Assembly: GCA_003054695.1 (NCBI GenBank)
Contig: QAZA01000045.1
Coordinates: 310,001 to 374,000 of the forward strand
Reading direction: 5' to 3'
Source of the DNA: Verrucomicrobia bacterium LW23
Lineage (GTDB): Bacteria > Verrucomicrobiota > Verrucomicrobiia > Methylacidiphilales > UBA1321
DNA: 64,000 nt
Position 1 is the stretch's first letter; each line of letters starts with the position of its first letter. Below, piece by piece: positions 1-64,000 of this stretch. Position numbers and translations under genes: made by a program. The notes beneath the pieces are model-generated. The model was not told the origin of the DNA, searched no databases, and was given only the letters and a program-made list of their open reading frames with translations.

Positions 1-1
1 C

Positions 2-979
2 CATACCGGCACGGAGGCCGGCGGCGGCGACGCGGATGCCAACGCGCTCGATCCCATGCGCGAAGCCATCGTCCGCTTTGTGGACAGGCTGCGACGCAGC
101 GCCCGGGCCGCGCAGGGCAAAACCGCCCTGGCGCGCGGCGAGTCCCCGCAGGCTGACTCCCTCGCTGACGCCAAGCCCGCGCCCGCAACTGCACAAGCGC
201 ACGGTGTGAGCCCGGACGCGAATGCCTCCCCGCCCTTGCAGAGGGAGGAAGAGAGCGCCTCGCAGGAGGCCGCGCCCGCTCAGCAGCAACTGACGCCCGC
301 CGAGCCACCCGCCACGCAGGCGCAACCTCAGACGCCGCCTTCAGTCCGACCCTCACTCTCCCTCGTCGCGGCCGAGCCCCAGAATCCGCCGCCCGTGCCG
401 GAGGCCGCCGCCCCCATGCCGCCCCGCCGCCCGGTCGCGCCCGCGCCGCGCCCGCAGCCTGTAGTGGTCGTGCACGCCGTCTCCCGCTGGCTGTGGAAGT
501 GCTGGGACGACGCGGCGATGGCCGACGTGGTGGACTGGCTGCAGACCGAGCGCGGCGCCCGGGTCGTCTTCACCACCAGCCAGGATCCGCGCGAGCTGGA
601 GAAATCGCGCGACATCCTGGCCCTGTGCCGCACGCGCCCCATCTTTGTGCCCGGCACCGCATCCCTGCGCCAGTTTGCCGCCCTGTGCCGCCGGGCCGAC
701 GCTTTCTTTGGCGTCGATACCGCGCCGATGCACATCGCCGCCGCCGCCGGCATCCCTGTCGTCGCGCTGTTCGGCCCCACCAACAGCCGCCACTGGGGCC
801 CGTGGACGCCGCGCCGCACGATCCTCAGCGCCGGGTGCATCTGCAACGCCAACCAGCGCGAAGTTACCGAACTGTGCGACTGGAAAGCCACCCGCACCTG
901 CATGGCCGCCATCACCCCCGCCCAGGCCAAAGCCGCCCTGGCCCACTGGCTCCAGCGTGGCGCTGGACCCTGTAGCTGA
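2..979 (+). CDS. Glycosyltransferase family 9 (heptosyltransferase-like), 5' partial
   Basis: The frame is open to the left edge, so the start lies outside the window. The C-terminal half has the nucleotide-sugar-binding part of family 9 glycosyltransferases: a segment ending FGVDTAPMHIAAAAG, then VVALFGPT and a GPWTP loop. In this family it would recognise an ADP-heptose-type donor used in lipopolysaccharide core synthesis at the inner membrane. About 95 residues (roughly bases 160-460) of Pro/Ala/Gln-rich low-complexity sequence separate the visible N-terminal part from the Rossmann-like C-terminal domain, which is unusual for an enzyme with a tight two-domain cleft. Cysteines near the end (CICNAN, CDW, TC) resemble the Cys-rich tail of some relatives. 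Sugar and acceptor cannot be read from sequence. Confidence 0.8.
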   Translation, partial: HTGTEAGGGDADANALDPMREAIVRFVDRLRRSARAAQGKTALARGESPQADSLADAKPAPATAQAHGVSPDANASPPLQREEESASQEAAPAQQQLTPAEPPATQAQPQTPPSVRPSLSLVAAEPQNPPPVPEAAAPMPPRRPVAPAPRPQPVVVVHAVSRWLWKCWDDAAMADVVDWLQTERGARVVFTTSQDPRELEKSRDILALCRTRPIFVPGTASLRQFAALCRRADAFFGVDTAPMHIAAAAGIPVVALFGPTNSRHWGPWTPRRTILSAGCICNANQREVTELCDWKATRTCMAAITPAQAKAALAHWLQRGAGPCS

Positions 980-998
980 AGGCGCCGCGGGCGCCTTC
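978..998 (+). terminator. Hairpin overlapping the glycosyltransferase stop codon
   Basis: A 9-bp perfect inverted repeat (GAAGGCGCC / GGCGCCTTC) with a 3-base loop begins on the last bases of the TGA stop. No T-tract follows; a run of 12 G comes instead. It may be an attenuator or 3'-end protector rather than a classical terminator. Confidence 0.35.
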
Positions 999-1000
999 GC

Positions 1001-1012
1001 GGGGGGGGGGGG
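1001..1012. repeat. G12 homopolymer
   Basis: A run of 12 G residues lies just downstream of the glycosyltransferase stop. Such runs are slippage-prone in replication and sequencing. It is intergenic here, so it could change only spacing. Confidence 0.7.
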
Positions 1013-1189
1013 AGGCACGCTCGTGCAAAAAACGAGCGCGAGTGGATCGACGGAAGAACGCTTCGCGTCGGGTTGCTGAGGCGAACTTTCCTGGGGTAGT
1101 CCTCGCATCAGAATGCTGCGGGCAACCCGGGCTAGATTAGGGAGATAAAGGGGGAGCGTAAGGAAGGTTGAACATCGTGGAAGCAACCC

Positions 1190-1293
1190 TCTTGGCGAAA
1201 CTTTCCGCCCTTGGCGATGTTATCTGAAGGTCCGTAGATCCAAGGCAGATAGTATCGCCAAGGGGATCCAGCGGAAATGTCGACTGCCTCTAG
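1190..1293 (-). repeat. Diverged copy of the CTAGAGGCTGTCGACAT palindromic element
   Basis: Read on the minus strand, the element begins CTAGAGGCAGTCGACAT (1293-1277). It continues through CCCCTTGGCGAT and CCTTGG blocks that match the element at 17896-18059 in the same order. The plus-strand part at 1191-1219 resembles the inner arm of that element. It is degenerate and no longer a perfect palindrome. It fills most of the gap upstream of the LacI gene; the rest of 980-1386 shows nothing else recognisable. Confidence 0.65.
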
Positions 1294-1386
1294 ATTCCTC
1301 AGGATGGTATCCGTAAGCCGGTCGCTGTGGCTCTTCCGGCCGGTTTGCGATTGCCCCTGCGCTCGCCCGCGCTTTACACTGGCGCT

Positions 1387-2460
1387 ATGCCATCCGCCCC
1401 TCGCCCTACGCTGCGCGATGTGGCGCGGGCGGCGGGGGTGAGCCACATTACGGTGTCGCGCGTGGTGCGGGGCTCCCCGCAGGTGGCGGAGGCTACGGCG
1501 GCGCGGGTGCGGCGGGTCATCCGTCGGATGGGGTACAGGCCCGATCCTGTCCTTTCCGCGCTGGCAGCCTACCGCATGGCGCGGGGGGAGGGCGACAGCG
1601 CCAACACCACGGCCTCCCCGGCCGCTACGGCGGGCGATGCGGAGGCAAAGCCGGCCCGGCGGCGCTCGGCGCAAACGCGTTCGCGCGGCAGCGTGCTGGC
1701 TTTTCTGGATTGCGATTTGCATCGCAACAGCCGGCAGTTTAACCGCGATACCCTGCAGGGCATCCGCCGCGAGGCCGCGCTGCTGGGCTACGGCGTGGAA
1801 TCCTTTCGCATGGAGCCCGACGAGGCGATACAGAAGCGCCTGGGCCGCATGCTGTTCCACCGCGGCGTGCGCGGGCTGCTCTTTAGCCCTACGGATGTGC
1901 TGTGGACCTTTACGGGGTGGGACTGGGCGGAGTTTGCGCCTGTGTCGCTGGGCGCGCTGGATCACGAGCCGGCCATGCACTCGGTGGCGATGGACTACTT
2001 TCAGGGCGCCGCGCAGGGTTTCGACAAGCTGGCGCGGATGGGCTGCCGCCGCATTGGCCTGGTGGTGGATTCGCGGCTGGAGGCGCGCACGGGCCACCGC
2101 TGGCTGGGCGGCTTTCTTGCCCAGGGCGGGGCGCGCTCGCGCTATTATGGCGAGGGCGGCCTCCACGCGCCGGCGCTTTTTCTCGCCTGGGCCGCGCGGG
2201 AGAAGCTGGACGGCGTGCTGACGATCGACCCGGTGATGGCGAAGCTTCTGCCGGGCATGCCGCTCGTCTACCTCAACAACCTAGGCGCCCCGGAGGGCTT
2301 CCTGCGCCCCGTGCTTAATCCGGAAACCGTTGGCGCCGAAGGCGTTCGCCTTCTCCACAATATGCTCCTGCGCCACGAGCTGGGCATCCCCGCCGAGCGC
2401 CGCCGCATTGAGCTGCAGGGCCGCTGGACGACAGCGGAGCGAATCGTGGCTGCGCGGTAG
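1387..2460 (+). CDS. LacI family transcriptional regulator
   Basis: A 357-residue DNA-binding repressor of the LacI/GalR family. Residues 7-27 form the HTH (LRDVARAAGVSHITVSRVVRG), followed by the hinge-like RRMGYRPDPVLSALAAYR typical of verrucomicrobial members. The rest is a periplasmic-binding-protein-like effector domain with GVRGLLFSPTD and MGCRRIGLVVDSR strands. The ATG at 1387 is chosen because the HTH starts seven residues later; an upstream ATG at 1327 would add 20 residues with no homology. The linker at residues 62-95 is rich in Ala, Thr and Arg. No sugar gene lies beside it, so the effector and regulon are unknown. Confidence 0.88.
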   Translation: MPSAPRPTLRDVARAAGVSHITVSRVVRGSPQVAEATAARVRRVIRRMGYRPDPVLSALAAYRMARGEGDSANTTASPAATAGDAEAKPARRRSAQTRSRGSVLAFLDCDLHRNSRQFNRDTLQGIRREAALLGYGVESFRMEPDEAIQKRLGRMLFHRGVRGLLFSPTDVLWTFTGWDWAEFAPVSLGALDHEPAMHSVAMDYFQGAAQGFDKLARMGCRRIGLVVDSRLEARTGHRWLGGFLAQGGARSRYYGEGGLHAPALFLAWAAREKLDGVLTIDPVMAKLLPGMPLVYLNNLGAPEGFLRPVLNPETVGAEGVRLLHNMLLRHELGIPAERRRIELQGRWTTAERIVAAR

Positions 2461-2469
2461 CGGCCGGGA

Positions 2470-3438
2470 TCAGCTCGCGTCGTCGCGCGGGGTTTTGTCG
2501 GCGGCGGGCTTATCGTCGCTTTTCTCGCCGGCGGCACCGGCGCCGCCCCCTCCGGAGATTTTGTCGAGGCGGGCCTGCGTGGCGGCGGCTTTTTCTTTGT
2601 CGCCCATCTTTTTGTACAGGAAGACGAGGTTGCGCAGCGGGCGGGCGTAGGAGGGGTGCTGGGGCGGCTGGGTTTTCTCTTTAAGCTGAATGCTTCTCAG
2701 CAGGCAGGCCTCCGCGGTGGCGTGCTGCCCCATGTCGGTGTAAAGCTGCCCCTGGTTGTTGAGGTAGCTGGAGAGCTTGAGCTCATCCTTGCCCGATTTC
2801 TCGGCCAGGTTTACGGCCCGGCGCAGCATGCGGTCGGAGCGGTCGTAATTCTTTTTGGTGTAGTAGAGCATGCCGAGGTTGTTAAACACGCCGGCCAGCT
2901 TCGGGTCCTCCAGCCCGTACAGCTTTTCGTTGAGATCCAGGCTGTCCAGAAAGCAGTCTTCCGCCTTGTCGTATTGCTTCATGTCCAGGTAGAGCCCGCC
3001 CATATTGGCGGTGGCTTTGGCAATTTCGCCTTCCGCCTTCAGGTCGCGGAAGATTTCGATGGCCCGCTCGTAGTTGAGCTCGGCCTTGTCGTACTCATCC
3101 AGGTAGGTGTAAAGGATGCCGAGGTTGGACAGCACCTGGCCGGTACGTAAAGCCTTGGCGCCGTGCTCTTTCTCGCAAATCTCCAGCCATTTTCTGGCAA
3201 GGGGCAGCGCCTGTCGGTATTGCCCCTTGCGCATAGCGGCGCGGTATTCGTCGTAGGCTGCTTTCTCGCCGGGCGCCCATCTGGCAATTTCTTCGCCGTC
3301 GGCATCGGCGGCGTTGGCGGCGGGAAGGGCGGCGATCGTAAGGCAGGCAACCGCGGCCAGGGCCAGGAATGCCGGCAGGCAGGCGTTGGGCAGCATGCGC
3401 CTCAGCATCAATGCAGCGGAAAGGGACATTCTGAACAT
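2470..3438 (-). CDS. Exported tetratricopeptide-repeat protein
   Basis: 322 residues. The N-terminus has a basic/hydrophobic signal peptide ending near PAANAAD (about residue 43). Residues 55-285 contain successive 42-residue TPR units of the kinesin-light-chain type (LSNLGILYTYLDEYDKAE, FNNLGMLYYTKKNYDRS, YLNNQGQLYTDMGQHATAE). The C-terminus is a Gly/Asp/Lys-rich tail. TPR arrays of this type bind partner proteins, and export suggests a periplasmic or envelope scaffold. It is co-directional with the two coiled-coil proteins upstream (3497-3919, 4025-4660). In-frame ATGs lie 3, 10 and 14 codons downstream, so the exact start is uncertain. Confidence 0.75.
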   Translation of the reverse strand: MFRMSLSAALMLRRMLPNACLPAFLALAAVACLTIAALPAANAADADGEEIARWAPGEKAAYDEYRAAMRKGQYRQALPLARKWLEICEKEHGAKALRTGQVLSNLGILYTYLDEYDKAELNYERAIEIFRDLKAEGEIAKATANMGGLYLDMKQYDKAEDCFLDSLDLNEKLYGLEDPKLAGVFNNLGMLYYTKKNYDRSDRMLRRAVNLAEKSGKDELKLSSYLNNQGQLYTDMGQHATAEACLLRSIQLKEKTQPPQHPSYARPLRNLVFLYKKMGDKEKAAATQARLDKISGGGGAGAAGEKSDDKPAADKTPRDDAS

Positions 3439-3496
3439 GTATGCACGAAATGCCCCGTGCGCAACTTCATTTCGACCAGCCGGCGCCGGGTTCCTC

Positions 3497-3919
3497 TTAC
3501 CACACCACGCGGTAGAAAATCAGCGCCACCACCAGCAGCACGCAGGCGATGACCAGAAAGCGGTTGCGCTCAATCTGCCGTTGAATGGCCAGACGGCCTC
3601 GGCTGGGCGTCTCCGGCACCGGCCTGGTAAAGCTTTCCTCCTCGTTCTCGCGCCAGATGGTGGGGCGGGCGGGATCGCCGGGGGCGGCCGGCGGACGCGT
3701 GCCAGGCGGGGCTTCCAGCCGGGCGCTGATCTCCTCGATCTCGCGGCGAAGGCGCGCCTGTTCTTCTTCCAGATCCTTTTGCAGCTGGCTGCTGACGGAC
3801 GCCGTTGGCGCGGAGGCTTTACCGCGGCGCATCCACGCGGGCAGACGCAGTGCGGTTATCCAGGCCGACCACGGCTTGCGGGGCGACGGCGGCGGAGGTG
3901 TGGATGGGGAGGTAGCCAA
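3497..3919 (-). CDS. Small tail-anchored protein with a coiled coil (unknown function)
   Basis: 140 residues from a TTG start; an ATG at 3832 (codon 30) is an alternative and would remove a Pro-rich leader. A short charged heptad-like helix (LQKDLEEEQARLRREIEEI) is followed by a Pro-rich stretch. A single C-terminal hydrophobic segment (FLVIACVLLVVALIFY) ends almost at the C-terminus, so the bulk should face the cytoplasm as a tail-anchored protein. I do not recognise a family. It sits between the TPR protein and another coiled-coil tail-anchored protein with the same architecture, which suggests they act together. Confidence 0.5.
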   Translation of the reverse strand: MATSPSTPPPPSPRKPWSAWITALRLPAWMRRGKASAPTASVSSQLQKDLEEEQARLRREIEEISARLEAPPGTRPPAAPGDPARPTIWRENEEESFTRPVPETPSRGRLAIQRQIERNRFLVIACVLLVVALIFYRVVW

Positions 3920-4024
3920 AGCGGGAAGCGCACTCCGGGGTTGGCGCGGAGCGCGGATGCTGGTGAGACGCGGCGCACACCGGGGTGTCGATGCGTGGCG
4001 CGGATGAGCGTGGCGTGCGGCAGG

Positions 4025-4660
4025 CTAGGGGGTGGCGGCCGCGCTGAGTTTCTGGATAAGGATGAAGATGAAAAGCGCCGCAGTCGCAAACAGCATCAGC
4101 GGCAGCGTAAAGGCAAAGCCCTCTTTCATCAGCGTTACAAACGATTTCTCGGACGCCCCATCCAGGTACTCGTCGCCCTCGGTCGCCTCCACCTCCCCAA
4201 ACTTGGCCAGCCGGCTGCGCGCCTGCGTGTAGATGGCGTGGGCCTGATCGACCCGCGCCAGCGCCCGGGTTACCTCGGCCTGCACGCTTTGGGTATCGCG
4301 GCCGCCCTTCCACTCATTCGGGTCCACCTCGCGGATTTGCTGCAGCTGCTCGTTAAAGGCCTCGCGGATTTGCCGCAGCTGTTCGGCCTCGCGCTTGGCT
4401 TCAAACTCCTGGTTCTCCAGAATAACGAGGCCGCGCTCCAGCTTCTCCAGCACCGTGCGGCGTCCTTCTTCAAACTCCTTTTCCTTGCTTTTCAGTTCGT
4501 CAATGGCCCGTTTGCGGTGCTCGATCTCGTCCGTCTGGCGGCGCAGCTCGTTCAACCGCTCCTGCAACGCTTTCTGGTCGCTCTCGTCCATATTGGGGTC
4601 CATATGCGGCATGGGCGGGTAACCGGGCTCGGACCAGCCTTGCTGTTGAGGAGGAGGCAT
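4025..4660 (-). CDS. Coiled-coil protein with C-terminal membrane anchor (unknown function)
   Basis: 211 residues. After a Pro/Gln-rich start, residues 25-125 are a long charged coiled coil (LQERLNELRRQTDEIEHRK and RTVLEKLERGLVILENQEF). A second helical part follows, then a C-terminal transmembrane segment (FTLPLMLFATAALFIFILI). The topology predicts a cytoplasmic rod anchored in the inner membrane. It is the first gene of a minus-strand group with 3497-3919 and the TPR protein, and is divergent from the exported coiled-coil protein at 4849. No family recognised. Confidence 0.6.
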   Translation of the reverse strand: MPPPQQQGWSEPGYPPMPHMDPNMDESDQKALQERLNELRRQTDEIEHRKRAIDELKSKEKEFEEGRRTVLEKLERGLVILENQEFEAKREAEQLRQIREAFNEQLQQIREVDPNEWKGGRDTQSVQAEVTRALARVDQAHAIYTQARSRLAKFGEVEATEGDEYLDGASEKSFVTLMKEGFAFTLPLMLFATAALFIFILIQKLSAAATP

Positions 4661-4848
4661 AGCGTGGTGGTGGGGTGGGGGGAGGAGTTGGGGAAGGAGC
4701 CCTGCTTGCGGCGGCAGTTGCTCTTATTCAATTGTCTTATAGTAAAATGCGGAGAAACGCAAGTGCCTCCGCGCATTTTTACGGTGGGGCTGAGCCCCGG
4801 CCCGCCCGGCGCGGTTGACTTACCCTGCCTCTCTGCTTACTTTTTGGC

Positions 4849-5373
4849 ATGATGTTGACTCGCTGTTTCCTAGTGTTGTGCGCTCTTCTGCTCGCCCCTC
4901 TCAGCCTTGCCCAGGCCGACACCAAGGCGCAGCTCGCCGAGCTGCGGGCCGAGAACAATAAGCTGGACGCCGAACTCAATGCCCTGAAGGACGCTGTGCC
5001 TGAACTGGTTGCGGCCGAGCAAAAGTCCATCAAGGCCACTACCGAGCTGCACAAAGCCATGGACACAAGCCCCGCCCTGGCTGAGGAAACCGCCCAGCAG
5101 GCCGCCGCATTCAAAAAGATGACCGAGGCCGTCATGAGCAAGGACGACGCCGCCCGCAACGCCGCGCGGGAGGCACACAGCAAAGCCTCCGCCGCCAGGC
5201 TGGAAAAGGCCACGAAGCTGCCCGAGCTGGCCGAACTGTTCAAGGCGTCCACCGACGCTCAGACGGAGTACCAGCGCCTGAACAAGACGTTCCGCGAACG
5301 CCCGGACGTTAAGGCTATTGAGGACAAGCAGAAGGAGCTGCGCGAGAAGATCAAGGCCCTGCGCAAGAGTTAG
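4849..5373 (+). CDS. Exported coiled-coil protein (unknown function)
   Basis: 174 residues with a clear signal peptide (LTRCFLVLCALLLAPLSLAQA) cleaved near residue 23. The mature part is almost wholly helical and rich in Ala, Lys and Glu, with heptad-like AELRAENNKLDAELNALKD and a C-terminal EDKQKELREKIKALRKS. Tandem ATGs occur at 4849 and 4852. A possible -35 TTGACT lies at 4813-4818. Periplasmic rods of this kind occur in envelope-spanning assemblies, but nothing specific is identifiable. It is divergent from the anchored coiled-coil gene at 4025-4660. Confidence 0.6.
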   Translation: MMLTRCFLVLCALLLAPLSLAQADTKAQLAELRAENNKLDAELNALKDAVPELVAAEQKSIKATTELHKAMDTSPALAEETAQQAAAFKKMTEAVMSKDDAARNAAREAHSKASAARLEKATKLPELAELFKASTDAQTEYQRLNKTFRERPDVKAIEDKQKELREKIKALRKS

Positions 5374-5387
5374 ACCCATTGTCGGAA

Positions 5388-5514
5388 TAAACCGGTACAT
5401 TGGCGGGACGCTTTTGAGCGAGGGCGGCGTTGAGTCTTCGGTCATGCATTTTTCAAATGCACTCCCTCAGCCTCGCCTTGCCCTCATCTCAAAATCGCCT
5501 CCACCCATGTACGG
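5388..5514 (+). repeat. Palindromic intergenic element, family E copy 1
   Basis: The core GTCATGCATTTTTCAAATGC (5441-5460) and its flanks (GCTTTTG.GCG before; CTCCCTCA..C.CGCCTTGCC and AAAATCG.CTCC after) match, in reverse orientation, the element at 14061-14229. The ends of this copy, CCGGTACATTGGCGG and CCTCCACCCATGTACGG, are inverted repeats of each other. It occupies most of the gap between the coiled-coil gene and the lipoprotein gene. Confidence 0.7.
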
Positions 5515-5584
5515 ACGGCGGAAGCCCGCGGCGTGGCGCGATTTTCATTCGCCCGGCGGACGTTATGGGTTATGCTCACCACCT

Positions 5585-7192
5585 ATGACTTTTCATGCGG
5601 ATAGCATTCCTCGGCAGCCCCGGCACGGCGCGTTGCGCGGCGGGGCGGCGGCGTTGCTGATGGCGGTGGCTGCGGCAGGGCTGGCGGGCTGCGGGCCCTC
5701 GGACGACATTGAGGTTCGGCACAACCTGCCTCGCGAGAAGGAGCGGGACATCCCCGGCGCCAACACGGCCACCGCGCCGGGCCAGACGCCGGGCGCCGCG
5801 CCGGGCATGCCGGGGCGCGAGAACATCCCTATCGCCTACACGGCCCCTGCCGGCTGGCGTGAGGAGGCCGCATCGGGATTTCGCAATGCCAGCTTTCTCA
5901 TCAGCGGCGGCACCGCCGAGGGCGCACCGGCCAACGCCACCGCCGCGGAGCTGAACGGCACCACGGCCGACTGCTCCATCTCCACGCTCAGCATCCAGGG
6001 CTCCAACCTGCTGGAGAACGTGAACCGCTGGCGCGCCCAGGTAAAGCTGGGCCCGCTGACGAGCGAGGCCCTGGGCCAGAACTGCCGCGAGGAACACATC
6101 GACGGCCAGCGCTGGATATGGGTGGAAATAACCGGCGCCGCGCCTGCACCTTCACCTGCGCAAGAGCTGGCCGGGGCATCCGCCGCACCCTCCCCCTCAC
6201 CTGCCGCGGAGCCGGCCGCCGCCCCCGTGGCACCGATGATGCAGCCGAAATCCGGCAACCCTGCCAGGTTTGCGCAACGTATTGTGGCGGGCATCTTTGT
6301 GGCGCCGCCGCGCGTGTGGTTTATCAAGCTTAGCGGCGACGAGCCGCTGGTAACCACGCAGGTGGAAGCCTTCCGGGGGTTGCTCAAGTCCTTCCGCTTT
6401 GCCTCGGAGCCCGGCGGCACGCCTATGCCCCCCGGCAAGGCCCAGACCCTTACCGGCCAGCCGGCCGCCGCGCCTCAGCCCGTCCCGACGGCCCCCGCAC
6501 CCTCGTCCACGCCAGGCGCGGATCCCCACGCCGGCGCCACGCCGGAGCAAATGGAACAGATGCGCGCCCGCATGCGCGCCACCGGCGAGCTGGCCGAACG
6601 GCAGTCCGGCGCGACCACCACCCCCGCACCAGGGAGTAGCGCGGTCCCGGCGCCCGCGCCGGCCCCCGCAACTTCTACCGCGCCTTCTCCGGCCCCCGCA
6701 ACGATCGCCACCAACATTATGGGCGGCCCCGTGCCCGCTGGCGCGGCCGTCAGCAAGCCGGCCTGGAAGCTGCCCGCCGGGTGGGAGGAGAAGGAGGCGC
6801 GCCCGCCGCGCATTGCCACTATCAGCATCCCGGCCCCGGCCGGCGCGCCGCAGGGCACCGGCCCCGCGGAGGTCAGCATCACCGCCTTCCCCGGGGACGT
6901 AGGCGGCGTGCTGGCCAACGTTAACCGCTGGCGCGGGCAGATTGGCCTGCAACCCATCACCGGCGACGAGCTGGCAAAGCAGGCGCAGCCCTTCCCCCTG
7001 CGCGCTGGCGATCCCGTCCCCGCCACTCCCGCGGCCACACTCTTCTATTACGAGGGGCCCAGCGCCACCCTCCTGGCCGCCATCGTCAGCAAGGATGGCT
7101 CCAGCTGGTTCTTTAAAGCCACCGGCCCTGCGGCCACCCTTGCCCCACAAAAGCAGGCGATGATCGACTTCGTGCAATCCTGCGGATTTTAG
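5585..7192 (+). CDS. Lipoprotein with two copies of an NRWR-type domain
   Basis: 535 residues. The start at 5585 gives a lipoprotein signal with lipobox LAGC (Cys about residue 38). Two related domains follow, near residues 80-185 and 390-535. Each has an APAGW/LPAGW opening, a small-residue strand, a CSISTLSIQG / VSITAFPGD strand and a signature NVNRWR.Q..L.P.T. They are joined by Pro/Ala-rich linkers around residues 185-225 and 290-385. I know NRWR..LGL-type domains only as uncharacterised proteins of Planctomycetes and Verrucomicrobia. Likely attached to the outer membrane or periplasmic face of the inner membrane. Function unknown. Confidence 0.7.
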   Translation: MTFHADSIPRQPRHGALRGGAAALLMAVAAAGLAGCGPSDDIEVRHNLPREKERDIPGANTATAPGQTPGAAPGMPGRENIPIAYTAPAGWREEAASGFRNASFLISGGTAEGAPANATAAELNGTTADCSISTLSIQGSNLLENVNRWRAQVKLGPLTSEALGQNCREEHIDGQRWIWVEITGAAPAPSPAQELAGASAAPSPSPAAEPAAAPVAPMMQPKSGNPARFAQRIVAGIFVAPPRVWFIKLSGDEPLVTTQVEAFRGLLKSFRFASEPGGTPMPPGKAQTLTGQPAAAPQPVPTAPAPSSTPGADPHAGATPEQMEQMRARMRATGELAERQSGATTTPAPGSSAVPAPAPAPATSTAPSPAPATIATNIMGGPVPAGAAVSKPAWKLPAGWEEKEARPPRIATISIPAPAGAPQGTGPAEVSITAFPGDVGGVLANVNRWRGQIGLQPITGDELAKQAQPFPLRAGDPVPATPAATLFYYEGPSATLLAAIVSKDGSSWFFKATGPAATLAPQKQAMIDFVQSCGF

Positions 7193-7204
7193 AGCCTGTC
7201 GACA
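7190..7204 (+). repeat. Half-site resembling the family B element end
   Basis: TAGAGCCTGTCGACA overlaps the stop codon of the lipoprotein gene. It differs by one base from the first 15 bases after the initial C of the family B terminal repeat (17896-17912). No partner repeat follows within 120 bases. Confidence 0.4.
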
Positions 7205-7311
7205 CTCGAACCCGAACGCGAGTCTGAACTCGAATCGCACGGCGGGGGGTGGGGAACGTTTTGCGAGGCTATTCCCCTTTGACTACAGTAGCGCCACGGG
7301 AGCGAATATCC

Positions 7312-8034
7312 TTAAAGCACCGGCTCGGCGGGTTCGGCGGGCTCCGTGCGGCGGCGGCGGCGCAGGCGGAAGACATTGTTCCAGGTTTTTTTCAGCGCGT
7401 CGCGGGGGGTAAGGTAGCGTTGCATCAGCGGGTTGCCGGCGCGGACGACGGCTTGCAGAACGCCTTTGACATCAAAGGTTTCCACATCAAGCGTGGTGTA
7501 GGCAGTGCCGATGGCCACGGCGTCGTGGGCATCGCTGCTGGCCGTCATCGGCAAGCCGCGGCGCACAGCGTAGTCGTAGGCCTGCTGGTTATAGCGCTTA
7601 AGCGTGGTGGCCGCGTTAAACACCTCCACGCCGTCGATGGGAAGCGTCTCCAGCACGTGCTCGCGAATACCGGCGCGGAAAAAATCGTAGGGATGGGGCG
7701 GGATGGCGATGCCGCCCGCACGGTGGATAAGATTGACCGCGTTGGCCGCCGAGATGCCGCGCACGCTGGGCAGGCGCACACCCAGGCCCAGCAGGTGGCC
7801 GTCGCTGGTGCTGATTTCCTGGCCGGGCACGATAAGAATGCCATCGACCGGCGTGCCTTCGGCATTCATCAGGCCGTGGCGCATAAAATAGTCGACGCAA
7901 TCACACGTATCGTGATCCGTAATGGCAAAGCCGTGAAGACCTTTGCGGCGCGCTTCGGCGATCAGATCCTCCGGTTCCGCCACACCATCCGCGGAGTAGC
8001 GCGAGTGGCAGTGGAGATCGAAGTTAAGGAGCAT
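7312..8034 (-). CDS. PHP domain metal-dependent phosphoesterase
   Basis: 240 residues of PHP superfamily. The metal-binding motifs are in order: DLHCHSRYSADG at residues 6-17, ITDHDT near 39-44, and a late SDAHDA motif near 173-178. These coordinate two or three metal ions in phosphoesterases such as histidinol-phosphatase-like and YciV/RnaseAM-like enzymes. The short single-domain form with no polymerase or nucleic-acid-binding domain suggests a cytosolic phosphatase or 3'-5' nucleotide/oligonucleotide phosphoesterase. The substrate cannot be deduced. ATG at 8034; no operon partner on the same strand. Confidence 0.85.
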   Translation of the reverse strand: MLLNFDLHCHSRYSADGVAEPEDLIAEARRKGLHGFAITDHDTCDCVDYFMRHGLMNAEGTPVDGILIVPGQEISTSDGHLLGLGVRLPSVRGISAANAVNLIHRAGGIAIPPHPYDFFRAGIREHVLETLPIDGVEVFNAATTLKRYNQQAYDYAVRRGLPMTASSDAHDAVAIGTAYTTLDVETFDVKGVLQAVVRAGNPLMQRYLTPRDALKKTWNNVFRLRRRRRTEPAEPAEPVL

Positions 8035-8517
8035 AGGAGAGAGGGCGGTAGTCGTCGGGAGGCCGAAGCGGGAGGCGGAAGATCAGGCTGTCGCAAGGCG
8101 CTGGCGTCGAGTGCGTGAAATGTCGTGTTATATGAAGTAGCTGAGGAAGGCGCGCAGGTAAAGCAACGATTTTATGGCAACCGGCGGGATTACCGATGGC
8201 GGCAATATCGCACCCTTGTTTCCCTCCCCAAGATACGCCGTAGTTCCACGCATTTCATCCAAAAAGCATCGCGTCGTTAACGGGCGGGCACAAAGGCCTG
8301 GCACACTTTCCGGCGCTATTCCCGCCCGGTCGCTCCCAACCGCGGCAATGTCACCACCATTTTGCGGGGAGCGGCGCGCAGCGCTCTTGACATTCCCGGC
8401 TGCTTCGCTGACTGTGTGACATATATTAGATACGGAGAAGCACAGCGTACGGCCGCTTTTGCACGGGGCAGGGCGGCGAACGGCATGGGCTACCTCTTCT
8501 TGATGGAGTATATTGTT
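8035..8517. other. Intergenic region without recognised gene
   Basis: About 480 bases between the divergent PHP gene and the small membrane-peptide gene. A TTGACA hexamer sits at 8387-8392 and an AT-rich TATATTAGATA at 8422-8432, but the spacing is too long for a standard promoter pair. No repeat, tRNA or hairpin of note was seen. Confidence 0.5.
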
Positions 8518-8634
8518 ATGAAGAATTTTATGGCTGCCGTGCTCGAGGGTCTCGCCTTCGGCTTCACTTTTGCCGTGGGCTACTTTACCGCGCTTATCCT
8601 GATGTTTGGGATTACCGGCGCGGTAGTGGTTTAG
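8518..8634 (+). CDS. Candidate 38-residue membrane peptide
   Basis: A short ATG-initiated frame with a good ribosome-binding site (GGAG at 8505-8508, 9 bases upstream). It encodes a strongly hydrophobic peptide with one or two membrane spans (LAFGFTFAVGYFTALILMFG) and small-residue Gly motifs. Support is the ribosome-binding site, the membrane-like composition and the position just ahead of coaD, co-directional with a 66-base gap. Length is below what coding statistics can support alone. Function unknown. Confidence 0.4.
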   Translation: MKNFMAAVLEGLAFGFTFAVGYFTALILMFGITGAVVV

Positions 8635-8700
8635 GCCCCTGGTCCCGCCGCGGGGGCGTGGATGCCCTCCGCTTTCCCCGCCGCCTTCCACCCCACATCC

Positions 8701-9426
8701 ATGCGTCGAGCCGTTTATCCCGGCACTTTCGATCCCATCACCAACGGGCATCTTGACGTCGCGGGTCGCGCCCTCAAGATTTTCGACGAGTTGATTATCG
8801 CCATCGCCGTCGATAACAACAAGGTCACCCTCTTCGGCATTGAGGAGCGCCTGCGCCTGGTACAGGAAGCCGCTGCGCACGAAGGACTTAGGGTCCGCGC
8901 CATCACGTTCAGCGGCCTGCTGGTCGATTTTGCCCGCAAGCACGAGGCCTGCGCCGTCATCCGCGGCCTGCGCGCCGTGTCGGATTTTGAGTTCGAATTT
9001 CAGCTGGCGCTGATGAACCGCAAGCTCGATCCCGACATCGAGACGCTGTTCCTGATGCCGCGCGATACCTACACCTACCTCAGCTCCTCTATCATCAAGG
9101 GCATCAGCAGGTTAGGCGGGCCCGTCTCCCACTTTGTGCCGCCGCCTGTGGAGGCCGCGTTGTGGGCGCGCCATCACCCGCACAGCGCCGACAAGCCGCC
9201 CCGCTACCGCGAGGAAGTGCTGCTGGAACCGAACGGGCCGGCCACCACGCCGCGCACAACCGAGCCGCACGCCTCCCTCTCCCCCGCCCCCCTCTCCGAT
9301 ACGCCGGCCACGCCCGTGCCCTCCCCCTTTGCCCCGCCCTCCGCGCTCCCGGCCGAGGCCGCCTCGCCCGAAGGCGTGCCCGGCTCCTCCCGCGTTGTTA
9401 CCGCCGACACCGTCCCCTACGCCTGA
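8701..9426 (+). CDS. coaD: Phosphopantetheine adenylyltransferase with extra C-terminal tail
   Basis: Catalyses ATP plus 4'-phosphopantetheine to dephospho-CoA, the penultimate step of coenzyme A synthesis, in the cytosol. The nucleotidyltransferase core has YPGTFDPITNGH (residues 6-17, catalytic TNGH), FARKHEACAVIRGLRAVSDFEFEFQLALMNR, and YTYLSSSIIKG. The ATG at 8701 puts the core strand three residues from the start, as in the family; the ATG at 8662 would add 13 unneeded residues. The family is usually about 160 residues, but this protein has 241. The last 75 are a Pro/Ala/Ser/Thr-rich low-complexity tail of unknown purpose. Downstream genes yceD and rpmF follow closely. Confidence 0.93.
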   Translation: MRRAVYPGTFDPITNGHLDVAGRALKIFDELIIAIAVDNNKVTLFGIEERLRLVQEAAAHEGLRVRAITFSGLLVDFARKHEACAVIRGLRAVSDFEFEFQLALMNRKLDPDIETLFLMPRDTYTYLSSSIIKGISRLGGPVSHFVPPPVEAALWARHHPHSADKPPRYREEVLLEPNGPATTPRTTEPHASLSPAPLSDTPATPVPSPFAPPSALPAEAASPEGVPGSSRVVTADTVPYA

Positions 9427-9438
9427 CCGACTGCAAGC

Positions 9439-9936
9439 ATGAACCCTCAACCCCTCCACGCAACGACTATGATGACCTTTCATCCCGAGGAACTGCACGA
9501 CGACATCCTGCTCGTGCGCGAGACCCTGCCGCCGTCGGTGCTCGATCTCGACGACAAGTTTGCGCGCGCCCACGAGCCCGTGGAGGTGGACCTGCAGGTG
9601 CGCCGCGAGGCCGACACTTTTTTTGCCGCGGGTCGCGTCAGCACCGTGGTGCAGGTGCAGTGCGGGCGCTGCGCGGAGTGGATTCCGTACTCCGTTACGG
9701 TGCCGCGCTTTCATGTGGAATATAAAGCGCCACATCCTGAAATTATTGACTTGACGCCCGCGGTGCGCGAAGACATACTTCTCAAATTGCCACATATTGC
9801 GACCTGTCGGATCGAAGATCCGGACAGCAGCTGCGCTATTCTCGGCGTGGGGCTACAACCAGATAGCACCACGCCTTCGCCGTCTCTTGACACAGACGTG
9901 TGGCAATCGCTCGACCAACTTAAAATTAACGACTAG
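9439..9936 (+). CDS. yceD: YceD/DUF177 family protein
   Basis: 165 residues (fewer if the ATG at 9469 or 9472 is used). The central VVQVQCGRCAEWIPY strand carries the Cys-x-x-Cys pair of DUF177, and the family's acidic stretch with EDILLKLP and a later Cys (ATCRIEDPDSSC) follows. DUF177 proteins are encoded immediately before rpmF in most bacteria. Their bacterial and plastid members are implicated in 23S rRNA and large-subunit biogenesis. Here rpmF starts 8 bases after the stop, so the two genes are surely co-transcribed. Confidence 0.88.
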   Translation: MNPQPLHATTMMTFHPEELHDDILLVRETLPPSVLDLDDKFARAHEPVEVDLQVRREADTFFAAGRVSTVVQVQCGRCAEWIPYSVTVPRFHVEYKAPHPEIIDLTPAVREDILLKLPHIATCRIEDPDSSCAILGVGLQPDSTTPSPSLDTDVWQSLDQLKIND

Positions 9937-9944
9937 CAAGCACT

Positions 9945-10133
9945 ATGGGTGTCCCAAAACGTAAAACCTCCAAGATGCGCCTTCGCACCCGCAAGGCCAC
10001 CTGGCGCTGGAAAGCTCCTCATCTCTTTGTCGATCCCAAGACCGGCAACCGCCACTTCGGCCACTGCGTCGATCCCGAAACCGGCATGTACCGCGGCCGC
10101 CAGGTCCTGACGGTAACCGCCGGCGAGGAGTAA
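9945..10133 (+). CDS. rpmF: 50S ribosomal protein L32
   Basis: 62 residues, the normal size for bL32. The conserved N-terminus MGVPKRKTSKMRLRTRKATW matches the family. The later part lacks the four-Cys zinc motif of some bL32 forms; only one Cys (HFGHCVDP) is present. It follows yceD by 8 bases. The usual downstream partners plsX and fabH are displaced to 11866. Confidence 0.95.
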   Translation: MGVPKRKTSKMRLRTRKATWRWKAPHLFVDPKTGNRHFGHCVDPETGMYRGRQVLTVTAGEE

Positions 10134-10364
10134 TCCGCACGCCGGACAGGCCTACCGCCCGCCCGGCAGCCCGCCGACAGTCAGACAAAGACATCCGCAA
10201 GGCACACGGCTCCCTCCCTCGCGAAAGCCGCGCACCACATCGCTAGCACACACCCATAGTGGCCGGGCACTTACGCCCCACGCCGTGATGGCGCCCAGGC
10301 AGAAAGGCCGGTTAGCTACGATGCCGCGCGACTTAAAGGAGAAGGAAAGCCTTCTGCGCAATTA

Positions 10365-10402
10365 GCAAAGAGGCCATCGCCTAGCGGCGATGGCCTCTTT
10401 GC
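10365..10402. terminator. Bidirectional Rho-independent terminator
   Basis: A perfect 17-bp inverted repeat (10365-10381 and 10386-10402) encloses a TAGC loop. The stem has an AAAGAGGCC / GGCCTCTTT layout, with A- and T-rich outer ends giving a U-tract on either strand. It lies between the rpmF operon on the plus strand and the convergent small gene at 10436-10633, so it can end both transcripts. Confidence 0.88.
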
Positions 10403-10435
10403 ATGATTTCGTCAGCCCGCGATTGCTCGTTGCAG

Positions 10436-10633
10436 TCATACGTCTGGATCCATCAATTTGGATTCGCTGTGCCTGTGTGAATCCCCGAACTCTCCAAACT
10501 CGTGGTATGAATTATTCGGCTTTTTTTTGATAAGTTTTTCGAGGAATTCTCGAAGCGGATTGGAATTATCGCTTTCTATTGGCTCACTTCTTAATTCAGC
10601 ACTTTTGATTTGTTTCTTTACTTCACGGGTCAT
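10436..10633 (-). CDS. Small hydrophilic protein from an AT-rich patch (unknown)
   Basis: 65 residues from an ATG at 10633, preceded by a strong ribosome-binding site (AAGGAG, 6 bases upstream). Charged and soluble: Lys/Glu-rich N-terminal half, then KLIKKKPNNSYHEFGEFGDSHRH. It is locally much more AT-rich than its neighbours, as is the sequence to 10790, which suggests acquisition. No family recognised. It sits convergent to rpmF with a shared terminator. Confidence 0.5.
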   Translation of the reverse strand: MTREVKKQIKSAELRSEPIESDNSNPLREFLEKLIKKKPNNSYHEFGEFGDSHRHSESKLMDPDV

Positions 10634-10788
10634 CGATTCTCCTTTCGTTAGGTTCGATTGCCATAGCAATGTGTGGGGTTGCAGGTTTGGGAGATAGCAT
10701 GTCTCTCATAAGGTTGATATATTGCCGGTTAATATTATTAAAGTCAAGTGCAAAGTTCTACTATTCAATTTAACAAGGCCTTTCCGTC

Positions 10789-11553
10789 CTACTTCCCTAT
10801 CCCCTTCTCCTCAAACACTTTGGCCATGGCGGCGGTCATCTTCTCGTAGCCGGCGGCGCTGAGGTGGATGAGGTCCTTGGCGAAGTATTGGGGATCGGGC
10901 ATGCCGTCGGGCAGGGCGAAGAGGCTGAAGCTGTCGAAGAGCGTGACGTTGTTGCGGGTGGCGGCCAGATCGGCCAGCTGGCCGTTAAGCTTCGTCAGCT
11001 CGCTCTGCTTGATCGGCGCGGCGGGCGCGTTGCGGGGCGGGAGGTTGCAGAGGATAACGGGGATGCCCGGGACGGCTTTTTCCGTGGCGTCGAGGATGGC
11101 GGTGATGTTGCCGATGGTGAGGTCGGTCGGGCCGTGCGCGCTGAGGTCATTGCCGCCTACCAGCAGCACCAGGGCGGTGGGTTGCAGATCCAGCACGTCC
11201 TCCTGCAGGCGCCAGAGAACGCCGCGGCTGGTATCGCCGCCGATGCCGCGGTTGACGACGAGCCTGGTGCTGGGAAAGGACGTGGTGGCGGGGTTGACCT
11301 GCTTCCAGCCGCCGATCTGCGAATCCCCCACAAACACGACCGCGTTTTTGGAGGCGGCGCGCTTGGCCCAGAACGCGATGCGGTTGTCCGTCATGTACGG
11401 GTAGACTTTGAGCGGGCCCTTGCCGGGCCAGGCAGCCTGGTCCTTCACGTCGGGGAAAGGCGTGGGGCCGGTTTGCTCCGCAGCTGCCGGCATTACGGGC
11501 GCGGCCAGGGCTGAGAGCAGGGCGATGAGAGGGAGAAGCAGGAGGCGTTTCAT
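10789..11553 (-). CDS. Exported SGNH/GDSL hydrolase
   Basis: 254 residues with a signal peptide (LLLLPLIALLSALAAPVMPAAA). All four SGNH blocks are present: FVGDSQIGGW with catalytic Ser78, NRGIGGDTS (block II Gly), GGNDLS with Asn135, and KDLIHLS with Asp227 and His230. Such enzymes remove acyl or acetyl groups from polysaccharides, platelet-activating-factor-like substrates or lipids in the periplasm or outside. The closest architecture is the acetylhydrolase/rhamnogalacturonan acetylesterase-like group, but the substrate is unknown. It interrupts the otherwise conserved rpmF-plsX neighbourhood on the opposite strand. Confidence 0.85.
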   Translation of the reverse strand: MKRLLLLPLIALLSALAAPVMPAAAEQTGPTPFPDVKDQAAWPGKGPLKVYPYMTDNRIAFWAKRAASKNAVVFVGDSQIGGWKQVNPATTSFPSTRLVVNRGIGGDTSRGVLWRLQEDVLDLQPTALVLLVGGNDLSAHGPTDLTIGNITAILDATEKAVPGIPVILCNLPPRNAPAAPIKQSELTKLNGQLADLAATRNNVTLFDSFSLFALPDGMPDPQYFAKDLIHLSAAGYEKMTAAMAKVFEEKGIGK

Positions 11554-11865
11554 AGAAGGTAATGGGCGGAATGCCGACGCCTTGTTTGTAGGATATTGCG
11601 AGAGAATGCACCATGGTGCTGTGCGGTTAACCCTTAACCCGCTTCAGGCTGTCGCCAGCGCCTCGCACGATGTCCGCCACAAAGCTTTGACACGGCGCCG
11701 ACGATTTTTCCCTTGATAGGCCCGGCCTTTATTCGTTATGCCTCAGTCTGCAATTCGCCGCTTTGCACAGCTGGTGCCGCGACGACATTTTTCCCACCCC
11801 ATGGCCTTCGTAACCCCTTGTAACCAGGCGCCCTCCGCAGCCGCACAGCACGGCGCCCCCCGCAC
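11554..11865. promoter_or_regulatory. Divergent intergenic region upstream of plsX
   Basis: 312 bases between the GDSL hydrolase and plsX. A TTGACA hexamer at 11687-11692 is followed at 20 bases by TTGATA (11713-11718), a weak promoter candidate for plsX-fabH now that these genes are cut off from rpmF. No hairpin or repeat stands out. Confidence 0.3.
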
Positions 11866-12906
11866 ATGAAAGTAGCGCTCGACGCCATGGGAGGCGATAT
11901 TTACCCCGCGCCGCAGGTGGATGGCGCCGTATCCGCTTTGGCCGAGTACCCGGACCTCGAAGTTGTACTTGTGGGCGACCGCGAGCGGATTGAGGCCGAG
12001 CTGAAGCGCCACCCCGCCCACCCGAAGGACCGCCTTACCGTCCACCACGCCTCGGAGATCATTACCATGACCGACGGCGCCGTGGAGGGCGTGCGCAAAA
12101 AGAAGGACTCCTCCCTGAACCGTGCCGTGGAGCTGGTGAAGGATGGCAAGGCCGACGCTGTGGTTTCCGCCGGGCACACCGGCGCGCTGGTGGCGTGCAG
12201 CCAGCTGCGCCTGCGCACGCTGCCGGGCATTGATCGCCCCGGCATCGCCACCGTCATGCCCACCGAGAAAGCGCATTTTCTGCTTATCGATGCGGGCGCC
12301 AACCCCGATCCGGAGCCCTCGCACCTGGTCGGCTACGCGGTCATGGGGTCCATCTACAGCCGGGAGGTGCTGGGCTGCCCCCGGCCGCGCGTCGGCCTCA
12401 TCAGCATTGGCAGCGAGGCTGGTAAAGGCAACGAGTTTACGCGCGAGACGTACAAGCTGCTGGAGGAGGCGAACATCGACTTTGCCGGCAACATCGAAGG
12501 CCACGCGCTTTTCCGCGATCCCGTGGAAGTAGTTGTGTGCGATGGGTTTGTGGGGAATATCGTGCTCAAGACTTCAGAAAGTCTCGCCAAGGCCATTTTT
12601 AGCTGGCTGAAAGCCGAGCTTCAGAGCACCATATGGCGGTCCCTCGGCGCGTGGCTGGCCAAAGGGGCCTTCCTGGCAATTCGCAAAAAGACGAACACCG
12701 ACGAGTACGGCGGCATGCCGCTTCTCGGTGTTAACGGCATTGTCATCAAGGCCCACGGCAACAGCAACGCCAAGGCCATCAAAAACGCCCTGCGTGTCGC
12801 CCGCGAGTCCGTACGCCAGCAGGTTAACCGACGCATTATTGCAGAAATGTCCCGCCACCATGAGAGCCACCAGGCAGCACCCTCGCCCGCCCCTTCCTCG
12901 CCGTAA
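11866..12906 (+). CDS. plsX: Phosphate acyltransferase
   Basis: 346 residues. It makes acyl-phosphate from acyl-ACP, feeding PlsY in phospholipid synthesis; peripheral at the inner membrane. Family hallmarks: N-terminal VALDAMGGD, DAVVSAGHTGALVA, FLLIDAGANPDP, GNIEGHALF and CDGFVGNIVLKTSE. Full length with a short Ser/Pro-rich tail. fabH begins inside its 3' end (47-base overlap), so the pair is translationally linked. It normally follows rpmF directly; here 1.7 kb with two opposite-strand genes intervene. Confidence 0.95.
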   Translation: MKVALDAMGGDIYPAPQVDGAVSALAEYPDLEVVLVGDRERIEAELKRHPAHPKDRLTVHHASEIITMTDGAVEGVRKKKDSSLNRAVELVKDGKADAVVSAGHTGALVACSQLRLRTLPGIDRPGIATVMPTEKAHFLLIDAGANPDPEPSHLVGYAVMGSIYSREVLGCPRPRVGLISIGSEAGKGNEFTRETYKLLEEANIDFAGNIEGHALFRDPVEVVVCDGFVGNIVLKTSESLAKAIFSWLKAELQSTIWRSLGAWLAKGAFLAIRKKTNTDEYGGMPLLGVNGIVIKAHGNSNAKAIKNALRVARESVRQQVNRRIIAEMSRHHESHQAAPSPAPSSP

Positions 12907-13882
12907 CGTCAGCATCATAGGCACGGGTGCCTACCTGCCGGAGCGCGTTCTCACCAATGCCGACCTCGAAAAGATGGTCGACACGTCGGATGAGTGGATC
13001 TTTACACGCACGGGCATCAAGGAGCGCCGAATCGCGGCCGAAGGCGAGCTGACGTCCGACCTGGGCGCGGCGGCAGCCCGCGTGGCCCTGCAAAACGCCG
13101 GGGTGGACGCTCGCGAGATCGATCTGATCATCGTCGCCACCTGCACGGGCGACACCGTTTTCCCCAGCACGGCGTGCCACATCCAGCATAAAATCGGCGC
13201 CACCCGCGCGGCCGCGTTCGATATCCAGGCGGCGTGCTCCGGCTTCCTTTACAGCCTGATTACGGCCGAGCAGTTTGTAGCCAGCGGCGTGTACGATACG
13301 GTGCTGGTCATTGGCGCGGAAAAACTCTCCTCCGTTGTTAACTGGAAGGACCGCAACACCTGCGTCCTGTTCGGCGACGGCGCCGGTGCCGTGATTGTAC
13401 GCAGCAAGGAGGGATGCAACGGTATCCTGGCCAGCGACCTGGGCAGCGACGGCGCGCAAACCGACATCCTGAGCCTGCCCGCCGGCGGCTGCCGCATGCC
13501 CATTACCGCGCAGGTGCTGGCGGAGGGCAAGAATTACATCCAGATGTCCGGCAAGGAAGTTTACCGCTTTGCGGTTAACGCGATGATCCGCAGCAGCGAG
13601 CGCACCATGGAGCTCGCCGGGTTAAAGACCGAGGACATCGCCTGGGTCATCCCGCACCAGGCCAATATCCGCATCATCAACACCGTGGCTGAGCGCCTGG
13701 AAGTGCCCGGCGAGCGCGTGTACGTCAACGTGCACCGCTACGGCAACACCAGCGCCGCCTGCATCCCCATCGCCATGCACGAGGCCAGCAGCGCCGGCCA
13801 GCTCAAACCCGGCGACGCCATCCTGATGGTCGCCTTCGGCGGCGGCCTCACCTGGGCCAGCGCCGCGCTGGAGTGGTGCTAA
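12860..13882 (+). CDS. fabH: Beta-ketoacyl-ACP synthase III
   Basis: Condenses an acyl-CoA (usually acetyl-CoA) with malonyl-ACP to start fatty-acid synthesis. The 340-residue protein from the ATG at 12860 has the complete catalytic triad: Cys126 in DIQAACSGFLYSL, His266 in IPHQANIRII, and Asn296 in VNVHRYGNTSAA. The Gly-rich end FGGGLTWASA is also present. The ATG within plsX is chosen because IIGTGAYLPE, the family's first strand, begins about 18 residues later; the leader is Arg/Pro-rich. It overlaps plsX and ends the operon. Confidence 0.95.
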   Translation: MRATRQHPRPPLPRRNVSIIGTGAYLPERVLTNADLEKMVDTSDEWIFTRTGIKERRIAAEGELTSDLGAAAARVALQNAGVDAREIDLIIVATCTGDTVFPSTACHIQHKIGATRAAAFDIQAACSGFLYSLITAEQFVASGVYDTVLVIGAEKLSSVVNWKDRNTCVLFGDGAGAVIVRSKEGCNGILASDLGSDGAQTDILSLPAGGCRMPITAQVLAEGKNYIQMSGKEVYRFAVNAMIRSSERTMELAGLKTEDIAWVIPHQANIRIINTVAERLEVPGERVYVNVHRYGNTSAACIPIAMHEASSAGQLKPGDAILMVAFGGGLTWASAALEWC

Positions 13883-13900
13883 GAGTCTTTCCGCGTTTGC

Positions 13901-14049
13901 TAGTGTCCTGAATCAGAAGTAAATATCATAAGTTCCGCCCCTTTGTGTCTTCGTGCCTTTGTGGTTAATATTCTCCCTCCTCTCTGCTTCTCTACGAAAA
14001 TGGGAATGGGGATTATTTAGCCACAAAGACACGAAGACACAAAGGGGGG
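13901..14049 (+). repeat. Palindromic CCACAAAGACACGAAGACACAAAG element, family A copy 1
   Basis: Begins CTAGTGTCCTGAATCAG (C at 13900) and contains TTTGTGTCTTCGTGCCTTTGTGGTTAA near 13942-13968 in two inverted halves; the second half is at 14021-14046. The whole 149 bases reappear in reverse orientation, nearly identical, at 17739-17898. No open frame is preserved, so it is a non-coding mobile or hairpin repeat. Confidence 0.85.
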
Positions 14050-14060
14050 ACCTGAACGAT

Positions 14061-14229
14061 TTAGACCAATTCGCACAGCTATTTGGCCTTTTGGCGGAGC
14101 CGATTTTGGGATGCAGGCAAGGCGGGCTTGAGGGAGTGCATTTGAAAAATGCATGACCGAAAGACTAACGCTGCTTGCGCGCAAAAGCGGCCCGCCAAAA
14201 GGACAAATAACTGTGCGAATTGGTTTTAG
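14061..14229 (-). repeat. Palindromic intergenic element, family E copy 2
   Basis: The outer arms TTAGACCAATTCGCACAG...TTTTGGCGG (14061-14097) and CCGCCAAAAGG...CTGTGCGAATTGGTT (14192-14226) form a near-perfect inverted repeat of about 35 bases. The centre holds TGCATTTGAAAAATGCA (14138-14153) and flanks shared with 5388-5514. The remaining sequence up to 14344 shows nothing else. Confidence 0.75.
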
Positions 14230-14344
14230 AGCGTTTCGAGGCAAGTTGACGCCGAGCGCGCGCCTATGGCGCTTCGGAAGCAGTACTGAATGCGACAACC
14301 TAACCGGAAAACGCTCTGGCGAGGCTAAATGCTGACTTAGTCCT

Positions 14345-15721
14345 TTAGCGCGCGAACTGCTTGAGCTTGTTGTAGATGCTCTTTTCGCTGATGCCCAGGA
14401 CGCGGGCGGCTTCGGCCTTGTTGTTGTTGCAGGCGGCCAGGGTTTGCTGGATGGCGAAGCGTTCGAGGTCCTCGATTTTCCAGCCGCTGAGGTTGAAGGG
14501 CGGGCCGTCCGGCGCGGTGGCGTGGCCGGCGATTTCGGCGGGGAGGTCGGCGGGGGTGATAAGGCTGTCCGTGCAGAAGGCGGAGGCGCGCTCGAGCGTG
14601 TTCTCCAGCTCGCGCACATTGCCGGGCCACGCGTAGAAGGTGAGGGCGCGCATGGCGTCCTTGTCGATGCGACACGCCGCCATATCCCGCTGGCGGGCAA
14701 TGCGTTGCAGGATGTGCTGGCTGAGCTCCGGGATGTCGTCGGCGCGCTCGTTAAGGCTGGGGATCTCGATCGGCAGCACGTTGAGCCGGAAGTATAGGTC
14801 TTCGCGGAAGGACTTTTGCGCCACCATATCCTTCAGGTTCTGGTTGGTGGCGGCGATGACGCGGACGTCGGCCGGGATGTCCTTGCCGCCGCCTATGCGC
14901 TGAAACTTCTTCTCCTGCAAAAAGTTAAGCAGTTTGGGCTGGAGATCGATCGGGAGATCCCCCACTTCGTCCAGAAACAGCGTGCCGCCGTTGGCCAGCT
15001 CCGCGCGGCCGATGCGTTTCTCGTGCGCGCCGGTAAAGGCGCCCTTTTCGTGGCCAAACATCTCGCTCTCCAGCAGCTCGCGCGGCAGGCTGGGGCAGTT
15101 GACGGTGATGAACGGGCCGCTGGAGCGCGGGCTGGCGGCGTGGATGGCACGGGCCAGGACGCCTTTGCCCGTGCCGCTCTCGCCGGTGATGAGCACCGTG
15201 GCGTTGAGCGGCGCAATGCGCGCCACCTTATCGCGGATGTTTTGCGAGGCCACGCTGCTGCCGACAAAACCGCTGTGGGTGCGCTCGGTGCCGATCGTCT
15301 GCTTCAGCACGGCGTTCTCGCGCTTGGTTTGGCTCAGCTCCGCCGCCTTGCGCACGGCCATCAGTATTTCGTCCGGGCTAAACGGCTTGGTGATGTAGTC
15401 GAACGCGCCTTCGCGCAGGGCCTGCACGGCTTCACGCGCCTGGTTCACGCTGGTCAGGAAGATCACCTCCGTGCACGGCCAGCCTTTACGGATGGCGCGC
15501 AGGCACTCCAGGCCGTCCACATGCGGCATGTTCAGGTCCACCACAGCCACCTGCACGTCCTCGTGCATTGCGGCCAGCAGCTGGCGGCCGTCCTCAAACA
15601 GCTCCAGGGGCATGCCCTGATGGCGCAGGTGATACTCCAGCAGACGCCGGATCGTCGAGTCGTCGTCCGCAATCAGCAGGGGCGCGGAGGATTTGACGTT
15701 GCGGTTGGAGGTGGCGGCCAT
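14345..15721 (-). CDS. NtrC-family sigma-54-dependent response regulator
   Basis: 458 residues. The receiver domain (residues 15-130) has the acidic pocket ADDD and phosphoacceptor Asp62 in VVDLNMPHVDG. The AAA+ domain has Walker A GESGTGKG, the sigma-54-contacting GAFTGA loop, LFLDEVGDLP Walker B and the FREDLYFRLNVLPIEIP sensor region. The C-terminal Fis-type HTH is AEAARVLGISEKSIYNKLKQF. Phosphorylation by a partner kinase would let it activate sigma-54 promoters. No kinase is adjacent; the hybrid kinase at 18256 and the partial one at 62428 both carry their own receivers. Targets unknown. Confidence 0.93.
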   Translation of the reverse strand: MAATSNRNVKSSAPLLIADDDSTIRRLLEYHLRHQGMPLELFEDGRQLLAAMHEDVQVAVVDLNMPHVDGLECLRAIRKGWPCTEVIFLTSVNQAREAVQALREGAFDYITKPFSPDEILMAVRKAAELSQTKRENAVLKQTIGTERTHSGFVGSSVASQNIRDKVARIAPLNATVLITGESGTGKGVLARAIHAASPRSSGPFITVNCPSLPRELLESEMFGHEKGAFTGAHEKRIGRAELANGGTLFLDEVGDLPIDLQPKLLNFLQEKKFQRIGGGKDIPADVRVIAATNQNLKDMVAQKSFREDLYFRLNVLPIEIPSLNERADDIPELSQHILQRIARQRDMAACRIDKDAMRALTFYAWPGNVRELENTLERASAFCTDSLITPADLPAEIAGHATAPDGPPFNLSGWKIEDLERFAIQQTLAACNNNKAEAARVLGISEKSIYNKLKQFAR

Positions 15722-15767
15722 AGGGCGGAGCGGGGCGGGGCGAGCGAAGCGCGGGGGCGAGAATCAA

Positions 15768-16301
15768 TCAGGGCAGGAAGAGATGAATTTGATCGGGCCG
15801 CATCATCGCACATTGCTCCACTTTGCCGGCAATGCGGTACCGGTTGGCGGCGATATTGGCATACACCCACTCGCGAATCCCTTTGGGCACAAAGCGGAAG
15901 GCGGCGAGATGGCGAGCGGCGCTTTGGGTCTCGCCCAGCGCCGTCAGAGCGGCGTCCGTGGCGCTCAGCACGCGCTCGCCAGGTTCGCGAAAATGCTGCA
16001 CCAGGCGCAGGCCGCCGCCCAGCAGTTGCTCGCGCGGAATATGGTGGCGCTCAAACACTTCCGCCGCGGTAAAGCCCTGCAGCGGGGCGTAGCGCATCAC
16101 CTGGGTGGGGTCAGCCTTGATAAAGCGCTGCACAAAGCCGTTGCACATGCCGCATTCGCCGTCAAACAGCAGCACGCTGCCGCCTCGCGCCTGGTTCAGG
16201 TTAAGCATGTCCTGCTCGGAGAGATCGGCTTCGGCGGGAGGCGCGGGCAGCGGTCCGTCGGCGTCCATACCGGCGGTTGGGGGGGTGGGGGCGGCATTCA
16301 T
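15768..16301 (-). CDS. DCC-family thiol-disulfide oxidoreductase-like protein (DUF393)
   Basis: 177 residues. The defining motif FDGECGMCNGFVQR appears near residues 46-59, giving the Cys-x-x-Cys of the DCC family. Later conserved features are the YAPLQG segment and a C-terminal FRFVPKGIREWVYANIAANRYR region. These thioredoxin-like proteins are predicted redox proteins, but few are studied. The N-terminal 40 residues are Pro/Ala-rich. It lies between the NtrC regulator and the STAS protein on the same strand, with a 46-base gap on the NtrC side. Confidence 0.85.
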   Translation of the reverse strand: MNAAPTPPTAGMDADGPLPAPPAEADLSEQDMLNLNQARGGSVLLFDGECGMCNGFVQRFIKADPTQVMRYAPLQGFTAAEVFERHHIPREQLLGGGLRLVQHFREPGERVLSATDAALTALGETQSAARHLAAFRFVPKGIREWVYANIAANRYRIAGKVEQCAMMRPDQIHLFLP

Positions 16302-16316
16302 CGCAGGCGTCGGAAA

Positions 16317-16625
16317 TCAATCCACAGAGAAGGTGGGGCCAAGGTGCATCATCTCCACCACAGAGCGCACAGACGGCTTGAGGTGGATGAGGCGAATGCG
16401 GATGTTGGGCGGCAAGATACGCGGCAGGCTGAGCAAGGAGCCCAGCCCGCTGCTGTCGATAGCCTGCACGTTGCGCATATCCACAATCAGCGATTTTGTC
16501 TCCGGCGGTACGACATTGCGAATATCGTCCTTAAATGTGGTATCGGCAGCCACCAGATGGGTGAGCTGAAACATTACGCGCACCACATTGTCGGGCTCCT
16601 GGCGATGGATGATGGTACTGGCCAT
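16317..16625 (-). CDS. STAS-domain anti-sigma-factor antagonist-like protein
   Basis: 102 residues from the ATG at 16625, preferred over 16631 because GAGGA lies 6 bases before it. A single STAS domain: LIVDMRNVQAIDSSGLGSLL carries the DSSGLG loop, whose Ser is phosphorylated by anti-sigma kinases in SpoIIAA/RsbV proteins. In partner-switching systems the unphosphorylated form frees a sigma factor. No anti-sigma kinase or phosphatase gene lies nearby, so it may act alone or with distant partners. 15 bases separate it from the DCC gene, so the two are likely co-transcribed. Confidence 0.82.
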   Translation of the reverse strand: MASTIIHRQEPDNVVRVMFQLTHLVAADTTFKDDIRNVVPPETKSLIVDMRNVQAIDSSGLGSLLSLPRILPPNIRIRLIHLKPSVRSVVEMMHLGPTFSVD

Positions 16626-17020
16626 GGTCATTCCTCAAGCTGCTACACTGCCCGTCAGGGCTGGGGTTTTGGGGGACAAAGCGGGAGGGGACACCCGGAG
16701 ATGCATTGCCCCGCTGCGTTGCCTGGCGAAGCGACTTGCACGTGCAACGGCGGTTAGCATGCATTGAACCACATTCTGCACGATTTGTCGCATTCTTTCT
16801 GGCAAAGTGCTGCATTTCAGAGAGATAGCATGAATCGCGGCCTGGCCGGCGCGACAAAATCGTGCACTTTTTGCCCTATTTTACAGAAGATGGCGTAATA
16901 GTAAAGAGAGATAACGCACATTCCGCGCCCACCCTCACCCCCCTGACGCCACTCAGAAAAGGCGGCGTGACGCTTGTATCACGGGTTGACTTACCCGACA
17001 CCGGCGGCCACCTTTACCCT
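16626..17020. other. Divergent intergenic region, no gene seen
   Basis: About 395 bases between the STAS gene and the VOC gene. A TTGACT at 16986-16991 sits in a 13-base string, GGTTGACTTACCC, that also occurs at 4811-4823 ahead of another gene. It may be a shared promoter element. Nothing else is recognisable. Confidence 0.4.
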
Positions 17021-17461
17021 ATGAGCAAACCTTTCATCCGCAAAGGCTACACCGCGGTCTCCCCGTACCTCATCGTCAACGGCGCCGCGGCACTGCTGGA
17101 CTTTATGCGCAACGTCTTCGGCGCCAAAGAGATGATCCGCATGCCCACACCTTCCGGCTCCATCGCCCACGCCTCCGTGGAGATTCACGGCGCCGTTATC
17201 GAGCTGGCCGACGCCACCGAACGCTGGAAACCCATGCCCACCTCCCTGCACATCTACGTGCCCGATACCGACGCCACCTTCAAAGCCGCCCTCAACGCCG
17301 GCGCCACTATATTAATGGAGCCCGCCGACCAGTTTTACGGCGAACGCAGCGCCAGCGTGGAGGACGCCTGGGGCAACCAATGGCACATCGCCACCATGCT
17401 TATCGAGCTGACCAACGAGGAGATTGCCGAGCGCGCGCCCAAGGAAAAGGCGGCGGTGTAA
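17021..17461 (+). CDS. VOC (glyoxalase/bleomycin-resistance fold) protein
   Basis: 146 residues forming the paired beta-alpha-beta-beta-beta modules of the vicinal-oxygen-chelate fold: YTAVSPYLIVNGAAALLDFMRNVFGA first, then LHIYVPDTDATFKAALNAGAT with EDAWGNQWHIAT. It resembles the PhnB-like branch. Metal-ligand residues are not all obvious, and the catalysed reaction cannot be assigned. The ATG at 17021 is chosen because the domain starts about 8 residues later. A similar but distinct VOC protein is at 46240. Confidence 0.82.
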   Translation: MSKPFIRKGYTAVSPYLIVNGAAALLDFMRNVFGAKEMIRMPTPSGSIAHASVEIHGAVIELADATERWKPMPTSLHIYVPDTDATFKAALNAGATILMEPADQFYGERSASVEDAWGNQWHIATMLIELTNEEIAERAPKEKAAV

Positions 17462-17526
17462 TCGGACAGGTCAGAAACAGTCAGAAGGTCGCTTTTCAGC
17501 AGGTGCTCCCTCCTCCCCCTCAACTC

Positions 17527-17653
17527 CCCCCTCTATCCCCACTTCGCGGCTTTGTACCCCTTCGTGCGAAATATCCCCTCCCTCCTGATCGGATTACAGA
17601 GGGGAGAGGTTCGCACGAAGGGGTACAAAGCCGCGAAGTGGGGATAGAGGGGG
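17527..17653. repeat. Perfect 44-bp inverted repeat with 39-base loop
   Basis: The arms at 17527-17570 and 17610-17653 are exact reverse complements over 44 bases (core CTTCGCGGCTTTGTACCCC). The loop carries a smaller TCCCCTC/GAGGGGA pair. It would form a very stable hairpin in RNA or a cruciform in DNA. It lies 65 bases after the VOC stop and heads the cluster of repeats up to 18255. Confidence 0.9.
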
Positions 17654-17738
17654 CGGCAGAAAAGCGGGGGCGTCCCCGTTATATACACCGGGACGCCAGG
17701 CTAAGTCAGAAACACGTATCATTAGCTTGCTACCCCTT

Positions 17739-17898
17739 CCGTTCCGCCCCTTTGTGTCTTCGTGTCTTTGTGGTTAAATAATCCCCATTCCCATTTTCGC
17801 AGAGAAGCAGAGAGGAGGGGGAACATTAACCACAAAGACACGAAGACACAAAGGGGCGGAACGGAACTTATGATATTTACTTCTGATTCAGGACACTA
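17739..17898 (-). repeat. Palindromic element, family A copy 2
   Basis: The reverse complement of this segment matches 13901-14049 almost base for base: TAGTGTCCTGAATCAGAAG at one end, the two inverted CACAAAGACACGAAGACACAAAG halves, and AATGGGAATGGGGATTATTTA between them. One 5-base insertion (a second GTTCC) distinguishes it. Its right end CACTAG is shared with the left end of the next element. Confidence 0.85.
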
Positions 17899-18059
17899 GA
17901 GGCTGTCGACATTTCGGCGGTCTGCGGTTCCCCTTGGCGATCTTTCCGTCCTTGGCGTTAAAAATCTGTTGGATTGTATGGCGAGGGCATTTTTAACGCC
18001 AAGGACGGAAAGATCGCCACGACTGAGAAGGGAATAATTCGAATGTCGACAGCCTCTAG
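17896..18059 (+). repeat. Palindromic element, family B, with perfect 17-bp terminal inverted repeats
   Basis: The terminal repeats CTAGAGGCTGTCGACAT (17896-17912) and its reverse complement (18043-18059) are perfect. Inside, a 31-bp perfect inverted repeat (17935-17965 and 17989-18019, GGCGATCTTTCCGTCCTTGG core) leaves a 23-base loop. A degraded copy is at 1190-1293. No coding frame. The structure resembles a MITE or REP-like hairpin element. Confidence 0.88.
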
Positions 18060-18072
18060 TACCCCATAACAA

Positions 18073-18234
18073 TTAAAATTTCGGATAGAGGCTACGTAGT
18101 TTGACTCGTGCGGTGGTGGTGTCGAAGCGCCATTGGACGGGTTTGGCCTTCGTGTTACGGTGCTGGAGCCAGTGGTGGACTTCGGTGCGCATGGAGTCGA
18201 GGGAGGCGATGCGGCGGCTCAGGCACTGGCTCAT
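18073..18234 (-). pseudogene. C-terminal remnant of an IS630-family transposase
   Basis: On the minus strand an ATG-begun frame encodes 53 residues: MSQCLSRRIASLDSMRTEVH, then HWLQHRNTKAKPVQWRFDTT, then TARVKLRSLYPKF and a stop. This matches the end of IS630-type transposases (QCLDRRI ... W....NA....V.W.F.T.DAR.KL..LYP). It is cut off upstream at the SQCL position and lacks the catalytic DDE domain. It lies just beyond the family B palindrome and 21 bases from the hybrid kinase stop. Confidence 0.75.
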
Positions 18235-18255
18235 CGTCCGTTCCTAAACCTGCTG

Positions 18256-20085
18256 CTACGGCATAATAATCCGTGGCCGCGTCTGCCCTACCACCTTGGG
18301 GATCATCCCGGGGGCCGGGCCCGGGGGCGGGGCTGCGGGTGGCGCGGCGGGCATGGGGGTGGCGTTGGCCGACTGCTCCGGGTGCTGCAGCCTGGCGGGG
18401 ATGATTGACTCCCGCACGCGGCTGGTGGAGGGCGGCGGCGGCAGCTGCGACGTGCTGGTGCCCAGAGTGCCGCCCGGCGCGGCAGGCGGCTTGCCGAGGC
18501 TTCCGCTGGGCGGCAGCAGCCGCATGGTGATGCTGCGGTTGGCCTTGGTGTTGACGATCTTCTTGCGCAAGGTCTCCAGGCTAAAGGGCTTCTGCAGTAC
18601 GCCCAGGTTAATGGTGCTGTACTGATTCACAAAATCCTGGAACTTGCTCGGCGGGTGGCCGCTGACGAGCAGAATCTGCGTCTCCGCCTCCTTATAGGTC
18701 TCCGGCAGCTGATTCCACTGGCGGATAAACTCGGAGCCGTCCATGCCCGGCATATGGAAGTCCACCAGAATCAGCCGCGGCAGCGCCTTCAGCGAAAGCG
18801 CCTCCAGCGCCTCCTCCGCCTGCGAGTAGGACTGCACGCGATAGCCCAGGTGCTCCAGCAGCCCCGCTACGCCGCCGCGCACCAGGTCGTCGTCGTCGAT
18901 GACAAACGCCAGGTGGGCTTCGGCCGGCTTGGGCGCGGTGTTGGCCTGCGCCATAATCATATCGGTGCTGCGGCGTGGGTCGGAGCGCTTGACGCCGACA
19001 GCCGCGGGCATTTTGCGGGGCCAGACGAGCGACACCGTCGTGCCGCTGCCCACCTTGCTCTCAATCTCCACCGTGCCATCGTGCTGGCTAAGGATGCCCT
19101 GCACCATGGCCAGGCCCAGGCCCGTGCCCTGCTTTTTGGTGCTGAAAAACGGCTGGCCGATGTTGGCCATGTCCTCCGGCGTAATGCCCACGCCGGTATC
19201 CTTGACGCTAAGCCGCGCGTGGGTGGCGGTGGGCTCCCACAAAATATGGATAATGCCGCCATCCGGCATCGCCTCGCGCGCGTTTTTGATGAGGTTGAGC
19301 AGACAGTGGCTGAGGCTGCTGTAGCAACCCGTTACACGCACGGGACTTGCGTCCGCCGCGATGATGGGCGCCACGGCCACGCGGTGCTGGCTGCCAAAGC
19401 TTAGCCCCGCAATCCGCGCCACGTCGCTGATCAGCTCCACCAGGTTAAACTCCGTCATCGTCAGCGGCTGCCGCTTGGCATAACCCAGCAGGCTGCGCGT
19501 GAGCGACGACCCCGAGGAGCACGCGCGAATGATATTCACCAGACACGAGCGGTCCGTCTGCCGCAGGCCGCTGCTGCTCAGCATCGCCTCCGCATTGGCC
19601 TGGATGCCCATGATGAGGTTGTTGAAATCGTGCGCAACGCCGCTGGCCAGCTCACCGATGCTCTCCAGCTTGCGGCTCTCCAGCGCGGCGCGATCACTCT
19701 CGTCCACCACGGCGCTGTCCGTAAACGTAAACCAGAACCACTTTTGCGGCGGCTCATCGCCCTCTTTGCGCTCCTCAAAATAAAGGGTGGAGCGGTAAAT
19801 CTTGCCCGGCTGGGACTGCGGGCGGAACGCGGGCATCACCTGCTGGCCGCTGCCGTCCGCCTGGCGGATGGCCTCCGAGAGATAGCTGGCCATCTCCACC
19901 GGCAGGTAGTTCAGGCCCAGGGCGGGCAGCGCGCTGGTATGCTCGCGCATCTGAAAAAGCGTGGCCGCCACCAGGTTACAGCTGACAAGCCGAAAGCCTG
20001 TCGCCTCCGAAAAATGAAGCAGCAAGTCCGCCCGCGCGTGCGAACGTGCCATCAGCGACTGCATTGCGTGAAGAGTCCCCGTCAT
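18256..20085 (-). CDS. Hybrid sensor histidine kinase with C-terminal receiver
   Basis: 609 residues from the ATG at 20085 (GAGG 5 bases upstream); a TTG at 20127 would add 14. Order: N-terminal PAS-like sensor region (about 1-150) with no membrane span, DHp helix with phospho-His in GVAHDFNNLIMGI, CA domain with NLIKNAREAM (N box), DTGVGI (G1) and GTGLGLAMVQGI (G2). A receiver near 385-510 has IDDDD and phosphoacceptor LVDFHMPGMDG. A Pro-rich tail of about 90 residues follows. A soluble kinase sensing a cytoplasmic cue is likely. The NtrC regulator at 14345 is the nearest possible partner, but they are not adjacent. Confidence 0.9.
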   Translation of the reverse strand: MTGTLHAMQSLMARSHARADLLLHFSEATGFRLVSCNLVAATLFQMREHTSALPALGLNYLPVEMASYLSEAIRQADGSGQQVMPAFRPQSQPGKIYRSTLYFEERKEGDEPPQKWFWFTFTDSAVVDESDRAALESRKLESIGELASGVAHDFNNLIMGIQANAEAMLSSSGLRQTDRSCLVNIIRACSSGSSLTRSLLGYAKRQPLTMTEFNLVELISDVARIAGLSFGSQHRVAVAPIIAADASPVRVTGCYSSLSHCLLNLIKNAREAMPDGGIIHILWEPTATHARLSVKDTGVGITPEDMANIGQPFFSTKKQGTGLGLAMVQGILSQHDGTVEIESKVGSGTTVSLVWPRKMPAAVGVKRSDPRRSTDMIMAQANTAPKPAEAHLAFVIDDDDLVRGGVAGLLEHLGYRVQSYSQAEEALEALSLKALPRLILVDFHMPGMDGSEFIRQWNQLPETYKEAETQILLVSGHPPSKFQDFVNQYSTINLGVLQKPFSLETLRKKIVNTKANRSITMRLLPPSGSLGKPPAAPGGTLGTSTSQLPPPPSTSRVRESIIPARLQHPEQSANATPMPAAPPAAPPPGPAPGMIPKVVGQTRPRIIMP

Positions 20086-20619
20086 GTGTACCTCAGTGCG
20101 CCGAACTTCCGCGGCATAGCGTGACAAAGCCGGACGCGGCCGACGAAACCGCTGCCCCGATGGATATACTTTGCCACAATTGCGAGATCAATGCCATGAG
20201 AAAATTTATAGCGGATAGAAATTTAAAGTCCTGAAAAATCCGCGCCCCCCGTCGAGAGCACGCCGGGCGCTTCGGTCAGATCAGATGCGAGGGGGATTCG
20301 TAATGCTTCGACCTTTCCGAGCCACACTTTACTGTACTCTTCCGCCCAAAAGCACCTTATGACACACCGGCCTTACAATGGCGATGGAAAGTCCATTTTT
20401 TCTCACAAAATCTCCAATGCCCATCGTCTCCATCCTGGCGTTTTTATTTGGTGAAAAAGCTCACCAAACTATTTACGTAAGCCGACAACAAGGTTATGCT
20501 GGGTAAGATGCACGACCTCGCGCCGCGCATCGCTTTGCCGCCCAGCCCGTCCTGCCCCGGCAACTCACCCGCCTCCTCCCCGGTTCCCCTCCCTTCCCCC
20601 AACCCCCTGCTCGCCAGCT
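20086..20619. other. Divergent intergenic region, no gene seen
   Basis: About 530 bases between the hybrid kinase and the exported protein at 20620. More AT-rich than the surroundings from 20160 to 20500. No repeat shared with the rest of the window, no tRNA and no convincing promoter pair was found. Confidence 0.45.
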
Positions 20620-21249
20620 ATGAAATCCGCACGCCGCTTTCTGTCGCTCCTCGCCGTCGCCGCAGTCGGCCTCGTCGCCATCGCCACCTCCGCCCTGGCG
20701 GAGGAGTTCAAGGTTAATGTCGAGAAGAAGACCGAGATCTCCCGCACTACCACGGAAGAAGCACCGGGCGCGGGCGACCCCTGGGCGCCCAAGTATACGC
20801 TTAAGCGTATGGAGCGCAACAACTTCGACGCCGCCATCAGCTACTCCGGCCTGGAGGCCGCCAAGGACATTTCCCTCAAGTTCTACATCATCGGCACCTG
20901 CAGCATCTCCGGCGAGCGCGACAAAAAGCTGCTGCTGGCCGGCAAGTACGAGCACCCCGCCCAGGCCTTTAACGCCGGCGAGAAAAAGAACTTCACCATC
21001 GGGCCCATCGGCTTCCCCGACTGGGAGGTGAAGAAAGACGGCGGCCACGTGTACCGCTGCGGCCTGAAGTACGAAGGCTGGGTCGTCGAGTTCTACCGCG
21101 ATGGCAAACTCCTCAGCCGCACCGCCCGCACGCCCGACCTGGAGAAGAAGCTGGCCAAAGGCGAGATCCTGGAAAACTACCCCGGCTTTGAGAAGCCCAA
21201 GAGCAAGGAAGAAGTCAAGTGCGTGGAAACCACCACGGCCTCGAAGTAA
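20620..21249 (+). CDS. Exported protein of unknown function
   Basis: 209 residues with a signal peptide (RRFLSLLAVAAVGLVAIATSALA, cleavage near residue 27). The mature part has alternating strands typical of a small beta-sandwich: ISLKFYIIGTC, KKNFTIGPIGFPDWEVK, YRCGLKYEGWVVEFYRDGKLL. Two or three Cys could pair. The C-terminus is Lys/Glu-rich. I recognise no family. Likely periplasmic. Its 3' gap contains the large nested-hairpin repeat. Confidence 0.6.
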   Translation: MKSARRFLSLLAVAAVGLVAIATSALAEEFKVNVEKKTEISRTTTEEAPGAGDPWAPKYTLKRMERNNFDAAISYSGLEAAKDISLKFYIIGTCSISGERDKKLLLAGKYEHPAQAFNAGEKKNFTIGPIGFPDWEVKKDGGHVYRCGLKYEGWVVEFYRDGKLLSRTARTPDLEKKLAKGEILENYPGFEKPKSKEEVKCVETTTASK

Positions 21250-21314
21250 AGCGGCAGGCGGCACAAGCAAGTCTACAGAGAGCGGTTTCAGTACGTGTGT
21301 GGACAAGCTTTTCC

Positions 21315-21541
21315 GACAACCTCAAAGAGGTTGTATATCCTAGCCCAGGGTTCCCCGAACGAAGAGAGGGAACCCTGGGAAAGCAGCGCCCTCCTAACAA
21401 CCCCAACGAGGGTTGTATCCCTTTGCACAAGAGCGGGATACGACCCACGTTCGGGTCGTTCTCCCCTCACGCATTCCCCAGGGTTCCCTCGCTTGACTCG
21501 GGGAACCCTGGGCAAGGATATACAACCTCGTTGAGGTTGTC
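21315..21541. repeat. Nested-hairpin element of ACAACCTC...GAGGTTGT type
   Basis: The outer arms 21315-21356 and 21500-21541 are near-perfect inverted repeats. Inside are at least six local hairpins: ACAACCTCaaaGAGGTTGT (21316-21334), CCCAGGGTTCC...GGAACCCTGGG (21344-21379), ACAACCCcaacGAGGGTTGT (21397-21416), ACGACCCacgttCGGGTCGT (21440-21459), CCCAGGGTTCCC...GGGAACCCTGG (about 21478-21511), and ACAACCTCgttGAGGTTGT (21522-21540). No frame is conserved. It separates the exported protein from the convergent membrane protein and might stop transcription from both sides. Confidence 0.88.
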
Positions 21542-21601
21542 TGAGAATCGTGTTGGCATCCCCACAGATGCAGAGTCGGTTGGTGGCTGCACGCAATACG
21601 C

Positions 21602-23209
21602 TCAGTTCCCCACCGGCATCCCGCCCGGCCCATCGCCGCCGGGCAGGCCGGGCGGCTGGTTGCTGATGGGCGCGACGGGGCCGGCCGTCGGCTTGTCGTC
21701 GGGGTGGTGGACCATGAGGTGAAGCAGCGGCACGATTTCGGAGCGCACGCTTACATTCACCCGCTCAAGCGGATGATCCACACTTGCTCCCTGATCCGGC
21801 TGCTCCGGCACCCAGATGATCTGCGCGATAAAGCGCCGCCCTTCCGCATCCGCAAAGTAATGCAGGCGCTCGCCCTCCACGGGGATAAGCCGCGCCTCAA
21901 TCTCCGACGTCATAAAGTCGCTCAGAAGTTCCGGCAGGCGGCCTCCGTTCTGCAGACGCCAGAGCCCAAAGGCCAGGGCCGCCATGCGCACGTTGTGGCC
22001 GCGGGCCGTGCGGATGCCCTCCATGATCTCGCTCGCCAACTCGCGCTGCATTTCCTTGTCAGGCGCCGGGATGGGACTGCCTTTCTCGCGCGAGGCCTCC
22101 AGGCGGACGTAGTAGGTGCGAAGTTTCCGCACCATCTGCAACATCGCGGGAATCTTCCTCTGCCGCGGCAGAACATCTTCTGCCCCAATCTTTTGCAGGC
22201 GCTTCAGCGGGTCGGCGCGAATCTGTGCAAACAGCGAGTAGTCGGGATCGCGATAGTACATCGCCTCGTGCAAGTGGTAAGCCGCTGTGTGGCGAACCAT
22301 CTCCCGCATCCACGTGCGGCAGTCGCTATCGCGCACACCTGTGCTGTCAAGCAAACGCTGGTAATGGGTTACGTCAAGCTGCCCGGAGCGGATCGCCAGG
22401 CCTGTAAGGAGGAGCAGCGTCGGGCTGATCTGCTGCGGGTCAAACTCCTGCCGGGGCGAGCGCCTGAAAAGCTGGACCCACGCCCCGACCGCGTCGTCCG
22501 TCCTGCCCATCACCAGATACGTCATGGCAACCCGATTGAGGGCCTGGTCAAAGGTGTCAAAGAAATAGAAAAAATCGTCCAGCCCATACAGCCAGAAGTC
22601 CATGCACGACAACACGTAAGGCTCATTAGGCGGAAGCACCGTCTCCAGATTCAGCACTCCGCCGCTCCATTGCCAGTGCTGTACGTAGTAGCGCAACCGC
22701 CCCAGCGCCTCCTGCACGCTGTGCTTCTCCCCCAGGTACGCATGGGCTGACTGCATGTTGCCGTAGTGGTCGGCCACGTGGTACATCAGCCCGTCCATCA
22801 TCTCCTCCTGCCCCAGCGCGCGAGAGGCAATGCCCGCCCCCAGCCGGCTATGGCGCACCGCGTAGTACTGCAGGCTGGAGGCCGCCAGCTGCGCCCTGCG
22901 CCCGCCAAAATCGTATTCCTCGGGCCGCTGCAGCAGCATCCCCTCGCGCTCGATAGCGGCCTTTTCGCGATCGAGCTGCGCCACACAAATCTGCACGGTG
23001 GCCACCCAGGCGACAGCCGGAGCCAGCAGCGCGAGCGTAATGGCACCCAGCACCCAAAACTCCCAGCACTCGTACCAGCGGCGGATGCGCGGGGCGTCCC
23101 GTACCTCATCCACCGGCGTCTGCGCGGCACCGATGGGGCCCAGCGACCCAAAACCGCGCGGGTGCTCCGGAGGCGGCGTCATCGGGGAGAGAGGCGGGGG
23201 CGTTGTCAT
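21602..23209 (-). CDS. Membrane-anchored protein of unknown function
   Basis: 535 residues from the ATG at 23209; an earlier start at 23287 would add 26 residues. A Pro-rich N-terminal 45 residues precede one transmembrane segment (FWVLGAITLALLAPAVAWVATVQICVA). A large, mostly helical domain without Cys motifs follows, with aromatic-rich patches (CMDFWLYGLDDFFYFFDTFDQAL), then a Pro/Gly-rich tail. The topology predicts an inner-membrane anchor with a periplasmic domain. The helical part might be a solenoid like TPR or SEL1, but repeats are not clear. No family recognised. Confidence 0.6.
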   Translation of the reverse strand: MTTPPPLSPMTPPPEHPRGFGSLGPIGAAQTPVDEVRDAPRIRRWYECWEFWVLGAITLALLAPAVAWVATVQICVAQLDREKAAIEREGMLLQRPEEYDFGGRRAQLAASSLQYYAVRHSRLGAGIASRALGQEEMMDGLMYHVADHYGNMQSAHAYLGEKHSVQEALGRLRYYVQHWQWSGGVLNLETVLPPNEPYVLSCMDFWLYGLDDFFYFFDTFDQALNRVAMTYLVMGRTDDAVGAWVQLFRRSPRQEFDPQQISPTLLLLTGLAIRSGQLDVTHYQRLLDSTGVRDSDCRTWMREMVRHTAAYHLHEAMYYRDPDYSLFAQIRADPLKRLQKIGAEDVLPRQRKIPAMLQMVRKLRTYYVRLEASREKGSPIPAPDKEMQRELASEIMEGIRTARGHNVRMAALAFGLWRLQNGGRLPELLSDFMTSEIEARLIPVEGERLHYFADAEGRRFIAQIIWVPEQPDQGASVDHPLERVNVSVRSEIVPLLHLMVHHPDDKPTAGPVAPISNQPPGLPGGDGPGGMPVGN

Positions 23210-23728
23210 GGAGAGGGGCCGGAAGGCAGGCGGGGTATCCGCCACAAGGCGAAGCTTTACCGACTTTACGACTACCGGGCGTAACACAAGCCCCCCTAAA
23301 TCAGGCGGAGCCCTTGCCGATAGTACATCTTATCTACAGAATTTCGCAAGCACCCAGCGCAATGCACCCCATTACGGCAACGCTACCGCCGTGTCTACCT
23401 TTCTCCCGTTCCGCACCAGTCGCGACTGTCGCAACAGCTTTGCTATCAACGCCATAAGGCCATTCACCCAGCCGTTTGCGCCCTGCTGCCTTTGTGGCGA
23501 TTTTCTCCCCTCCGAATCGTTGTATAAGGTCAGGGCACGGGGAAGCTTCGCCCCAAAGCCACCAGAGCACAACACCAGGCACGCGCAGAACCCGGGTATG
23601 CGGGTACATCAATGGGCCAAAATAGCCATCCCCCTGAAGGACATTTTTGCCGCAAGGCAGAAAAAGCTACCATTTGCCCGCAAATGCGTTAACTTATCAG
23701 CAGCGGGTAACCCCCGCAGATTCCCCCG
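23210..23728. other. Divergent intergenic region, no gene seen
   Basis: About 520 bases between two divergent membrane-protein genes. Contains no recognisable RNA gene, terminator or repeat shared within the window. Confidence 0.4.
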
Positions 23729-25120
23729 ATGAGCAGCGATTCCTTCTACGACAGCGCGCTTGCGCGCGGCCTGCTTCTGAAAGAGCAGGGACGTTATGCC
23801 GAAGCCGAAAACTACTTTCGCCGGGCGCTTTCGGTGGACCCGGAGAATGGCGAGGCGCTTAACCTGTTGGCCGGCTGTCAGTTACAACAAGGCCAATCCG
23901 GCGACGCCCTCGTCACAATTACCGACGCCATCGCGCGCGAGCCCAACGAGAGCGATTACCACGCTCTCCAGGCCGTCATCCTGTCCGTCCTCGATCGCCC
24001 CCGCGACGCCACTGCTGCCGCCATGCGCGGCCTGGCCCTGCAGCCCACCAGTCTGTACGCCCTTAACGCGTTGACACAGACCTACTTAAGCCAAAAGCAA
24101 TGGGCCCGGGCGGAGGAGTCCAGCCGCCGCGCCCTTGCCCTGGACGCCGACGACGCGCTCGCCGCCAATTTCCTCGCGCTCTCCCTGCGCATGCAAAACA
24201 AGTGGGACGAGAACGAGGAGCAAATCCGCGGCCTCCTCTCCCGCAACCCCGAGGACGCCTTTACCCACAGCAACGCCGGCTGGGCCGCCCTGACGCGCGG
24301 TGACAGCAAGGCTGCCGAGGCCCACTTCCGCGAGTCCCTGCGCCTCGACCCCGACAACGACTCCGCCCGCGATGGTCTGCTCCAGTCCTTCAAGGGCCGC
24401 TCCTGGCTATACCGCCGCTATCTGGACTACTGCTTTTTTATGGAGAAGTTCAGCGGCCGCGCGCAAATAGCTATGGTTGTTGGGCTTATGATAGCCGTCA
24501 ACCTGCTCAGCTCCGTCCTCACCGGCCCCTACAAGGTGCTGGGCGCGCTGGTGCTGCTGGCCTACCTGGCGTACGTTTTCTTCTCCCACGTGGCGCACGT
24601 GGTCGGCAATATTTTCCTGCTGACCGACCGCTTTGCCCGCTACGTCCTTACCGCCGCCGAAAAGCGCGAAGCGGCCGCCGTAGGCCTTGCCCTGGCCCTG
24701 GGCACCGCGCTGACGATCAGCGCCTTTGTGCTGCCCGGCTCCGTCCTCACCGTTACCACCGCCACGGCCACCCCCGCGCTGGAGGAGCTGGCCCCCACCC
24801 TCGGCAGCACCATCCGCGGCTACCTGGCCAGCGAGGCCGTCAAGTCGGAAGCTGGCACCGGCGGCCTTGTGCTCCTGGCCGGCGTGCTGTTGGCCGGCTG
24901 CGCCATTCCCCTCTGCCACGTCTTCACCAACAACTCGCGCATCGGCACGGGGGCGTTCACGGCCATCGCCGGCGCCGCAGTGCTCAGCGCCGTGCTCTGT
25001 CTCAGCGCCGCACTGCTCCACGCGCCCGCCATCAGCTTCGTACTGCCGCTGGCCATCACCTCGCTCATCATCCTCGTCCTCAGCACCTGGCTGACGAATG
25101 TGTCCGCATTGCGGCGCTAG
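23729..25120 (+). CDS. TPR protein with multi-pass membrane domain
   Basis: 463 residues. Residues 1-215 are about six TPR units (LLKEQGRYAEAENYFRRALSVDPENGEALNLL, AHFRESLRLDPDN). A helical connector (SWLYRRYLDYCFFMEKF) leads to a C-terminal domain with five or six hydrophobic segments (MVVGLMIAVNLLSSVL, LGALVLLAYLAYVFFS, VGLALALGTALTISAFVL, and others). The N-terminal TPRs lack a signal peptide and should be cytoplasmic. This layout occurs in uncharacterised verrucomicrobial and planctomycetal proteins. Role unknown, perhaps a docking platform at the inner membrane. Confidence 0.72.
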   Translation: MSSDSFYDSALARGLLLKEQGRYAEAENYFRRALSVDPENGEALNLLAGCQLQQGQSGDALVTITDAIAREPNESDYHALQAVILSVLDRPRDATAAAMRGLALQPTSLYALNALTQTYLSQKQWARAEESSRRALALDADDALAANFLALSLRMQNKWDENEEQIRGLLSRNPEDAFTHSNAGWAALTRGDSKAAEAHFRESLRLDPDNDSARDGLLQSFKGRSWLYRRYLDYCFFMEKFSGRAQIAMVVGLMIAVNLLSSVLTGPYKVLGALVLLAYLAYVFFSHVAHVVGNIFLLTDRFARYVLTAAEKREAAAVGLALALGTALTISAFVLPGSVLTVTTATATPALEELAPTLGSTIRGYLASEAVKSEAGTGGLVLLAGVLLAGCAIPLCHVFTNNSRIGTGAFTAIAGAAVLSAVLCLSAALLHAPAISFVLPLAITSLIILVLSTWLTNVSALRR

Positions 25121-25141
25121 CTCAGTTGTCGCCGGGCACAA

Positions 25142-26200
25142 CTAACTCCAGCGCAACACCTTATCTGGTGGGATGCTGAACGTGACGCGCGTGCCAGCCT
25201 CGATAAACTCCGGGTGCCACGCCTTGATCTCCTGCGGTCGCGCCGCCGAGTCGCCCCCGGCGGGGTCCGTTACCAGGCGCAGGGCCACTTTGCTGCCGAG
25301 GTAGACGCTGTGTTCCACGGTGGCCGGGATAACGCGCTGGCCATCAACCGTTTGCGTGGCATGGGCAGGCGCGGCGGCTACCGCAGGCGCTTTCTCCACG
25401 CGCACGTTTTCGGGGCGGAAGCCGAACGTCTCGCGAGGGGAAATCCCCAACGCCTCGGCCAGCGGAGTCGCGGAGTCCGGCGCGAAAAGGTTCACCTCGC
25501 CGATAAAGCCGGCGACGAAGGGGTTGGCCGGCTTCTCGTACACCTCGCGCGCGGTGCCCACCTGCTGCAGGCGGCCTCTGTCCATAACGCCGATACGGTC
25601 GGCCAGGCTCAGCGCCTCCTCCTGATCGTGGGTGACGTAAAGGCTTGTCTGCTTGATGGTTGCGTGGATGCGACGGATCTCCTCGCGCATCTCCATGCGC
25701 AGCTTGGCGTCCAGGTTACTCAGCGGTTCATCAAAAAGCAGCAGGTTGGGGCACACTACCATCGCGCGGGCCAGGGCCACACGTTGCTGCTGGCCGCCGC
25801 TTAGCGTTGTTGGTTTGCGATCGCCCAGCTCGTCCATACGCACCTGGTGCAGCGCTTCCTTCACGCGCGTATCAAGCTCCGCCGCAGGCACTTGCCGCAC
25901 GCGGAGGCCGTACGCCACGTTCTCGTACACCGACATGTGCGGCCAAATCGCGTAGTTCTGGAACACGAGAGCGGTGTTGCGATCCTGCGGCGGCACGCCG
26001 TTCATCTTCTTGCCGCCAAACCGCACTTCGCCCTCATCGGGATCGAAAAAGCCCGCGAGGATGCGCAGCACGGTGGTTTTACCGCAGCCGGAGGGGCCGA
26101 GGAGGAAGAACATTTCGCCTTCCTGGATGTCGAGGGAAACGCGGTCGAGCACCACGTTGCTGCCGAAGCGTTTGACCAGATCCTTGAGCACAATGCGCAT
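25142..26200 (-). CDS. ABC transporter ATP-binding protein (CUT1/polyamine type)
   Basis: 352 residues from the ATG at 26200. Walker A GPSGCGKTT, Q loop FQNYAIWPHMSVYENVAYGL, signature LSGGQQQRVALARAM, Walker B LLLFDEPLSNLDAKLR and H loop YVTHDQEEALSLAD are all intact. A C-terminal TOBE-like regulatory domain (about 240-352) marks the importer subfamily that includes MalK, PotA and FbpC. It would energise uptake of a sugar, polyamine or iron. No permease or binding-protein gene is nearby, so it either serves a distant permease or several, as MsmK-type ATPases do. Confidence 0.9.
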   Translation of the reverse strand: MRIVLKDLVKRFGSNVVLDRVSLDIQEGEMFFLLGPSGCGKTTVLRILAGFFDPDEGEVRFGGKKMNGVPPQDRNTALVFQNYAIWPHMSVYENVAYGLRVRQVPAAELDTRVKEALHQVRMDELGDRKPTTLSGGQQQRVALARAMVVCPNLLLFDEPLSNLDAKLRMEMREEIRRIHATIKQTSLYVTHDQEEALSLADRIGVMDRGRLQQVGTAREVYEKPANPFVAGFIGEVNLFAPDSATPLAEALGISPRETFGFRPENVRVEKAPAVAAAPAHATQTVDGQRVIPATVEHSVYLGSKVALRLVTDPAGGDSAARPQEIKAWHPEFIEAGTRVTFSIPPDKVLRWS

Positions 26201-26294
26201 GGCACCCGCGAGCGTGCCGCGCCGGCGCCGCTGTGGCAAGTGGTAAAATGCGGCAACGCGCCCCATCCGCCAGGGTGAGACACGCCATGTCCCC

Positions 26295-26329
26295 GGGACA
26301 TCGCGTGTCCCAGGGACATGAGTTGTCCC
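26295..26329. repeat. Pair of GGGACA...TGTCCC hairpin repeats
   Basis: GGGACAtcgcgTGTCCC (26295-26311) and GGGACAtgagtTGTCCC (26313-26329) stand side by side in the gap between AIM24 and the ABC ATPase. The same short palindrome recurs at 40230-40250, 40299-40317, 44161-44179 and 44189-44207. Confidence 0.8.
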
Positions 26330-26372
26330 CGCCAGCGCGGGGATCCTTCCTACAACAATCCGCCTGTCCCGC

Positions 26373-27053
26373 CTAGCTTGTCGCCCGGGGAATCAGCGCC
26401 GACATGCTGTAGAGCAGGTTGTTGTGCAGATTCGGGAACGGAGCGATAAGCACGCGGCCCGTGCCTTCAATTACGTTCACCAGCCCCTCGCCGCTGGCCG
26501 CGCTGCTGAGCCAGCCTTTGGTGGCCTTTTGCACGGAAAAGTTGAGGTGCGCCTGGCGGGCCACGGCAAAGCTGCCGTCCACCACCAGCCGGTCGTTGAC
26601 CAGATCGATCGCCTCGATCGGGCCCTGAGCCTGAATCACAACCCGCCCGGTGCCAGATACTTGCGTCTGGAACCAGCCCTCGCTGCTAAACAGCGCCGTT
26701 ACGGCCTTGTTGCGCCACGCGCCTACTTCCACGGAGATGTCCGAGCACACATAAGCGCCGCGATCGACCACCCACGCCTCGTTGTTCAGCTCCAGAATTG
26801 TGTACTCGCCAAAGATGGGGGGCCCGAAGAAGATAGTGCCGCTGCCCGTGTAGGTGGGCTTAAACACCGTCTCGCTCGTCGCCAGAGACTTGAGGAAGCC
26901 TGTCGCGCTGGGCATCTGCGTCTGGATCTCGATTTGCCCCTGCAGGTAGTGCAGGGCGCCGGCCTCGGCACGGACAGTCTGATTATAAATGGTGGCCTTG
27001 ATCATCTTAAGGCCCTGGCTTTGCACAACCTCAAAGGTCGGCGCGGAAGGCAC
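26373..27053 (-). CDS. AIM24 family protein
   Basis: 226 residues from a GTG at 27053. The AIM24/TIGR00266-type single-stranded beta-helix fold shows as FEVVQSQGLKMIKATI, AEAGALHYLQGQIEI, GSGTIFFGPPIFGEYTILEL, SGTGRVVIQAQGPIEAIDL and EGTGRVLIAPF. Bacterial members are widespread with unclear roles; the yeast namesake is mitochondrial. The start is uncertain. An ATG at 27123 lies in a frame that joins this one only if a single G is removed from the GGG at about 27052-27054. Confidence 0.85.
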   Translation of the reverse strand: MPSAPTFEVVQSQGLKMIKATIYNQTVRAEAGALHYLQGQIEIQTQMPSATGFLKSLATSETVFKPTYTGSGTIFFGPPIFGEYTILELNNEAWVVDRGAYVCSDISVEVGAWRNKAVTALFSSEGWFQTQVSGTGRVVIQAQGPIEAIDLVNDRLVVDGSFAVARQAHLNFSVQKATKGWLSSAASGEGLVNVIEGTGRVLIAPFPNLHNNLLYSMSALIPRATS

Positions 27054-27244
27054 CCGCGCGGGCGGCGGGGGCGGAGGCAGATTGGGAGGAGGGATAGTCG
27101 TTTCCGGTAAAGGTTAAGGACATACAACGGGCTTACGCATCAACAACATGCGCACCCGCCGCCTGACTTGATTGCTGACGTACTGACGAACGAACAACAA
27201 CTTCTCGCAAATCAGATTACATCACGAGCGTACATCTTGCACCG

Positions 27245-27294
27245 AATAAAAGCGCCGGCCCCGGAGTTCCCTGCGGATCTCCAGAACCGGCGCT
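27245..27294 (-). terminator. Rho-independent terminator of the yugP-like gene
   Basis: Read on the minus strand, AGCGCCGG...CCGGCGCT (8-bp perfect outer stem) encloses an inner CTGGAG/CTCCGG pair and is followed directly by TTTATT. It lies 36 bases after the stop of the membrane protease at 27330-28040. Confidence 0.7.
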
Positions 27295-27329
27295 AACGGA
27301 CATGCAAGGCCGGGCAACGGTGCGGCGCG

Positions 27330-28040
27330 TTACTCCTCGCTTTGGCTGCGACCGCCCATCAGCAGCGGCAGCAGGTAGTACAGCATGTATGCCAGGGAGG
27401 TAACGAAGGCGGCCACGTAGGTCATCGCGGCGGCGGTAAGCACCTTGCTTACGCCGGCGGCTTCGGCGCCGGGCTGGATAAAGCCCATCTGGCCGAGAAT
27501 AACCTTGGCGCGGCTGCTGGCGTCAAATTCCACCGGCAGCGTAATCAGGTTAAACAGCATGATGATGCCCCAGCCGCCAGCCATCAGCAAACCGCCCACG
27601 GTGGGCGTGATGGTATTGGTGACGATACCGATAATCGGCAGCCACGTTACCAGCTGGTTGGCAAAGGTGGTGACGTGCACCGCCGCCATGCGCAGGTTAA
27701 GCGGCGCATAGGCCACCTTGTGCTGCACCGCGTGGCCGCACTCGTGCGCGGCAACGCCCAGGGCGGAGATGCTGGTGCCGTTGTAGTTATCCGGCGAGAG
27801 CACCAGCTGCTTGTTCATCGGGTCGTAATGGTCGCCCAGGTAGCTGTCGCCCTGCAGCACGCGTACATCGTGGATGTTTGCCGCCTGCAAAATGCGCTCT
27901 GCCACCTCCGCGCCGGTAAGCCCGCTGCGGGTGCCGACGGTAAGGTAATGCGCATAGGTGCTTTTAAGCCACCACATGGCGGCCAGCGAAATAAGCATGG
28001 TGCCGCCGAAGACAATCACTGCAAGTAAGATGCCAAACAT
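27330..28040 (-). CDS. YugP-type zinc-dependent membrane protease
   Basis: 236 residues. An N-terminal membrane span (FGILLAVIVFGGTMLISLAAMWWL), then the metalloprotease motif His99-Glu100-Cys-Gly-His103 in VAAHECGHAVQH. Further hydrophobic segments follow around residues 125-175 and a C-terminal span (AAFVTSLAYMLYYLLPLLM). The FDASSRAK motif near 170 supplies the likely third metal ligand of this family. These are integral-membrane peptidases with unknown substrates, possibly envelope quality control. ATG at 28040 has AGGAGA 8 bases upstream. Likely monocistronic. Confidence 0.9.
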   Translation of the reverse strand: MFGILLAVIVFGGTMLISLAAMWWLKSTYAHYLTVGTRSGLTGAEVAERILQAANIHDVRVLQGDSYLGDHYDPMNKQLVLSPDNYNGTSISALGVAAHECGHAVQHKVAYAPLNLRMAAVHVTTFANQLVTWLPIIGIVTNTITPTVGGLLMAGGWGIIMLFNLITLPVEFDASSRAKVILGQMGFIQPGAEAAGVSKVLTAAAMTYVAAFVTSLAYMLYYLLPLLMGGRSQSEE

Positions 28041-28575
28041 AGTGTGTTTCTCCTGGTTCTAAGGTGTTGTTTATCTGAAGGTTATGAAAGTGGAAGGGAA
28101 GAGCTTGTCGCGAGGATTTTCCTTTATCTCAGCGAAATTAATGAAATAAGCGGATCATTTTTGCGGCAGGATGGAAATACGCAAGCTGTCCCGCGAGAGT
28201 GGCCGTTGAGTGGCGCATCCCTCTGTTAGACTAAGCTAATCCAATGCCACAATCTTCACGGATAAGGGCAAAGCATCAAGTGAGAAAGAATCTCATGAAA
28301 GCTATCTTCCTTACTATCAGCCACTTAAAAATTTGTATCAATGCTTGCACATTTCTTGACCGTTTGAAATGGGGGTACCGACGCGAGTGCAAAACGCCAC
28401 CCGCCATCCACCTGCACATGCGCCATTTTGGCACAAGCCGATCCACTCCTTCCTCTCTGCGACGCAAAGTATTGACCGGGCGCTGTGCGTCACTATGTCC
28501 CATCCGATGCCAACTGCGCCACGCGTCACAGGCACGCACCCAGGCCCGGCAGCTGGCCTCAACGCCCTCTAGCCG
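28041..28575. other. Intergenic region, no gene seen
   Basis: About 535 bases between the hisB stop and the protease start; both genes read leftward, so it contains the protease promoter region. Short frames exist on both strands, but none has a ribosome-binding site or recognisable product. Confidence 0.4.
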
Positions 28576-29232
28576 CTAAAGCATACCTTTCGTGCTCGGG
28601 ATCCCTTTCACCCGCGCATCGCGCGTCACAGCGGCATCCAGCGCCTTGGCAAGGCCCTTGAACACGGCCTCCACCAGGTGGTGCGGCTCACTGGAGTAGA
28701 GCACCTCCACATGCAGCGTCAGACCGGCCTGTTGCGCCAGGCCGCGCAGAAACTCCTCCGTAAGCTGAGCGGGAAAGTTGCCGGCGCGCAGCGAGATCAT
28801 CGGAATGCCCGGCGGCACGCGAAACACGACAAAGGGACGGCCGGAGAAATCCAGCGCCACACGCACAAGCGTCTCATCCATAGGCAGATACGCAAAGCCA
28901 TAGCGACGCAGGCCGGCTTTGTCGCCCAGCGCCTTGTGCAGCGCCTGGCCCAGCGCAATGCCGGTATCCTCCACCGTGTGGTGGTAATCCACTTCGATAT
29001 CGCCCTTGACAGTCACATCCAGGTCAAACAACGCGTGCTTGGCCAGCAGCGTCAGCATGTGGTCGAAGAACGGGACGCCCGTGGCAATGCGCGACGCTCC
29101 GGAGCCATCCACGTTTACGCGCAGGCGGATATCCGTTTCCGCAGTGGTGCGCGCAACCTCCCCCACGCGCAGCGCGGGCGTGGAAGTACCTGTGGATGTG
29201 GCAGATGCAGAAGTGGCGGCAGAGTCGGACAT
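28576..29232 (-). CDS. hisB: Imidazoleglycerol-phosphate dehydratase
   Basis: 218 residues; converts imidazole glycerol phosphate to imidazole acetol phosphate in histidine synthesis, in the cytosol. Conserved metal-binding motifs: GVPFFDHML, DYHHTVEDTGIALGQAL, and near the end EPHHLVEAVFKGLAKAL. A 20-residue Ser/Thr/Ala leader precedes RTTAETDI. This is the monofunctional form without histidinol-phosphatase. No other his genes are in view, so the pathway genes are dispersed. Confidence 0.96.
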   Translation of the reverse strand: MSDSAATSASATSTGTSTPALRVGEVARTTAETDIRLRVNVDGSGASRIATGVPFFDHMLTLLAKHALFDLDVTVKGDIEVDYHHTVEDTGIALGQALHKALGDKAGLRRYGFAYLPMDETLVRVALDFSGRPFVVFRVPPGIPMISLRAGNFPAQLTEEFLRGLAQQAGLTLHVEVLYSSEPHHLVEAVFKGLAKALDAAVTRDARVKGIPSTKGML

Positions 29233-29751
29233 GGCAAAGCGATTACATTACCGTAACGCAACCGCGCAGGCAACAGGATAGTCTCTTGACGTAAAGTGGG
29301 CGCCTTGCGATTGTTATACGGTTGTGTTGCAGGAAGGTCGCGCAAGCGCAACAGCAATGGATGCGTCAAGCCTTTTTGTTATTCATTTGCGCCGCGCTCT
29401 GAAGTTATCCCCACCGCTCTTTCAAGAAGATTTCTTGTTTAAAGAAAGAAATTTAGTCTTCTTCTAGGTGTGAATAATTTCAACAGAGTTTGCAACATGC
29501 TGAATCGCAATTGCTTACGCGGCATTTTCAATGTGTCGAATTTGTGGAGATTTCAAGCGCAACCGTAACAATAGGGCCTTTTCCGGCGGATTCCGGCATT
29601 TTTCACAAGTTATTCACAGGGGTTGTTCGCATCTTCGCTCTTTGCGAGGGACGGCCGACCGGTAACTTCAGCCCCGGCATTGCCGCGCGCAGCGGGCTTG
29701 CCTTGCTGCGCCACGTTTGCTAAGCTTCCCCCCTTACCCAACCTCCGCCCC
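29233..29751. other. AT-rich divergent region with DnaA-box-like sequences
   Basis: Between divergent hisB and trpC. TTATTCACA occurs perfectly on the plus strand at 29610-29618 and on the minus strand at 29469-29477. A near match TTATCCCCA is at 29405-29413. Between them is an AT-rich stretch (29420-29480, with ATTTCTTGTTTAAAGAAAGA). It could be a replication origin, a DnaA-regulated promoter region or chance. Confidence 0.4.
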
Positions 29752-30555
29752 ATGAGCACCCCCCCCGCAATGGCCGATCGCCTGGCCGAGATCCTGCGCA
29801 CCAAGCAGGATGAAGTGGCGCGCCTGCAGCCCCACGCCGCCGAACTGCGCCGGCAGGCCCTGCTGCGTAACGACTTCCGCGGCATGCAGATAGCGCTGGC
29901 GCGTGGCGATGAAATCGGGCTGATTGCGGAGATCAAAAAGGCAAGCCCCTCCGCCGGCATTATTGCCGCGGATTTTAACCCCATCAACCAGGCGCGCGAG
30001 TACGCCCGCGGCGGCGCCCATGCGCTGAGCGTGCTGACGGACGAGACGTTTTTTCAGGGCAAACTGCACTACCTGCGCGATGTGCGCCAGCAGGTGGAGC
30101 TTCCGCTTCTCCGCAAAGACTTCATCATCAACGATTTGCAGGTGTACGAAAGCGTAGTGGCCGGCGCCGATGCCATCCTCCTCATCGTGGCCGCGCTGAG
30201 CGACGACGACCTGCTGCGCCTGCACGATCTGGCCCGCACCCTGCAGCTGGAAGTGCTTGTGGAAGTGCACAATATGGAGGAAATGGATCGCGCGCTGGAG
30301 ATCGGCCCGACCATGGTCGGCATCAACAACCGCAACCTGCGCACGTTTGAGGTGGATCTTGCTGTAACAGAAGAACTTGTGGACGAGATACCCGCCGAAT
30401 GCGTGGCGGTAAGCGAGAGCGGCATCCGCACCGGCGAGGACGTGCGGCGCCTGCGCCGTGCGGGCGCCAACGCCATCCTGGTGGGCGAGACGCTGATGCG
30501 TGCGCAAAACCTTCAGGCCAAGATGGTTGAGTTGCTGCTCAAGGACGAGGAGTAG
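29752..30555 (+). CDS. trpC: Indole-3-glycerol phosphate synthase
   Basis: 267 residues, a single (beta/alpha)8 barrel making indole-3-glycerol phosphate from CdRP in tryptophan synthesis. Signature motifs: LIAEIKKASPSAG (catalytic Lys), ALSVLTDETFFQG, LPLLRKDFIINDLQVYES (catalytic Lys), VEVHNMEEMDRAL, GINNRNLRTFEVD and VSESGIRTGEDV. Full length. No trp neighbours. It is followed at 91 bases by an adenylate-kinase-like gene in the same direction. Confidence 0.96.
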   Translation: MSTPPAMADRLAEILRTKQDEVARLQPHAAELRRQALLRNDFRGMQIALARGDEIGLIAEIKKASPSAGIIAADFNPINQAREYARGGAHALSVLTDETFFQGKLHYLRDVRQQVELPLLRKDFIINDLQVYESVVAGADAILLIVAALSDDDLLRLHDLARTLQLEVLVEVHNMEEMDRALEIGPTMVGINNRNLRTFEVDLAVTEELVDEIPAECVAVSESGIRTGEDVRRLRRAGANAILVGETLMRAQNLQAKMVELLLKDEE

Positions 30556-30646
30556 GCCGCCGCGGCACTCGAAATCGTGCGAAAAGCGACGCCCCGGCAA
30601 CATTGCGCTGGCGCCGCGCTGGGCGCGCCGCGTATGGTGGCGGGGC

Positions 30647-31234
30647 ATGAATTACCGCGCGTTCGTCATCTATGGCTCCCCGGGCTCCGGCAAAGGCACG
30701 CAGGGGCGCGTGCTGGGGTCCATTCCGGGCTTCTACCACCTCTCGACGGGGGATGTGTTCCGAAGCCTGGATTTCCGCACCGAAATTGCGCGCACTTTCA
30801 TGGAGTACAGCAGCAAGGGCCATCTTGTGCCGGATGAGCTTACGTTCCAGGTATTTACACAGCATATTGAGAAGATGATTGCGCTGGGCTCCTACAAGCC
30901 CGAGGTCGATCACCTGATTCTGGACGGCATTCCGCGCACTGCCACGCAGGCCATTTTGCTGCGCAACTACGTGGTGGTGCAACGCTTCTTTTTGCTGGAT
31001 GTGGTTGATAAGGAGAAGCTTGTGGCGCGCCTGGTAAAGCGTGCGCTTAAGGAAAACCGCGCGGATGACGCCAACGAACACATCATCCGCGAGCGCTTCG
31101 CCGTCTTTGACAAGGAGACCGAGGAGATCCTGAAGCATTACCCGAAGGAGATCATGTTCCGCATCGACGCGCTGCAGTATCCCTACGAGGTGCTGCGGGA
31201 TATCCTGATGAAGATCAATACGCGCGAGGAGTAG
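30647..31234 (+). CDS. Adenylate kinase family protein
   Basis: 195 residues. The P-loop is GSPGSGKGTQ, then STGDVFRSLDFRTE and LILDGIPRTATQA in the NMP-binding part. RLVKRALKENRADD starts a short lid without the four-Cys zinc site or the long LID insertion, so it resembles the short-type nucleoside monophosphate kinases. Likely phosphotransfer between ATP and AMP in the cytosol. The DGIPRT in place of the usual DGFPRT is a mild deviation. It may be a second, specialised adk. Confidence 0.85.
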   Translation: MNYRAFVIYGSPGSGKGTQGRVLGSIPGFYHLSTGDVFRSLDFRTEIARTFMEYSSKGHLVPDELTFQVFTQHIEKMIALGSYKPEVDHLILDGIPRTATQAILLRNYVVVQRFFLLDVVDKEKLVARLVKRALKENRADDANEHIIRERFAVFDKETEEILKHYPKEIMFRIDALQYPYEVLRDILMKINTREE

Positions 31235-31929
31235 CTGCGAGAGCCATGGGCGGCGCTCATCGGTGGGGGCGCGGATGGCTGACACGCGAGGATTGAGTTT
31301 GGGAAGTGTGGGAATTTAAGGGCTGTCCTTACCGATGTCGTTGCCGGGTAAGCAGAACGCTGAATCATGCGCGCGCGCGAAGTAATCGTTGCGCGTTTGG
31401 CACACATCCGCCACGCGCTTGCCATGCAAGTGCGCGAATATTTTTGTACCTCAAAGCTCTGGCTTACTATCAGCGGCGCCACCCGGCATCGCGCAGGGCT
31501 TTTCCGAAATGGATTGAGCGAGGATCTTTATGTTGCTGTTCAGTAATTGCATAGCCAGGGGCCTTTCGTAGCTCCACCGCGTCCCTCTGGTTGCGCGACG
31601 GATGGTTATCCGCCCGCGCCGCCGCAGTTGTCCGTACGCTGACTTCCGCAGCCGCAATCCGGGTATTGCAAGCCGTTGTGCTTCAGAATCTTATGGTTCC
31701 GCGGCAGCACGCGTTGTTGCGTCGTTGCTGTGCTCTTCTGCCCGCCTGCGTGCGCAAAGTCATCTGTGCCCGTCGGCCTTCGCATGCGCACATCGTTACA
31801 AATCAGGCATTTACGTGCCTGATCCGCTTGTCACGATTGGCTCTGGCGACTGGCCTTGTCTTCCCCAAAACCCAAACGAAGCGCGCCTCTCCTCCCCTGT
31901 TTGAGGAGCCGGCGCGTGGAAAGGATTCC
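31235..31929. other. 695-base intergenic region, no gene seen
   Basis: The longest gene-free stretch outside the repeat clusters. Frames on both strands are short and lack ribosome-binding sites or recognisable products. No tRNA, riboswitch of the guanidine classes, or palindrome was found ahead of the SMR gene. Confidence 0.4.
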
Positions 31930-32268
31930 ATGTTTCTCACTACCTATGCGGCGCTTCTCGGCGCCATCGTCCTGGAGATCGTCGCCACGTCGTGCCTCCA
32001 GGCCTCCCAGCAGTTTACGCGGCCGGTGCACACGGCCATTATGTGTGCCTGTTATTGTGCGTCGTTCTACTGCCTCTCGGTTGTACTGAAAACGATGCCG
32101 CTTGGCATTGCTTACGCAACCTGGTGCGGCGTAGGCATTTCGCTTATTGCGATTGTCGGGTACGTTGTCTTCAGGCAGGCGCTGGATGCACCCGCGCTTT
32201 TGGGCATAGCGCTGATTACCGCGGGGGTTGTCATCATCAACGCGTTCTCCAAAACCGCCTCACACTAA
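31930..32268 (+). CDS. Small multidrug resistance (SMR) exporter, EmrE-like
   Basis: 112 residues in four membrane spans. The proton/drug-binding Glu is in GAIVLEIVATSCL (Glu16, equivalent to Glu14 of EmrE). The ACYCASFYCL, GIAYATWCGVGI and GVVIINAFSK segments follow EmrE closely, which favours a quaternary-cation exporter over a guanidinium exporter. It works as an antiparallel dimer in the inner membrane. Single gene; no regulator adjacent. Confidence 0.92.
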   Translation: MFLTTYAALLGAIVLEIVATSCLQASQQFTRPVHTAIMCACYCASFYCLSVVLKTMPLGIAYATWCGVGISLIAIVGYVVFRQALDAPALLGIALITAGVVIINAFSKTASH

Positions 32269-32442
32269 AGGGTTTACGACGAGCAGACGCTTGGCGGTTG
32301 TGTTTTGGACTTCATGCAGGTTTGCACCTGCTCAATACGCATGGGTTCAAAACAGATACAGTGTGCAACACTTCAAATGGCCTTAGTAGTGCGCATATAA
32401 ATAGTACTTTCCTTTTTTGGTACAAGCAGTAAAATATCCCGC

Positions 32443-32925
32443 ATGACCCTCACGGACCTGATGGATCGCGCGATTACGGATCTCTCTGTCAAAACGCAAG
32501 TCCATGCGACTACCTGGGACTACGGCCAGGAGGACGAGTGGTCGCTGAATCAGGAGGAGGGCAAGCTTATCTGGACATTTGCCAATCGCATCGTTACGGC
32601 GCCGGCGCAGATTATCGGCACGTACGATGCGTCGATCGACGAGTCCAACGGTAGCTGGATGTGGAGCTGGGCCAACCCCAGTATCGAACCGCAAATGGCA
32701 GAGGATGCTGAGCATGTGCGCACCTTTGGCGAGCATAACCGCCACCGGGTGCTGCAGCGCCCCAGCTACGACTGCACTCTGGACGACGGCTGGACGTTCG
32801 CCGCGCTGGCGATGCACCTGAACGGGCGGCAGGGCGTGTATAAAGGCACGGATGGCGATACGCACATCTTTATTGCGTTCGGCACCGTCTCAGTCGGCGG
32901 GCTGGCCCTGAGCGGGCGGCGCTGA
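32443..32925 (+). CDS. DUF6882-like protein
   Basis: 160 residues, cytosolic by composition. The pattern TWDYGQEDEWSLN, then IWTFANRIVTAPAQIIGTYD and SWMWSWANPS is the W/G-rich core I associate with DUF6882, a family of unknown function often found singly or near secretion and immunity genes. There is no catalytic motif to read. Neighbours (SMR exporter, ispD) give no clue. Confidence 0.65.
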   Translation: MTLTDLMDRAITDLSVKTQVHATTWDYGQEDEWSLNQEEGKLIWTFANRIVTAPAQIIGTYDASIDESNGSWMWSWANPSIEPQMAEDAEHVRTFGEHNRHRVLQRPSYDCTLDDGWTFAALAMHLNGRQGVYKGTDGDTHIFIAFGTVSVGGLALSGRR

Positions 32926-32966
32926 ACGCGGCCCGGCCACAGGCGCGGTCGTGGATTTGCGCGCCA

Positions 32967-33899
32967 TCAGCGCGGCTCAATCTCGCCGTGGATTTCCTCC
33001 TTGCGGGGGAAGAGCTGGCGGATGATGCGCTGGATTTGCTGGCTGACTTTGTGGCACTTTTCGCCGGCGACCTGGATGTTGGCGGCGAACTTTTTGCCGC
33101 GGCTTTCGGCGGGGAACTCGTTCTCCACCAAAAAGCTGTAGCCCAGCAGCGGTGTCAGGTGGTTGTTAAAGTCGTGCACCAGGCGGCGAAGTTCCTGCCC
33201 GGTGGGGCTGTCGGGCTCGCTCATCAGGCACGTGCCGGCCATGTTCCAGTCGGCGGGCGTGGTGATTTTGAAGTTGATGCCGTCGTAGCGGACGATGCGC
33301 ACCGGTTTGCCCAGGTGTTCCACGGCGGCGGTGTCGTCCGTAACGGTAAGCCCGGCGGCGGCCACGGCGGCGTAGGCTTCGGTGAGGAGGCTTTTGCGAA
33401 AGATTTGGGGCGTTTGCACGGCCCAGATCTCGGAGCGATCGATCGTTTTGTCGACGACCTGCTCGGCATTCACCTTTTTCAGCGTATCCACGCTGGGGTA
33501 GCCGCACACCGCGGCGCCGTCGGCCTGCGCTGCAAGAAACACGGCTTCAATCACTTCCGGCGTAATGAAGGGGCGCGCGGCGTCCTGAATCAGCACGTAG
33601 TCGTATCCCGCGCCGGCGGTGGCCAGGCCGTTGCTTACGCTGTCCTGGCGCTGGGCGCCGCCGTAGGCCAGCAGCAGGGGCGGGCCGTTGCGCAGGGGCT
33701 CGATGACGGCGCGCACGGCTTCCTCGTTCTCCTGGCGTATGACCAGGACGATCTCGCCGACAAGAGGGGATTGCTGAATGCGCTCAAGGGTATGGAGCAG
33801 CAGCGGCTTGCCGGCCAGCGGCGTCAGGAGCTTGTCAAAGCCCATGCGGGTGCTGCGGCCGGCGGCAACGACGACGGCGGAAAGGCGCTGGTGGCTCAT
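32967..33899 (-). CDS. ispD: IspD cytidylyltransferase fused to a histidine-kinase DHp-like domain
   Basis: 310 residues. Residues 1-222 are a normal MEP cytidylyltransferase, making CDP-methylerythritol in isoprenoid synthesis: VVVAAGRSTRMGFDKLL, LIQDAARPFI, VDTLKKV, VQTPQIFR, VTDDTAAVEHLG and NFKITTPAD. From residue 235 a helix pair follows, with LRRLVHDFNNHLTPLLGYS (His242), the H-box of sensor kinases. A second helix runs to the end. There is no N, G1 or G2 box, so no ATP-binding kinase domain. No stop or frame change separates the parts. It begins 22 bases after the mlaD stop on the same strand. Confidence 0.88.
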   Translation of the reverse strand: MSHQRLSAVVVAAGRSTRMGFDKLLTPLAGKPLLLHTLERIQQSPLVGEIVLVIRQENEEAVRAVIEPLRNGPPLLLAYGGAQRQDSVSNGLATAGAGYDYVLIQDAARPFITPEVIEAVFLAAQADGAAVCGYPSVDTLKKVNAEQVVDKTIDRSEIWAVQTPQIFRKSLLTEAYAAVAAAGLTVTDDTAAVEHLGKPVRIVRYDGINFKITTPADWNMAGTCLMSEPDSPTGQELRRLVHDFNNHLTPLLGYSFLVENEFPAESRGKKFAANIQVAGEKCHKVSQQIQRIIRQLFPRKEEIHGEIEPR

Positions 33900-33921
33900 A
33901 CGGTGGCGGGCAAAGTCCTCA

Positions 33922-35064
33922 TCATCGGGTGGTGTTGGTACGCCGGCTGTCGGTAGCGGAGGATTTGCCGCGACCAGTTGCGGGGGCCGGCGGTGTGCCC
34001 GGGGCTCCCGGCTTGGAGTAGCTGGCGGCGGGGGAATCCTGCGCGGCGTTTTGCAGCGGCTTTTTTACCTTTTGATCTGAATACCAGAGAACCCCCCGTT
34101 TGCGCAACTGAGCAATGAACACGGCTAAATTATCCGCCACTTCGGGGTCGTTAATCAGGCGGGCCACGCCGCCTTTACCGTAACGCAGGCCGTCTACCAG
34201 GCCGCCCACTTTCTTAACGGTCTCGTTGGTGCTTAGCACGGTGCGGTTGGTGTTTTCCATTGTCTCCTGCGATTTGACGATGAGGACTTTGGTTTCCGCA
34301 ATCGCTTCGCGCAGATCGGCGACGACCTCGGGCGTCAGCACCTCGGTGTTTACTTTATCCAGCGTCTTCTTGATCTCGCCGATGGCGCCTTTGGCATCGA
34401 CGACGAAGGTATTCATGTTGTTGACGAGCGGGTCGATCTTGTCCTTGAGCTCGCGCAGCGCCTTGTCGGCGGAGCTTACGGCGTTTTCCGCCTTGGCCAG
34501 CACGTTGTTGGCGCGGCTGGCCATACCGCGCAGGTCGGTCACGGTATCGGGCGTCAGCACGTCCTGATTGAGTTTGTTGAGCGTTTTGCGCGCCTCCATG
34601 GCAATGGCGGTGGCGTTGTCGATAAGCGGTTCCGTGCGCTTCATCATGTCGTCCATGCCGGGCACGCGTTCGCCCTGCACCGTTTGCTCGTCATCCAGAA
34701 ACTTGGCGGTGGCGCTCAGTGGTGTCACCTCCACAAAGCGATCGCCCAGCAGGCCGCTGGAGCCGATGGTGAATTTGGCGTCCTCGCGAATGCGGGCGTT
34801 TCTGCGAATGCGCAGCTTGACGCGCACCGCGCGGCCCTCGTCGATAAACTCCGGGCTGGTAACCACGCGCCCGATGGCGGCTCCTGCAAAGTTAACGTTG
34901 GAGCCTTTGAGCAACCCGTTGGCGTTGGGAAAGGTAACGTACAGGGTGTAGTCGTCGGAGAACTCGTCCTGCAGCTTACCGAAAACGAGGACCAGCCCCG
35001 CCACCAGCACCATGCCGAAGATGAGGAAGAAGCCGACAATGAGTTCGCGGGATTTCGTTTCCAT
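33922..35064 (-). CDS. mlaD: MlaD/MCE-domain protein
   Basis: 380 residues from the ATG at 35064. One N-terminal membrane span (LIVGFFLIFGMVLVAGLVLVFG), then an MCE domain (residues 40-125: VTFPNANGLLKGSNVNFAGAAIGRV, SSGLLGDRFVEVTP). A long helical region follows (125-330) with heptad-like TLDKVNTEVLTPEVVADLREAIAE, seen twice (compare TLNKLNQDVLTPDTVTDLRGMAS). The tail is Pro/Ser-rich. MCE proteins form hexameric rings or tunnels for lipid traffic between membranes. The usual MlaE permease and MlaF ATPase are not adjacent. Likely co-transcribed with ispD. Confidence 0.88.
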   Translation of the reverse strand: METKSRELIVGFFLIFGMVLVAGLVLVFGKLQDEFSDDYTLYVTFPNANGLLKGSNVNFAGAAIGRVVTSPEFIDEGRAVRVKLRIRRNARIREDAKFTIGSSGLLGDRFVEVTPLSATAKFLDDEQTVQGERVPGMDDMMKRTEPLIDNATAIAMEARKTLNKLNQDVLTPDTVTDLRGMASRANNVLAKAENAVSSADKALRELKDKIDPLVNNMNTFVVDAKGAIGEIKKTLDKVNTEVLTPEVVADLREAIAETKVLIVKSQETMENTNRTVLSTNETVKKVGGLVDGLRYGKGGVARLINDPEVADNLAVFIAQLRKRGVLWYSDQKVKKPLQNAAQDSPAASYSKPGAPGTPPAPATGRGKSSATDSRRTNTTR

Positions 35065-35208
35065 AAGGCTAACCAACGCAGGCAGTGTGCCGTTTCTTAC
35101 GCTTTATGTCCACCCCAAGCCGTTCATTCAGGCACATTTCCAACATGGGGACGCACGGGATCGGCCGGCTTGCACGCCGATTGATTCGCGCACAACACTA
35201 CGCCGCCT

Positions 35209-38200
35209 TTACGCGGCGGGCCAGGGGCGCGGTGTTGCCGGGGGCGCCGAGGGAGGCGCTGTGGATGATGTGGATGCCGCCGTGGGTGAGCGCTCCGCAA
35301 CAATACGCCACAATGCGCATGCTGCAAACATCCCCAGCACCATGCCGGCCGCCATGGCAAAAAAGGCGAAGAAAAACTCCACCTGCGCGTTGGGCAGCCG
35401 CAGCAGGGCAATGAGATAGCCGCTGCCCACCATCCCGACCAGCATGCCCGCCGTTACGGTAATGGAGTGCGCCACGCGCCGCAGAAGGGAGCCGCTGAGC
35501 GCGTGCCGGCCGTCGCTGACCAGCGCCATGGCGGGCAGGGAGCCGGCGATCATCAGCAGATGCATGAGATGCGGATGCCAGAGGCCTTTGCCCAGCGGGC
35601 TGCCAGCGCATCCGCACAGGCACACGCCTTCGCGGATAATCGGCCCCAGCCCGGCGTCGCCCCACCAGCCAATAAGCATCGCCAGGTTGCCGGCGCTGAG
35701 CATCGCCACCGCCATTTGCCAGGAGAGCTGGTAGCGCAGCCACGGCCAGTAGTGCAGCACCAGCACCCCGCACGTGAGGCTGGTGAGGCCGGCGTTGATG
35801 AATGCGGCCATGTCCGTCTGCCCCAGATGCGCGACAATCGGCCCCTGGATGGCAAAGCATACCGCAAATATCCACGGCGCCAGGCCCGGCCGGCACGCCG
35901 CATCCGCCCGATGCCACGCCGCGCGCAGGACATCGGTAAAGCGCGCCGTGCGTGCAAACACGGGGTAAAGAAAGGGCCCGGGAAAGCCGATGGGCAGCGG
36001 TGCGTGCTCCCGAGCCAGGCGCGGGGCGGCCACGGGAACGGCGGTTGTGTGTGAGGGCGAGCGGGATGCGGATGTTTCGGAAGACAATGAGGAAGGGGAA
36101 CCGGGGGCGGCGTGGATAGCGCCGGCGGCCACAGCAAAGCGCGCAAACCATGCGTTAAGATCCGCCTCGCTCAGCACGCGCAGTTTCTCCGCAAAGTAGA
36201 GAGCGCGCACGGTAACGGTAAGGCTGGATGCCAGCATAACCAGCGCAGCGGCAACGGGATGCAGCCAGCCAGTCGCCGCCAGACCCATGGCCAGCACGTT
36301 GTAGGCAATTGCAAAAATCATGTTGCGGCGCAGCCCATCCCGCACCTGCCGCGCAATCGCAATACCGGTGGGGATGGCGCTGAGGTCGCCCCGGAAAAGC
36401 TGGGCGGATGCCGACTCGCGCGCCAGCTCCGCCCCGTTGGAGAGCGCCACACTGATGTGCGCCCGCGCCATCGCCGCCGCATCGTTAATGCCGTCGCCGA
36501 CAAACAGGACGCGGCGGGGGGCGGCGGGAGAGTCTGTTGCGCAAAGCGCCTCGCCGGATTGGATGGCTCGCACCATCTCCTCCTTTTGCTCAGGCGTAAG
36601 GCCGCTGAAGAATGCGACGTTGCTCCCCGACGCCAGCCCGCGCAACGGGGCGAGGCTCGGCTCGGTATCGCCGGTCATCACCACGGTGGGGATTCCCAGA
36701 TCGCGAAGCCGCGCCAGGGCCAGCGCGGCACCCGGGCGCAGCGTCTCGCGCAGGATTCCCAGCGCGACGAGCCGGCCGTTAAGCGTAACGTAAAGCTCGC
36801 GCGAATCCGAAGCCGCCACACTGTCGCCGGCCGGCGCCCGGGTTTTGCCGCGAAGCGCCTGCAACATCGGCGCGGCACCCGCGTCGGATGCCAGCAGCTT
36901 GGCGTTGCCGATGGCCAGCACCGTCGGCGCGGCATCGCCCTGCCCGCCGGGCGCTGTCCCTGCCGCGCCTGCCGCAGCCGCGCGCACTTTGGCGCTAACT
37001 CCCGCGCCGGCAATCACTTCCGTTTCGCCGACTAGGAGGGACGGGGCCTCCGCCGCCCCTGCCGCTCCAGCACCCGCGTTCCCCTCCGCTGCCACCGCCC
37101 CGGCCGTCCATGCATGGAAGGCGCGCGCCACGGGGTGGGTGCTGCGGGCTTCCACGGCGGAGATCCACGCGTAAAGTTCGCGCCGATCCACGCCGTCAGC
37201 GCACACAAAATCGACAACGCGCACTTCGTCCTCGCTCAGCGTGCCGGTTTTGTCGAAGACGACGCAATCCACTGCAGCCAGCCGCTCCACCACGTCGCCG
37301 CCGCGCGCCACGATGCCGCGCGAGCCCAGCGCGTTCAGCGCGCTCCATATGGCGATAGGCGTGGCCAGCCCCAGCGCGCAGGGGCACGCCACCAGCACCA
37401 CGGCCAGCGCGTTAAACAGCCCGGCCGCCCAGCCCGCCAGGGGGATCCACACGGCCGCGGTAACCACAGCCACGGCCAGCACCATGGGCAAAAACCACCC
37501 GGTCAGGCGGTCGGCCTCCAGCGTCCAGGGGGAGGGGCGCTCGCGGGCATCGCGCAGCGTTTGAAGCAGCGCGTCGATACGCCGCTGCGTGCCGTCCGTG
37601 GCGGCCTCGACGACAAGCGCGTCGTCCACCGTTACGGACCCGCCCAACACCAGATCGCCCGGGCGCTTGACGACAGGAAAAAGCTCGCCCGTTACCGCGG
37701 ACTGCCGCACATAGGCCGTGCCGCGCACCACGCGGCCGTCCAGCGCAATCCCTTCGCCCACAGGCACCAGGAACAGATCGCCGGCGCGCATCTCCCGCAC
37801 TGGCACGGATTCCGCGCGCGCCTCGGCTCCGCCATCATCAGCTCCCGGTCCGGAGAGCCTGCGGCAAAAGCGAAAGGCCTCTTCCATAGCCGCCGCGGCG
37901 CGGAAGGCGGCGCGCTTCTGGCCCTCCACCAATAGCTGGCCCAGCGAGTAAACCGCCAGTAAAATCGCCACCACCTCGTAATACACCGAGCCGACGCCCG
38001 TGACCGAGCTGAGCACCGACGCGCCAAACGCGCCCGCCACGCCGGCCAGAAAAAGCTGCTCCACACTCACACGCCGCGCGCGCACACCGCGCCACGCCTC
38101 GCGCAGCATCGGCCCGCTTACCAGGGCAAACGCGATGACCGCGGCCACCGCCAGCGCGCTGTGGATAATCAGGCGCGTCTGCGCGTCCACATCATCGCCC

Positions 38201-38376
38201 GCCATGTTAATGCCCAGGCCAAACATCATGGACTGGAAGGCGATCATCGCCGCCAGGCCCGCCCGAAACCACGCCCGCACCACCTCCGGCGACGGCTTTC
38301 CCCCGCGCCCGGGCGCTCCGCCTTCCCCCACGGCGCACGCGTCCCCGGTTTGCGATGGAGAGCAGCAGACGGACAT
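35209..38376 (-). CDS. P1B-type heavy-metal ATPase with an extra C-terminal membrane domain
   Basis: 1055 residues from the ATG at 38376. The N-terminal 25 residues have a Cys cluster (MSVCCSPSQTGDAC) instead of a metal-binding HMA domain. The ATPase core is complete: SAVTGELFP actuator, CPC (331-333) in the metal-site helix, phosphorylated Asp375 in FDKTGTLSEDE, VVMTGDTEP and FVGDGINDAAAMA. It should export Cu+ or a similar soft metal. After a standard C-terminal helix pair, about 330 residues add roughly six more membrane spans, including CLCGCAGSPLGKGLWHPH, a Cys/His-rich loop. I do not know this domain; it could be a metal donor/acceptor or redox partner. Confidence 0.9.
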   Translation of the reverse strand: MSVCCSPSQTGDACAVGEGGAPGRGGKPSPEVVRAWFRAGLAAMIAFQSMMFGLGINMAGDDVDAQTRLIIHSALAVAAVIAFALVSGPMLREAWRGVRARRVSVEQLFLAGVAGAFGASVLSSVTGVGSVYYEVVAILLAVYSLGQLLVEGQKRAAFRAAAAMEEAFRFCRRLSGPGADDGGAEARAESVPVREMRAGDLFLVPVGEGIALDGRVVRGTAYVRQSAVTGELFPVVKRPGDLVLGGSVTVDDALVVEAATDGTQRRIDALLQTLRDARERPSPWTLEADRLTGWFLPMVLAVAVVTAAVWIPLAGWAAGLFNALAVVLVACPCALGLATPIAIWSALNALGSRGIVARGGDVVERLAAVDCVVFDKTGTLSEDEVRVVDFVCADGVDRRELYAWISAVEARSTHPVARAFHAWTAGAVAAEGNAGAGAAGAAEAPSLLVGETEVIAGAGVSAKVRAAAAGAAGTAPGGQGDAAPTVLAIGNAKLLASDAGAAPMLQALRGKTRAPAGDSVAASDSRELYVTLNGRLVALGILRETLRPGAALALARLRDLGIPTVVMTGDTEPSLAPLRGLASGSNVAFFSGLTPEQKEEMVRAIQSGEALCATDSPAAPRRVLFVGDGINDAAAMARAHISVALSNGAELARESASAQLFRGDLSAIPTGIAIARQVRDGLRRNMIFAIAYNVLAMGLAATGWLHPVAAALVMLASSLTVTVRALYFAEKLRVLSEADLNAWFARFAVAAGAIHAAPGSPSSLSSETSASRSPSHTTAVPVAAPRLAREHAPLPIGFPGPFLYPVFARTARFTDVLRAAWHRADAACRPGLAPWIFAVCFAIQGPIVAHLGQTDMAAFINAGLTSLTCGVLVLHYWPWLRYQLSWQMAVAMLSAGNLAMLIGWWGDAGLGPIIREGVCLCGCAGSPLGKGLWHPHLMHLLMIAGSLPAMALVSDGRHALSGSLLRRVAHSITVTAGMLVGMVGSGYLIALLRLPNAQVEFFFAFFAMAAGMVLGMFAACALWRIVAERSPTAASTSSTAPPSAPPATPRPWPAA

Positions 38377-38508
38377 AATGCCCCATGCTACTCGCATCCG
38401 CCCCAGGCGCCAAGGCCAAACCACCCGCGCGCCGCGGTTATGAGGCCGGCCGCGCCCCTGAATTAGCCCGGTTAACGCGAGCCGGCCGAGCCTCGAGTCT
38501 CACCCCGA

Positions 38509-38979
38509 CTACGCCGTAATAAAGCCACCGCCCAGCATGGCCTTGCGTAACTCCTCGGTGCCCGCCGCCTCGGGCCGCCGGGCGGCGGCGTCGGCGGCGA
38601 TTTTGGCACGCCACTCCTCGGCGGCGTCTACAAACGCGGCAAAGGCGCCGACAAAGAACTCCGCGTCCGTGCAATAACGGTCAAAACTGCGGTGCAGAAA
38701 TATCTCGCCCGATTCAAGATCAACCGCAATGGTAGCGCCGCCCGTGGCGTGACCGAACACGTTGGCCTCCAGCAACTTGCCAAACAGCGCCTCTCGCCCC
38801 TCCCGCGGCGCCAGCCCCAGCAGGGTAACCAGGTGAAAGACCGGAGCATGCAGCGGCGCCTCAATATCCACCTCCACCGTTTTATCAAAGACAATGCGCA
38901 CCATGCCATGCGCGTTAAGGCGCAGCGTGGGCAACCCCATCTTGCGTGCAAGCTCTTCCAGCAGTTTCTCGAGAGTCAT
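38509..38979 (-). CDS. CesT-family (type III secretion) chaperone-like protein
   Basis: 156 residues from the ATG at 38979. The alpha-beta fold and spacing of Tir-chaperone CesT family proteins can be read: LEKLLEELARKMGLPTLRLNAHGM, VDIEAPLHAPVFHLVTLLGL, LFGKLLEANVFGHATGGATI, VDLESGEIFLHRSFDR and FFVGAFAAFVDAAEEWRAKI. Such chaperones bind effectors or translocon parts as homodimers before secretion. No effector or apparatus gene is in the window. Verrucomicrobia with type III systems are known, so a dispersed system is possible; YbjN-like relatives are an alternative. Confidence 0.7.
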   Translation of the reverse strand: MTLEKLLEELARKMGLPTLRLNAHGMVRIVFDKTVEVDIEAPLHAPVFHLVTLLGLAPREGREALFGKLLEANVFGHATGGATIAVDLESGEIFLHRSFDRYCTDAEFFVGAFAAFVDAAEEWRAKIAADAAARRPEAAGTEELRKAMLGGGFITA

Positions 38980-39150
38980 GGGCAAGGCCGATGCGGTCAG
39001 TGAAAAAGGAGCACTGGCGGGCAACGCGCGACGCCGCGCCTGGCAATCCATTGCTACAGCTACCGCCTTAACGTATGGCCCGCCCCCATTTGCGGCAAGC
39101 TCTTACTTATGGCGCAGCGCGCCTTTGCTATCCACCACAGCCGCAAAGCA

Positions 39151-39903
39151 TTACGCGGGCACCTCGCCGGGAAGAAACAGCTTTTTGGCAGCACGGCCCG
39201 CCACCCGCGTGCTTACCGCGTCAAACGTCGCGCCAATCAGCCCGCCGGCAATCGGCAACACCCGGCTCATGCGAAAAAGACCCGTCGGCGCAAAGTGTGC
39301 CAGAATGCGAAGCGTGGCCGCCTGGTTGGCGCTGCGAATCAGCTCGTACGACAGGCGATCCGCCAGCGAAACAGCGATTTTGTGACCTACCTGCATGCCT
39401 ACCTCCCGATACACATGCCCGGTGGCATTGCCCAGCAGCGCCAGAAAAATCTCGGACTTGACCCGCGAATCGTTCACGTCGCGCCCGCACAAAATAGCAA
39501 TGGCCGCCAGCATGCGCATCTGCACAAAAAGAACCACCAACATGTTGGTAGGCAACAGGATAGGCAGCGTTGCAATGCCGCCGAGCCCCGTCACAAAACC
39601 GCTGGTGGCCGCCTTGGCCGATTGCCAGCGAATCAGCGCGTCAATCTTCTCGTCCAGCGTGCCGGGCTTCTGCGCGTACTCCATCGCCAGATCGTGCGCC
39701 GACGCCAGCCGCGCTGAGGGCTGCCCGGCCAGCACGTGATCGTAGGTCCATTCCATGACCTTGCCCAGCGAACTGGTAAGAGCCAGCGCTTCGGAGCCGT
39801 CCTCGCGTTGCGGTGGCACCATAGGTGTATGTGGTTCCGCATCAGGCCTTTGCGAATGCGGCTTGTGACCAGGAAAGGGCGGCGGGGTGGAGGGCGGTTT
39901 CAT
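39151..39903 (-). CDS. EcsC family protein
   Basis: 250 residues from the ATG at 39903. A Pro/His-rich N-terminus precedes an EcsC domain: LIRWQSAKAATSGFVTGLGG, ATLPILLPTNMLVVLFVQMRMLAAIAILCGRD, and a C-terminal PIAGGLIGATFDAVSTR. The domain contains two or three hydrophobic helices, suggesting membrane association. EcsC is named after the third gene of a Bacillus ABC locus and its activity is unknown. It overlaps no neighbour and is divergent from 40059. Confidence 0.88.
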   Translation of the reverse strand: MKPPSTPPPFPGHKPHSQRPDAEPHTPMVPPQREDGSEALALTSSLGKVMEWTYDHVLAGQPSARLASAHDLAMEYAQKPGTLDEKIDALIRWQSAKAATSGFVTGLGGIATLPILLPTNMLVVLFVQMRMLAAIAILCGRDVNDSRVKSEIFLALLGNATGHVYREVGMQVGHKIAVSLADRLSYELIRSANQAATLRILAHFAPTGLFRMSRVLPIAGGLIGATFDAVSTRVAGRAAKKLFLPGEVPA

Positions 39904-40058
39904 GGATCGATGGACGGAGACAGGCTGAAAAAGGGGAGGCGATTCGCCCACATGCAACAAACCGGGCGACACCTCACACTCTACTGCGGAACAGCCGAAA
40001 AGATAGTGACTTTTCTGCGGTTACCGTGCGGTATGGAGCAAAATTCCGCACCGCGCTC

Positions 40059-41312
40059 ATGATCGCCACCCTCCACGACGCCCACGCCATACCGCCCGAA
40101 GTAGCCATCCGGCACGCCCAGGCATCGGCGTTTATCCGCACGTTTGCGGGCGGGCCAGAGGCGACCAGCAGACTCGTCAGCAACGTGCGTACTAAGTTGC
40201 ACGCGTTGCACTTAGCCTTGCCGCGAGGCCAGGGACAATCCGTGTCCCTGCCGCAGAATGACTGGCTCCTGCCCGTTACCGTCAACTCCCACGCGGGCAG
40301 GGACATGCCATGTCCCTCCGATCCCAACGGATATGTTGTCTCCCCCATAACAACCTACGTGCATTATGGTTACGACGAAGCGCGCCTGCTTACCTCTCCC
40401 TGGGTGAGGGGTGCCTGCCGGGCGTTGCTGGGCGGCATCCACGGCGCGCTTGCTGTCGCGAAGGCGGATAACGTGGTTATTCTCAATAACTGGTTGCTTT
40501 CCACCAACATACACCCGCCCGGCTGGCTGGAAGCCGATTGCGACGATGCCCTGCGCGCCACCCTGGCAGCCGTAACGGCCCGCTGGCCGAAGCACGCCAT
40601 TCTCATTCGTTCCCTCAATTACCCTTGCAACCACAACCTGTTACAAGCCCTGGGAGATACCGGTTTCATCCTCTGCCCCAGCCGCCAGGTTTACCTGTTT
40701 GATGCCCGGCCGGACGCTGCAGCCTCCTTCACGCGAACCCGCAACTACTTGTGGGACAAGCGCTTGCTGGACAAAGCGATTGCGCCGGAGTCCGGCGAGT
40801 ATGGTGCGGAAACGCTACGCGCAAACTCAGAAGCCTCTATCTTCGAACGCGTTGCGTACTTGTACGGCAAGCTTTACCTCGACAAGTACTCGCGACTCAA
40901 TCCGCAGTACCAGCCCGCATGGTTCCGGCGCGGTATCGAAGGAGGCTGGCTCGACGTCACCCTGTTGCGCCGTAGGCTGGACGGCCGGGTGGACGCAGCA
41001 GTGGGCTGGTTTGGGCGCGAGGACCTGTTTACCACGCCCGTGGTTGGCTACGAAACCGCTCTGCCCCAACAACTTGGGCTCTATCGCATGCTGATGGCCA
41101 TCACCCTCGCCCGCGCGGCCGCCTCGCAAGCCGTGCTCAACCTCAGCTCCGGGGCGGCCGGTTTCAAGCGCCTGCGGGGCGGTGTGCCGGCAATAGAATA
41201 CACCGCCGTGTATGCCCGGCACCTGCCCATCCACCGTCGGGCCGTGTGGCAGACTCTGGCGGCCATGCTGCAACACGTGGCGGTACCGCTACTGAAGCGG
41301 CACGAGCTTTAG
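40059..41312 (+). CDS. Unrecognised protein, possibly GNAT-like, carrying two palindromic repeats in frame
   Basis: 417 residues from the ATG at 40059. The C-terminal half has features reminiscent of acyltransferases acting on peptidyl or acyl groups (LYGKLYLDKYSRLNPQYQPAWFRRGIEGGWL; AAVGWFGREDLFTTPVVGYET), but no motif is decisive. Soluble by composition. Two GGGACA/TGTCCC palindromes (40230-40250, 40299-40317) lie inside the coding sequence and encode GQGQSVSLP and AGRDMPCPS, likely repeat insertions kept in frame. Divergent from the EcsC gene. Confidence 0.6.
   Translation: MIATLHDAHAIPPEVAIRHAQASAFIRTFAGGPEATSRLVSNVRTKLHALHLALPRGQGQSVSLPQNDWLLPVTVNSHAGRDMPCPSDPNGYVVSPITTYVHYGYDEARLLTSPWVRGACRALLGGIHGALAVAKADNVVILNNWLLSTNIHPPGWLEADCDDALRATLAAVTARWPKHAILIRSLNYPCNHNLLQALGDTGFILCPSRQVYLFDARPDAAASFTRTRNYLWDKRLLDKAIAPESGEYGAETLRANSEASIFERVAYLYGKLYLDKYSRLNPQYQPAWFRRGIEGGWLDVTLLRRRLDGRVDAAVGWFGREDLFTTPVVGYETALPQQLGLYRMLMAITLARAAASQAVLNLSSGAAGFKRLRGGVPAIEYTAVYARHLPIHRRAVWQTLAAMLQHVAVPLLKRHEL
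40230..40250. repeat. GGGACA...TGTCCC palindrome inside a coding sequence
   Basis: CAGGGACAatccgTGTCCCTG: 8-bp stems around a 5-base centre. Same family as 26295-26329 and 44161-44207. Confidence 0.8.
40299..40317. repeat. Second GGGACA...TGTCCC palindrome inside the same coding sequence
   Basis: AGGGACATGcCATGTCCCT: 9-bp stems around one base, 48 bases after the first copy and in the same gene. Confidence 0.8.
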
Positions 41313-41512
41313 CGGCTGAAAGTACCAACGGCGTTTGAGATGGAAAAGTACTGTGGCGGCAAGATATTACTTGTTTCTAGATAAAAACAGTTCTAGCTTT
41401 CTAGAAATTATGCGGTTGTATTTGGCATAAAGCAACGCAGTCGCAGCAGCATCCACGTACCTTCCATCCTGGCCCCTCTCGCGCCCGCATACACCCCCCA
41501 GGGAGCATCCCG

Positions 41513-44155
41513 ATGACGCCGCCGTCCCAGCTCCAGCATCGCGTTTTGCGCCGCACACGCGCCCTGGCGGTGCTGTGCTGTGGGGCAATGCTGCTGTGCG
41601 GCGCCGCCCAAGCCCGCTCCGAGGACGTTGTCTCCAGGCCCCCAAAAGCCGAGCCGGCAGCGCGGAGAAAGGCGGAAGCCACGGAAGCCGCAGCGCTCCC
41701 CCCCTCCAAAAAGGGCACAGCCAAAGCCAAGCCAAAGGAAGGCAAAGCCGACAAAGCCAAAGTCGACAAAACAAAAGCATCCGCCAAGGATGGCAAGACG
41801 CCGGGCCCCTCTCAAACCGCTGCCCGCGCCCGGCTCATGCCCGTTTATGGCCCCGTCTACAACCCGCCCGTGCAGGAGAAGCGCGACGTAGTGGTGCACG
41901 CCCCGGGCCCGCCGGGCGCGACAGAGCCGCCGGCAAGCGCGCCTTCCATCGCGGCCGTGGTACCTCCGTCCGTGCCGACGCAAGTTGTTGTGCCTACGGT
42001 GGATACTATAGCGGATACGATTCCCACGGCGCCCCCGGCTTCGCCCCCGGCGCTAACCGTGGCTGTGCCCGTTGTGGCCCTGCCGGCGCAAAGCGCATCC
42101 CCTTACGCTGGTGAAGCGCGCAGCGGCACAATTCATCGCACCCGCTACGAGACGCGGTCGGACCGCAAGTTTGGCCCGCCTCAACCGCACATGACAATTG
42201 CGGCAAGCACCCCCATCGTCCCGCAGGGCGATGGGCTGGGCGGCTTCAGCGCCGACGACCTGAGCAATCGGGCCGCGTCCCTCCCCGTGGCCAGCCGCAA
42301 GATGGAGGCCCTTCCCGCGCCGGCTCCCACCTCCGTGCCCCTGGCCTCGGCCATGGGCGATGAGCCCCGGCCGTGGCGTCGCGGCGCCTACTCGCCGCCC
42401 CCCAGCCGGCCGCTTCACACGGCCCTGCCGCCCTCTTCGGACCCCGAGCCCGACCTGCCGTCGCCGTCGCATTCGACTTCACCTGCGCCGCCTGTGTACA
42501 GCCGGGCGGATGCGTTGCCCAGCCGCGGCGGAGGCCCCACATCCAGGCGGCCTTCGTCTGCGGAGGATGTATCCTATTCGCCGCCAACAAGATACGAGAA
42601 CTTTTCTTCATCTTCTCCTCCTCCGCGGCACTCCCTTCCGGCCCCCTCCGCTCCCGCCCCGGCCCCTGCCCCCGCATGCAATGAGCCTGTGCCCTACGGT
42701 TACATCCTCCCGGCCGAGTCGTCGACGAGCACGCCGGCCCCCGCGCCGGCGCGGCGCCCCGCAGCCCCCGTGTGCGTCGACCCAGTGCCGGCGGCGGCGA
42801 CGGCCCGACGTGAGCCCATGCGCGAGGCGGCAGTGCACGCTCCGGAGGTGCCCGCGGTGCAAATCTATTCCACAGAAGCACTTGGGACGACCGAGCATGC
42901 TTCCTCCGCGTGGCGCCGCGAGGCCCCGACAGAGCCTGTGCGCCCCGCTCCGGCCCCACCCGCGCCTCCCGCCTCCACTCGGGTGCTCCCCGCGACGCCA
43001 GTCTCGCACGCGCGCAGCGGCACGGCGCGGCAGCAGCCGCCTCCCCTGCCGGCCCCGGCGGGCTCGCGCAGTACATTCGGCCCCGCCATGCCCGTCCCGT
43101 CGTTGCCCGAGGAGCCGGACCAGCCGGTGCCCGCGCACACGGTAACGCCCGACACGCCCATGCCGCCCGGCAGTGTGGATCTGGCCAAATTTACGGGGAG
43201 CGACGAGCTGTGGACGCACATTGCCTCGCTTCCTAAAGCCCCCAAGGGCAACAACATAGAAGTGCTGAGCCAGATAGTTGAGCCAGGCCTGGAGGCCGCC
43301 GCCGAGTTTATCCGCCGCTACCCGGACGACGTGCGCGTATGGGACTGCCGGCTGGTACAAATCCAGCTGCGCGGCCTGCGGGAACTGACGGTTAGCGACA
43401 TGTCGGAGGAGTACTGGGTCATTTCCCTTAACCGTAACGCGCAGGAATCGACACGTGCAAGGGCTCGCGTCCTCTCCGTGGCCACCGGCCTGCAGGCTGC
43501 GCTGGCCGACAGCCCGGGCGCCATCCTTGGTGTGGACGACAAGATTGCCACGATGGAAGCCTCGCACCCCGCTGTGACCAAGGAGGAAACGCAACGTCTG
43601 CGGGCCATGCAAGTGGCTGCCATGCAACGGCTTGAGCCCACGCGCTACGCCAATATTTTTCGCACCCTGGCGGCCAGCCGCAACCCTCAGATTGCTGCCG
43701 CCGCCAAGGGGCGCCTGAGCGTGGCGGAGCTGCGGACCAAACCGCTGGACGGCAGCTTTATGTTGCTGGATGGCAAAGAGTTACATCTCTCCGAGCTGCG
43801 CGGAAAAGTTGTGCTTTTGGACTTCTGGACAACGGCAAACGCCAAGTGTCGCGACAACGCGCTGGACAGGATCGGGCTTTATAACCGATTGCGGGCAAGT
43901 GGTTTGGAGATCGTCGGCATCTCCGTGGACGAGAGCCGGACGAAGCTGGAGAACGAGGTCTCCGAGCTCGGTATCGTCTACCCGCAGGTGTGGGATGCGA
44001 AAGGGTGGAACAGCCCGTTTCTGCTCAAGCACAGCATTGCGGAGGTCCCGACGATCTGGCTGCTGAATCGCGCCGGCATCGTGGCATTCACTCACACGGG
44101 CGATATGCGGCCGGAGGCGCTGGAGCTGCGAATCAAGAAGCTGCTGATGGAGTAA
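41513..44155 (+). CDS. Very large Pro-rich exported protein with TlpA-like domain lacking CxxC
   Basis: 880 residues. Signal-like N-terminus (ALAVLCCGAMLLCGAAQA). Residues 36-555 are Pro/Ala/Ser/Arg-rich low complexity with many PAPAP runs and a Lys/Ala-rich early part. Residues 560-735 form a helical domain. Residues 740-880 form a thioredoxin-fold TlpA/AhpC domain: LDGKELHLSELRGKVVLLDFW, then TTANAKCRDN, IVGISVDESR, and VPTIWLLNRAGIVAF (cis-Pro loop). The usual WCGPC is replaced by TANAKC, keeping only the resolving Cys779. It should be periplasmic or outer-membrane associated, with a binding rather than disulfide-reducing role. Confidence 0.78.
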   Translation: MTPPSQLQHRVLRRTRALAVLCCGAMLLCGAAQARSEDVVSRPPKAEPAARRKAEATEAAALPPSKKGTAKAKPKEGKADKAKVDKTKASAKDGKTPGPSQTAARARLMPVYGPVYNPPVQEKRDVVVHAPGPPGATEPPASAPSIAAVVPPSVPTQVVVPTVDTIADTIPTAPPASPPALTVAVPVVALPAQSASPYAGEARSGTIHRTRYETRSDRKFGPPQPHMTIAASTPIVPQGDGLGGFSADDLSNRAASLPVASRKMEALPAPAPTSVPLASAMGDEPRPWRRGAYSPPPSRPLHTALPPSSDPEPDLPSPSHSTSPAPPVYSRADALPSRGGGPTSRRPSSAEDVSYSPPTRYENFSSSSPPPRHSLPAPSAPAPAPAPACNEPVPYGYILPAESSTSTPAPAPARRPAAPVCVDPVPAAATARREPMREAAVHAPEVPAVQIYSTEALGTTEHASSAWRREAPTEPVRPAPAPPAPPASTRVLPATPVSHARSGTARQQPPPLPAPAGSRSTFGPAMPVPSLPEEPDQPVPAHTVTPDTPMPPGSVDLAKFTGSDELWTHIASLPKAPKGNNIEVLSQIVEPGLEAAAEFIRRYPDDVRVWDCRLVQIQLRGLRELTVSDMSEEYWVISLNRNAQESTRARARVLSVATGLQAALADSPGAILGVDDKIATMEASHPAVTKEETQRLRAMQVAAMQRLEPTRYANIFRTLAASRNPQIAAAAKGRLSVAELRTKPLDGSFMLLDGKELHLSELRGKVVLLDFWTTANAKCRDNALDRIGLYNRLRASGLEIVGISVDESRTKLENEVSELGIVYPQVWDAKGWNSPFLLKHSIAEVPTIWLLNRAGIVAFTHTGDMRPEALELRIKKLLME

Positions 44156-44160
44156 GGGGC

Positions 44161-44207
44161 AGGGACATGGCGTGTCTCTCCGCAGGGGAGAGACATGGAT
44201 TGTCCCT
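44161..44207. repeat. Two GGGACA-type palindromes after the TlpA-like gene
   Basis: AGGGACATGGCGTGTCTCT (44161-44179) and AGAGACATGGATTGTCCCT (44189-44207) lie between convergent genes. The paired copies also complement each other, so a larger fold is possible and they may act as a terminator. Confidence 0.75.
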
Positions 44208-44227
44208 CCCTTGCCGGGCCCGATGTT

Positions 44228-45715
44228 TTACAGCCAGTTACAACCGGCCAGGCAGCGCGTAAGGGCGGTCTGTTTCTCTAACAGCGCGGCGTAAATGGCG
44301 TGATTGGAGGCATTTGGCTCGGCTCGCTCGGCTTCGTTTACGGTGACGAGCATCCCGGTCCACTCGGCAATGGTGCGCTCGGACAACGCGGTGGCGAGGG
44401 CCTGGAGGGCGGCGCCGAGAGCGGCGCCTTCGCTATTGGACATTGTAACTACCTGGCAGTTAAAGACATCGGCACACAGCTGGCGCCAGGCGGGGCTTTT
44501 GCTGCCGCCGCCGGTCAGGCGGATCTCGCTGGGCGTAAGTCCCAGCGCGCGAAGGCGTTGCAGGCCGTAGGCGAGGCCGAGCGTTGCGCCCTCCATAGCG
44601 GCGCGGGCCAGGTGGGCGGGGGTGGTGTTGCCGGGGCGCATGCCGTGCAGCACGCCGGTGGCGTTGGGCAGGTTGGGGGTGCGCTCGCCCTGCAGGTAGG
44701 GGAGAAAGAGGAGTCCGTTGGCGCCGGCGGGCACGGAGGTGACGGCGGCTTCGAGCTCCTCCAGCGGCCATGCAAAGAGATCGCGGAACGTCTCTGTGGC
44801 GACGGTGACGTTCATCGTGCACAGCAGGGGCATCCAGGCATCGGTGCTGTCGCAAAAGGCGGCGATTTCGCCGTCCGGGTCGATGATCGGCTCCGAGGCG
44901 CAGGCAAAAATGGTGCCGCTGGTGCCGAGGCTGCCGGTGACGACGCCCGGGCTGGTGTTGCCGGTGCCGATGGCGCCCATCATGTTGTCGCCGCCGCCAG
45001 CGCTGATGATGACGCCCTCCGGCAAGTTCCATTGCTTTGCGAGAGAGGACTTTAGCACGCCTGCCGCGCGTTTGCTGGAGCCCGGGACGGGGAGCTTGTC
45101 GGCCAGGCCGGGGGCAATGGCGTCGAGCACCGGCTCGCTCCACTCGCGGGTGCGCACGTCGAGGAGGGCGGTGCCGGAGGCGTCGCCATACTCCATGGTA
45201 AAGGCGCCGGTAAGGTGGTAGTTAAGGTAGTCGTGCGGGAGGAGGATGTGGGCCAGGCGGGCGAAGTTGTGCGGCTCTTTGTTCTTCAGCCACAGGATTT
45301 TAGGTGCGGTCCAGCCGGGCAGCATGTCGTTGCCGATGAGCTTGAGCAGCGCCTCCTTGCCGCCCAGTTTGGCGCGGAATTCGTCGCACTCCGCGGCGGT
45401 GGAGGTATCGCACCAGAGTTTCGCGGGGCGGATGACGGCGCCCTCTTTGTCCAGGGGGACGAAGCCGTGCTGCTGGCCGGAGATGCCGATGCCGGCGACC
45501 TCGCGGCGACGGTTTCCAAGCTTGGCAAGTACTTGCGCCACAGTGGCATCCATCGCGTCGACCCACAGTTTGGGGTGCTGTTCCATGTGGCCGGCGGGGA
45601 GGCCCTCTATTACGTCGTAAGGGGAGCTTGCGTGTGCGAGAACGCGCCCGTCGGCGGCGTCCACGGCGACCGTTTTGGTGCTTTGAGTGCCACAATCGAT
45701 GCCCAGGAAGATCAT
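44228..45715 (-). CDS. xylB: Xylulokinase
   Basis: 495 residues, FGGY kinase family; phosphorylates D-xylulose to xylulose 5-phosphate in the cytosol. The ATP/sugar-binding motifs are LGIDCGTQSTKTVAVD, GISGQQHGFVPLD, LWCDTSTAAEC, GDASGTALLDVRTREW, VITGSLGTSGTIF-like VVTGSLGTSGTIF, FLPYLQGERTPNLPNATG and RLTGGGSKSPAWRQL. The start at 45715 matches the family; an upstream start at 45862 would run through the poly-G region. No xylose isomerase is adjacent. Confidence 0.94.
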   Translation of the reverse strand: MIFLGIDCGTQSTKTVAVDAADGRVLAHASSPYDVIEGLPAGHMEQHPKLWVDAMDATVAQVLAKLGNRRREVAGIGISGQQHGFVPLDKEGAVIRPAKLWCDTSTAAECDEFRAKLGGKEALLKLIGNDMLPGWTAPKILWLKNKEPHNFARLAHILLPHDYLNYHLTGAFTMEYGDASGTALLDVRTREWSEPVLDAIAPGLADKLPVPGSSKRAAGVLKSSLAKQWNLPEGVIISAGGGDNMMGAIGTGNTSPGVVTGSLGTSGTIFACASEPIIDPDGEIAAFCDSTDAWMPLLCTMNVTVATETFRDLFAWPLEELEAAVTSVPAGANGLLFLPYLQGERTPNLPNATGVLHGMRPGNTTPAHLARAAMEGATLGLAYGLQRLRALGLTPSEIRLTGGGSKSPAWRQLCADVFNCQVVTMSNSEGAALGAALQALATALSERTIAEWTGMLVTVNEAERAEPNASNHAIYAALLEKQTALTRCLAGCNWL

Positions 45716-45823
45716 TCCTGATTTGAGCGGGGCAACGTGCGCTGCGCAACGAAAAAGCGATGATTTAAGGTGTTTCTTCTGTAAAACAGAATACATACGG
45801 AGGAAGAAGGAGGGGAGGCGAGC

Positions 45824-45900
45824 GGGGGGGGGGGGGGCGGAGCAGCGCCTTTTTTTTTTCATTGGGGGGGGGGGGGGGGGCGGAGCAGCGCATTCTTTTT
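45824..45900. repeat. Tandem unit with G14 and G17 homopolymers
   Basis: Two copies of a unit, G-tract + CGGAGCAGCGC + T-rich tract + CATT. The first has G14 (45824-45837) and T10; the second has G17 (45864-45880) and a broken T-tract. It lies 108 bases upstream of xylB and before the tRNA. No coding frame includes it. Contingency-locus-like tracts can vary promoter spacing. Confidence 0.85.
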
Positions 45901-46014
45901 TTCATTTTTCTCTTGTGTTATTTCCGCGCTCTTATTAGCCTGATCACTCCATCGTTTCGCCCGGCTTTTCCTGTCGCGGCGTGCGTTGGGTAGAATCCTC
46001 CTATTGTCGGGAAA

Positions 46015-46088
46015 CGGGCCGTAGCGCAGTTTGGTAGCGCGCTTCCTTGGGGTGGAAGAGGTCGCGAGTTCAAATCTCGCCGGTCCGA
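46015..46088 (+). tRNA. tRNA-Pro (anticodon GGG)
   Basis: Cloverleaf can be folded by eye: acceptor CGGGCCG/CGGTCCG (one G-U), D arm GCGC...GCGC, anticodon arm CTTCC-TTGGGGT-GGAAG with GGG at positions 34-36, and T arm GCGAG-TTCAAAT-CTCGC. The discriminator A is followed by CC and not by an encoded CCA. The GTTCAAATC T-loop is canonical. Confidence 0.93.
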
Positions 46089-46239
46089 CCCCCGTTTCTT
46101 GTTGGTGCAAAGTTTTTCTGCGAGGCATTGGCCTTGCGTCTGTGGATTTGTTGCGCAAGTTTAGGTGCTGAAGTTTGTCGCGTTGCGTTCTGGTTGTATG
46201 ACGGTGCGCCTCTGCATTCTGCATCAGCCAATCCACTCC

Positions 46240-46743
46240 ATGAGCACTACAACATCCTACATACCAAAAGGTTACGCGTCGGTTACCCCCGCCATTACTA
46301 TCCGTGGCGCGGCAAAGGCCATTGAGTTTTACAAGGCGGTGTTGGGGGCGAAGGAGCGCGAGCGGATGACATCCGACGACGGCACGGTAATGCACGCCGA
46401 GCTGGAAATCGGCGACTCCGTGGTGATGCTGAGCGACGAGTTTCCGCAGTGGGGCTACGTCAGCCCGCAGGCGCTGGGCGGCACGGGCAGCGGGCTGCGT
46501 GTGTATGTGCCTGATGCTGATGCGGTTTTGGAGAAGGCGAAGGCGAATGGCGCGCGCGTGGACCGGCCGATGACGAACGAGTTTTGGGGCGATCGCACGG
46601 GCTGCTTTACAGATCCGTTTGGCCATCGCTGGAGCGTTTCCACCCACGTGGAGGACGTGAGCCCCGAGGAGATGGGGCGGCGCGCCCGCGCGTTTAAGGA
46701 GGAGTTTGCGGCGAAGGAGGCTGCGATGGCGGCAAACGCCTGA
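46240..46743 (+). CDS. VOC family protein (PhnB-like)
   Basis: 167 residues with the two-module VOC fold: VTPAITIRGAAKAIEFYKAVLGAKE, HAELEIGDSVVMLSDEF, GLRVYVPDADAVLEKAKANGA and TGCFTDPFGHRWSVSTHVED. The His/Glu ligands typical of the family (His in VMHAELE, Glu-like end) are partly visible. Function is not deducible; the PhnB label reflects similarity only. It directly follows tRNA-Pro and precedes the small membrane protein at 46765 by 21 bases. Confidence 0.85.
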   Translation: MSTTTSYIPKGYASVTPAITIRGAAKAIEFYKAVLGAKERERMTSDDGTVMHAELEIGDSVVMLSDEFPQWGYVSPQALGGTGSGLRVYVPDADAVLEKAKANGARVDRPMTNEFWGDRTGCFTDPFGHRWSVSTHVEDVSPEEMGRRARAFKEEFAAKEAAMAANA

Positions 46744-46764
46744 CGTGTGGGGGGAGAATTACCG

Positions 46765-47148
46765 ATGTCCGAAAGTGCGGGCGACGAGGCGCGCAGGCCG
46801 GGTGTGCGGGCGGCCGGGTCGTGGGCGGGATTGACCGCCGCCGTGGTGGTTGCAGCGCTTGTGGTGTATGGGCTTAGCGTTGGGCCATACCTTTCCTGGT
46901 GCCGGGTGTCCAGCCTGGAGACAACGTGGATGGGTGCCGGGTATGAGTTTAGCACGCTGAACGTGGGGCCGCGCGGGCGGTTTGTAATCGGCGCGCGGTC
47001 GGGGAGCGCGTTTCATCAGTGGAGTAAAGCGCTCTATAGTCCGCTGATCTTGACGTGCCACTCTGTGCCCGGGGGCTTTGCGGCGCTCAACGGGTACCTG
47101 AGCTTTTGGGAGCTGGAGGTGCATCGGGAGGCGCTGGACCACTTTTAG
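46765..47148 (+). CDS. Small membrane protein of unknown function
   Basis: 127 residues from the ATG at 46765, with GGAG 8 bases upstream. One membrane span (WAGLTAAVVVAALVVYGLSVGPYL) and a soluble C-terminal part with LSFWELEVHREALDHF. No family recognised. The short gap after the VOC gene suggests joint transcription. Confidence 0.5.
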   Translation: MSESAGDEARRPGVRAAGSWAGLTAAVVVAALVVYGLSVGPYLSWCRVSSLETTWMGAGYEFSTLNVGPRGRFVIGARSGSAFHQWSKALYSPLILTCHSVPGGFAALNGYLSFWELEVHREALDHF

Positions 47149-47216
47149 CGGGCGCCGCATCGGCCTTGATCTTTCCTCGCGGTTAGGGTGCAATACCGTG
47201 TTGCGAGACTTGCCTT

Positions 47217-49865
47217 ATGCCTACTTCCCCTGCCTCTGAATCCGTTACCGCCACGGCGCCGAGCGTGCCGCCCCGCGTGCGGGTGGCTTTTCCTCGCAAG
47301 GGGCGCCTTCAGGTGTGGAGCAGCGAGGTGTTTCGCGATCCGGATTCGATCCATGCGCGGCGGTTTGTCGTCAGCGCGTTTCGGATTCAGGAGGTGTTGC
47401 GCATCGATATCGACCCGAAGCAGGGGCTGGGCACCATCCGGTTTTTGCCGGAGATTCCGGCGGAGTCGGTGCTGCAGCGGCTGGGCAAGTTGCTGCAAAA
47501 TACGTCGGGGTCCGGGGCGCCGGCGGATTCGTCGCACCTGCATTTGTGCATGGCGGCGAACGGGGTGCCGCAGCCGGTAAGCGTGTTTCGGCACGGGCGC
47601 ACGCTCAGCACGTGGGAGATTTTGCATGAGTCGCCGGGGCGGCTGCGGTTGCGGCACGCGGCGGTGCGGCGGTACCGGCATTTGCCGCCGGTGTTGCGGG
47701 AGGAGCTGGACTCGACGCTGGGGATTACCAGCTTCAAAATCAACACGCTGACTTCGACGGTGCTGGTGAGCTATAAGGAGCGCCGTATTTCGCGCAAGCA
47801 GGTGCTGCTGGTGCTGGAGCGCGCGCTGCATACCAGCGACAAGGACCGGCCCGCGCCGCGCCACGATGTCGAGTTTGCGCTGGCGCATGTGTTTGTGGGC
47901 GTGGCTACGGTGTCCACGTTTGTTTACCCGCCGCTTTCGCCGGCGGCGGCGGCCATTATGCTGGGCACCAACGTGCACACGGCCACCAACGCGTGGAAGC
48001 AACTGCTTCGCGGGCAGGCAGATACGTCGACCGTGTACACGGTGATGATGGGCTACTCGCTCCTCGCCAACTCCTACTTTGCGGCGGCGCTGATGGGCTG
48101 GTGGATCAAGTACTGGCCGCGCCTTACGGCCAGCACGGTGCGCGCGGCGCAGGAGCAGCTGTGGGCGCGCTATCGCAAGCGCCCGCGCTTTGTGTGGAAG
48201 GAAGAGGGCAATGTGCAGATGGAGGTGGCGGTGGAAGATCTGCGCCCCGGCGATCGCATTGTGGTGACGATGGGCGGCGTGGTACCCGTTGATGGCGAGG
48301 TGGTTGCGGGGCACGCCAGTGTGGAGGAAAGCCTGGTTACGGGCGACACGGGCATCCGCGAGCTGCGCACCACGGACGAAGCGTTTGCCGGCAGCCGCGT
48401 GCTGTGGGGCGAGGTGACGATTCGCATGGCGCGCGCGCATGGGGCCACGTCCACGGCGCACATCAATCGCATGCTGCATCATGCTGCGTCGCAAATGCTT
48501 CTGAGCGAGGAGACGGGGCGCGCGATGGCGGCCAACGCGGCGCTGCCCAACCTGCTCACTTCCGCGGCCGGCTTTGCTGTGGGCGGCGTGGTGATGGCCC
48601 ACGCGGTGGTGCGGCCGGATTACGTGAGCGGGGTGCATATGTCCTCGCGCCTCAGTCTTATTCAGTCGCTGCGGCAGAGTGTGCGGCACGGCGTGGTGGT
48701 GCAGGACGGCGGTGCGCTGGAGCGGCTGCTTAAGGCCGACATGGTGGTGCTGGAGAAGGATTCGCCCCTGCTGGACGCGTGCGCGCTGGAGGTGAGCCAT
48801 GTGGTGCTGCATGTGGCGCCGCGTGAGGATATTGTGCTGCGCTATGCCGCCGCAGCGCTGTTTGCGCTGCAGGAGCCGCTGGCGCATGCCATTGAGAATG
48901 CGTGTGTTGCGAAGAATTTGCGGGTGGCCCCGGCGCAGGATTTCCGCATCAGCGCGGGCACCACGTTTACCAGCGGCCAGCGCACCATCCGCGTCGGCAG
49001 CCGTGAGTTCCTCCAGGCCGAAGGCATCGCCGTGCCGGAGCCGGGCGCCGCGGTGCGCCCCGCGCCGGGAAGCGGCCCCAAGCATGTGGACCTGGCCGCC
49101 GAGCACGGGGATGCGGATGCCAACGTGCTGGAGAGGGACGCGGACGGCGGGCACAGTGAGGATGACGTGACGGAACCCGTTACGCCGGAGAGCTTTATGG
49201 TTCCGGACCCCGTCTACGTGGCGGTGGAGAACGTGGTGGCCGGCGTTATTCACTTTAAGTACGGCGCGCAGCCGCTGCTGCAGAGCGTGTTGCCGGAGCT
49301 GAAGAAGCGGGGCATTCGCGACGCGACGATCTTTACGGAGGGCTCGCAGGAAAGCGCGCGCGCCGTGGCTAATGCGTTGGGGGCCAACGCGTTCCTGGGT
49401 GGCGTCAAGGGCGGGGATCTGGCGAATTTGCTGGAGATGCTGCGTGGGCAGGGGCGCCGCGTTGTTTACATTGGCGATGGCGCGCGCAATCCGGAGGCCG
49501 CCGCGCAGGCGTGGGTGTCCATCTCCAGCGCGGGGCCGGATACGCTGGGGCGCGACGCCGCGCACATCATCCTGCTTCAACCCACGGCGGACCGCCTGAC
49601 GGCGCTGTGGGATATCGCCGCCGGGCACCGCGGCCGCCTGCGGCAGGCGTACCCGATGTTCATCATCCCCAACATCTTGTGCATTCCCGGCGCGTTTTTC
49701 TTTGGCTTTAACAGCCTGCTCAGCACGCTCGTCAGCACCATGGGCAACCTGTCGGTGTTTACGACAAGCCTGCTCCCCCTCAAGCAGTCGGAGAAACTCT
49801 GGCGCCGCCACCGCCGCTGGCCGACGAACCTGTCGGACCCGGAGAGGGAAGACGAGATGGGGTAG
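47217..49865 (+). CDS. P-type ATPase homologue with altered catalytic motifs (predicted pseudo-ATPase)
   Basis: 882 residues with the fold of P1B-type transporters. Two HMA-like domains at the N-terminus (about 30-90 and 140-205, SPGRLRLRH and INTLTSTVLVSYKE) resemble HMA_2 domains. Membrane pairs and an actuator with DLRPGDRIVVTMGGVVPVDGEVV follow, with VTGDTGI where TGES stands. The metal-site helix has VSGVHMSSRLS (about 471-481) where CPC is expected. The phosphorylation loop has LEKDSPLL (Glu513) in place of DKTGT, and the hinge has GDGARN instead of GDGIND (about 753). The surrounding GGALERLLKADMVVL fits the family. It cannot form the aspartyl-phosphate by the known mechanism. A regulatory or structural membrane role is likely. 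Confidence 0.88.
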   Translation: MPTSPASESVTATAPSVPPRVRVAFPRKGRLQVWSSEVFRDPDSIHARRFVVSAFRIQEVLRIDIDPKQGLGTIRFLPEIPAESVLQRLGKLLQNTSGSGAPADSSHLHLCMAANGVPQPVSVFRHGRTLSTWEILHESPGRLRLRHAAVRRYRHLPPVLREELDSTLGITSFKINTLTSTVLVSYKERRISRKQVLLVLERALHTSDKDRPAPRHDVEFALAHVFVGVATVSTFVYPPLSPAAAAIMLGTNVHTATNAWKQLLRGQADTSTVYTVMMGYSLLANSYFAAALMGWWIKYWPRLTASTVRAAQEQLWARYRKRPRFVWKEEGNVQMEVAVEDLRPGDRIVVTMGGVVPVDGEVVAGHASVEESLVTGDTGIRELRTTDEAFAGSRVLWGEVTIRMARAHGATSTAHINRMLHHAASQMLLSEETGRAMAANAALPNLLTSAAGFAVGGVVMAHAVVRPDYVSGVHMSSRLSLIQSLRQSVRHGVVVQDGGALERLLKADMVVLEKDSPLLDACALEVSHVVLHVAPREDIVLRYAAAALFALQEPLAHAIENACVAKNLRVAPAQDFRISAGTTFTSGQRTIRVGSREFLQAEGIAVPEPGAAVRPAPGSGPKHVDLAAEHGDADANVLERDADGGHSEDDVTEPVTPESFMVPDPVYVAVENVVAGVIHFKYGAQPLLQSVLPELKKRGIRDATIFTEGSQESARAVANALGANAFLGGVKGGDLANLLEMLRGQGRRVVYIGDGARNPEAAAQAWVSISSAGPDTLGRDAAHIILLQPTADRLTALWDIAAGHRGRLRQAYPMFIIPNILCIPGAFFFGFNSLLSTLVSTMGNLSVFTTSLLPLKQSEKLWRRHRRWPTNLSDPEREDEMG

Positions 49866-49880
49866 CGGAAGGAGCGGGAG

Positions 49881-50156
49881 CGGGGAGTTTTTTGACCACG
49901 AAACACACGAAAGTGGGGAGGGGACGAAAGGGGGAAGCGCGGAAGGCAGACGATAGCCAGCCTCTTCCTCTGTTAACCTGGTGTCTTGGTGGTTTGCGGC
50001 TTTTCAAGGAGCTTAACGAAGGGGGAGCTTAACCACCAAGGCACGAAGACTCCAAGTTTGGGAAGGCAAGGCTAAAGTCCGGCGTGTCATCCGACTTCGG
50101 ACGATCCCCTCCGAAATTTCGTGTGCTTTGTGTGCTTCGTGGTTAAAAACTCCCCG
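49881..50156. repeat. Large inverted-repeat element, family F
   Basis: The outer arms CGGGGAGTTTTTTGACCACGAAACACACGAAA (49881-49912) and TTTCGTGTG...CTTCGTGGTTAAAAACTCCCCG (50117-50156) are imperfect inverted repeats. An inner pair, CTTGGTGGTT (49985-49994) and AACCACCAAG (50031-50040), nests inside. The words resemble family A but the sequence is distinct. It separates convergent genes. Confidence 0.7.
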
Positions 50157-50166
50157 TTCCATTCGC

Positions 50167-53100
50167 TTACCGGCGTGCGGTGGCGACTTCTTGACGGGGC
50201 GCGGGGGAGGCGGGTTGCTCCGCCCGGCGGCGTAGGGCGTAGGGGTCGGGCTTGCCGCGCAGGCGCAGCCACCAGAGGCGGATGTTGTCGAAGCAGAGGT
50301 AGACGACGGGGGTGGTGTAGAGGGTGAGGATCTGGCTGACGATGAGGCCGCCGATGATGGTGACGCCCAGGGGGTAGCGGAGCTCCGAGCCGGTGCCGGT
50401 GCCCAGCGCCAGGGGCAGGGCGCCCAGTAGCGCGGCCATGGTGGTCATCAGGATGGGGCGGAAGCGGAGCATGCAGGCTTCGTGTATGGCCTCGCGCGGC
50501 GTTTTGCCCTCTTTGCGCTCGGCCTCCAGGGCAAAGTCGATCATCAGGATGGCATTCTTCTTCACAATGCCGATGAGCAGGATGATGCCGATCATGGCGA
50601 TGACGCTCAGTTCCGTGCCGGTAATCAGCAGCGCTAGCACGGCGCCCACGCCCGCGCTGGGCAGGGTGGTGAGGATGGTGATGGGGTGGATGTAGCTCTC
50701 ATAAAGCATGCCCAGCACCAGGTACACGGTAATGATGGCCGCCAAAATCAGCAGCGGCTGCGAGTCCAGGCTGGCCTGAAACGCCTTGGCGGTGCCCTGA
50801 AACGTGCCGGTGATGGAGCCCGGCATGTGGATATCCAGCGCGGCCTGCTCCACCAGCGCCACGGCATCGCCCAGCGCCAGACCGGGCCGCAGGTTAAAGC
50901 TCAGCGTAATGGCGGGGAAGACGCCCTGGTGATTCACACTAAGCGGCGCCGTGGTTACGCTGTTTTTGCTGATGGAATGCAGCGGCACCTGCTCCCCGCC
51001 CGGTGTGGTAACGTGGATGTGCCGCAGTGTGGAGGGATCCTCCAGAAACTGCGGAGCGCCGCCCATGACGACGCGGTACTGGTTGAGCAGAGCGTAAATG
51101 GTGCTGACTTGGCGCTGGCCGTAGATGTCGTAGAGCGTTTCGTCCAGCAGTTGCGCGTTAATGCCCAGGCGCGAACTGGTGGTGCGGTCGTACTCCACCA
51201 TGACCTCCAGGCCCTTGTTTTCCTGGTCGCTGTCCAGGTCCGCCAGCTGCGGAATGGTGCGGAGCTTGGCCAGCAGTTTGGGCGCCCAGTCCTGCAGCTC
51301 CTTCAGGTTCTCGCTTTGCAAGGTGTACTGGTACTGGGAGTTGGACTGGCGGCCGCCGATGCGCAGATCCTGCGCGGCAGAAAGAAAGAGCTGCGCGCCG
51401 GGGATGATGACCTTTTGGCGCAGGCGTTGGATAATCTGGTCCGCCGTCACCTTGCGCTCGCTAAGCGGCTTAAGGGAGGCGAACAGGCGCGTGCCGCCGC
51501 TGCGGCCGGTAAAGGCCACCACGTTTTCAATCGCCGGGTCCTCGTTAAGGATGGCGACGAGCTTGGAGAGGCGCGCTCGGGTGGAATCGAACGACGCGGA
51601 CTGATCCACGCGGATGCCGCCGTTGAGCCGCCCCGTATCCTGCTGCGGAAAGAAGCCGCGCGGCACAATGAGAAAGAGGTGGACGTTAAGCGCGATGGTA
51701 ATGGCCAGCACCGTCAGCGTGATGAGCGGTGCCTGCAGCACGCGAGTCAGGCTCCAGTTATAGAAGCGGATGGCGCGGCTGAAGAAGAAGTCGACAATGG
51801 CCAGGCCACTGTCGGGGATCGGGTGGCTGCCGCCTTCGCCGGTAAGCTCGCGGTCGTCGGGAGCATCCTTGTGCTTGTGCCGGTGCGGGCGCAGCAGCAT
51901 GGCGCACATCATCGGCGTGGTGGTGAGGGAGATAACCATGCTGACAAGGATGGCGACGGAGAGCGTGACGGCGAACTCGCGGAACAACCGGCCAATAATG
52001 CCGCCCATCAGCAGCAGCGGGATAAACACGGCCACCAGCGAGATGCTGATGGAGATGACCGTAAAGCCGATCTCCCGCGCCCCGCGCAGGGCGGCGTCAA
52101 ACGGGCGCATCCCCTTCTCCACATAGCGGGAGATGTTCTCCACCACCACAATGGCGTCGTCCACCACAAAGCCGGTGGAGATGGTAAGGGCCATAAGGGA
52201 GAGATTATCCAGGCTGTAATCCAGCAGATACATCACGCTAAAGGTGCCCAGCAGCGAGATAGGCACGGCGACGGCCGGGATAAGCGTGCCGCGTAAATCG
52301 CCCAAAAACGCGTAGACGACCAGGATGACCAGCGCGACAGAGAGCACCAGCGTCAGCTCCACGTCGTGGATGGAGGCGCGGATGGTGACGGTCTGATCGA
52401 CCATCACATCCAGGTTAATGGCCTGGGGAATGCTGGCGCGCAGGTAAGGGATGAGCTCGTGCACCTTGTCCACCACCTCGATGATGTTCGCCCCGGGCTC
52501 GCGCGAGATGAACAGGAGCACGGCCGGCTTGCCGTTGGCGTAGCCCGCGTTACGCAGATCCTCCACGCTGTCGGTAACCGTGGCGATGTCGGAGAGCCGC
52601 ACCGGCGCGCCGTCGCGGTAGGCGATGAGCAGCGGCCGGTACTCATCGGCCTTGAACAGCTGGTCCGTTGCGGCGATAACCCACGTATGCTTGTCGTCGG
52701 AGAGCTGGCCTTTGGGCAGGTTGGCGTTGGCTGTGGAGAGGGCCGTGCGCACCTGGGCGCCGCTGATGCCGTACTTGCTCATTAGCGTCGGGTTGAGGTC
52801 CACCCGCACCGCGGGCAGCGAGGACCCGCCGATGTTGACCTGGCCCACGCCGTCCACCTGGCTGATTTTTTGCTGCAGGATGGTGGCCGCCGCGTCGTAC
52901 ATGGCGCCGCGGTCCAGGGAATCCGAGGTAAGCGCCAGCACCAGAATCGGCGCGTCGCCCGGGTTAACTTTGCGATAACGCGGGTTGCTGGGCAGGCTGG
53001 CGGGCAGAAACCCGCTGGCCGCATTGATCGCGCTCTGCACATCGCGCGCCGCCGCATCAATATCGCGCGTCAGCTCAAACTGCAGCGTAATGTTGCAGGA

Positions 53101-53361
53101 GCCGAGCTGGCTGCCGGAGGTCATCTCCGTCACCCCCGCAATGCGCCCAAACTGCCGCTCCAGCGGCGTTGCCACGGAGGACGCCATAATCTCCGGACTG
53201 GCCCCCGGCAAGCTGGCCGAGACCTGGATCGTCGGATACTCCACCCGCGGCAACGGCGCCACGGGGAGAAGCTGGAACGCGAGAATCCCCGAGAGCGCAA
53301 TAGCCAACGTCAGCAACGTCGTCGCGACAGGCTTGCGGATAAAGGGCTCGGAGATATTCAT
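50167..53361 (-). CDS. RND multidrug efflux transporter, MdtC-like
   Basis: 1064 residues, inner-membrane RND pump of the HAE-1 type with twelve spans and two large periplasmic loops. N-terminus MNISEPFIRKPVATTLL and the proton-relay [17 protein letters not shown] (Asp pair in span 4), plus the [18 protein letters not shown] and ITIALNVHLFLIVPRGFFPQQDTG loop-edge motifs, are intact. It should pair with the second RND subunit (54529-57816) as a heteromultimer like MdtBC, via the adaptor at 57827. The last gene of the operon, separated from its partner by a toxin-antitoxin pair. Confidence 0.94.
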   Translation of the reverse strand: MNISEPFIRKPVATTLLTLAIALSGILAFQLLPVAPLPRVEYPTIQVSASLPGASPEIMASSVATPLERQFGRIAGVTEMTSGSQLGSCNITLQFELTRDIDAAARDVQSAINAASGFLPASLPSNPRYRKVNPGDAPILVLALTSDSLDRGAMYDAAATILQQKISQVDGVGQVNIGGSSLPAVRVDLNPTLMSKYGISGAQVRTALSTANANLPKGQLSDDKHTWVIAATDQLFKADEYRPLLIAYRDGAPVRLSDIATVTDSVEDLRNAGYANGKPAVLLFISREPGANIIEVVDKVHELIPYLRASIPQAINLDVMVDQTVTIRASIHDVELTLVLSVALVILVVYAFLGDLRGTLIPAVAVPISLLGTFSVMYLLDYSLDNLSLMALTISTGFVVDDAIVVVENISRYVEKGMRPFDAALRGAREIGFTVISISISLVAVFIPLLLMGGIIGRLFREFAVTLSVAILVSMVISLTTTPMMCAMLLRPHRHKHKDAPDDRELTGEGGSHPIPDSGLAIVDFFFSRAIRFYNWSLTRVLQAPLITLTVLAITIALNVHLFLIVPRGFFPQQDTGRLNGGIRVDQSASFDSTRARLSKLVAILNEDPAIENVVAFTGRSGGTRLFASLKPLSERKVTADQIIQRLRQKVIIPGAQLFLSAAQDLRIGGRQSNSQYQYTLQSENLKELQDWAPKLLAKLRTIPQLADLDSDQENKGLEVMVEYDRTTSSRLGINAQLLDETLYDIYGQRQVSTIYALLNQYRVVMGGAPQFLEDPSTLRHIHVTTPGGEQVPLHSISKNSVTTAPLSVNHQGVFPAITLSFNLRPGLALGDAVALVEQAALDIHMPGSITGTFQGTAKAFQASLDSQPLLILAAIITVYLVLGMLYESYIHPITILTTLPSAGVGAVLALLITGTELSVIAMIGIILLIGIVKKNAILMIDFALEAERKEGKTPREAIHEACMLRFRPILMTTMAALLGALPLALGTGTGSELRYPLGVTIIGGLIVSQILTLYTTPVVYLCFDNIRLWWLRLRGKPDPYALRRRAEQPASPAPRQEVATARR

Positions 53362-53388
53362 GGGGCGGGGTGGGAGGGGGGGCGGATG

Positions 53389-53949
53389 TCAGGTAAGGAT
53401 AGTGCGGAGAATCTGGGAGGATTGAGGAAGTGTGCGAGAGAGGGAGTCAAGGTACTGCGTGACTGTCTGGGGCGGATTTCGAAGCCGGGCCACGATTTCG
53501 CTGACGGCACCTGCTACCTGATCCGCGTGCATGCCTATCATTTCGAGCACGAAGGCATCCGTGCTAAGAGCCCTGATACCAAACGGTTGCAAGGCATCAG
53601 CGGGGAAATCCTTCAGGTTGTTCGTCACAATAATCCTGGCATTGCACGTGATTGCCGCGGCGAGGACGTGCCTGTCATCGGCATCGGGAAGCGAAACCTG
53701 GTCAATCAGATGCTCGAAGCCCGTCACCAGAAATTCTCGTGTGCTTTGATTCATCATGTGTCGAGTGCGCTCCAGCTTGTCCTTAAGCTCCGGCCGGCTT
53801 TGGGTCAGGTTGCCGATCCATTCGTCGTGAATCATGTCTGTGCATCTGGGGTAAAACAGATCCAGGGCCCCTAACTCCATCAGCAGATCCCGCACCCTTG
53901 CAGAGTAGAGTACGCAGGCGTCCAGTACGACTGTGGGGGGCAGGTTCAT
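53389..53949 (-). CDS. PIN-domain protein, probable VapC-type toxin
   Basis: 186 residues. PIN-fold acidic residues: Asp10 in VVLDACVLYSARVRDLL, Glu in IHDEWIGNL, and DADDRHVLAAAITCNARIIVTNNLKDF with the Asp cluster and N/D pair. These coordinate Mg2+ in ribonucleases that cut tRNA or rRNA. It starts 9 bases after the antitoxin stop, giving the normal antitoxin-first order. Longer than classic VapC (about 130), so it may belong to the extended PIN branch. Confidence 0.82.
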   Translation of the reverse strand: MNLPPTVVLDACVLYSARVRDLLMELGALDLFYPRCTDMIHDEWIGNLTQSRPELKDKLERTRHMMNQSTREFLVTGFEHLIDQVSLPDADDRHVLAAAITCNARIIVTNNLKDFPADALQPFGIRALSTDAFVLEMIGMHADQVAGAVSEIVARLRNPPQTVTQYLDSLSRTLPQSSQILRTILT

Positions 53950-53958
53950 CGGGCGGGG

Positions 53959-54447
53959 CTAATCCTGATCATCCGCGTAAAGTCCCATGTCCTCCGAAAG
54001 CGCGGTAACCTCCTCGCGAACCTTTTTCCGCCGTTTGCGGTCCTCCCGATCGTATGCAATCAGGTCCTCGTACTTGATTCTCCGATGGGTTCCCACCATT
54101 TCGTGGGGAATCTCCCCGTCTTCCAGCAGCTTGACAACATAGGGTCGGGAAACGCCGAGGTAATCGGCAGCCTCCTGGGTGGTAAGGCGGGCTTGCTGGG
54201 GGATGATCTGCACGCTGCGACCTTCCGCCATGGCGCGGAGGATTTCGCACAATAGCTCGCATGCTTCGCGGGGGATGAACAGAGCTTCGGGTTCCTCGGA
54301 TCGCGGGCTTTGTACGTGCAGGGACACGACTCTGGGGAGGTTGGGCGCAATCTTGGAAAGCTTTGCCAGAGACGACCGCGCGAGCTGCGTGTTGAGCGCT
54401 GCAAGTTCGTCCGCGGAAATGTCTGTGCTTGGGGGGGGCGGTGTCAT
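53959..54447 (-). CDS. Excisionase-type HTH antitoxin
   Basis: 162 residues. A MerR/excisionase-type DNA-binding domain near residues 88-135 (RLTTQEAADYLGVSRPYVVKLLEDGEIPHEMVGTHRRIKYEDLIAYD) follows an N-terminal region of unknown fold. This is the usual antitoxin of PIN toxins. It should bind its own promoter and the toxin. It lies 81 bases from the preceding RND gene, so its own promoter could be in that gap. Confidence 0.8.
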   Translation of the reverse strand: MTPPPPSTDISADELAALNTQLARSSLAKLSKIAPNLPRVVSLHVQSPRSEEPEALFIPREACELLCEILRAMAEGRSVQIIPQQARLTTQEAADYLGVSRPYVVKLLEDGEIPHEMVGTHRRIKYEDLIAYDREDRKRRKKVREEVTALSEDMGLYADDQD

Positions 54448-54528
54448 GGGTGGACTCCGGTAGAGAATGGATACCTGGCCGGCTGCAATCAGTATAACCT
54501 CTTATTCGAAATAAACGAAACGAATCTT

Positions 54529-57500
54529 TCACCCCGGCGCCGGCCTTTCCCTGCGGTGGGCCAGCGCGGGCTCCTCGGCAGGCGTGTGCTCCCCGTGGCG
54601 GCGGCGGGGGCCGGAGGGCGGGGTGGGGTTATCGCCGTCATCGTCCCCGTCCCCGCCGCCGAAGTCGTTGTCGTCGGGGCCGGCGTTTCCGCGGCCGGGG
54701 CGGCGGTTGGCGGCTTCCAGCTCGCCATAGCTGCTGCTGGCGCTGCCCATGCCGAAGAATCTGCGGCCCAGGCGGTCGAACCAGAGGTAGATGACGGGCG
54801 TGGTGTAGAGGGTCAGCAGCTGGCTGAAGATCAGGCCGCCGACGATGGTGATGCCCAGGGGCTGGCGCAGCTCGCTGCCGGTGCCGGAGCCCAGGGCCAG
54901 GGGCACGCCGCCCAGCAGCGCGGCCATGGTGGTCATCATAATGGGGCGGAAGCGCAGCAGGCACGCCTGGTAGATGGCATCCAGCGGCGGCTTGCCGTTC
55001 TGCCGCTCCTCCTCCAGCGCAAAGTCGATCATCATGATGGCATTCTTCTTCACAATGCCGATGAGAAGGATGATGCCGATGAGAGCAATGACCCCCAGCT
55101 CCTTATCCATCAGCTCCAGCGCCACAATGGCGCCGATGCCCGCCGACGGAAGCGTGGAGAGGATCGTGACGGGGTGGATGTAGCTCTCGTACAGCACGCC
55201 CAGCACAATGTAGACGGTGACGAGCGCCGCGACGATCAGCAGCGCCTGGTTGGAGAGCGAGCTTTGGAACGCCCGCGCCGTGCCCAGGAAGCCCGCCTGG
55301 ATGCTCGCCGGCAAGCCCATCTCCGCGTTGGCCGCCTGAATCTGCTCCACCGCCGCTCCCAGGGAGTACCCCGGCGCCAGGTTAAACGAGAGCGTCACCA
55401 CCGGAAACTGCCCCTGGTGCGAGATGACGAGCGGCCCCGGCACCGTCTCCCACTTGGCCAGGGCGCTTAGCGGCACCTGCGTGCCGTTGCTGCTGGGCAA
55501 AAAAACGTGGTTGAGCGACTCCGGCGTGCGCTGGAACTCCGGCTTTACCTCCAGCACCACGCGGTACTGGTTAAGCTGGGTAAACATCGTGGATATCTGC
55601 CTCTGGCCAAACGCGTTATATAGCGTCTGGTCGATCAGCTGCGTGGTTATGCCCAGGCGCGAGGCCATGTCGCGGTCGATCGTTATCATGGTGCGCCGGC
55701 CGCCGTTCTGCTGGTCGCTGGCCACGTCAATCAGAGCGGGCAGGGTGCGCCATTTGTCCAGCACGCGCGGCGCCCAGGTGGCAAGGTCGCCCACGTTGGG
55801 GCTTTCCATGGAGTACTGGTACTGCGTGCGGCTCAGGCGGTCGTCCACCGTGATATCCTGCACGGGCTGCAGAAACAGGGTGATGCCGTTCACCTTCTCC
55901 AGGGCCGGCTGCAGCTCGCGGATAATCTCCGAAGCGGTAAGCTTGCGTTGATCGCGCGGCTTGAGGTTGATGAGGATGCGGCCGCTGTTGAGCGTGGTGT
56001 TGGTTCCATCGATGCCGATAAAGCTCGAGAGGCTCTTCACGTTCGGGTTCTGCAAAATCACCGCCGCCAGCGCCTGCTGCCGCTCGGCCATTGCGGGGAA
56101 GGAGATCGACTGCCCGGCCTCGGTAACGCCCTGGATAATGCCCGTATCCTGCACGGGAAAGAAGCCCTTCGGCACGATCATGAACAGCCATACCGTGGCG
56201 CCCAGCGTGGCGGCGGCCACCAGCAGGGTCAGCGTCTGAAAGCGCAGGACAATGCGCAGTGTCCACGCGTAGAAGTTGTTGATCGCGTCAAACATCTTCT
56301 CCGTCACGTCGTAGAACCACCCCTGCTCGCCCGGCTTCACGTGCTTGAGCATCACCGCGCACATCATTGGCGTCAGCGTCAGCGAGACGACGCCGGAGAT
56401 GAGAATGGTGACGCTGAGTGTTACTGCAAACTCGCGGAACAGGCGCCCCACGATATCGCCCATAAACAGCAGCGGGATGAGCACCGCGATGAGCGAAATG
56501 GTGAGCGACAGGATCGTAAAGCCGATCTGCGCCGAGCCCTTGAGCGCCGCCTCCAGCGGGTCGTAGCCCTCCTCCAGATAGCGCACGATGTTCTCGATCA
56601 TCACAATCGCGTCGTCCACCACAAAGCCGGTGGAGATGGTCAGCGCCATCAGCGAGAGATTGTTGAGGCTGTAGCCCAGCATGTACATCACGCCAAAGCT
56701 GCCCACAATGCTGAGCGGCACCGCCACACTGGGGATGATGGTGGCCGCCATGTTGCGCAGGAACAGGTACATGACGATAACGACCAGCACCATCGTCAGA
56801 ACCAGCTCGTGTTGAACGGAATGCACCGAGGCGCGAATGGTTTCCGTGCGGTCCGTCAGCACGTGTATCTCCACCGCCGAGGGCATGCTGGCCCGCAGGC
56901 GCGGCAGCATGGCGTGGATGCTATCCACCACCGAGATAATGTTGGCGCCCGGCTGCCGCTGGATGTTGACGATAACCGCCGGCTCCGTGTTCATCCACGC
57001 CGCCTGCCGCGTATTCTCCACATCCTCCTTAACCGTAGCCACATCGGAGAGCCGCACCGGCGCGTTGGTGCGGTAGGCGATGATCAGCTCTGCGTACTCC
57101 TTCGGCGAGAATAGCTGGTCGTTGGATCCGATCTGATACGTCTGCTTGGGCCCGTCGAACGTGCCCTTGGCCTGGTTGACGTTGGCGCCGCCGATAACCG
57201 TGCGGATATCCTCCATGCTCAGCCCAAAATTGCTCAGCACGGTGGGGTTGACCTGGATGCGCACGGCCGGCTTCTGCCCGCCGCTGATGCTGACCAGGCC
57301 CACGCCGGAGAGTTGGGAAATCTTCTGCGCCATGCGGCTGTCGGCAAGATCCTGGATCTCCCTCAGCGGCAACGTCTTGGAGGTCAGCGCAAGCGTCATG
57401 ATCGGCGCGTCGGCCGGGTTGCTTTTGCTGTAGATGGGCGGGTTGGGCAAATCGCGCGGCAAAAACGTGCCCGCCGCGTTGATCGACTGCTGGATCTGCT

Positions 57501-57816
57501 GCGCCGCCACATCAATGTTCAGCGACAAGTTGAACTGCAGCGTGATAACCGAACTGCCGTCCGAGCTCGTGCTCGTCATCTGCGAGAGGCCGGGCACCTG
57601 CCCAAACTGGCGCTCTAGCGGCGCGGTAACGGACGACGCCATCACCTCCGGGCTGGCGCCCGGGTAAAAGGTGATGACCTGCATGGTGGGGTAATCCACC
57701 TCCGGCAACGCCGAGACAGGCAGCTGGAAAAAGCCCACGATGCCGGAGATCAGGATCGCCGCCATGAACAGCGACGTCGCGACCGGGCGCAGGATGAACG
57801 TTTCGGAGATGTTCAT
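54529..57816 (-). CDS. RND multidrug efflux transporter, MdtB-like
   Basis: 1095 residues from the ATG at 57816, 10 bases after the adaptor stop. [25 protein letters not shown] opens the first span; [22 protein letters not shown], the relay [21 protein letters not shown], and GLTEAGQSI-like [15 protein letters not shown] are present. It differs from 50167-53361 in about half of positions, as MdtB and MdtC do. A Gly/Asp-rich tail of about 70 residues ends it. Confidence 0.94.
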
Positions 57817-57826
57817 CGCCAGGGCG

Positions 57827-59428
57827 TTACGGGGCCGGGGTGAGCGGACGGGTGGCCGCCGGCGGTGGAGTATTCGGCGATTCGCCCGTGGGAGCCGGCG
57901 CGTTCGTCGCGCCCTCACCCGCCGGGCGGTTGCGGCGGCCCTGGCCTTGCCCCTGTCCCTGGCGCCTGCCCTCGCCGCGTGCCGGTGTGGGTGCTCCGTC
58001 GCCGCCGCTGCGCGCGTTGCCGGGCTCGGCGCCCGCGTTGTCTACCGCCTGCGGATCGCCCAGCGTCACCTTCGTGCCGTCCTGTAGCTTGTCGACGCCC
58101 GCCGTCACCACCGTCTCGCCCGGCTTCAGCCCTCTCAGGACTTCCACGGTCATCGCGGTGGCGATGCCCGTCTGGATCTCGCGCAGCTCCACCGTGTTAT
58201 CCGGCTTAAGCACAAACACATACGGCGAGGCCGCCCCGCGCTGGATGGCCGCGGGCGCTACCAGCGTGACGTTGCGCTTTGTCTCGATAATGAGGTTGGC
58301 GTTGACCGGCTGGTTGGGATACAACGCCAGGTCCTTGTTCGCGTACAGCGCCTTGCTTTGCAGCGTGCCGCTGGTGGCGTTTACCGCGTTGTCCACCGTC
58401 AGCAGCGTGCCATCGGCCAGCTTTGTCGTCAGGTTGGAGTCCCACGCCTCCACGCGGAGCGTTTGCCCCGCATGCACGCGGGCCAGCACGGTTTGCACCA
58501 TATCCAGCGGCACGTGAAAAACGAGGGTGATAGGCTGCAGCTGGGTAATGACGACCAGGCCGTTTGCGTCGCCCGCGCGCACCATGTTGCCCTGGTCCAC
58601 CAGCCGCAGGCCGGCCCGGCCGGAGATGGGGGCGGTGATGTTGCAATACGTCAGGTTAAGCTTGGCGTTGTCCACCACCGCCTGGTCCGTGCGCACAATG
58701 CCCTCGTACTGCGCTACGGTGGATTCCTGCGCCGTAAGGGTTTGCTGCGGAATGGCATCCTTCTTGTACAGCCCCTGGTAGCGCTCCAGGTCCAGCTTCG
58801 CGTTCTTCAGCAGCGCCTGGTCGCGCATCAGCTGGCCTTCGGCCTGGGCCAGCGCCACCTCGTAGGGGCGGGAGTCGATCTTTACCAGCAGGTCGCCCTT
58901 GTTCACCATCTGGCCTTCCTGGTACAGCACATCCGTCAGCTCGCCATCCACGCGGCTTCTCAGGGTAACGGTATTGATCGGCGTAACGCTGGCGATACAC
59001 GAGACGGCGTTGTCGATATCGCCCGCGCGCACCTGCTCCACCACCACGGGGATGATCTGCGGCCCGCGCCTTCCGCCGCCCGGCCCGCCACGGCCGCTGC
59101 CACGCTGATGCGTCGCCTCCTCCCCATGGCTGCCGCTGTGCGAGCCCCCGCCCCACAGATAGTAGGCCGCAGCGCCGAGCATGACCAGCACCAACACCCA
59201 CTGCCACCAGCCGCCGCCGGAGCTCTGGTGCGCGTCCAGCTCGCGCTGAAGCTCCGAAGGCTGCGGCGCGCTCTTGCCATGCCTGGGGGCAGAGGCCGGG
59301 GCGGGCTGCTGCTGCTGCGGTTGCGACGCGGCCGCCGTCGGCACCGCAGAGGAGGCGTCCGGAGAAAGCCGCTGCGCGGAGGCCGGGGCCTCCGACGATG
59401 CACTGCTGCTGTGGGGAGGTCGTGTCAT
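57827..59428 (-). CDS. RND periplasmic adaptor (membrane fusion protein), MdtA-like
   Basis: 533 residues. A Pro/Gln-rich cytoplasmic leader of 75 residues precedes a single anchor ([22 protein letters not shown]). Lipoyl halves [40 protein letters not shown] and [20 protein letters not shown] flank the coiled-coil hairpin. The beta-barrel and MP domains follow, then a Gly/Arg/Gln-rich tail of about 80. It links the pump to an outer-membrane channel; no TolC gene is nearby. First gene of the operon. Confidence 0.94.
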
Positions 59429-59886
59429 GTCGAAAGGGGTTTACAGAAGGCGGGGCGCTGGACTCTGGCCGAGAAGCACCGCGGCTTCCTGCAGAATGGC
59501 CGCCCGCACCTGTCTCGGGACAGCCATCACTACATTACCCGTGAAAAGTAAATGCACTGAAGCAAAAGATTGTAAAAGAGTGTATCAGCACGCACCCGAA
59601 AAGGATGCGGCCACCCCAGAATAGAACGATTGGCCGCGAATGCATGCACAATCTCCCGGGTGTTACAGGATGAACCAACCGCCACGGAAGCCATAAGTTG
59701 CGCCAATTGTGCATCGCCATCGCTATAAAGCTAGCTTATGCCGACCGCCCCCCACCGCGCGCAAGGTGCAACCCAGCGTTGCCCCACAACCCGCCCGCCG
59801 CCTCTCCACCCCCGCGCCTGAGGGCGGCAGGCGAGATTGCAAGGGCGGAGTGACGGCCCGTATATTGGCTACTACACATTACGTCC
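59429..59886. other. Divergent intergenic region, no gene seen
   Basis: About 460 bases between the RND operon start and the ankyrin gene. No TetR or two-component regulator of the pump, no repeat and no clear promoter was found. Confidence 0.4.
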
Positions 59887-60705
59887 ATGAAACATCTCCT
59901 TCTCACCGGCATCGCCTGCTGCCTCCTTACCGCCGCCACCACCGACGCGCTTGCCGCGCCGGCGGACGACGCGCTGCGCACCGCGGCCACGAAGGGCGAC
60001 ATGGCCCAGGCGAAGCAGGCGATCCGTGACGGCGCGGACATCAACGCGTTCCACGAAGGCCGCACCCCGCTGATGCACGCACTGGAGCGTAACGATGGCG
60101 CCATGGTGGAGGCGCTTATCGCCGCCGGCGCCAAATCGCAGGGCGTTACGCCGCTGCTGATTGCCGTGCTGAAGCAGGACGCCGCCCGGGTGAAGGAACT
60201 TCTCGCCGCCTCCGCAAAGGCCCGCACGTTGAACGCGAAGACGGACTGGCAGGAGAACGCGCTGCACTATGCCGTGCGCATCAAAAACGCGGAGATCGCC
60301 CGCCTCCTCATCCGCGCCGGTGTCTACATCGAGCAGCGCGACGAAAACGGCTGCACTCCGCTGATGTGGGCCATCCGCGCCGACTCCGACGAGATGGTGA
60401 CGCTGCTGCTGGACAACAAGGCCAACGTCAACATGCGCAACTCCTACACGGGTGAAACCCCCATCTTCATCGCCGCCTGCGAGGCCCGCCTCTCCTGCTT
60501 CAACATCCTCCTCAGCCGCGGCGGCAAGTACAACATCCTGGATTTTGGCAAGAACTCCGCCCTCACCTCCGCCATGATGGCCCGCGACAGCTACGGCGAA
60601 CGCGACGACGCCGAGAGCAAAGCGATGACCGAGCGCTTTGACAAGATCATCGCCACCCTGAAAAAACTCGGCGCGGTGGAATCCGAGCCCGGCGAAGGCT
60701 GCTGA
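59887..60705 (+). CDS. Exported ankyrin-repeat protein
   Basis: 272 residues with a signal peptide (LLLTGIACCLLTAATTDALAA). Five ankyrin repeats from about residue 30 to 215: ALRTAATKGDMAQAKQAIRDGADI, GRTPLMHALERNDGAMVEALIAAGA, ALHYAVRIKNAEIARLLIRAGV, GCTPLMWAIRADSDEMVTLLLDNKANVN and TPIFIAACEARLSCFNILL. The helical C-terminus contains KTAM-like SKAMTERFDKIIATLKKL. Protein-protein binding in the periplasm is likely, with partner unknown. Confidence 0.85.
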   Translation: MKHLLLTGIACCLLTAATTDALAAPADDALRTAATKGDMAQAKQAIRDGADINAFHEGRTPLMHALERNDGAMVEALIAAGAKSQGVTPLLIAVLKQDAARVKELLAASAKARTLNAKTDWQENALHYAVRIKNAEIARLLIRAGVYIEQRDENGCTPLMWAIRADSDEMVTLLLDNKANVNMRNSYTGETPIFIAACEARLSCFNILLSRGGKYNILDFGKNSALTSAMMARDSYGERDDAESKAMTERFDKIIATLKKLGAVESEPGEGC

Positions 60706-60957
60706 GCGAGAAGACACGACCCCGCATGGCTGGTACACTCCTTACGCGCAGAAGGAGGCATACATCCCCGTGTTTTCCGTGGCTGATTCGCTCCCATTCG
60801 AACTGAAATGAACCAGCGAAGCCACGGAATGCACAGAGGGAATGGAGAGAGCCTGGCGTGCGATTCGGGCGAGAATGCGTCTATACGCGAATTGCACATG
60901 CTCTATACCCTATATCAGTTACATTTTCGTATAATAAATGAGAGGAATGGGTTAAAC

Positions 60958-61731
60958 ATGAGGCATGACACCGATGCGCGTGAGGGAAAGGAATGGAAGG
61001 TGGCGGATGTCGCGGAGGCGCTGGGGGTGAGTTCGCGCACGATCGAGCATCTCAAGGAGCGGTTTGTCGAGGGTGGGCTGGAGGACGCGCTGGAGCGCAA
61101 GGCTCCGGCAAGACCGCCGCGGCTGATCTTTGATGGTGCGTTTGATGCGCGCCTGACCGCTTTGGCGTGCTCGCCGGTGCCGCCCGGCTTTGCGCGGTGG
61201 ACGATGCAGTTGCTGGCCGACAAGGTGGTGGAGCTGCAGATCGCCCCGTCGGTATCGCCCATGACCGTGCAGCGCTCTCTCAAAAAAACGAAGTGCAGCC
61301 TCACCTGAGCAAGTACTGGAAGATTCCGCCCAAACACAGCGCGGCTTTCGCGGCCGGCATGGAGGAGGTGCTCGACGTCTACCATTTGCCTTATGACCCA
61401 GCGTACCCCGTGGTCTGTATGGACGAGTCGAGCAAACAACTTGTGGGCGAAGTACATCCGCCTCTGCCGCCCGTGCCGGGTCACCCCGCCATCGTCGACC
61501 ACGAGTACGTGCACCCACTTCATCCGCGCCATGCTGGAGGAGCGCTACCCGCACGCCGAAAAAGTACGTCTGGTGTGCGACAACCTCAACACCCACACCA
61601 TCGGCTCCCTCTACGAAGCCTTCCCACCGCAGGAGGCCCACCGCCTGGCCTCCCGCCTCGACATCCACTACACCCCCAAACACGGCAGCTGGCTCAACAT
61701 CGCCGAAATCGAACTCAGCGCCCTGGCCAGC
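60958..61731 (+). pseudogene. Degenerate IS630-family transposase
   Basis: The HTH (WKVADVAEALGVSSRTIEHLKERFVEGGLEDAL) begins right at the start, so about 45 N-terminal residues are missing. Then VQRSLKK shifts -1 at A7 (61282-61288) to give NEVQPHLSKYWKIPP...AGMEEVLDVYHLPYDPAYPVVCMDESSKQLVGEV. A deletion of about 25 codons occurs near 61500 (DHEYV jumps to HFIRAMLEERYPHA). It continues to VCDNLNTH (second DDE Asp) and HYTPKHGSWLNIAEIELSAL (final Glu), then ends at the hicA junction. Not functional as is. Confidence 0.88.
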
Positions 61732-61989
61732 AAGAGGGAAAAGCTGATCGCGAGAATAAAAGACCGGCGGCAGGATAAATCCTGGACGTATAAGGAGATT
61801 TGCACGTTACTTAGCCATTGCGAATGGGAGCTGTCGAGAAGTAAGGGAAGCCATTGCACTTTCAAGAAATCCGGGCAATCCAATAGGTTGACGCTTGTCG
61901 CATGCAACGGCATTGTAAAGCCGTACCTTGTGGAAGATGTGCGAGATGCACTTACACTGGACGGTACTATAACGAAGGATAGTAAATGA
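61732..61989 (+). CDS. hicA: HicA-type toxin domain, fused to the transposase remnant
   Basis: About 85 residues (KREKLIARIKDRRQDKSWTY on). HicA double-stranded-RNA-binding-like fold: ICTLLSHCEWELSRSKGSHCTFKK with the catalytic-position His in GSH, and GIVKPYLVEDVRDAL. HicA is an mRNA interferase. The normal start codon is missing: the transposase frame runs in without a stop (EIELSALASKREKL), so the insertion appears to have replaced the ATG. The stop overlaps the hicB ATG (ATGA), the classical hicAB coupling. Confidence 0.78.
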   Translation, partial: KREKLIARIKDRRQDKSWTYKEICTLLSHCEWELSRSKGSHCTFKKSGQSNRLTLVACNGIVKPYLVEDVRDALTLDGTITKDSK

Positions 61990-62357
61990 ATCGATACAGT
62001 GTAACCATATACTGGAGTGACGTTGACGAGGCGTGGCTGGCTTTTTCCCCCGACATCCCAGGCTGCAGAGTCCATGGAGATTCGAGAGAAGAGGTCCTTC
62101 GAATTTTTGAATCGGCATTGCATGATCATCTCGAATCGATGAAAGAGGATGGTTATCCCATGCCTCCGGTTTCGACAGGCGATCCTTACCATTCCCCAAA
62201 AAGAGGGAAAGCGAGCGGTGGACGCACGTTCCATGTTCGCTACGTAGCAGGAAGCGGAGTGGGAGTGGCAAAGCTACGGAAGTCCGCGCGTCACCTGTCC
62301 AAGGCTCCCGGTCAATTCGAAAGCTCGCTGGCAGTACGCGCTCCAAAGCGCAAGTGA
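61986..62357 (+). CDS. hicB: HicB-type antitoxin
   Basis: 123 residues. Residues 1-65 are a HicB-like RNase-H-related domain: RYSVTIYWSDVDEAWLAFSP, DIPGCRVHGDSREEVLRIFE, ALHDHLESMKEDGYPMP. The remaining 55 residues (Lys/Arg/Ser-rich) do not resemble the usual HicB DNA-binding tail and may come from a frame change. It overlaps hicA by 4 bases. Neutralises HicA. Confidence 0.78.
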   Translation: MNRYSVTIYWSDVDEAWLAFSPDIPGCRVHGDSREEVLRIFESALHDHLESMKEDGYPMPPVSTGDPYHSPKRGKASGGRTFHVRYVAGSGVGVAKLRKSARHLSKAPGQFESSLAVRAPKRK

Positions 62358-62427
62358 CAAGCCAGTGCCGGAAGTCGGTTCCTCCGCCCCAGACGCGGCC
62401 GCGGATTATTATGCCGTAGGGTAACGC

Positions 62428-64000
62428 CTACATCATTCCCTGTGGGTATTGATTCTTTATCAGGGAATCTACATGCATGCTGCCTGTGCCGCCCAGGCTT
62501 TTCCACTCAGGTTGAGTTCGAAGGATGCATTTCTTTATGGCGGTAAGCAGCGTATGGGCGGAGTAGGGCTTATTGAGAAAATGTTCTACATTATCCAACG
62601 AGGCCGTGAACCCGTTCTCTTTATCTTTGATTCCGCTTGCGGCGATTATTTTAACGTGAGGATCCATGTGTCGCATGGCGGTAATGGCGGCCGGCCCTGG
62701 TAAAACGGGCATCATCATGTCCATAACCACAACGTCTATCTCGCGGCGGCGTTGTGCAAACAGGGCTAGGGCCTGGGCACCGTTTTCCGCCGTAAGTACG
62801 TGATAGCCAAAAGACTGCAGTGTATGTTTGGTGATGTCGAGGATGGGCCTTTCGTCATCGACAAGCAGTACGCATTCGCCGTTTCCATACAGATCTTCGC
62901 TGTGCGAGCTGAGACTTGCGTCGTTGATTCTGTTTTCGGCAGGAGTGGGCATATACAGGATAAACGTGGTGCCCTTGCCCACCTCGCTCTCTACGGTTAT
63001 CATTCCACCATTGCTGCGTATAATGCCCAGCGTGGTGGAGAGTCCCAGCCCGGTGCCTTTGCCGATCTCCTTAGTGGTGAAGAACGGCTCAAAGATCTTG
63101 TCCAGATGGTCTTTGGCAATGCCGGTACCTGTGTCCGAGATACGGATGCGGACGTAGTGCCCCTCTGAAATAGTGGGCTGCTGCGCGGCATATTGTGCGT
63201 CGATGGTGACGTTATCCGCAGTAACGGACAGGGCGCCGCCGTTGGGCATGGCATCGCGGGCGTTAACGCACAGGTTCAGAAACACCTGGTGGATCTGGGT
63301 AGGATCGCTCTCGATGATCCAGATATCATCGCTTACGCTTGAGGTAAAATTGATATGCTTGGGAAAGGTGCTGCGGATGATCCCGGCCACCTCGTTGATA
63401 ACATCGCCGATGTGGACTGCCACCCGCGCCCCCTCCACGCCGCGGGCGAAGGAGAGCACCTGCTTGACCAGCTCGGCTCCGCGGCGAACGCTGCTCTCGA
63501 TGAGGTTCAGGACATCCGCGGACGTTTTGTTGTCGCTTTGGATCTTGAGCAGGGTGGCCCCCATCAGGATGGGGGCGAGCACGTTGTTGAGATCGTGCGC
63601 GATACCGCCTGCCAGCGTGCCGATGCTCTCCAGCCGCTGGGCGCGCAAAAACTGCAACTCCACCTTTTTGCGCTCGGTAACGTCGGTATTGATGGCGAGC
63701 ACGGACTTGGGTTTACCCGTGTCGTCGCGCAAAAGTGTCCAGCGGCTTTCCACCGTCAGCAGGGCGCCGGTTTTGGTGTGCTGCTGAAGTTCTCCATACC
63801 ACTCTCCCTTCTCAATGGTGATTTGTGTGGCCTCCAGAAAGGCGACCTGTTTGCGGTAGAGGAGCTCGTTCACATGCTTGCCGACAGCTTCCGCGGAGCT
63901 CCAGCCGTAGAGCCGCTCGGCGCCTTTGCTCCAGAACAGGATGCGGTGATCAAGGGTGCGGACCAGGATGGCATCGCGGGCTTCGTCAATAAGGGCGGCC
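62428..64000 (-). CDS. PAS-sensor histidine kinase with receiver, 5' partial
   Basis: The frame continues past the right edge (ALIDEARDAILVRTLDHRIL lies upstream), so the start is outside. Order on the minus strand: PAS fold (HRILFWSKGAERLYGWSS), PAC segment (GVLAINTDVTERK-like SVLAINTDVTERKK), DHp with GGIAHDLNNVLAPI, CA boxes NLCVNARDAMPNG, DTGTGI and GKGTGLGLST, then a receiver with LVDDE and VVMDMMMPVLPGP. A soluble hybrid kinase with a cytoplasmic PAS cue. No regulator is adjacent. Confidence 0.9.
   Translation of the reverse strand, partial: AALIDEARDAILVRTLDHRILFWSKGAERLYGWSSAEAVGKHVNELLYRKQVAFLEATQITIEKGEWYGELQQHTKTGALLTVESRWTLLRDDTGKPKSVLAINTDVTERKKVELQFLRAQRLESIGTLAGGIAHDLNNVLAPILMGATLLKIQSDNKTSADVLNLIESSVRRGAELVKQVLSFARGVEGARVAVHIGDVINEVAGIIRSTFPKHINFTSSVSDDIWIIESDPTQIHQVFLNLCVNARDAMPNGGALSVTADNVTIDAQYAAQQPTISEGHYVRIRISDTGTGIAKDHLDKIFEPFFTTKEIGKGTGLGLSTTLGIIRSNGGMITVESEVGKGTTFILYMPTPAENRINDASLSSHSEDLYGNGECVLLVDDERPILDITKHTLQSFGYHVLTAENGAQALALFAQRRREIDVVVMDMMMPVLPGPAAITAMRHMDPHVKIIAASGIKDKENGFTASLDNVEHFLNKPYSAHTLLTAIKKCILRTQPEWKSLGGTGSMHVDSLIKNQYPQGMM

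Follow-up and report, generated by a model that had tools for sequence, protein, structure and literature searches.

A P1B-type ATPase homologue of Verrucomicrobiota without catalytic motifs, and its probable relation to an intact HMA_2 ATPase

INTRODUCTION

Standard examples of catalytically silent proteins are pseudo-kinases and half-dead ABC transporters; to our knowledge, silent paralogues are hardly known among P-type ATPases. ERMA/TMEM94, a eukaryotic Mg2+ transporter of the ER, has a P-type fold with DKQGI and GSSANL and without TGES (PMC13322241). It thus resembles the family described here in its altered phosphorylation loop and hinge and in the missing TGES, but it keeps and needs Asp427(-Lys) of DKQGI, is not a P1B ATPase and is eukaryotic. 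Plasmodium guanylate cyclase beta (PfGCbeta) contains a P4-ATPase-like domain that is devoid of most signature residues (PMC6592433). This domain, unlike the present family, is fused to a cyclase, of P4 type and eukaryotic. Taken together, ERMA/TMEM94 and PfGCbeta indicate that in eukaryotes the fold can outlive its motifs. We know of no intact paralogue encoded with ERMA/TMEM94.

CtpC, a P1B6-like ATPase, depends on PacL1, a non-pump protein encoded beside it, and P1B6 ATPases carry an HN motif in their last transmembrane helix (PMC9374683). PacL1 differs from the protein studied here in being a small scaffold with no homology to P-type ATPases. The ferrosome genes fezABC form a cluster of partner proteins around the P-type metal ATPase FezB, which is of the P1B6 type, and in this respect resemble the clusters described below. 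None of these systems pairs a P-type ATPase with a pseudo-ATPase. In the open-access literature searched we found no bacterial silent P-type ATPase paralogue, no description of a pseudo-P-ATPase family such as this one, and no paper in which 'P-type ATPase' and 'pseudoenzyme' occur together. Here we describe a family of this kind, starting from a gene in a 64,000-nucleotide stretch of DNA from Verrucomicrobia bacterium LW23, here called the window.

RESULTS AND DISCUSSION

The window gene encodes a P1B-type ATPase homologue without catalytic motifs

The gene at 47217–49865 (forward strand, as are all its features below) forms a single open frame of 882 codons, as an earlier note on this DNA had stated, and its G+C content at the three codon positions (0.68/0.48/0.84) is like that of neighbouring genes (0.63/0.43/0.86 for the RND gene). 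Pfam detected E1-E2_ATPase (6e-19), HMA_2 (2.6e-9) and HAD hydrolase (4e-8) in the product, and its nearest sequence relatives in the PDB are KdpB, CopA and ATP7B. The NCBIfam model for heavy-metal P-type ATPases, TIGR01525, matched the protein from end to end with a score of 175.7, half of the curated cut-off of 346; two further members of the family also scored below the cut-off (146.1 for the copy on contig C50 of the same genome and 102.3 for that of genome G009), and intact partners scored above it (408 and 418). The membrane, A and P domains of the P-type fold are all present (Pfam PF00122 and PF00702, together with the predicted structure), which places the protein in the superfamily and agrees with the alignment to P1B-type ATPases claimed earlier. 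Closest among described proteins are the intact HMA_2/P1B6-like ATPases, relatives of CtpC and FezB, which have the same domain order including HMA_2 and share ∼29% identity with it.

The N terminus consists of a first alpha/beta domain (residues 22–94, 47280–47498), seen in the predicted structure in blocks of pLDDT ∼85–92, and an HMA_2 domain (residues 132–216, 47610–47864; Pfam PF19991, above cut-off) in which the alignment shows the PGRxR motif to be retained (SPGRLRLRH). The actuator (A) domain (residues 323–426, 48183–48494; PF00122) retains PVDG, and the last two transmembrane helices, M5–M6, occupy residues 791–866 (49587–49814) by helix positions and predicted structure.

The register of the motifs was read from an alignment with 12 intact relatives, in which the losses of DKTGT, TGES and GDGIND were found as the earlier note had described them. 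Glu513-Lys514-Asp515-Ser516-Pro517 lie over D-K-T-G-T, in a register that hinges on one alignment gap near Glu513, and EKDSPLL (513–519, 48753–48773) takes the place of DKTGTLT, with no phosphorylatable Asp in register. VTGDTGI (374–380, 48336–48356), beginning at V374, stands over LTGES, and the catalytic Glu of dephosphorylation is gone. FTEG replaces [ST]GD, and GDGARN (753–758, 49473–49490), in the context GDGARNPEA, replaces the GDGIND hinge of GDGINDSIA. The framing motif GGALERLLKADMVVL is kept at residues 498–512, again as claimed. One substitution was out of register: HMS had been taken to replace the CPC metal site, but the CPC of a pump encoded at 35209 in the window aligns with Y469-V-S, and HMS sits further on. 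This tyrosine ends the M4 motif RPDY (466–469, 48612–48623), a signature of the pseudo-family by alignment and residue comparison, whose acidic Asp468 is also found in intact relatives. The nucleotide-binding (N) domain is reduced to a shortened remnant (approximately residues 522–601, 48780–49019) with QEP in place of SHP, so that the HP motif is missing, and is followed by an insert (residues 612–660, 49050–49196) that is absent from intact relatives and predicted to be disordered (pLDDT <50). We conclude that the window protein is a genuine P1B-type ATPase homologue that lacks DKTGT, TGES, [ST]GD and GDGxND.

Predicted structures of the window protein and of an N-domain-less relative from G009 reached mean pLDDT values of 80.5 and 84.3, respectively, and both had P1B ATPases as their best structural match (7r0g; Z 30.5 and 26.9). 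VIA-align superposed 580 residues of the window model on 7r0g with an rmsd of 14.9, which is high because the domains are arranged differently; the P domain alone superposed on that of CopA (2voy_I) at 1.6 Å over 127 residues (Z 18.9). As to whether the P domain still folds, its fold is thus predicted, in models that were built with homologues and hence are no proof of folding.

Ten pseudo-ATPases share the same losses

A survey of the order, class and phylum of the window's genome and of the order of genome G516 yielded 10 such proteins from eight genomes, all Verrucomicrobiota (G000, the window's own, and G005, G009, G028, G516, G643, G654 and G682). Of the 62 genomes of the order, 4 had a pseudo-ATPase, as did 6 of the 384 sampled from the class. 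Record labels behind three of the eight name Verrucomicrobiota twice (Ca. Methylacidiphilales; Verrucomicrobium sp.) and Bacteroidetes once; the genome with the latter label is nonetheless classified in the window's own family. No new genomes came from wider scans of genome contigs, which returned first no loci and then three, all from genomes already known. In a plasmid collection no match covered 80% of the query, and the matches were mostly annotated pumps. The remaining matches of the phylum search with a readable frame (thus other than L039 and L043) all had DKTGT.

Not one of the 10 aligned proteins has DKTGT, the Glu of TGES, [ST]GD or GDGxND, and the entire N domain is gone from seven. 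That the motifs are hidden by a frameshift or by readthrough of a stop was considered and rejected, since the gene is a single open frame and all ten genes show these losses. It is therefore very likely that the window protein is no ordinary pump, in line with the non-transporting protein proposed earlier. Glu513 itself is not conserved and is unique to the window copy; the other nine members have Asp-Asp (xDD[ST]) and hence an Asp at the nucleophile position, with which some phosphate chemistry is possible. The window copy has the full PGRxR motif, which the other nine have lost. Asp468 in M4 is present in all 10.

The members fall into three types. Type A is the window copy, for which no orthologue was found in the genomes surveyed; type B comprises the C50 protein and the long G516 protein, both with a degenerate N domain; the seven type C proteins (700–714 aa) have an uninterrupted P domain and no N domain. 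Although the window protein is about equally near to intact proteins (29% identity) and pseudo-ATPases (up to 28%), it carries residues that set the latter apart: H147, R190, Y274, M293, W300-P301-R302, P467 and Y469 occur in all or nearly all pseudo-ATPases and are absent from all or most intact proteins.

An intact HMA_2 ATPase is the constant neighbour

An intact HMA_2-type P-ATPase is encoded in all eight genomes that have a pseudo-ATPase, each with at least one pseudo/intact pair within ∼7 kb. Neither among the 62 genomes of the order nor among the 384 of the class sample did any genome exceed the threshold for one of the two alone. Unlike the pseudo-ATPases, which have none of the catalytic motifs, the intact partner has DKTGT, TGES, GDGIND and an N domain, and it shows D/E-x-GTGIR at the CPC position. 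P1B6 ATPases have HN in the last transmembrane helix, whereas the closely related intact proteins here have NN or NQ and so do not match that type at this motif.

Four genomes (G009, G643, G654 and G682) share an arrangement on a single strand, namely exoD, a gene for a ∼150-aa protein, the intact ATPase gene, a corA homologue and the pseudo-ATPase gene; G028 has the same run except that exoD lies downstream, and the G005 cluster is interrupted by a contig end. The order intact ATPase–CorA homologue–pseudo-ATPase recurs in six operons. The clusters of C50 and G516 contain exoD and small proteins and are without CorA. On a Methylobacterium plasmid the core of exoD, small protein and intact ATPase occurs without a pseudo-ATPase, and in G421 and G678 intact relatives were found and no pseudo-ATPase was detected, the G678 contig stopping just past the gene. 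The intact ATPase can therefore occur without the pseudo-ATPase; the converse is absent from this sample.

All six CorA homologues of these operons (L023:9696–10541, L022:8780–9625, L024:1666–2511, L076:8771–9625, L078:7681–8526 and L079:8039–8884; PF01544, ∼1e-22) stop at the same point, with ...SVAALLVAFI* or a close variant of it as their last residues, within the first transmembrane helix, so that the GMN motif and the second helix are absent from the protein encoded between the two ATPases. Further cluster genes encode PHA_gran_rgn-like proteins and small transmembrane proteins that match no Pfam family; among the small proteins scanned, neither DUF1490 (PacL) nor DUF6110 was matched. Compared with fezABC, the clusters have ExoD, truncated CorA and the pseudo-ATPase, and the FezC cytochrome (DUF4405-like) had no match among the Pfam-scanned neighbours.

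Three observations on the clusters may be recorded separately. The ∼150-aa protein beside exoD and the intact ATPase (L023:6591–7019, L022:5594–6055, L075:10447–10887, L058:2188–2625 and others) belongs to no Pfam family and is conserved between Verrucomicrobiota and the Methylobacterium plasmid. A beta-carbonic anhydrase is encoded near four type C clusters and an Ion_trans channel near two of these (L022:12539–14113, L023:3170–4819, L076:5815–6513, L078:10835–11551). The intact HMA_2 ATPase of G421 is flanked by genes for a protein consisting of an HMA_2 domain alone (L077:5822–6349) and for a small transmembrane protein (L077:5439–5765), a layout that resembles other P1B6 clusters.

Phylogeny, selection and co-inheritance

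In the full tree, pseudo and intact proteins are separated by a branch with 100/100 support, and the window copy branches deepest among the pseudo-ATPases. Reduced trees without type C (100/100) or type B (100/99) rows recovered this split. Long branches are present, and for the type C tree the program flagged that such branches meet; the order of types A, B and C is therefore not safe. For the pseudo/intact split itself, a long-branch artefact was rejected, as the split holds in the reduced trees and the shared residues agree.

Values of dN/dS for three pseudo-ATPase pairs, which are relatives of the window copy rather than type A itself, were 0.087 (G643/G654), 0.125 (G009/G005) and 0.28 (C50/G516-long), and those for the intact genes of the same pairs were 0.036, 0.029 and 0.148; all are rough because dS exceeds 1. 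Being below 1 and above those of the intact genes, they indicate that the pseudo-ATPase genes are constrained, albeit more loosely than the pumps. Together with the ten members without catalytic motifs, seven of them without an N domain, and with the predicted fold of the P domain, these values, well below 1, support the earlier suggestion of selection rather than decay.

For the linked pairs, the pairwise distances among the pseudo proteins correlated with those among the intact ones (r 0.979; 6 of 5040 permutations as high), also after removal of the near-duplicate G654 (r 0.957; 3 of 720), although some correlation is expected from the shared ancestry of the genomes. Both genes of the C50 pair cluster with those of G516, from another order, and not with those of the family-mate G009. 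By these tree positions the linked pair seems to have been co-inherited, and kept together, against the genome relationships.

Possible roles of the pseudo-ATPase

We favour, with slightly better than even confidence, the reading that the window protein is a catalytically silent HMA_2 (P1B6-like) paralogue that persists because it serves an intact HMA_2 ATPase as a partner or regulator without hydrolysing ATP itself. The family would have descended from an active pump, one duplicate of which lost catalysis. It retains the N-terminal HMA-type domains, the scaffold of the actuator and the membrane domain; phosphorylation and dephosphorylation have been given up, and most members have also shed the domain that binds ATP. 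Such a pseudo-ATPase most likely resides in the membrane as partner, regulator or scaffold of the co-encoded intact enzyme, where its membrane signature (WPR after M2, RPDY in M4) might contact the partner or hold an ion. Beyond the homology, motif loss, well-supported branch, purifying selection on the relatives, predicted fold, and co-occurrence and linkage with an intact ATPase, we infer the physical interaction, the regulation and the metal of the pair.

The earlier note had likewise proposed a regulator of a true pump, and a regulator or partner is indeed the best reading; the pump that it named, encoded at 35209, does not fit. That pump is distant and CPC-type (25% identity, E 1e-5), its type is never linked to a pseudo-ATPase, and the linked type is HMA_2 in all eight genomes. 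The window's own genome encodes exactly four HMA_2 proteins, namely two intact ATPases and two pseudo-ATPases: on contig C50 one of each adjoin, contig C11 carries a lone intact copy, and the window copy belongs to no cluster of this kind, a search of the window for other cluster genes having found none. The C11 and C50 enzymes are its closest intact relatives there (31%, E 3e-89 and 30%, E 2e-84). Its partner is probably the lone C11 ATPase, which is a guess.

Metal sensing by the window protein, also raised earlier, is possible. That the protein acts on its own as a receptor in the membrane or a sensor of metals, its HMA_2 and membrane domains binding metal and signalling without a pump partner, we consider unlikely: the window copy stands alone and retains HMA_2 with PGRxR, the acidic M4 residue is found in 10 of 10 members, and type C members are co-encoded with soluble domains of CorA, which sense Mg2+, but full PGRxR is gone from the other nine, a kinase, regulator or output domain is neither fused to the members nor regularly found next to them, and the constant neighbour is the intact ATPase. 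Distinctly unlikely, too, is a protein that still transports, whether by altered or no phosphorylation chemistry like ERMA/TMEM94 or as a passive ion pathway. ERMA, whose motifs are altered to a similar degree, retains the fold and reportedly moves Mg2+ (PMC13322241), and pseudo-ATPases have Asp468 in M4 throughout and a nucleophile-position Asp in 9 of 10; yet ERMA retains and needs its Asp (Asp-Lys) where the window protein has Glu, and 7 of 10 members are without any nucleotide-binding domain.

It is very unlikely that the window copy is a decaying pump gene, divergent, unlinked, bearing a disordered insert and without a type A orthologue as it is, since its 882 codons form an unbroken frame whose codon-position bias is normal, the signature residues of the family are present, the relatives are constrained and the P domain is well modelled. 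We regard it as highly improbable that the protein, like PacL1 for CtpC or FezA with FezB, is a scaffold that stabilises a membrane platform or an organelle and leaves the ATPase cycle untouched. The ExoD, ∼150-aa, small transmembrane and PHA_gran_rgn-like proteins of the clusters and the scaffolding of CtpC by PacL1 (PMC9374683) speak for it; PacL (DUF1490) and DUF6110 remained unmatched among the small proteins scanned, and a simple scaffold would hardly call for the large P-ATPase fold.

Returning to the partner of an intact ATPase, we tentatively advance, as a wider idea that may well prove wrong, a heteromeric system made of a catalytic HMA_2 ATPase, a pseudo-catalytic P-type subunit and, in the six operons, a CorA-derived cytosolic domain without the GMN pore, in other words a metal-handling machine built partly of dead transporter homologues. 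The findings suggest that a dead copy of a pump may have become a working partner of a live one. A pseudo-P-ATPase beside an intact one offers a direct test of P-type pumps as hetero-oligomers, and the N-domain-less members are a natural set for showing what a P-type membrane domain does without ATP.

Other features of the window

The CPC-type P1B ATPase at 35209–38424 (reverse strand) has an unusual C-terminal extension with several further transmembrane helices. Directly 3' of the pseudo-ATPase gene, at 49877–50160, lies an imperfect inverted repeat of ∼280 bp containing CACGAAACACACGAA. With one mismatch allowed, the genome has 42 occurrences of the pattern GACCACGAANCACACGAA (control 0), often as opposed pairs a few hundred bases apart, as a dispersed element.
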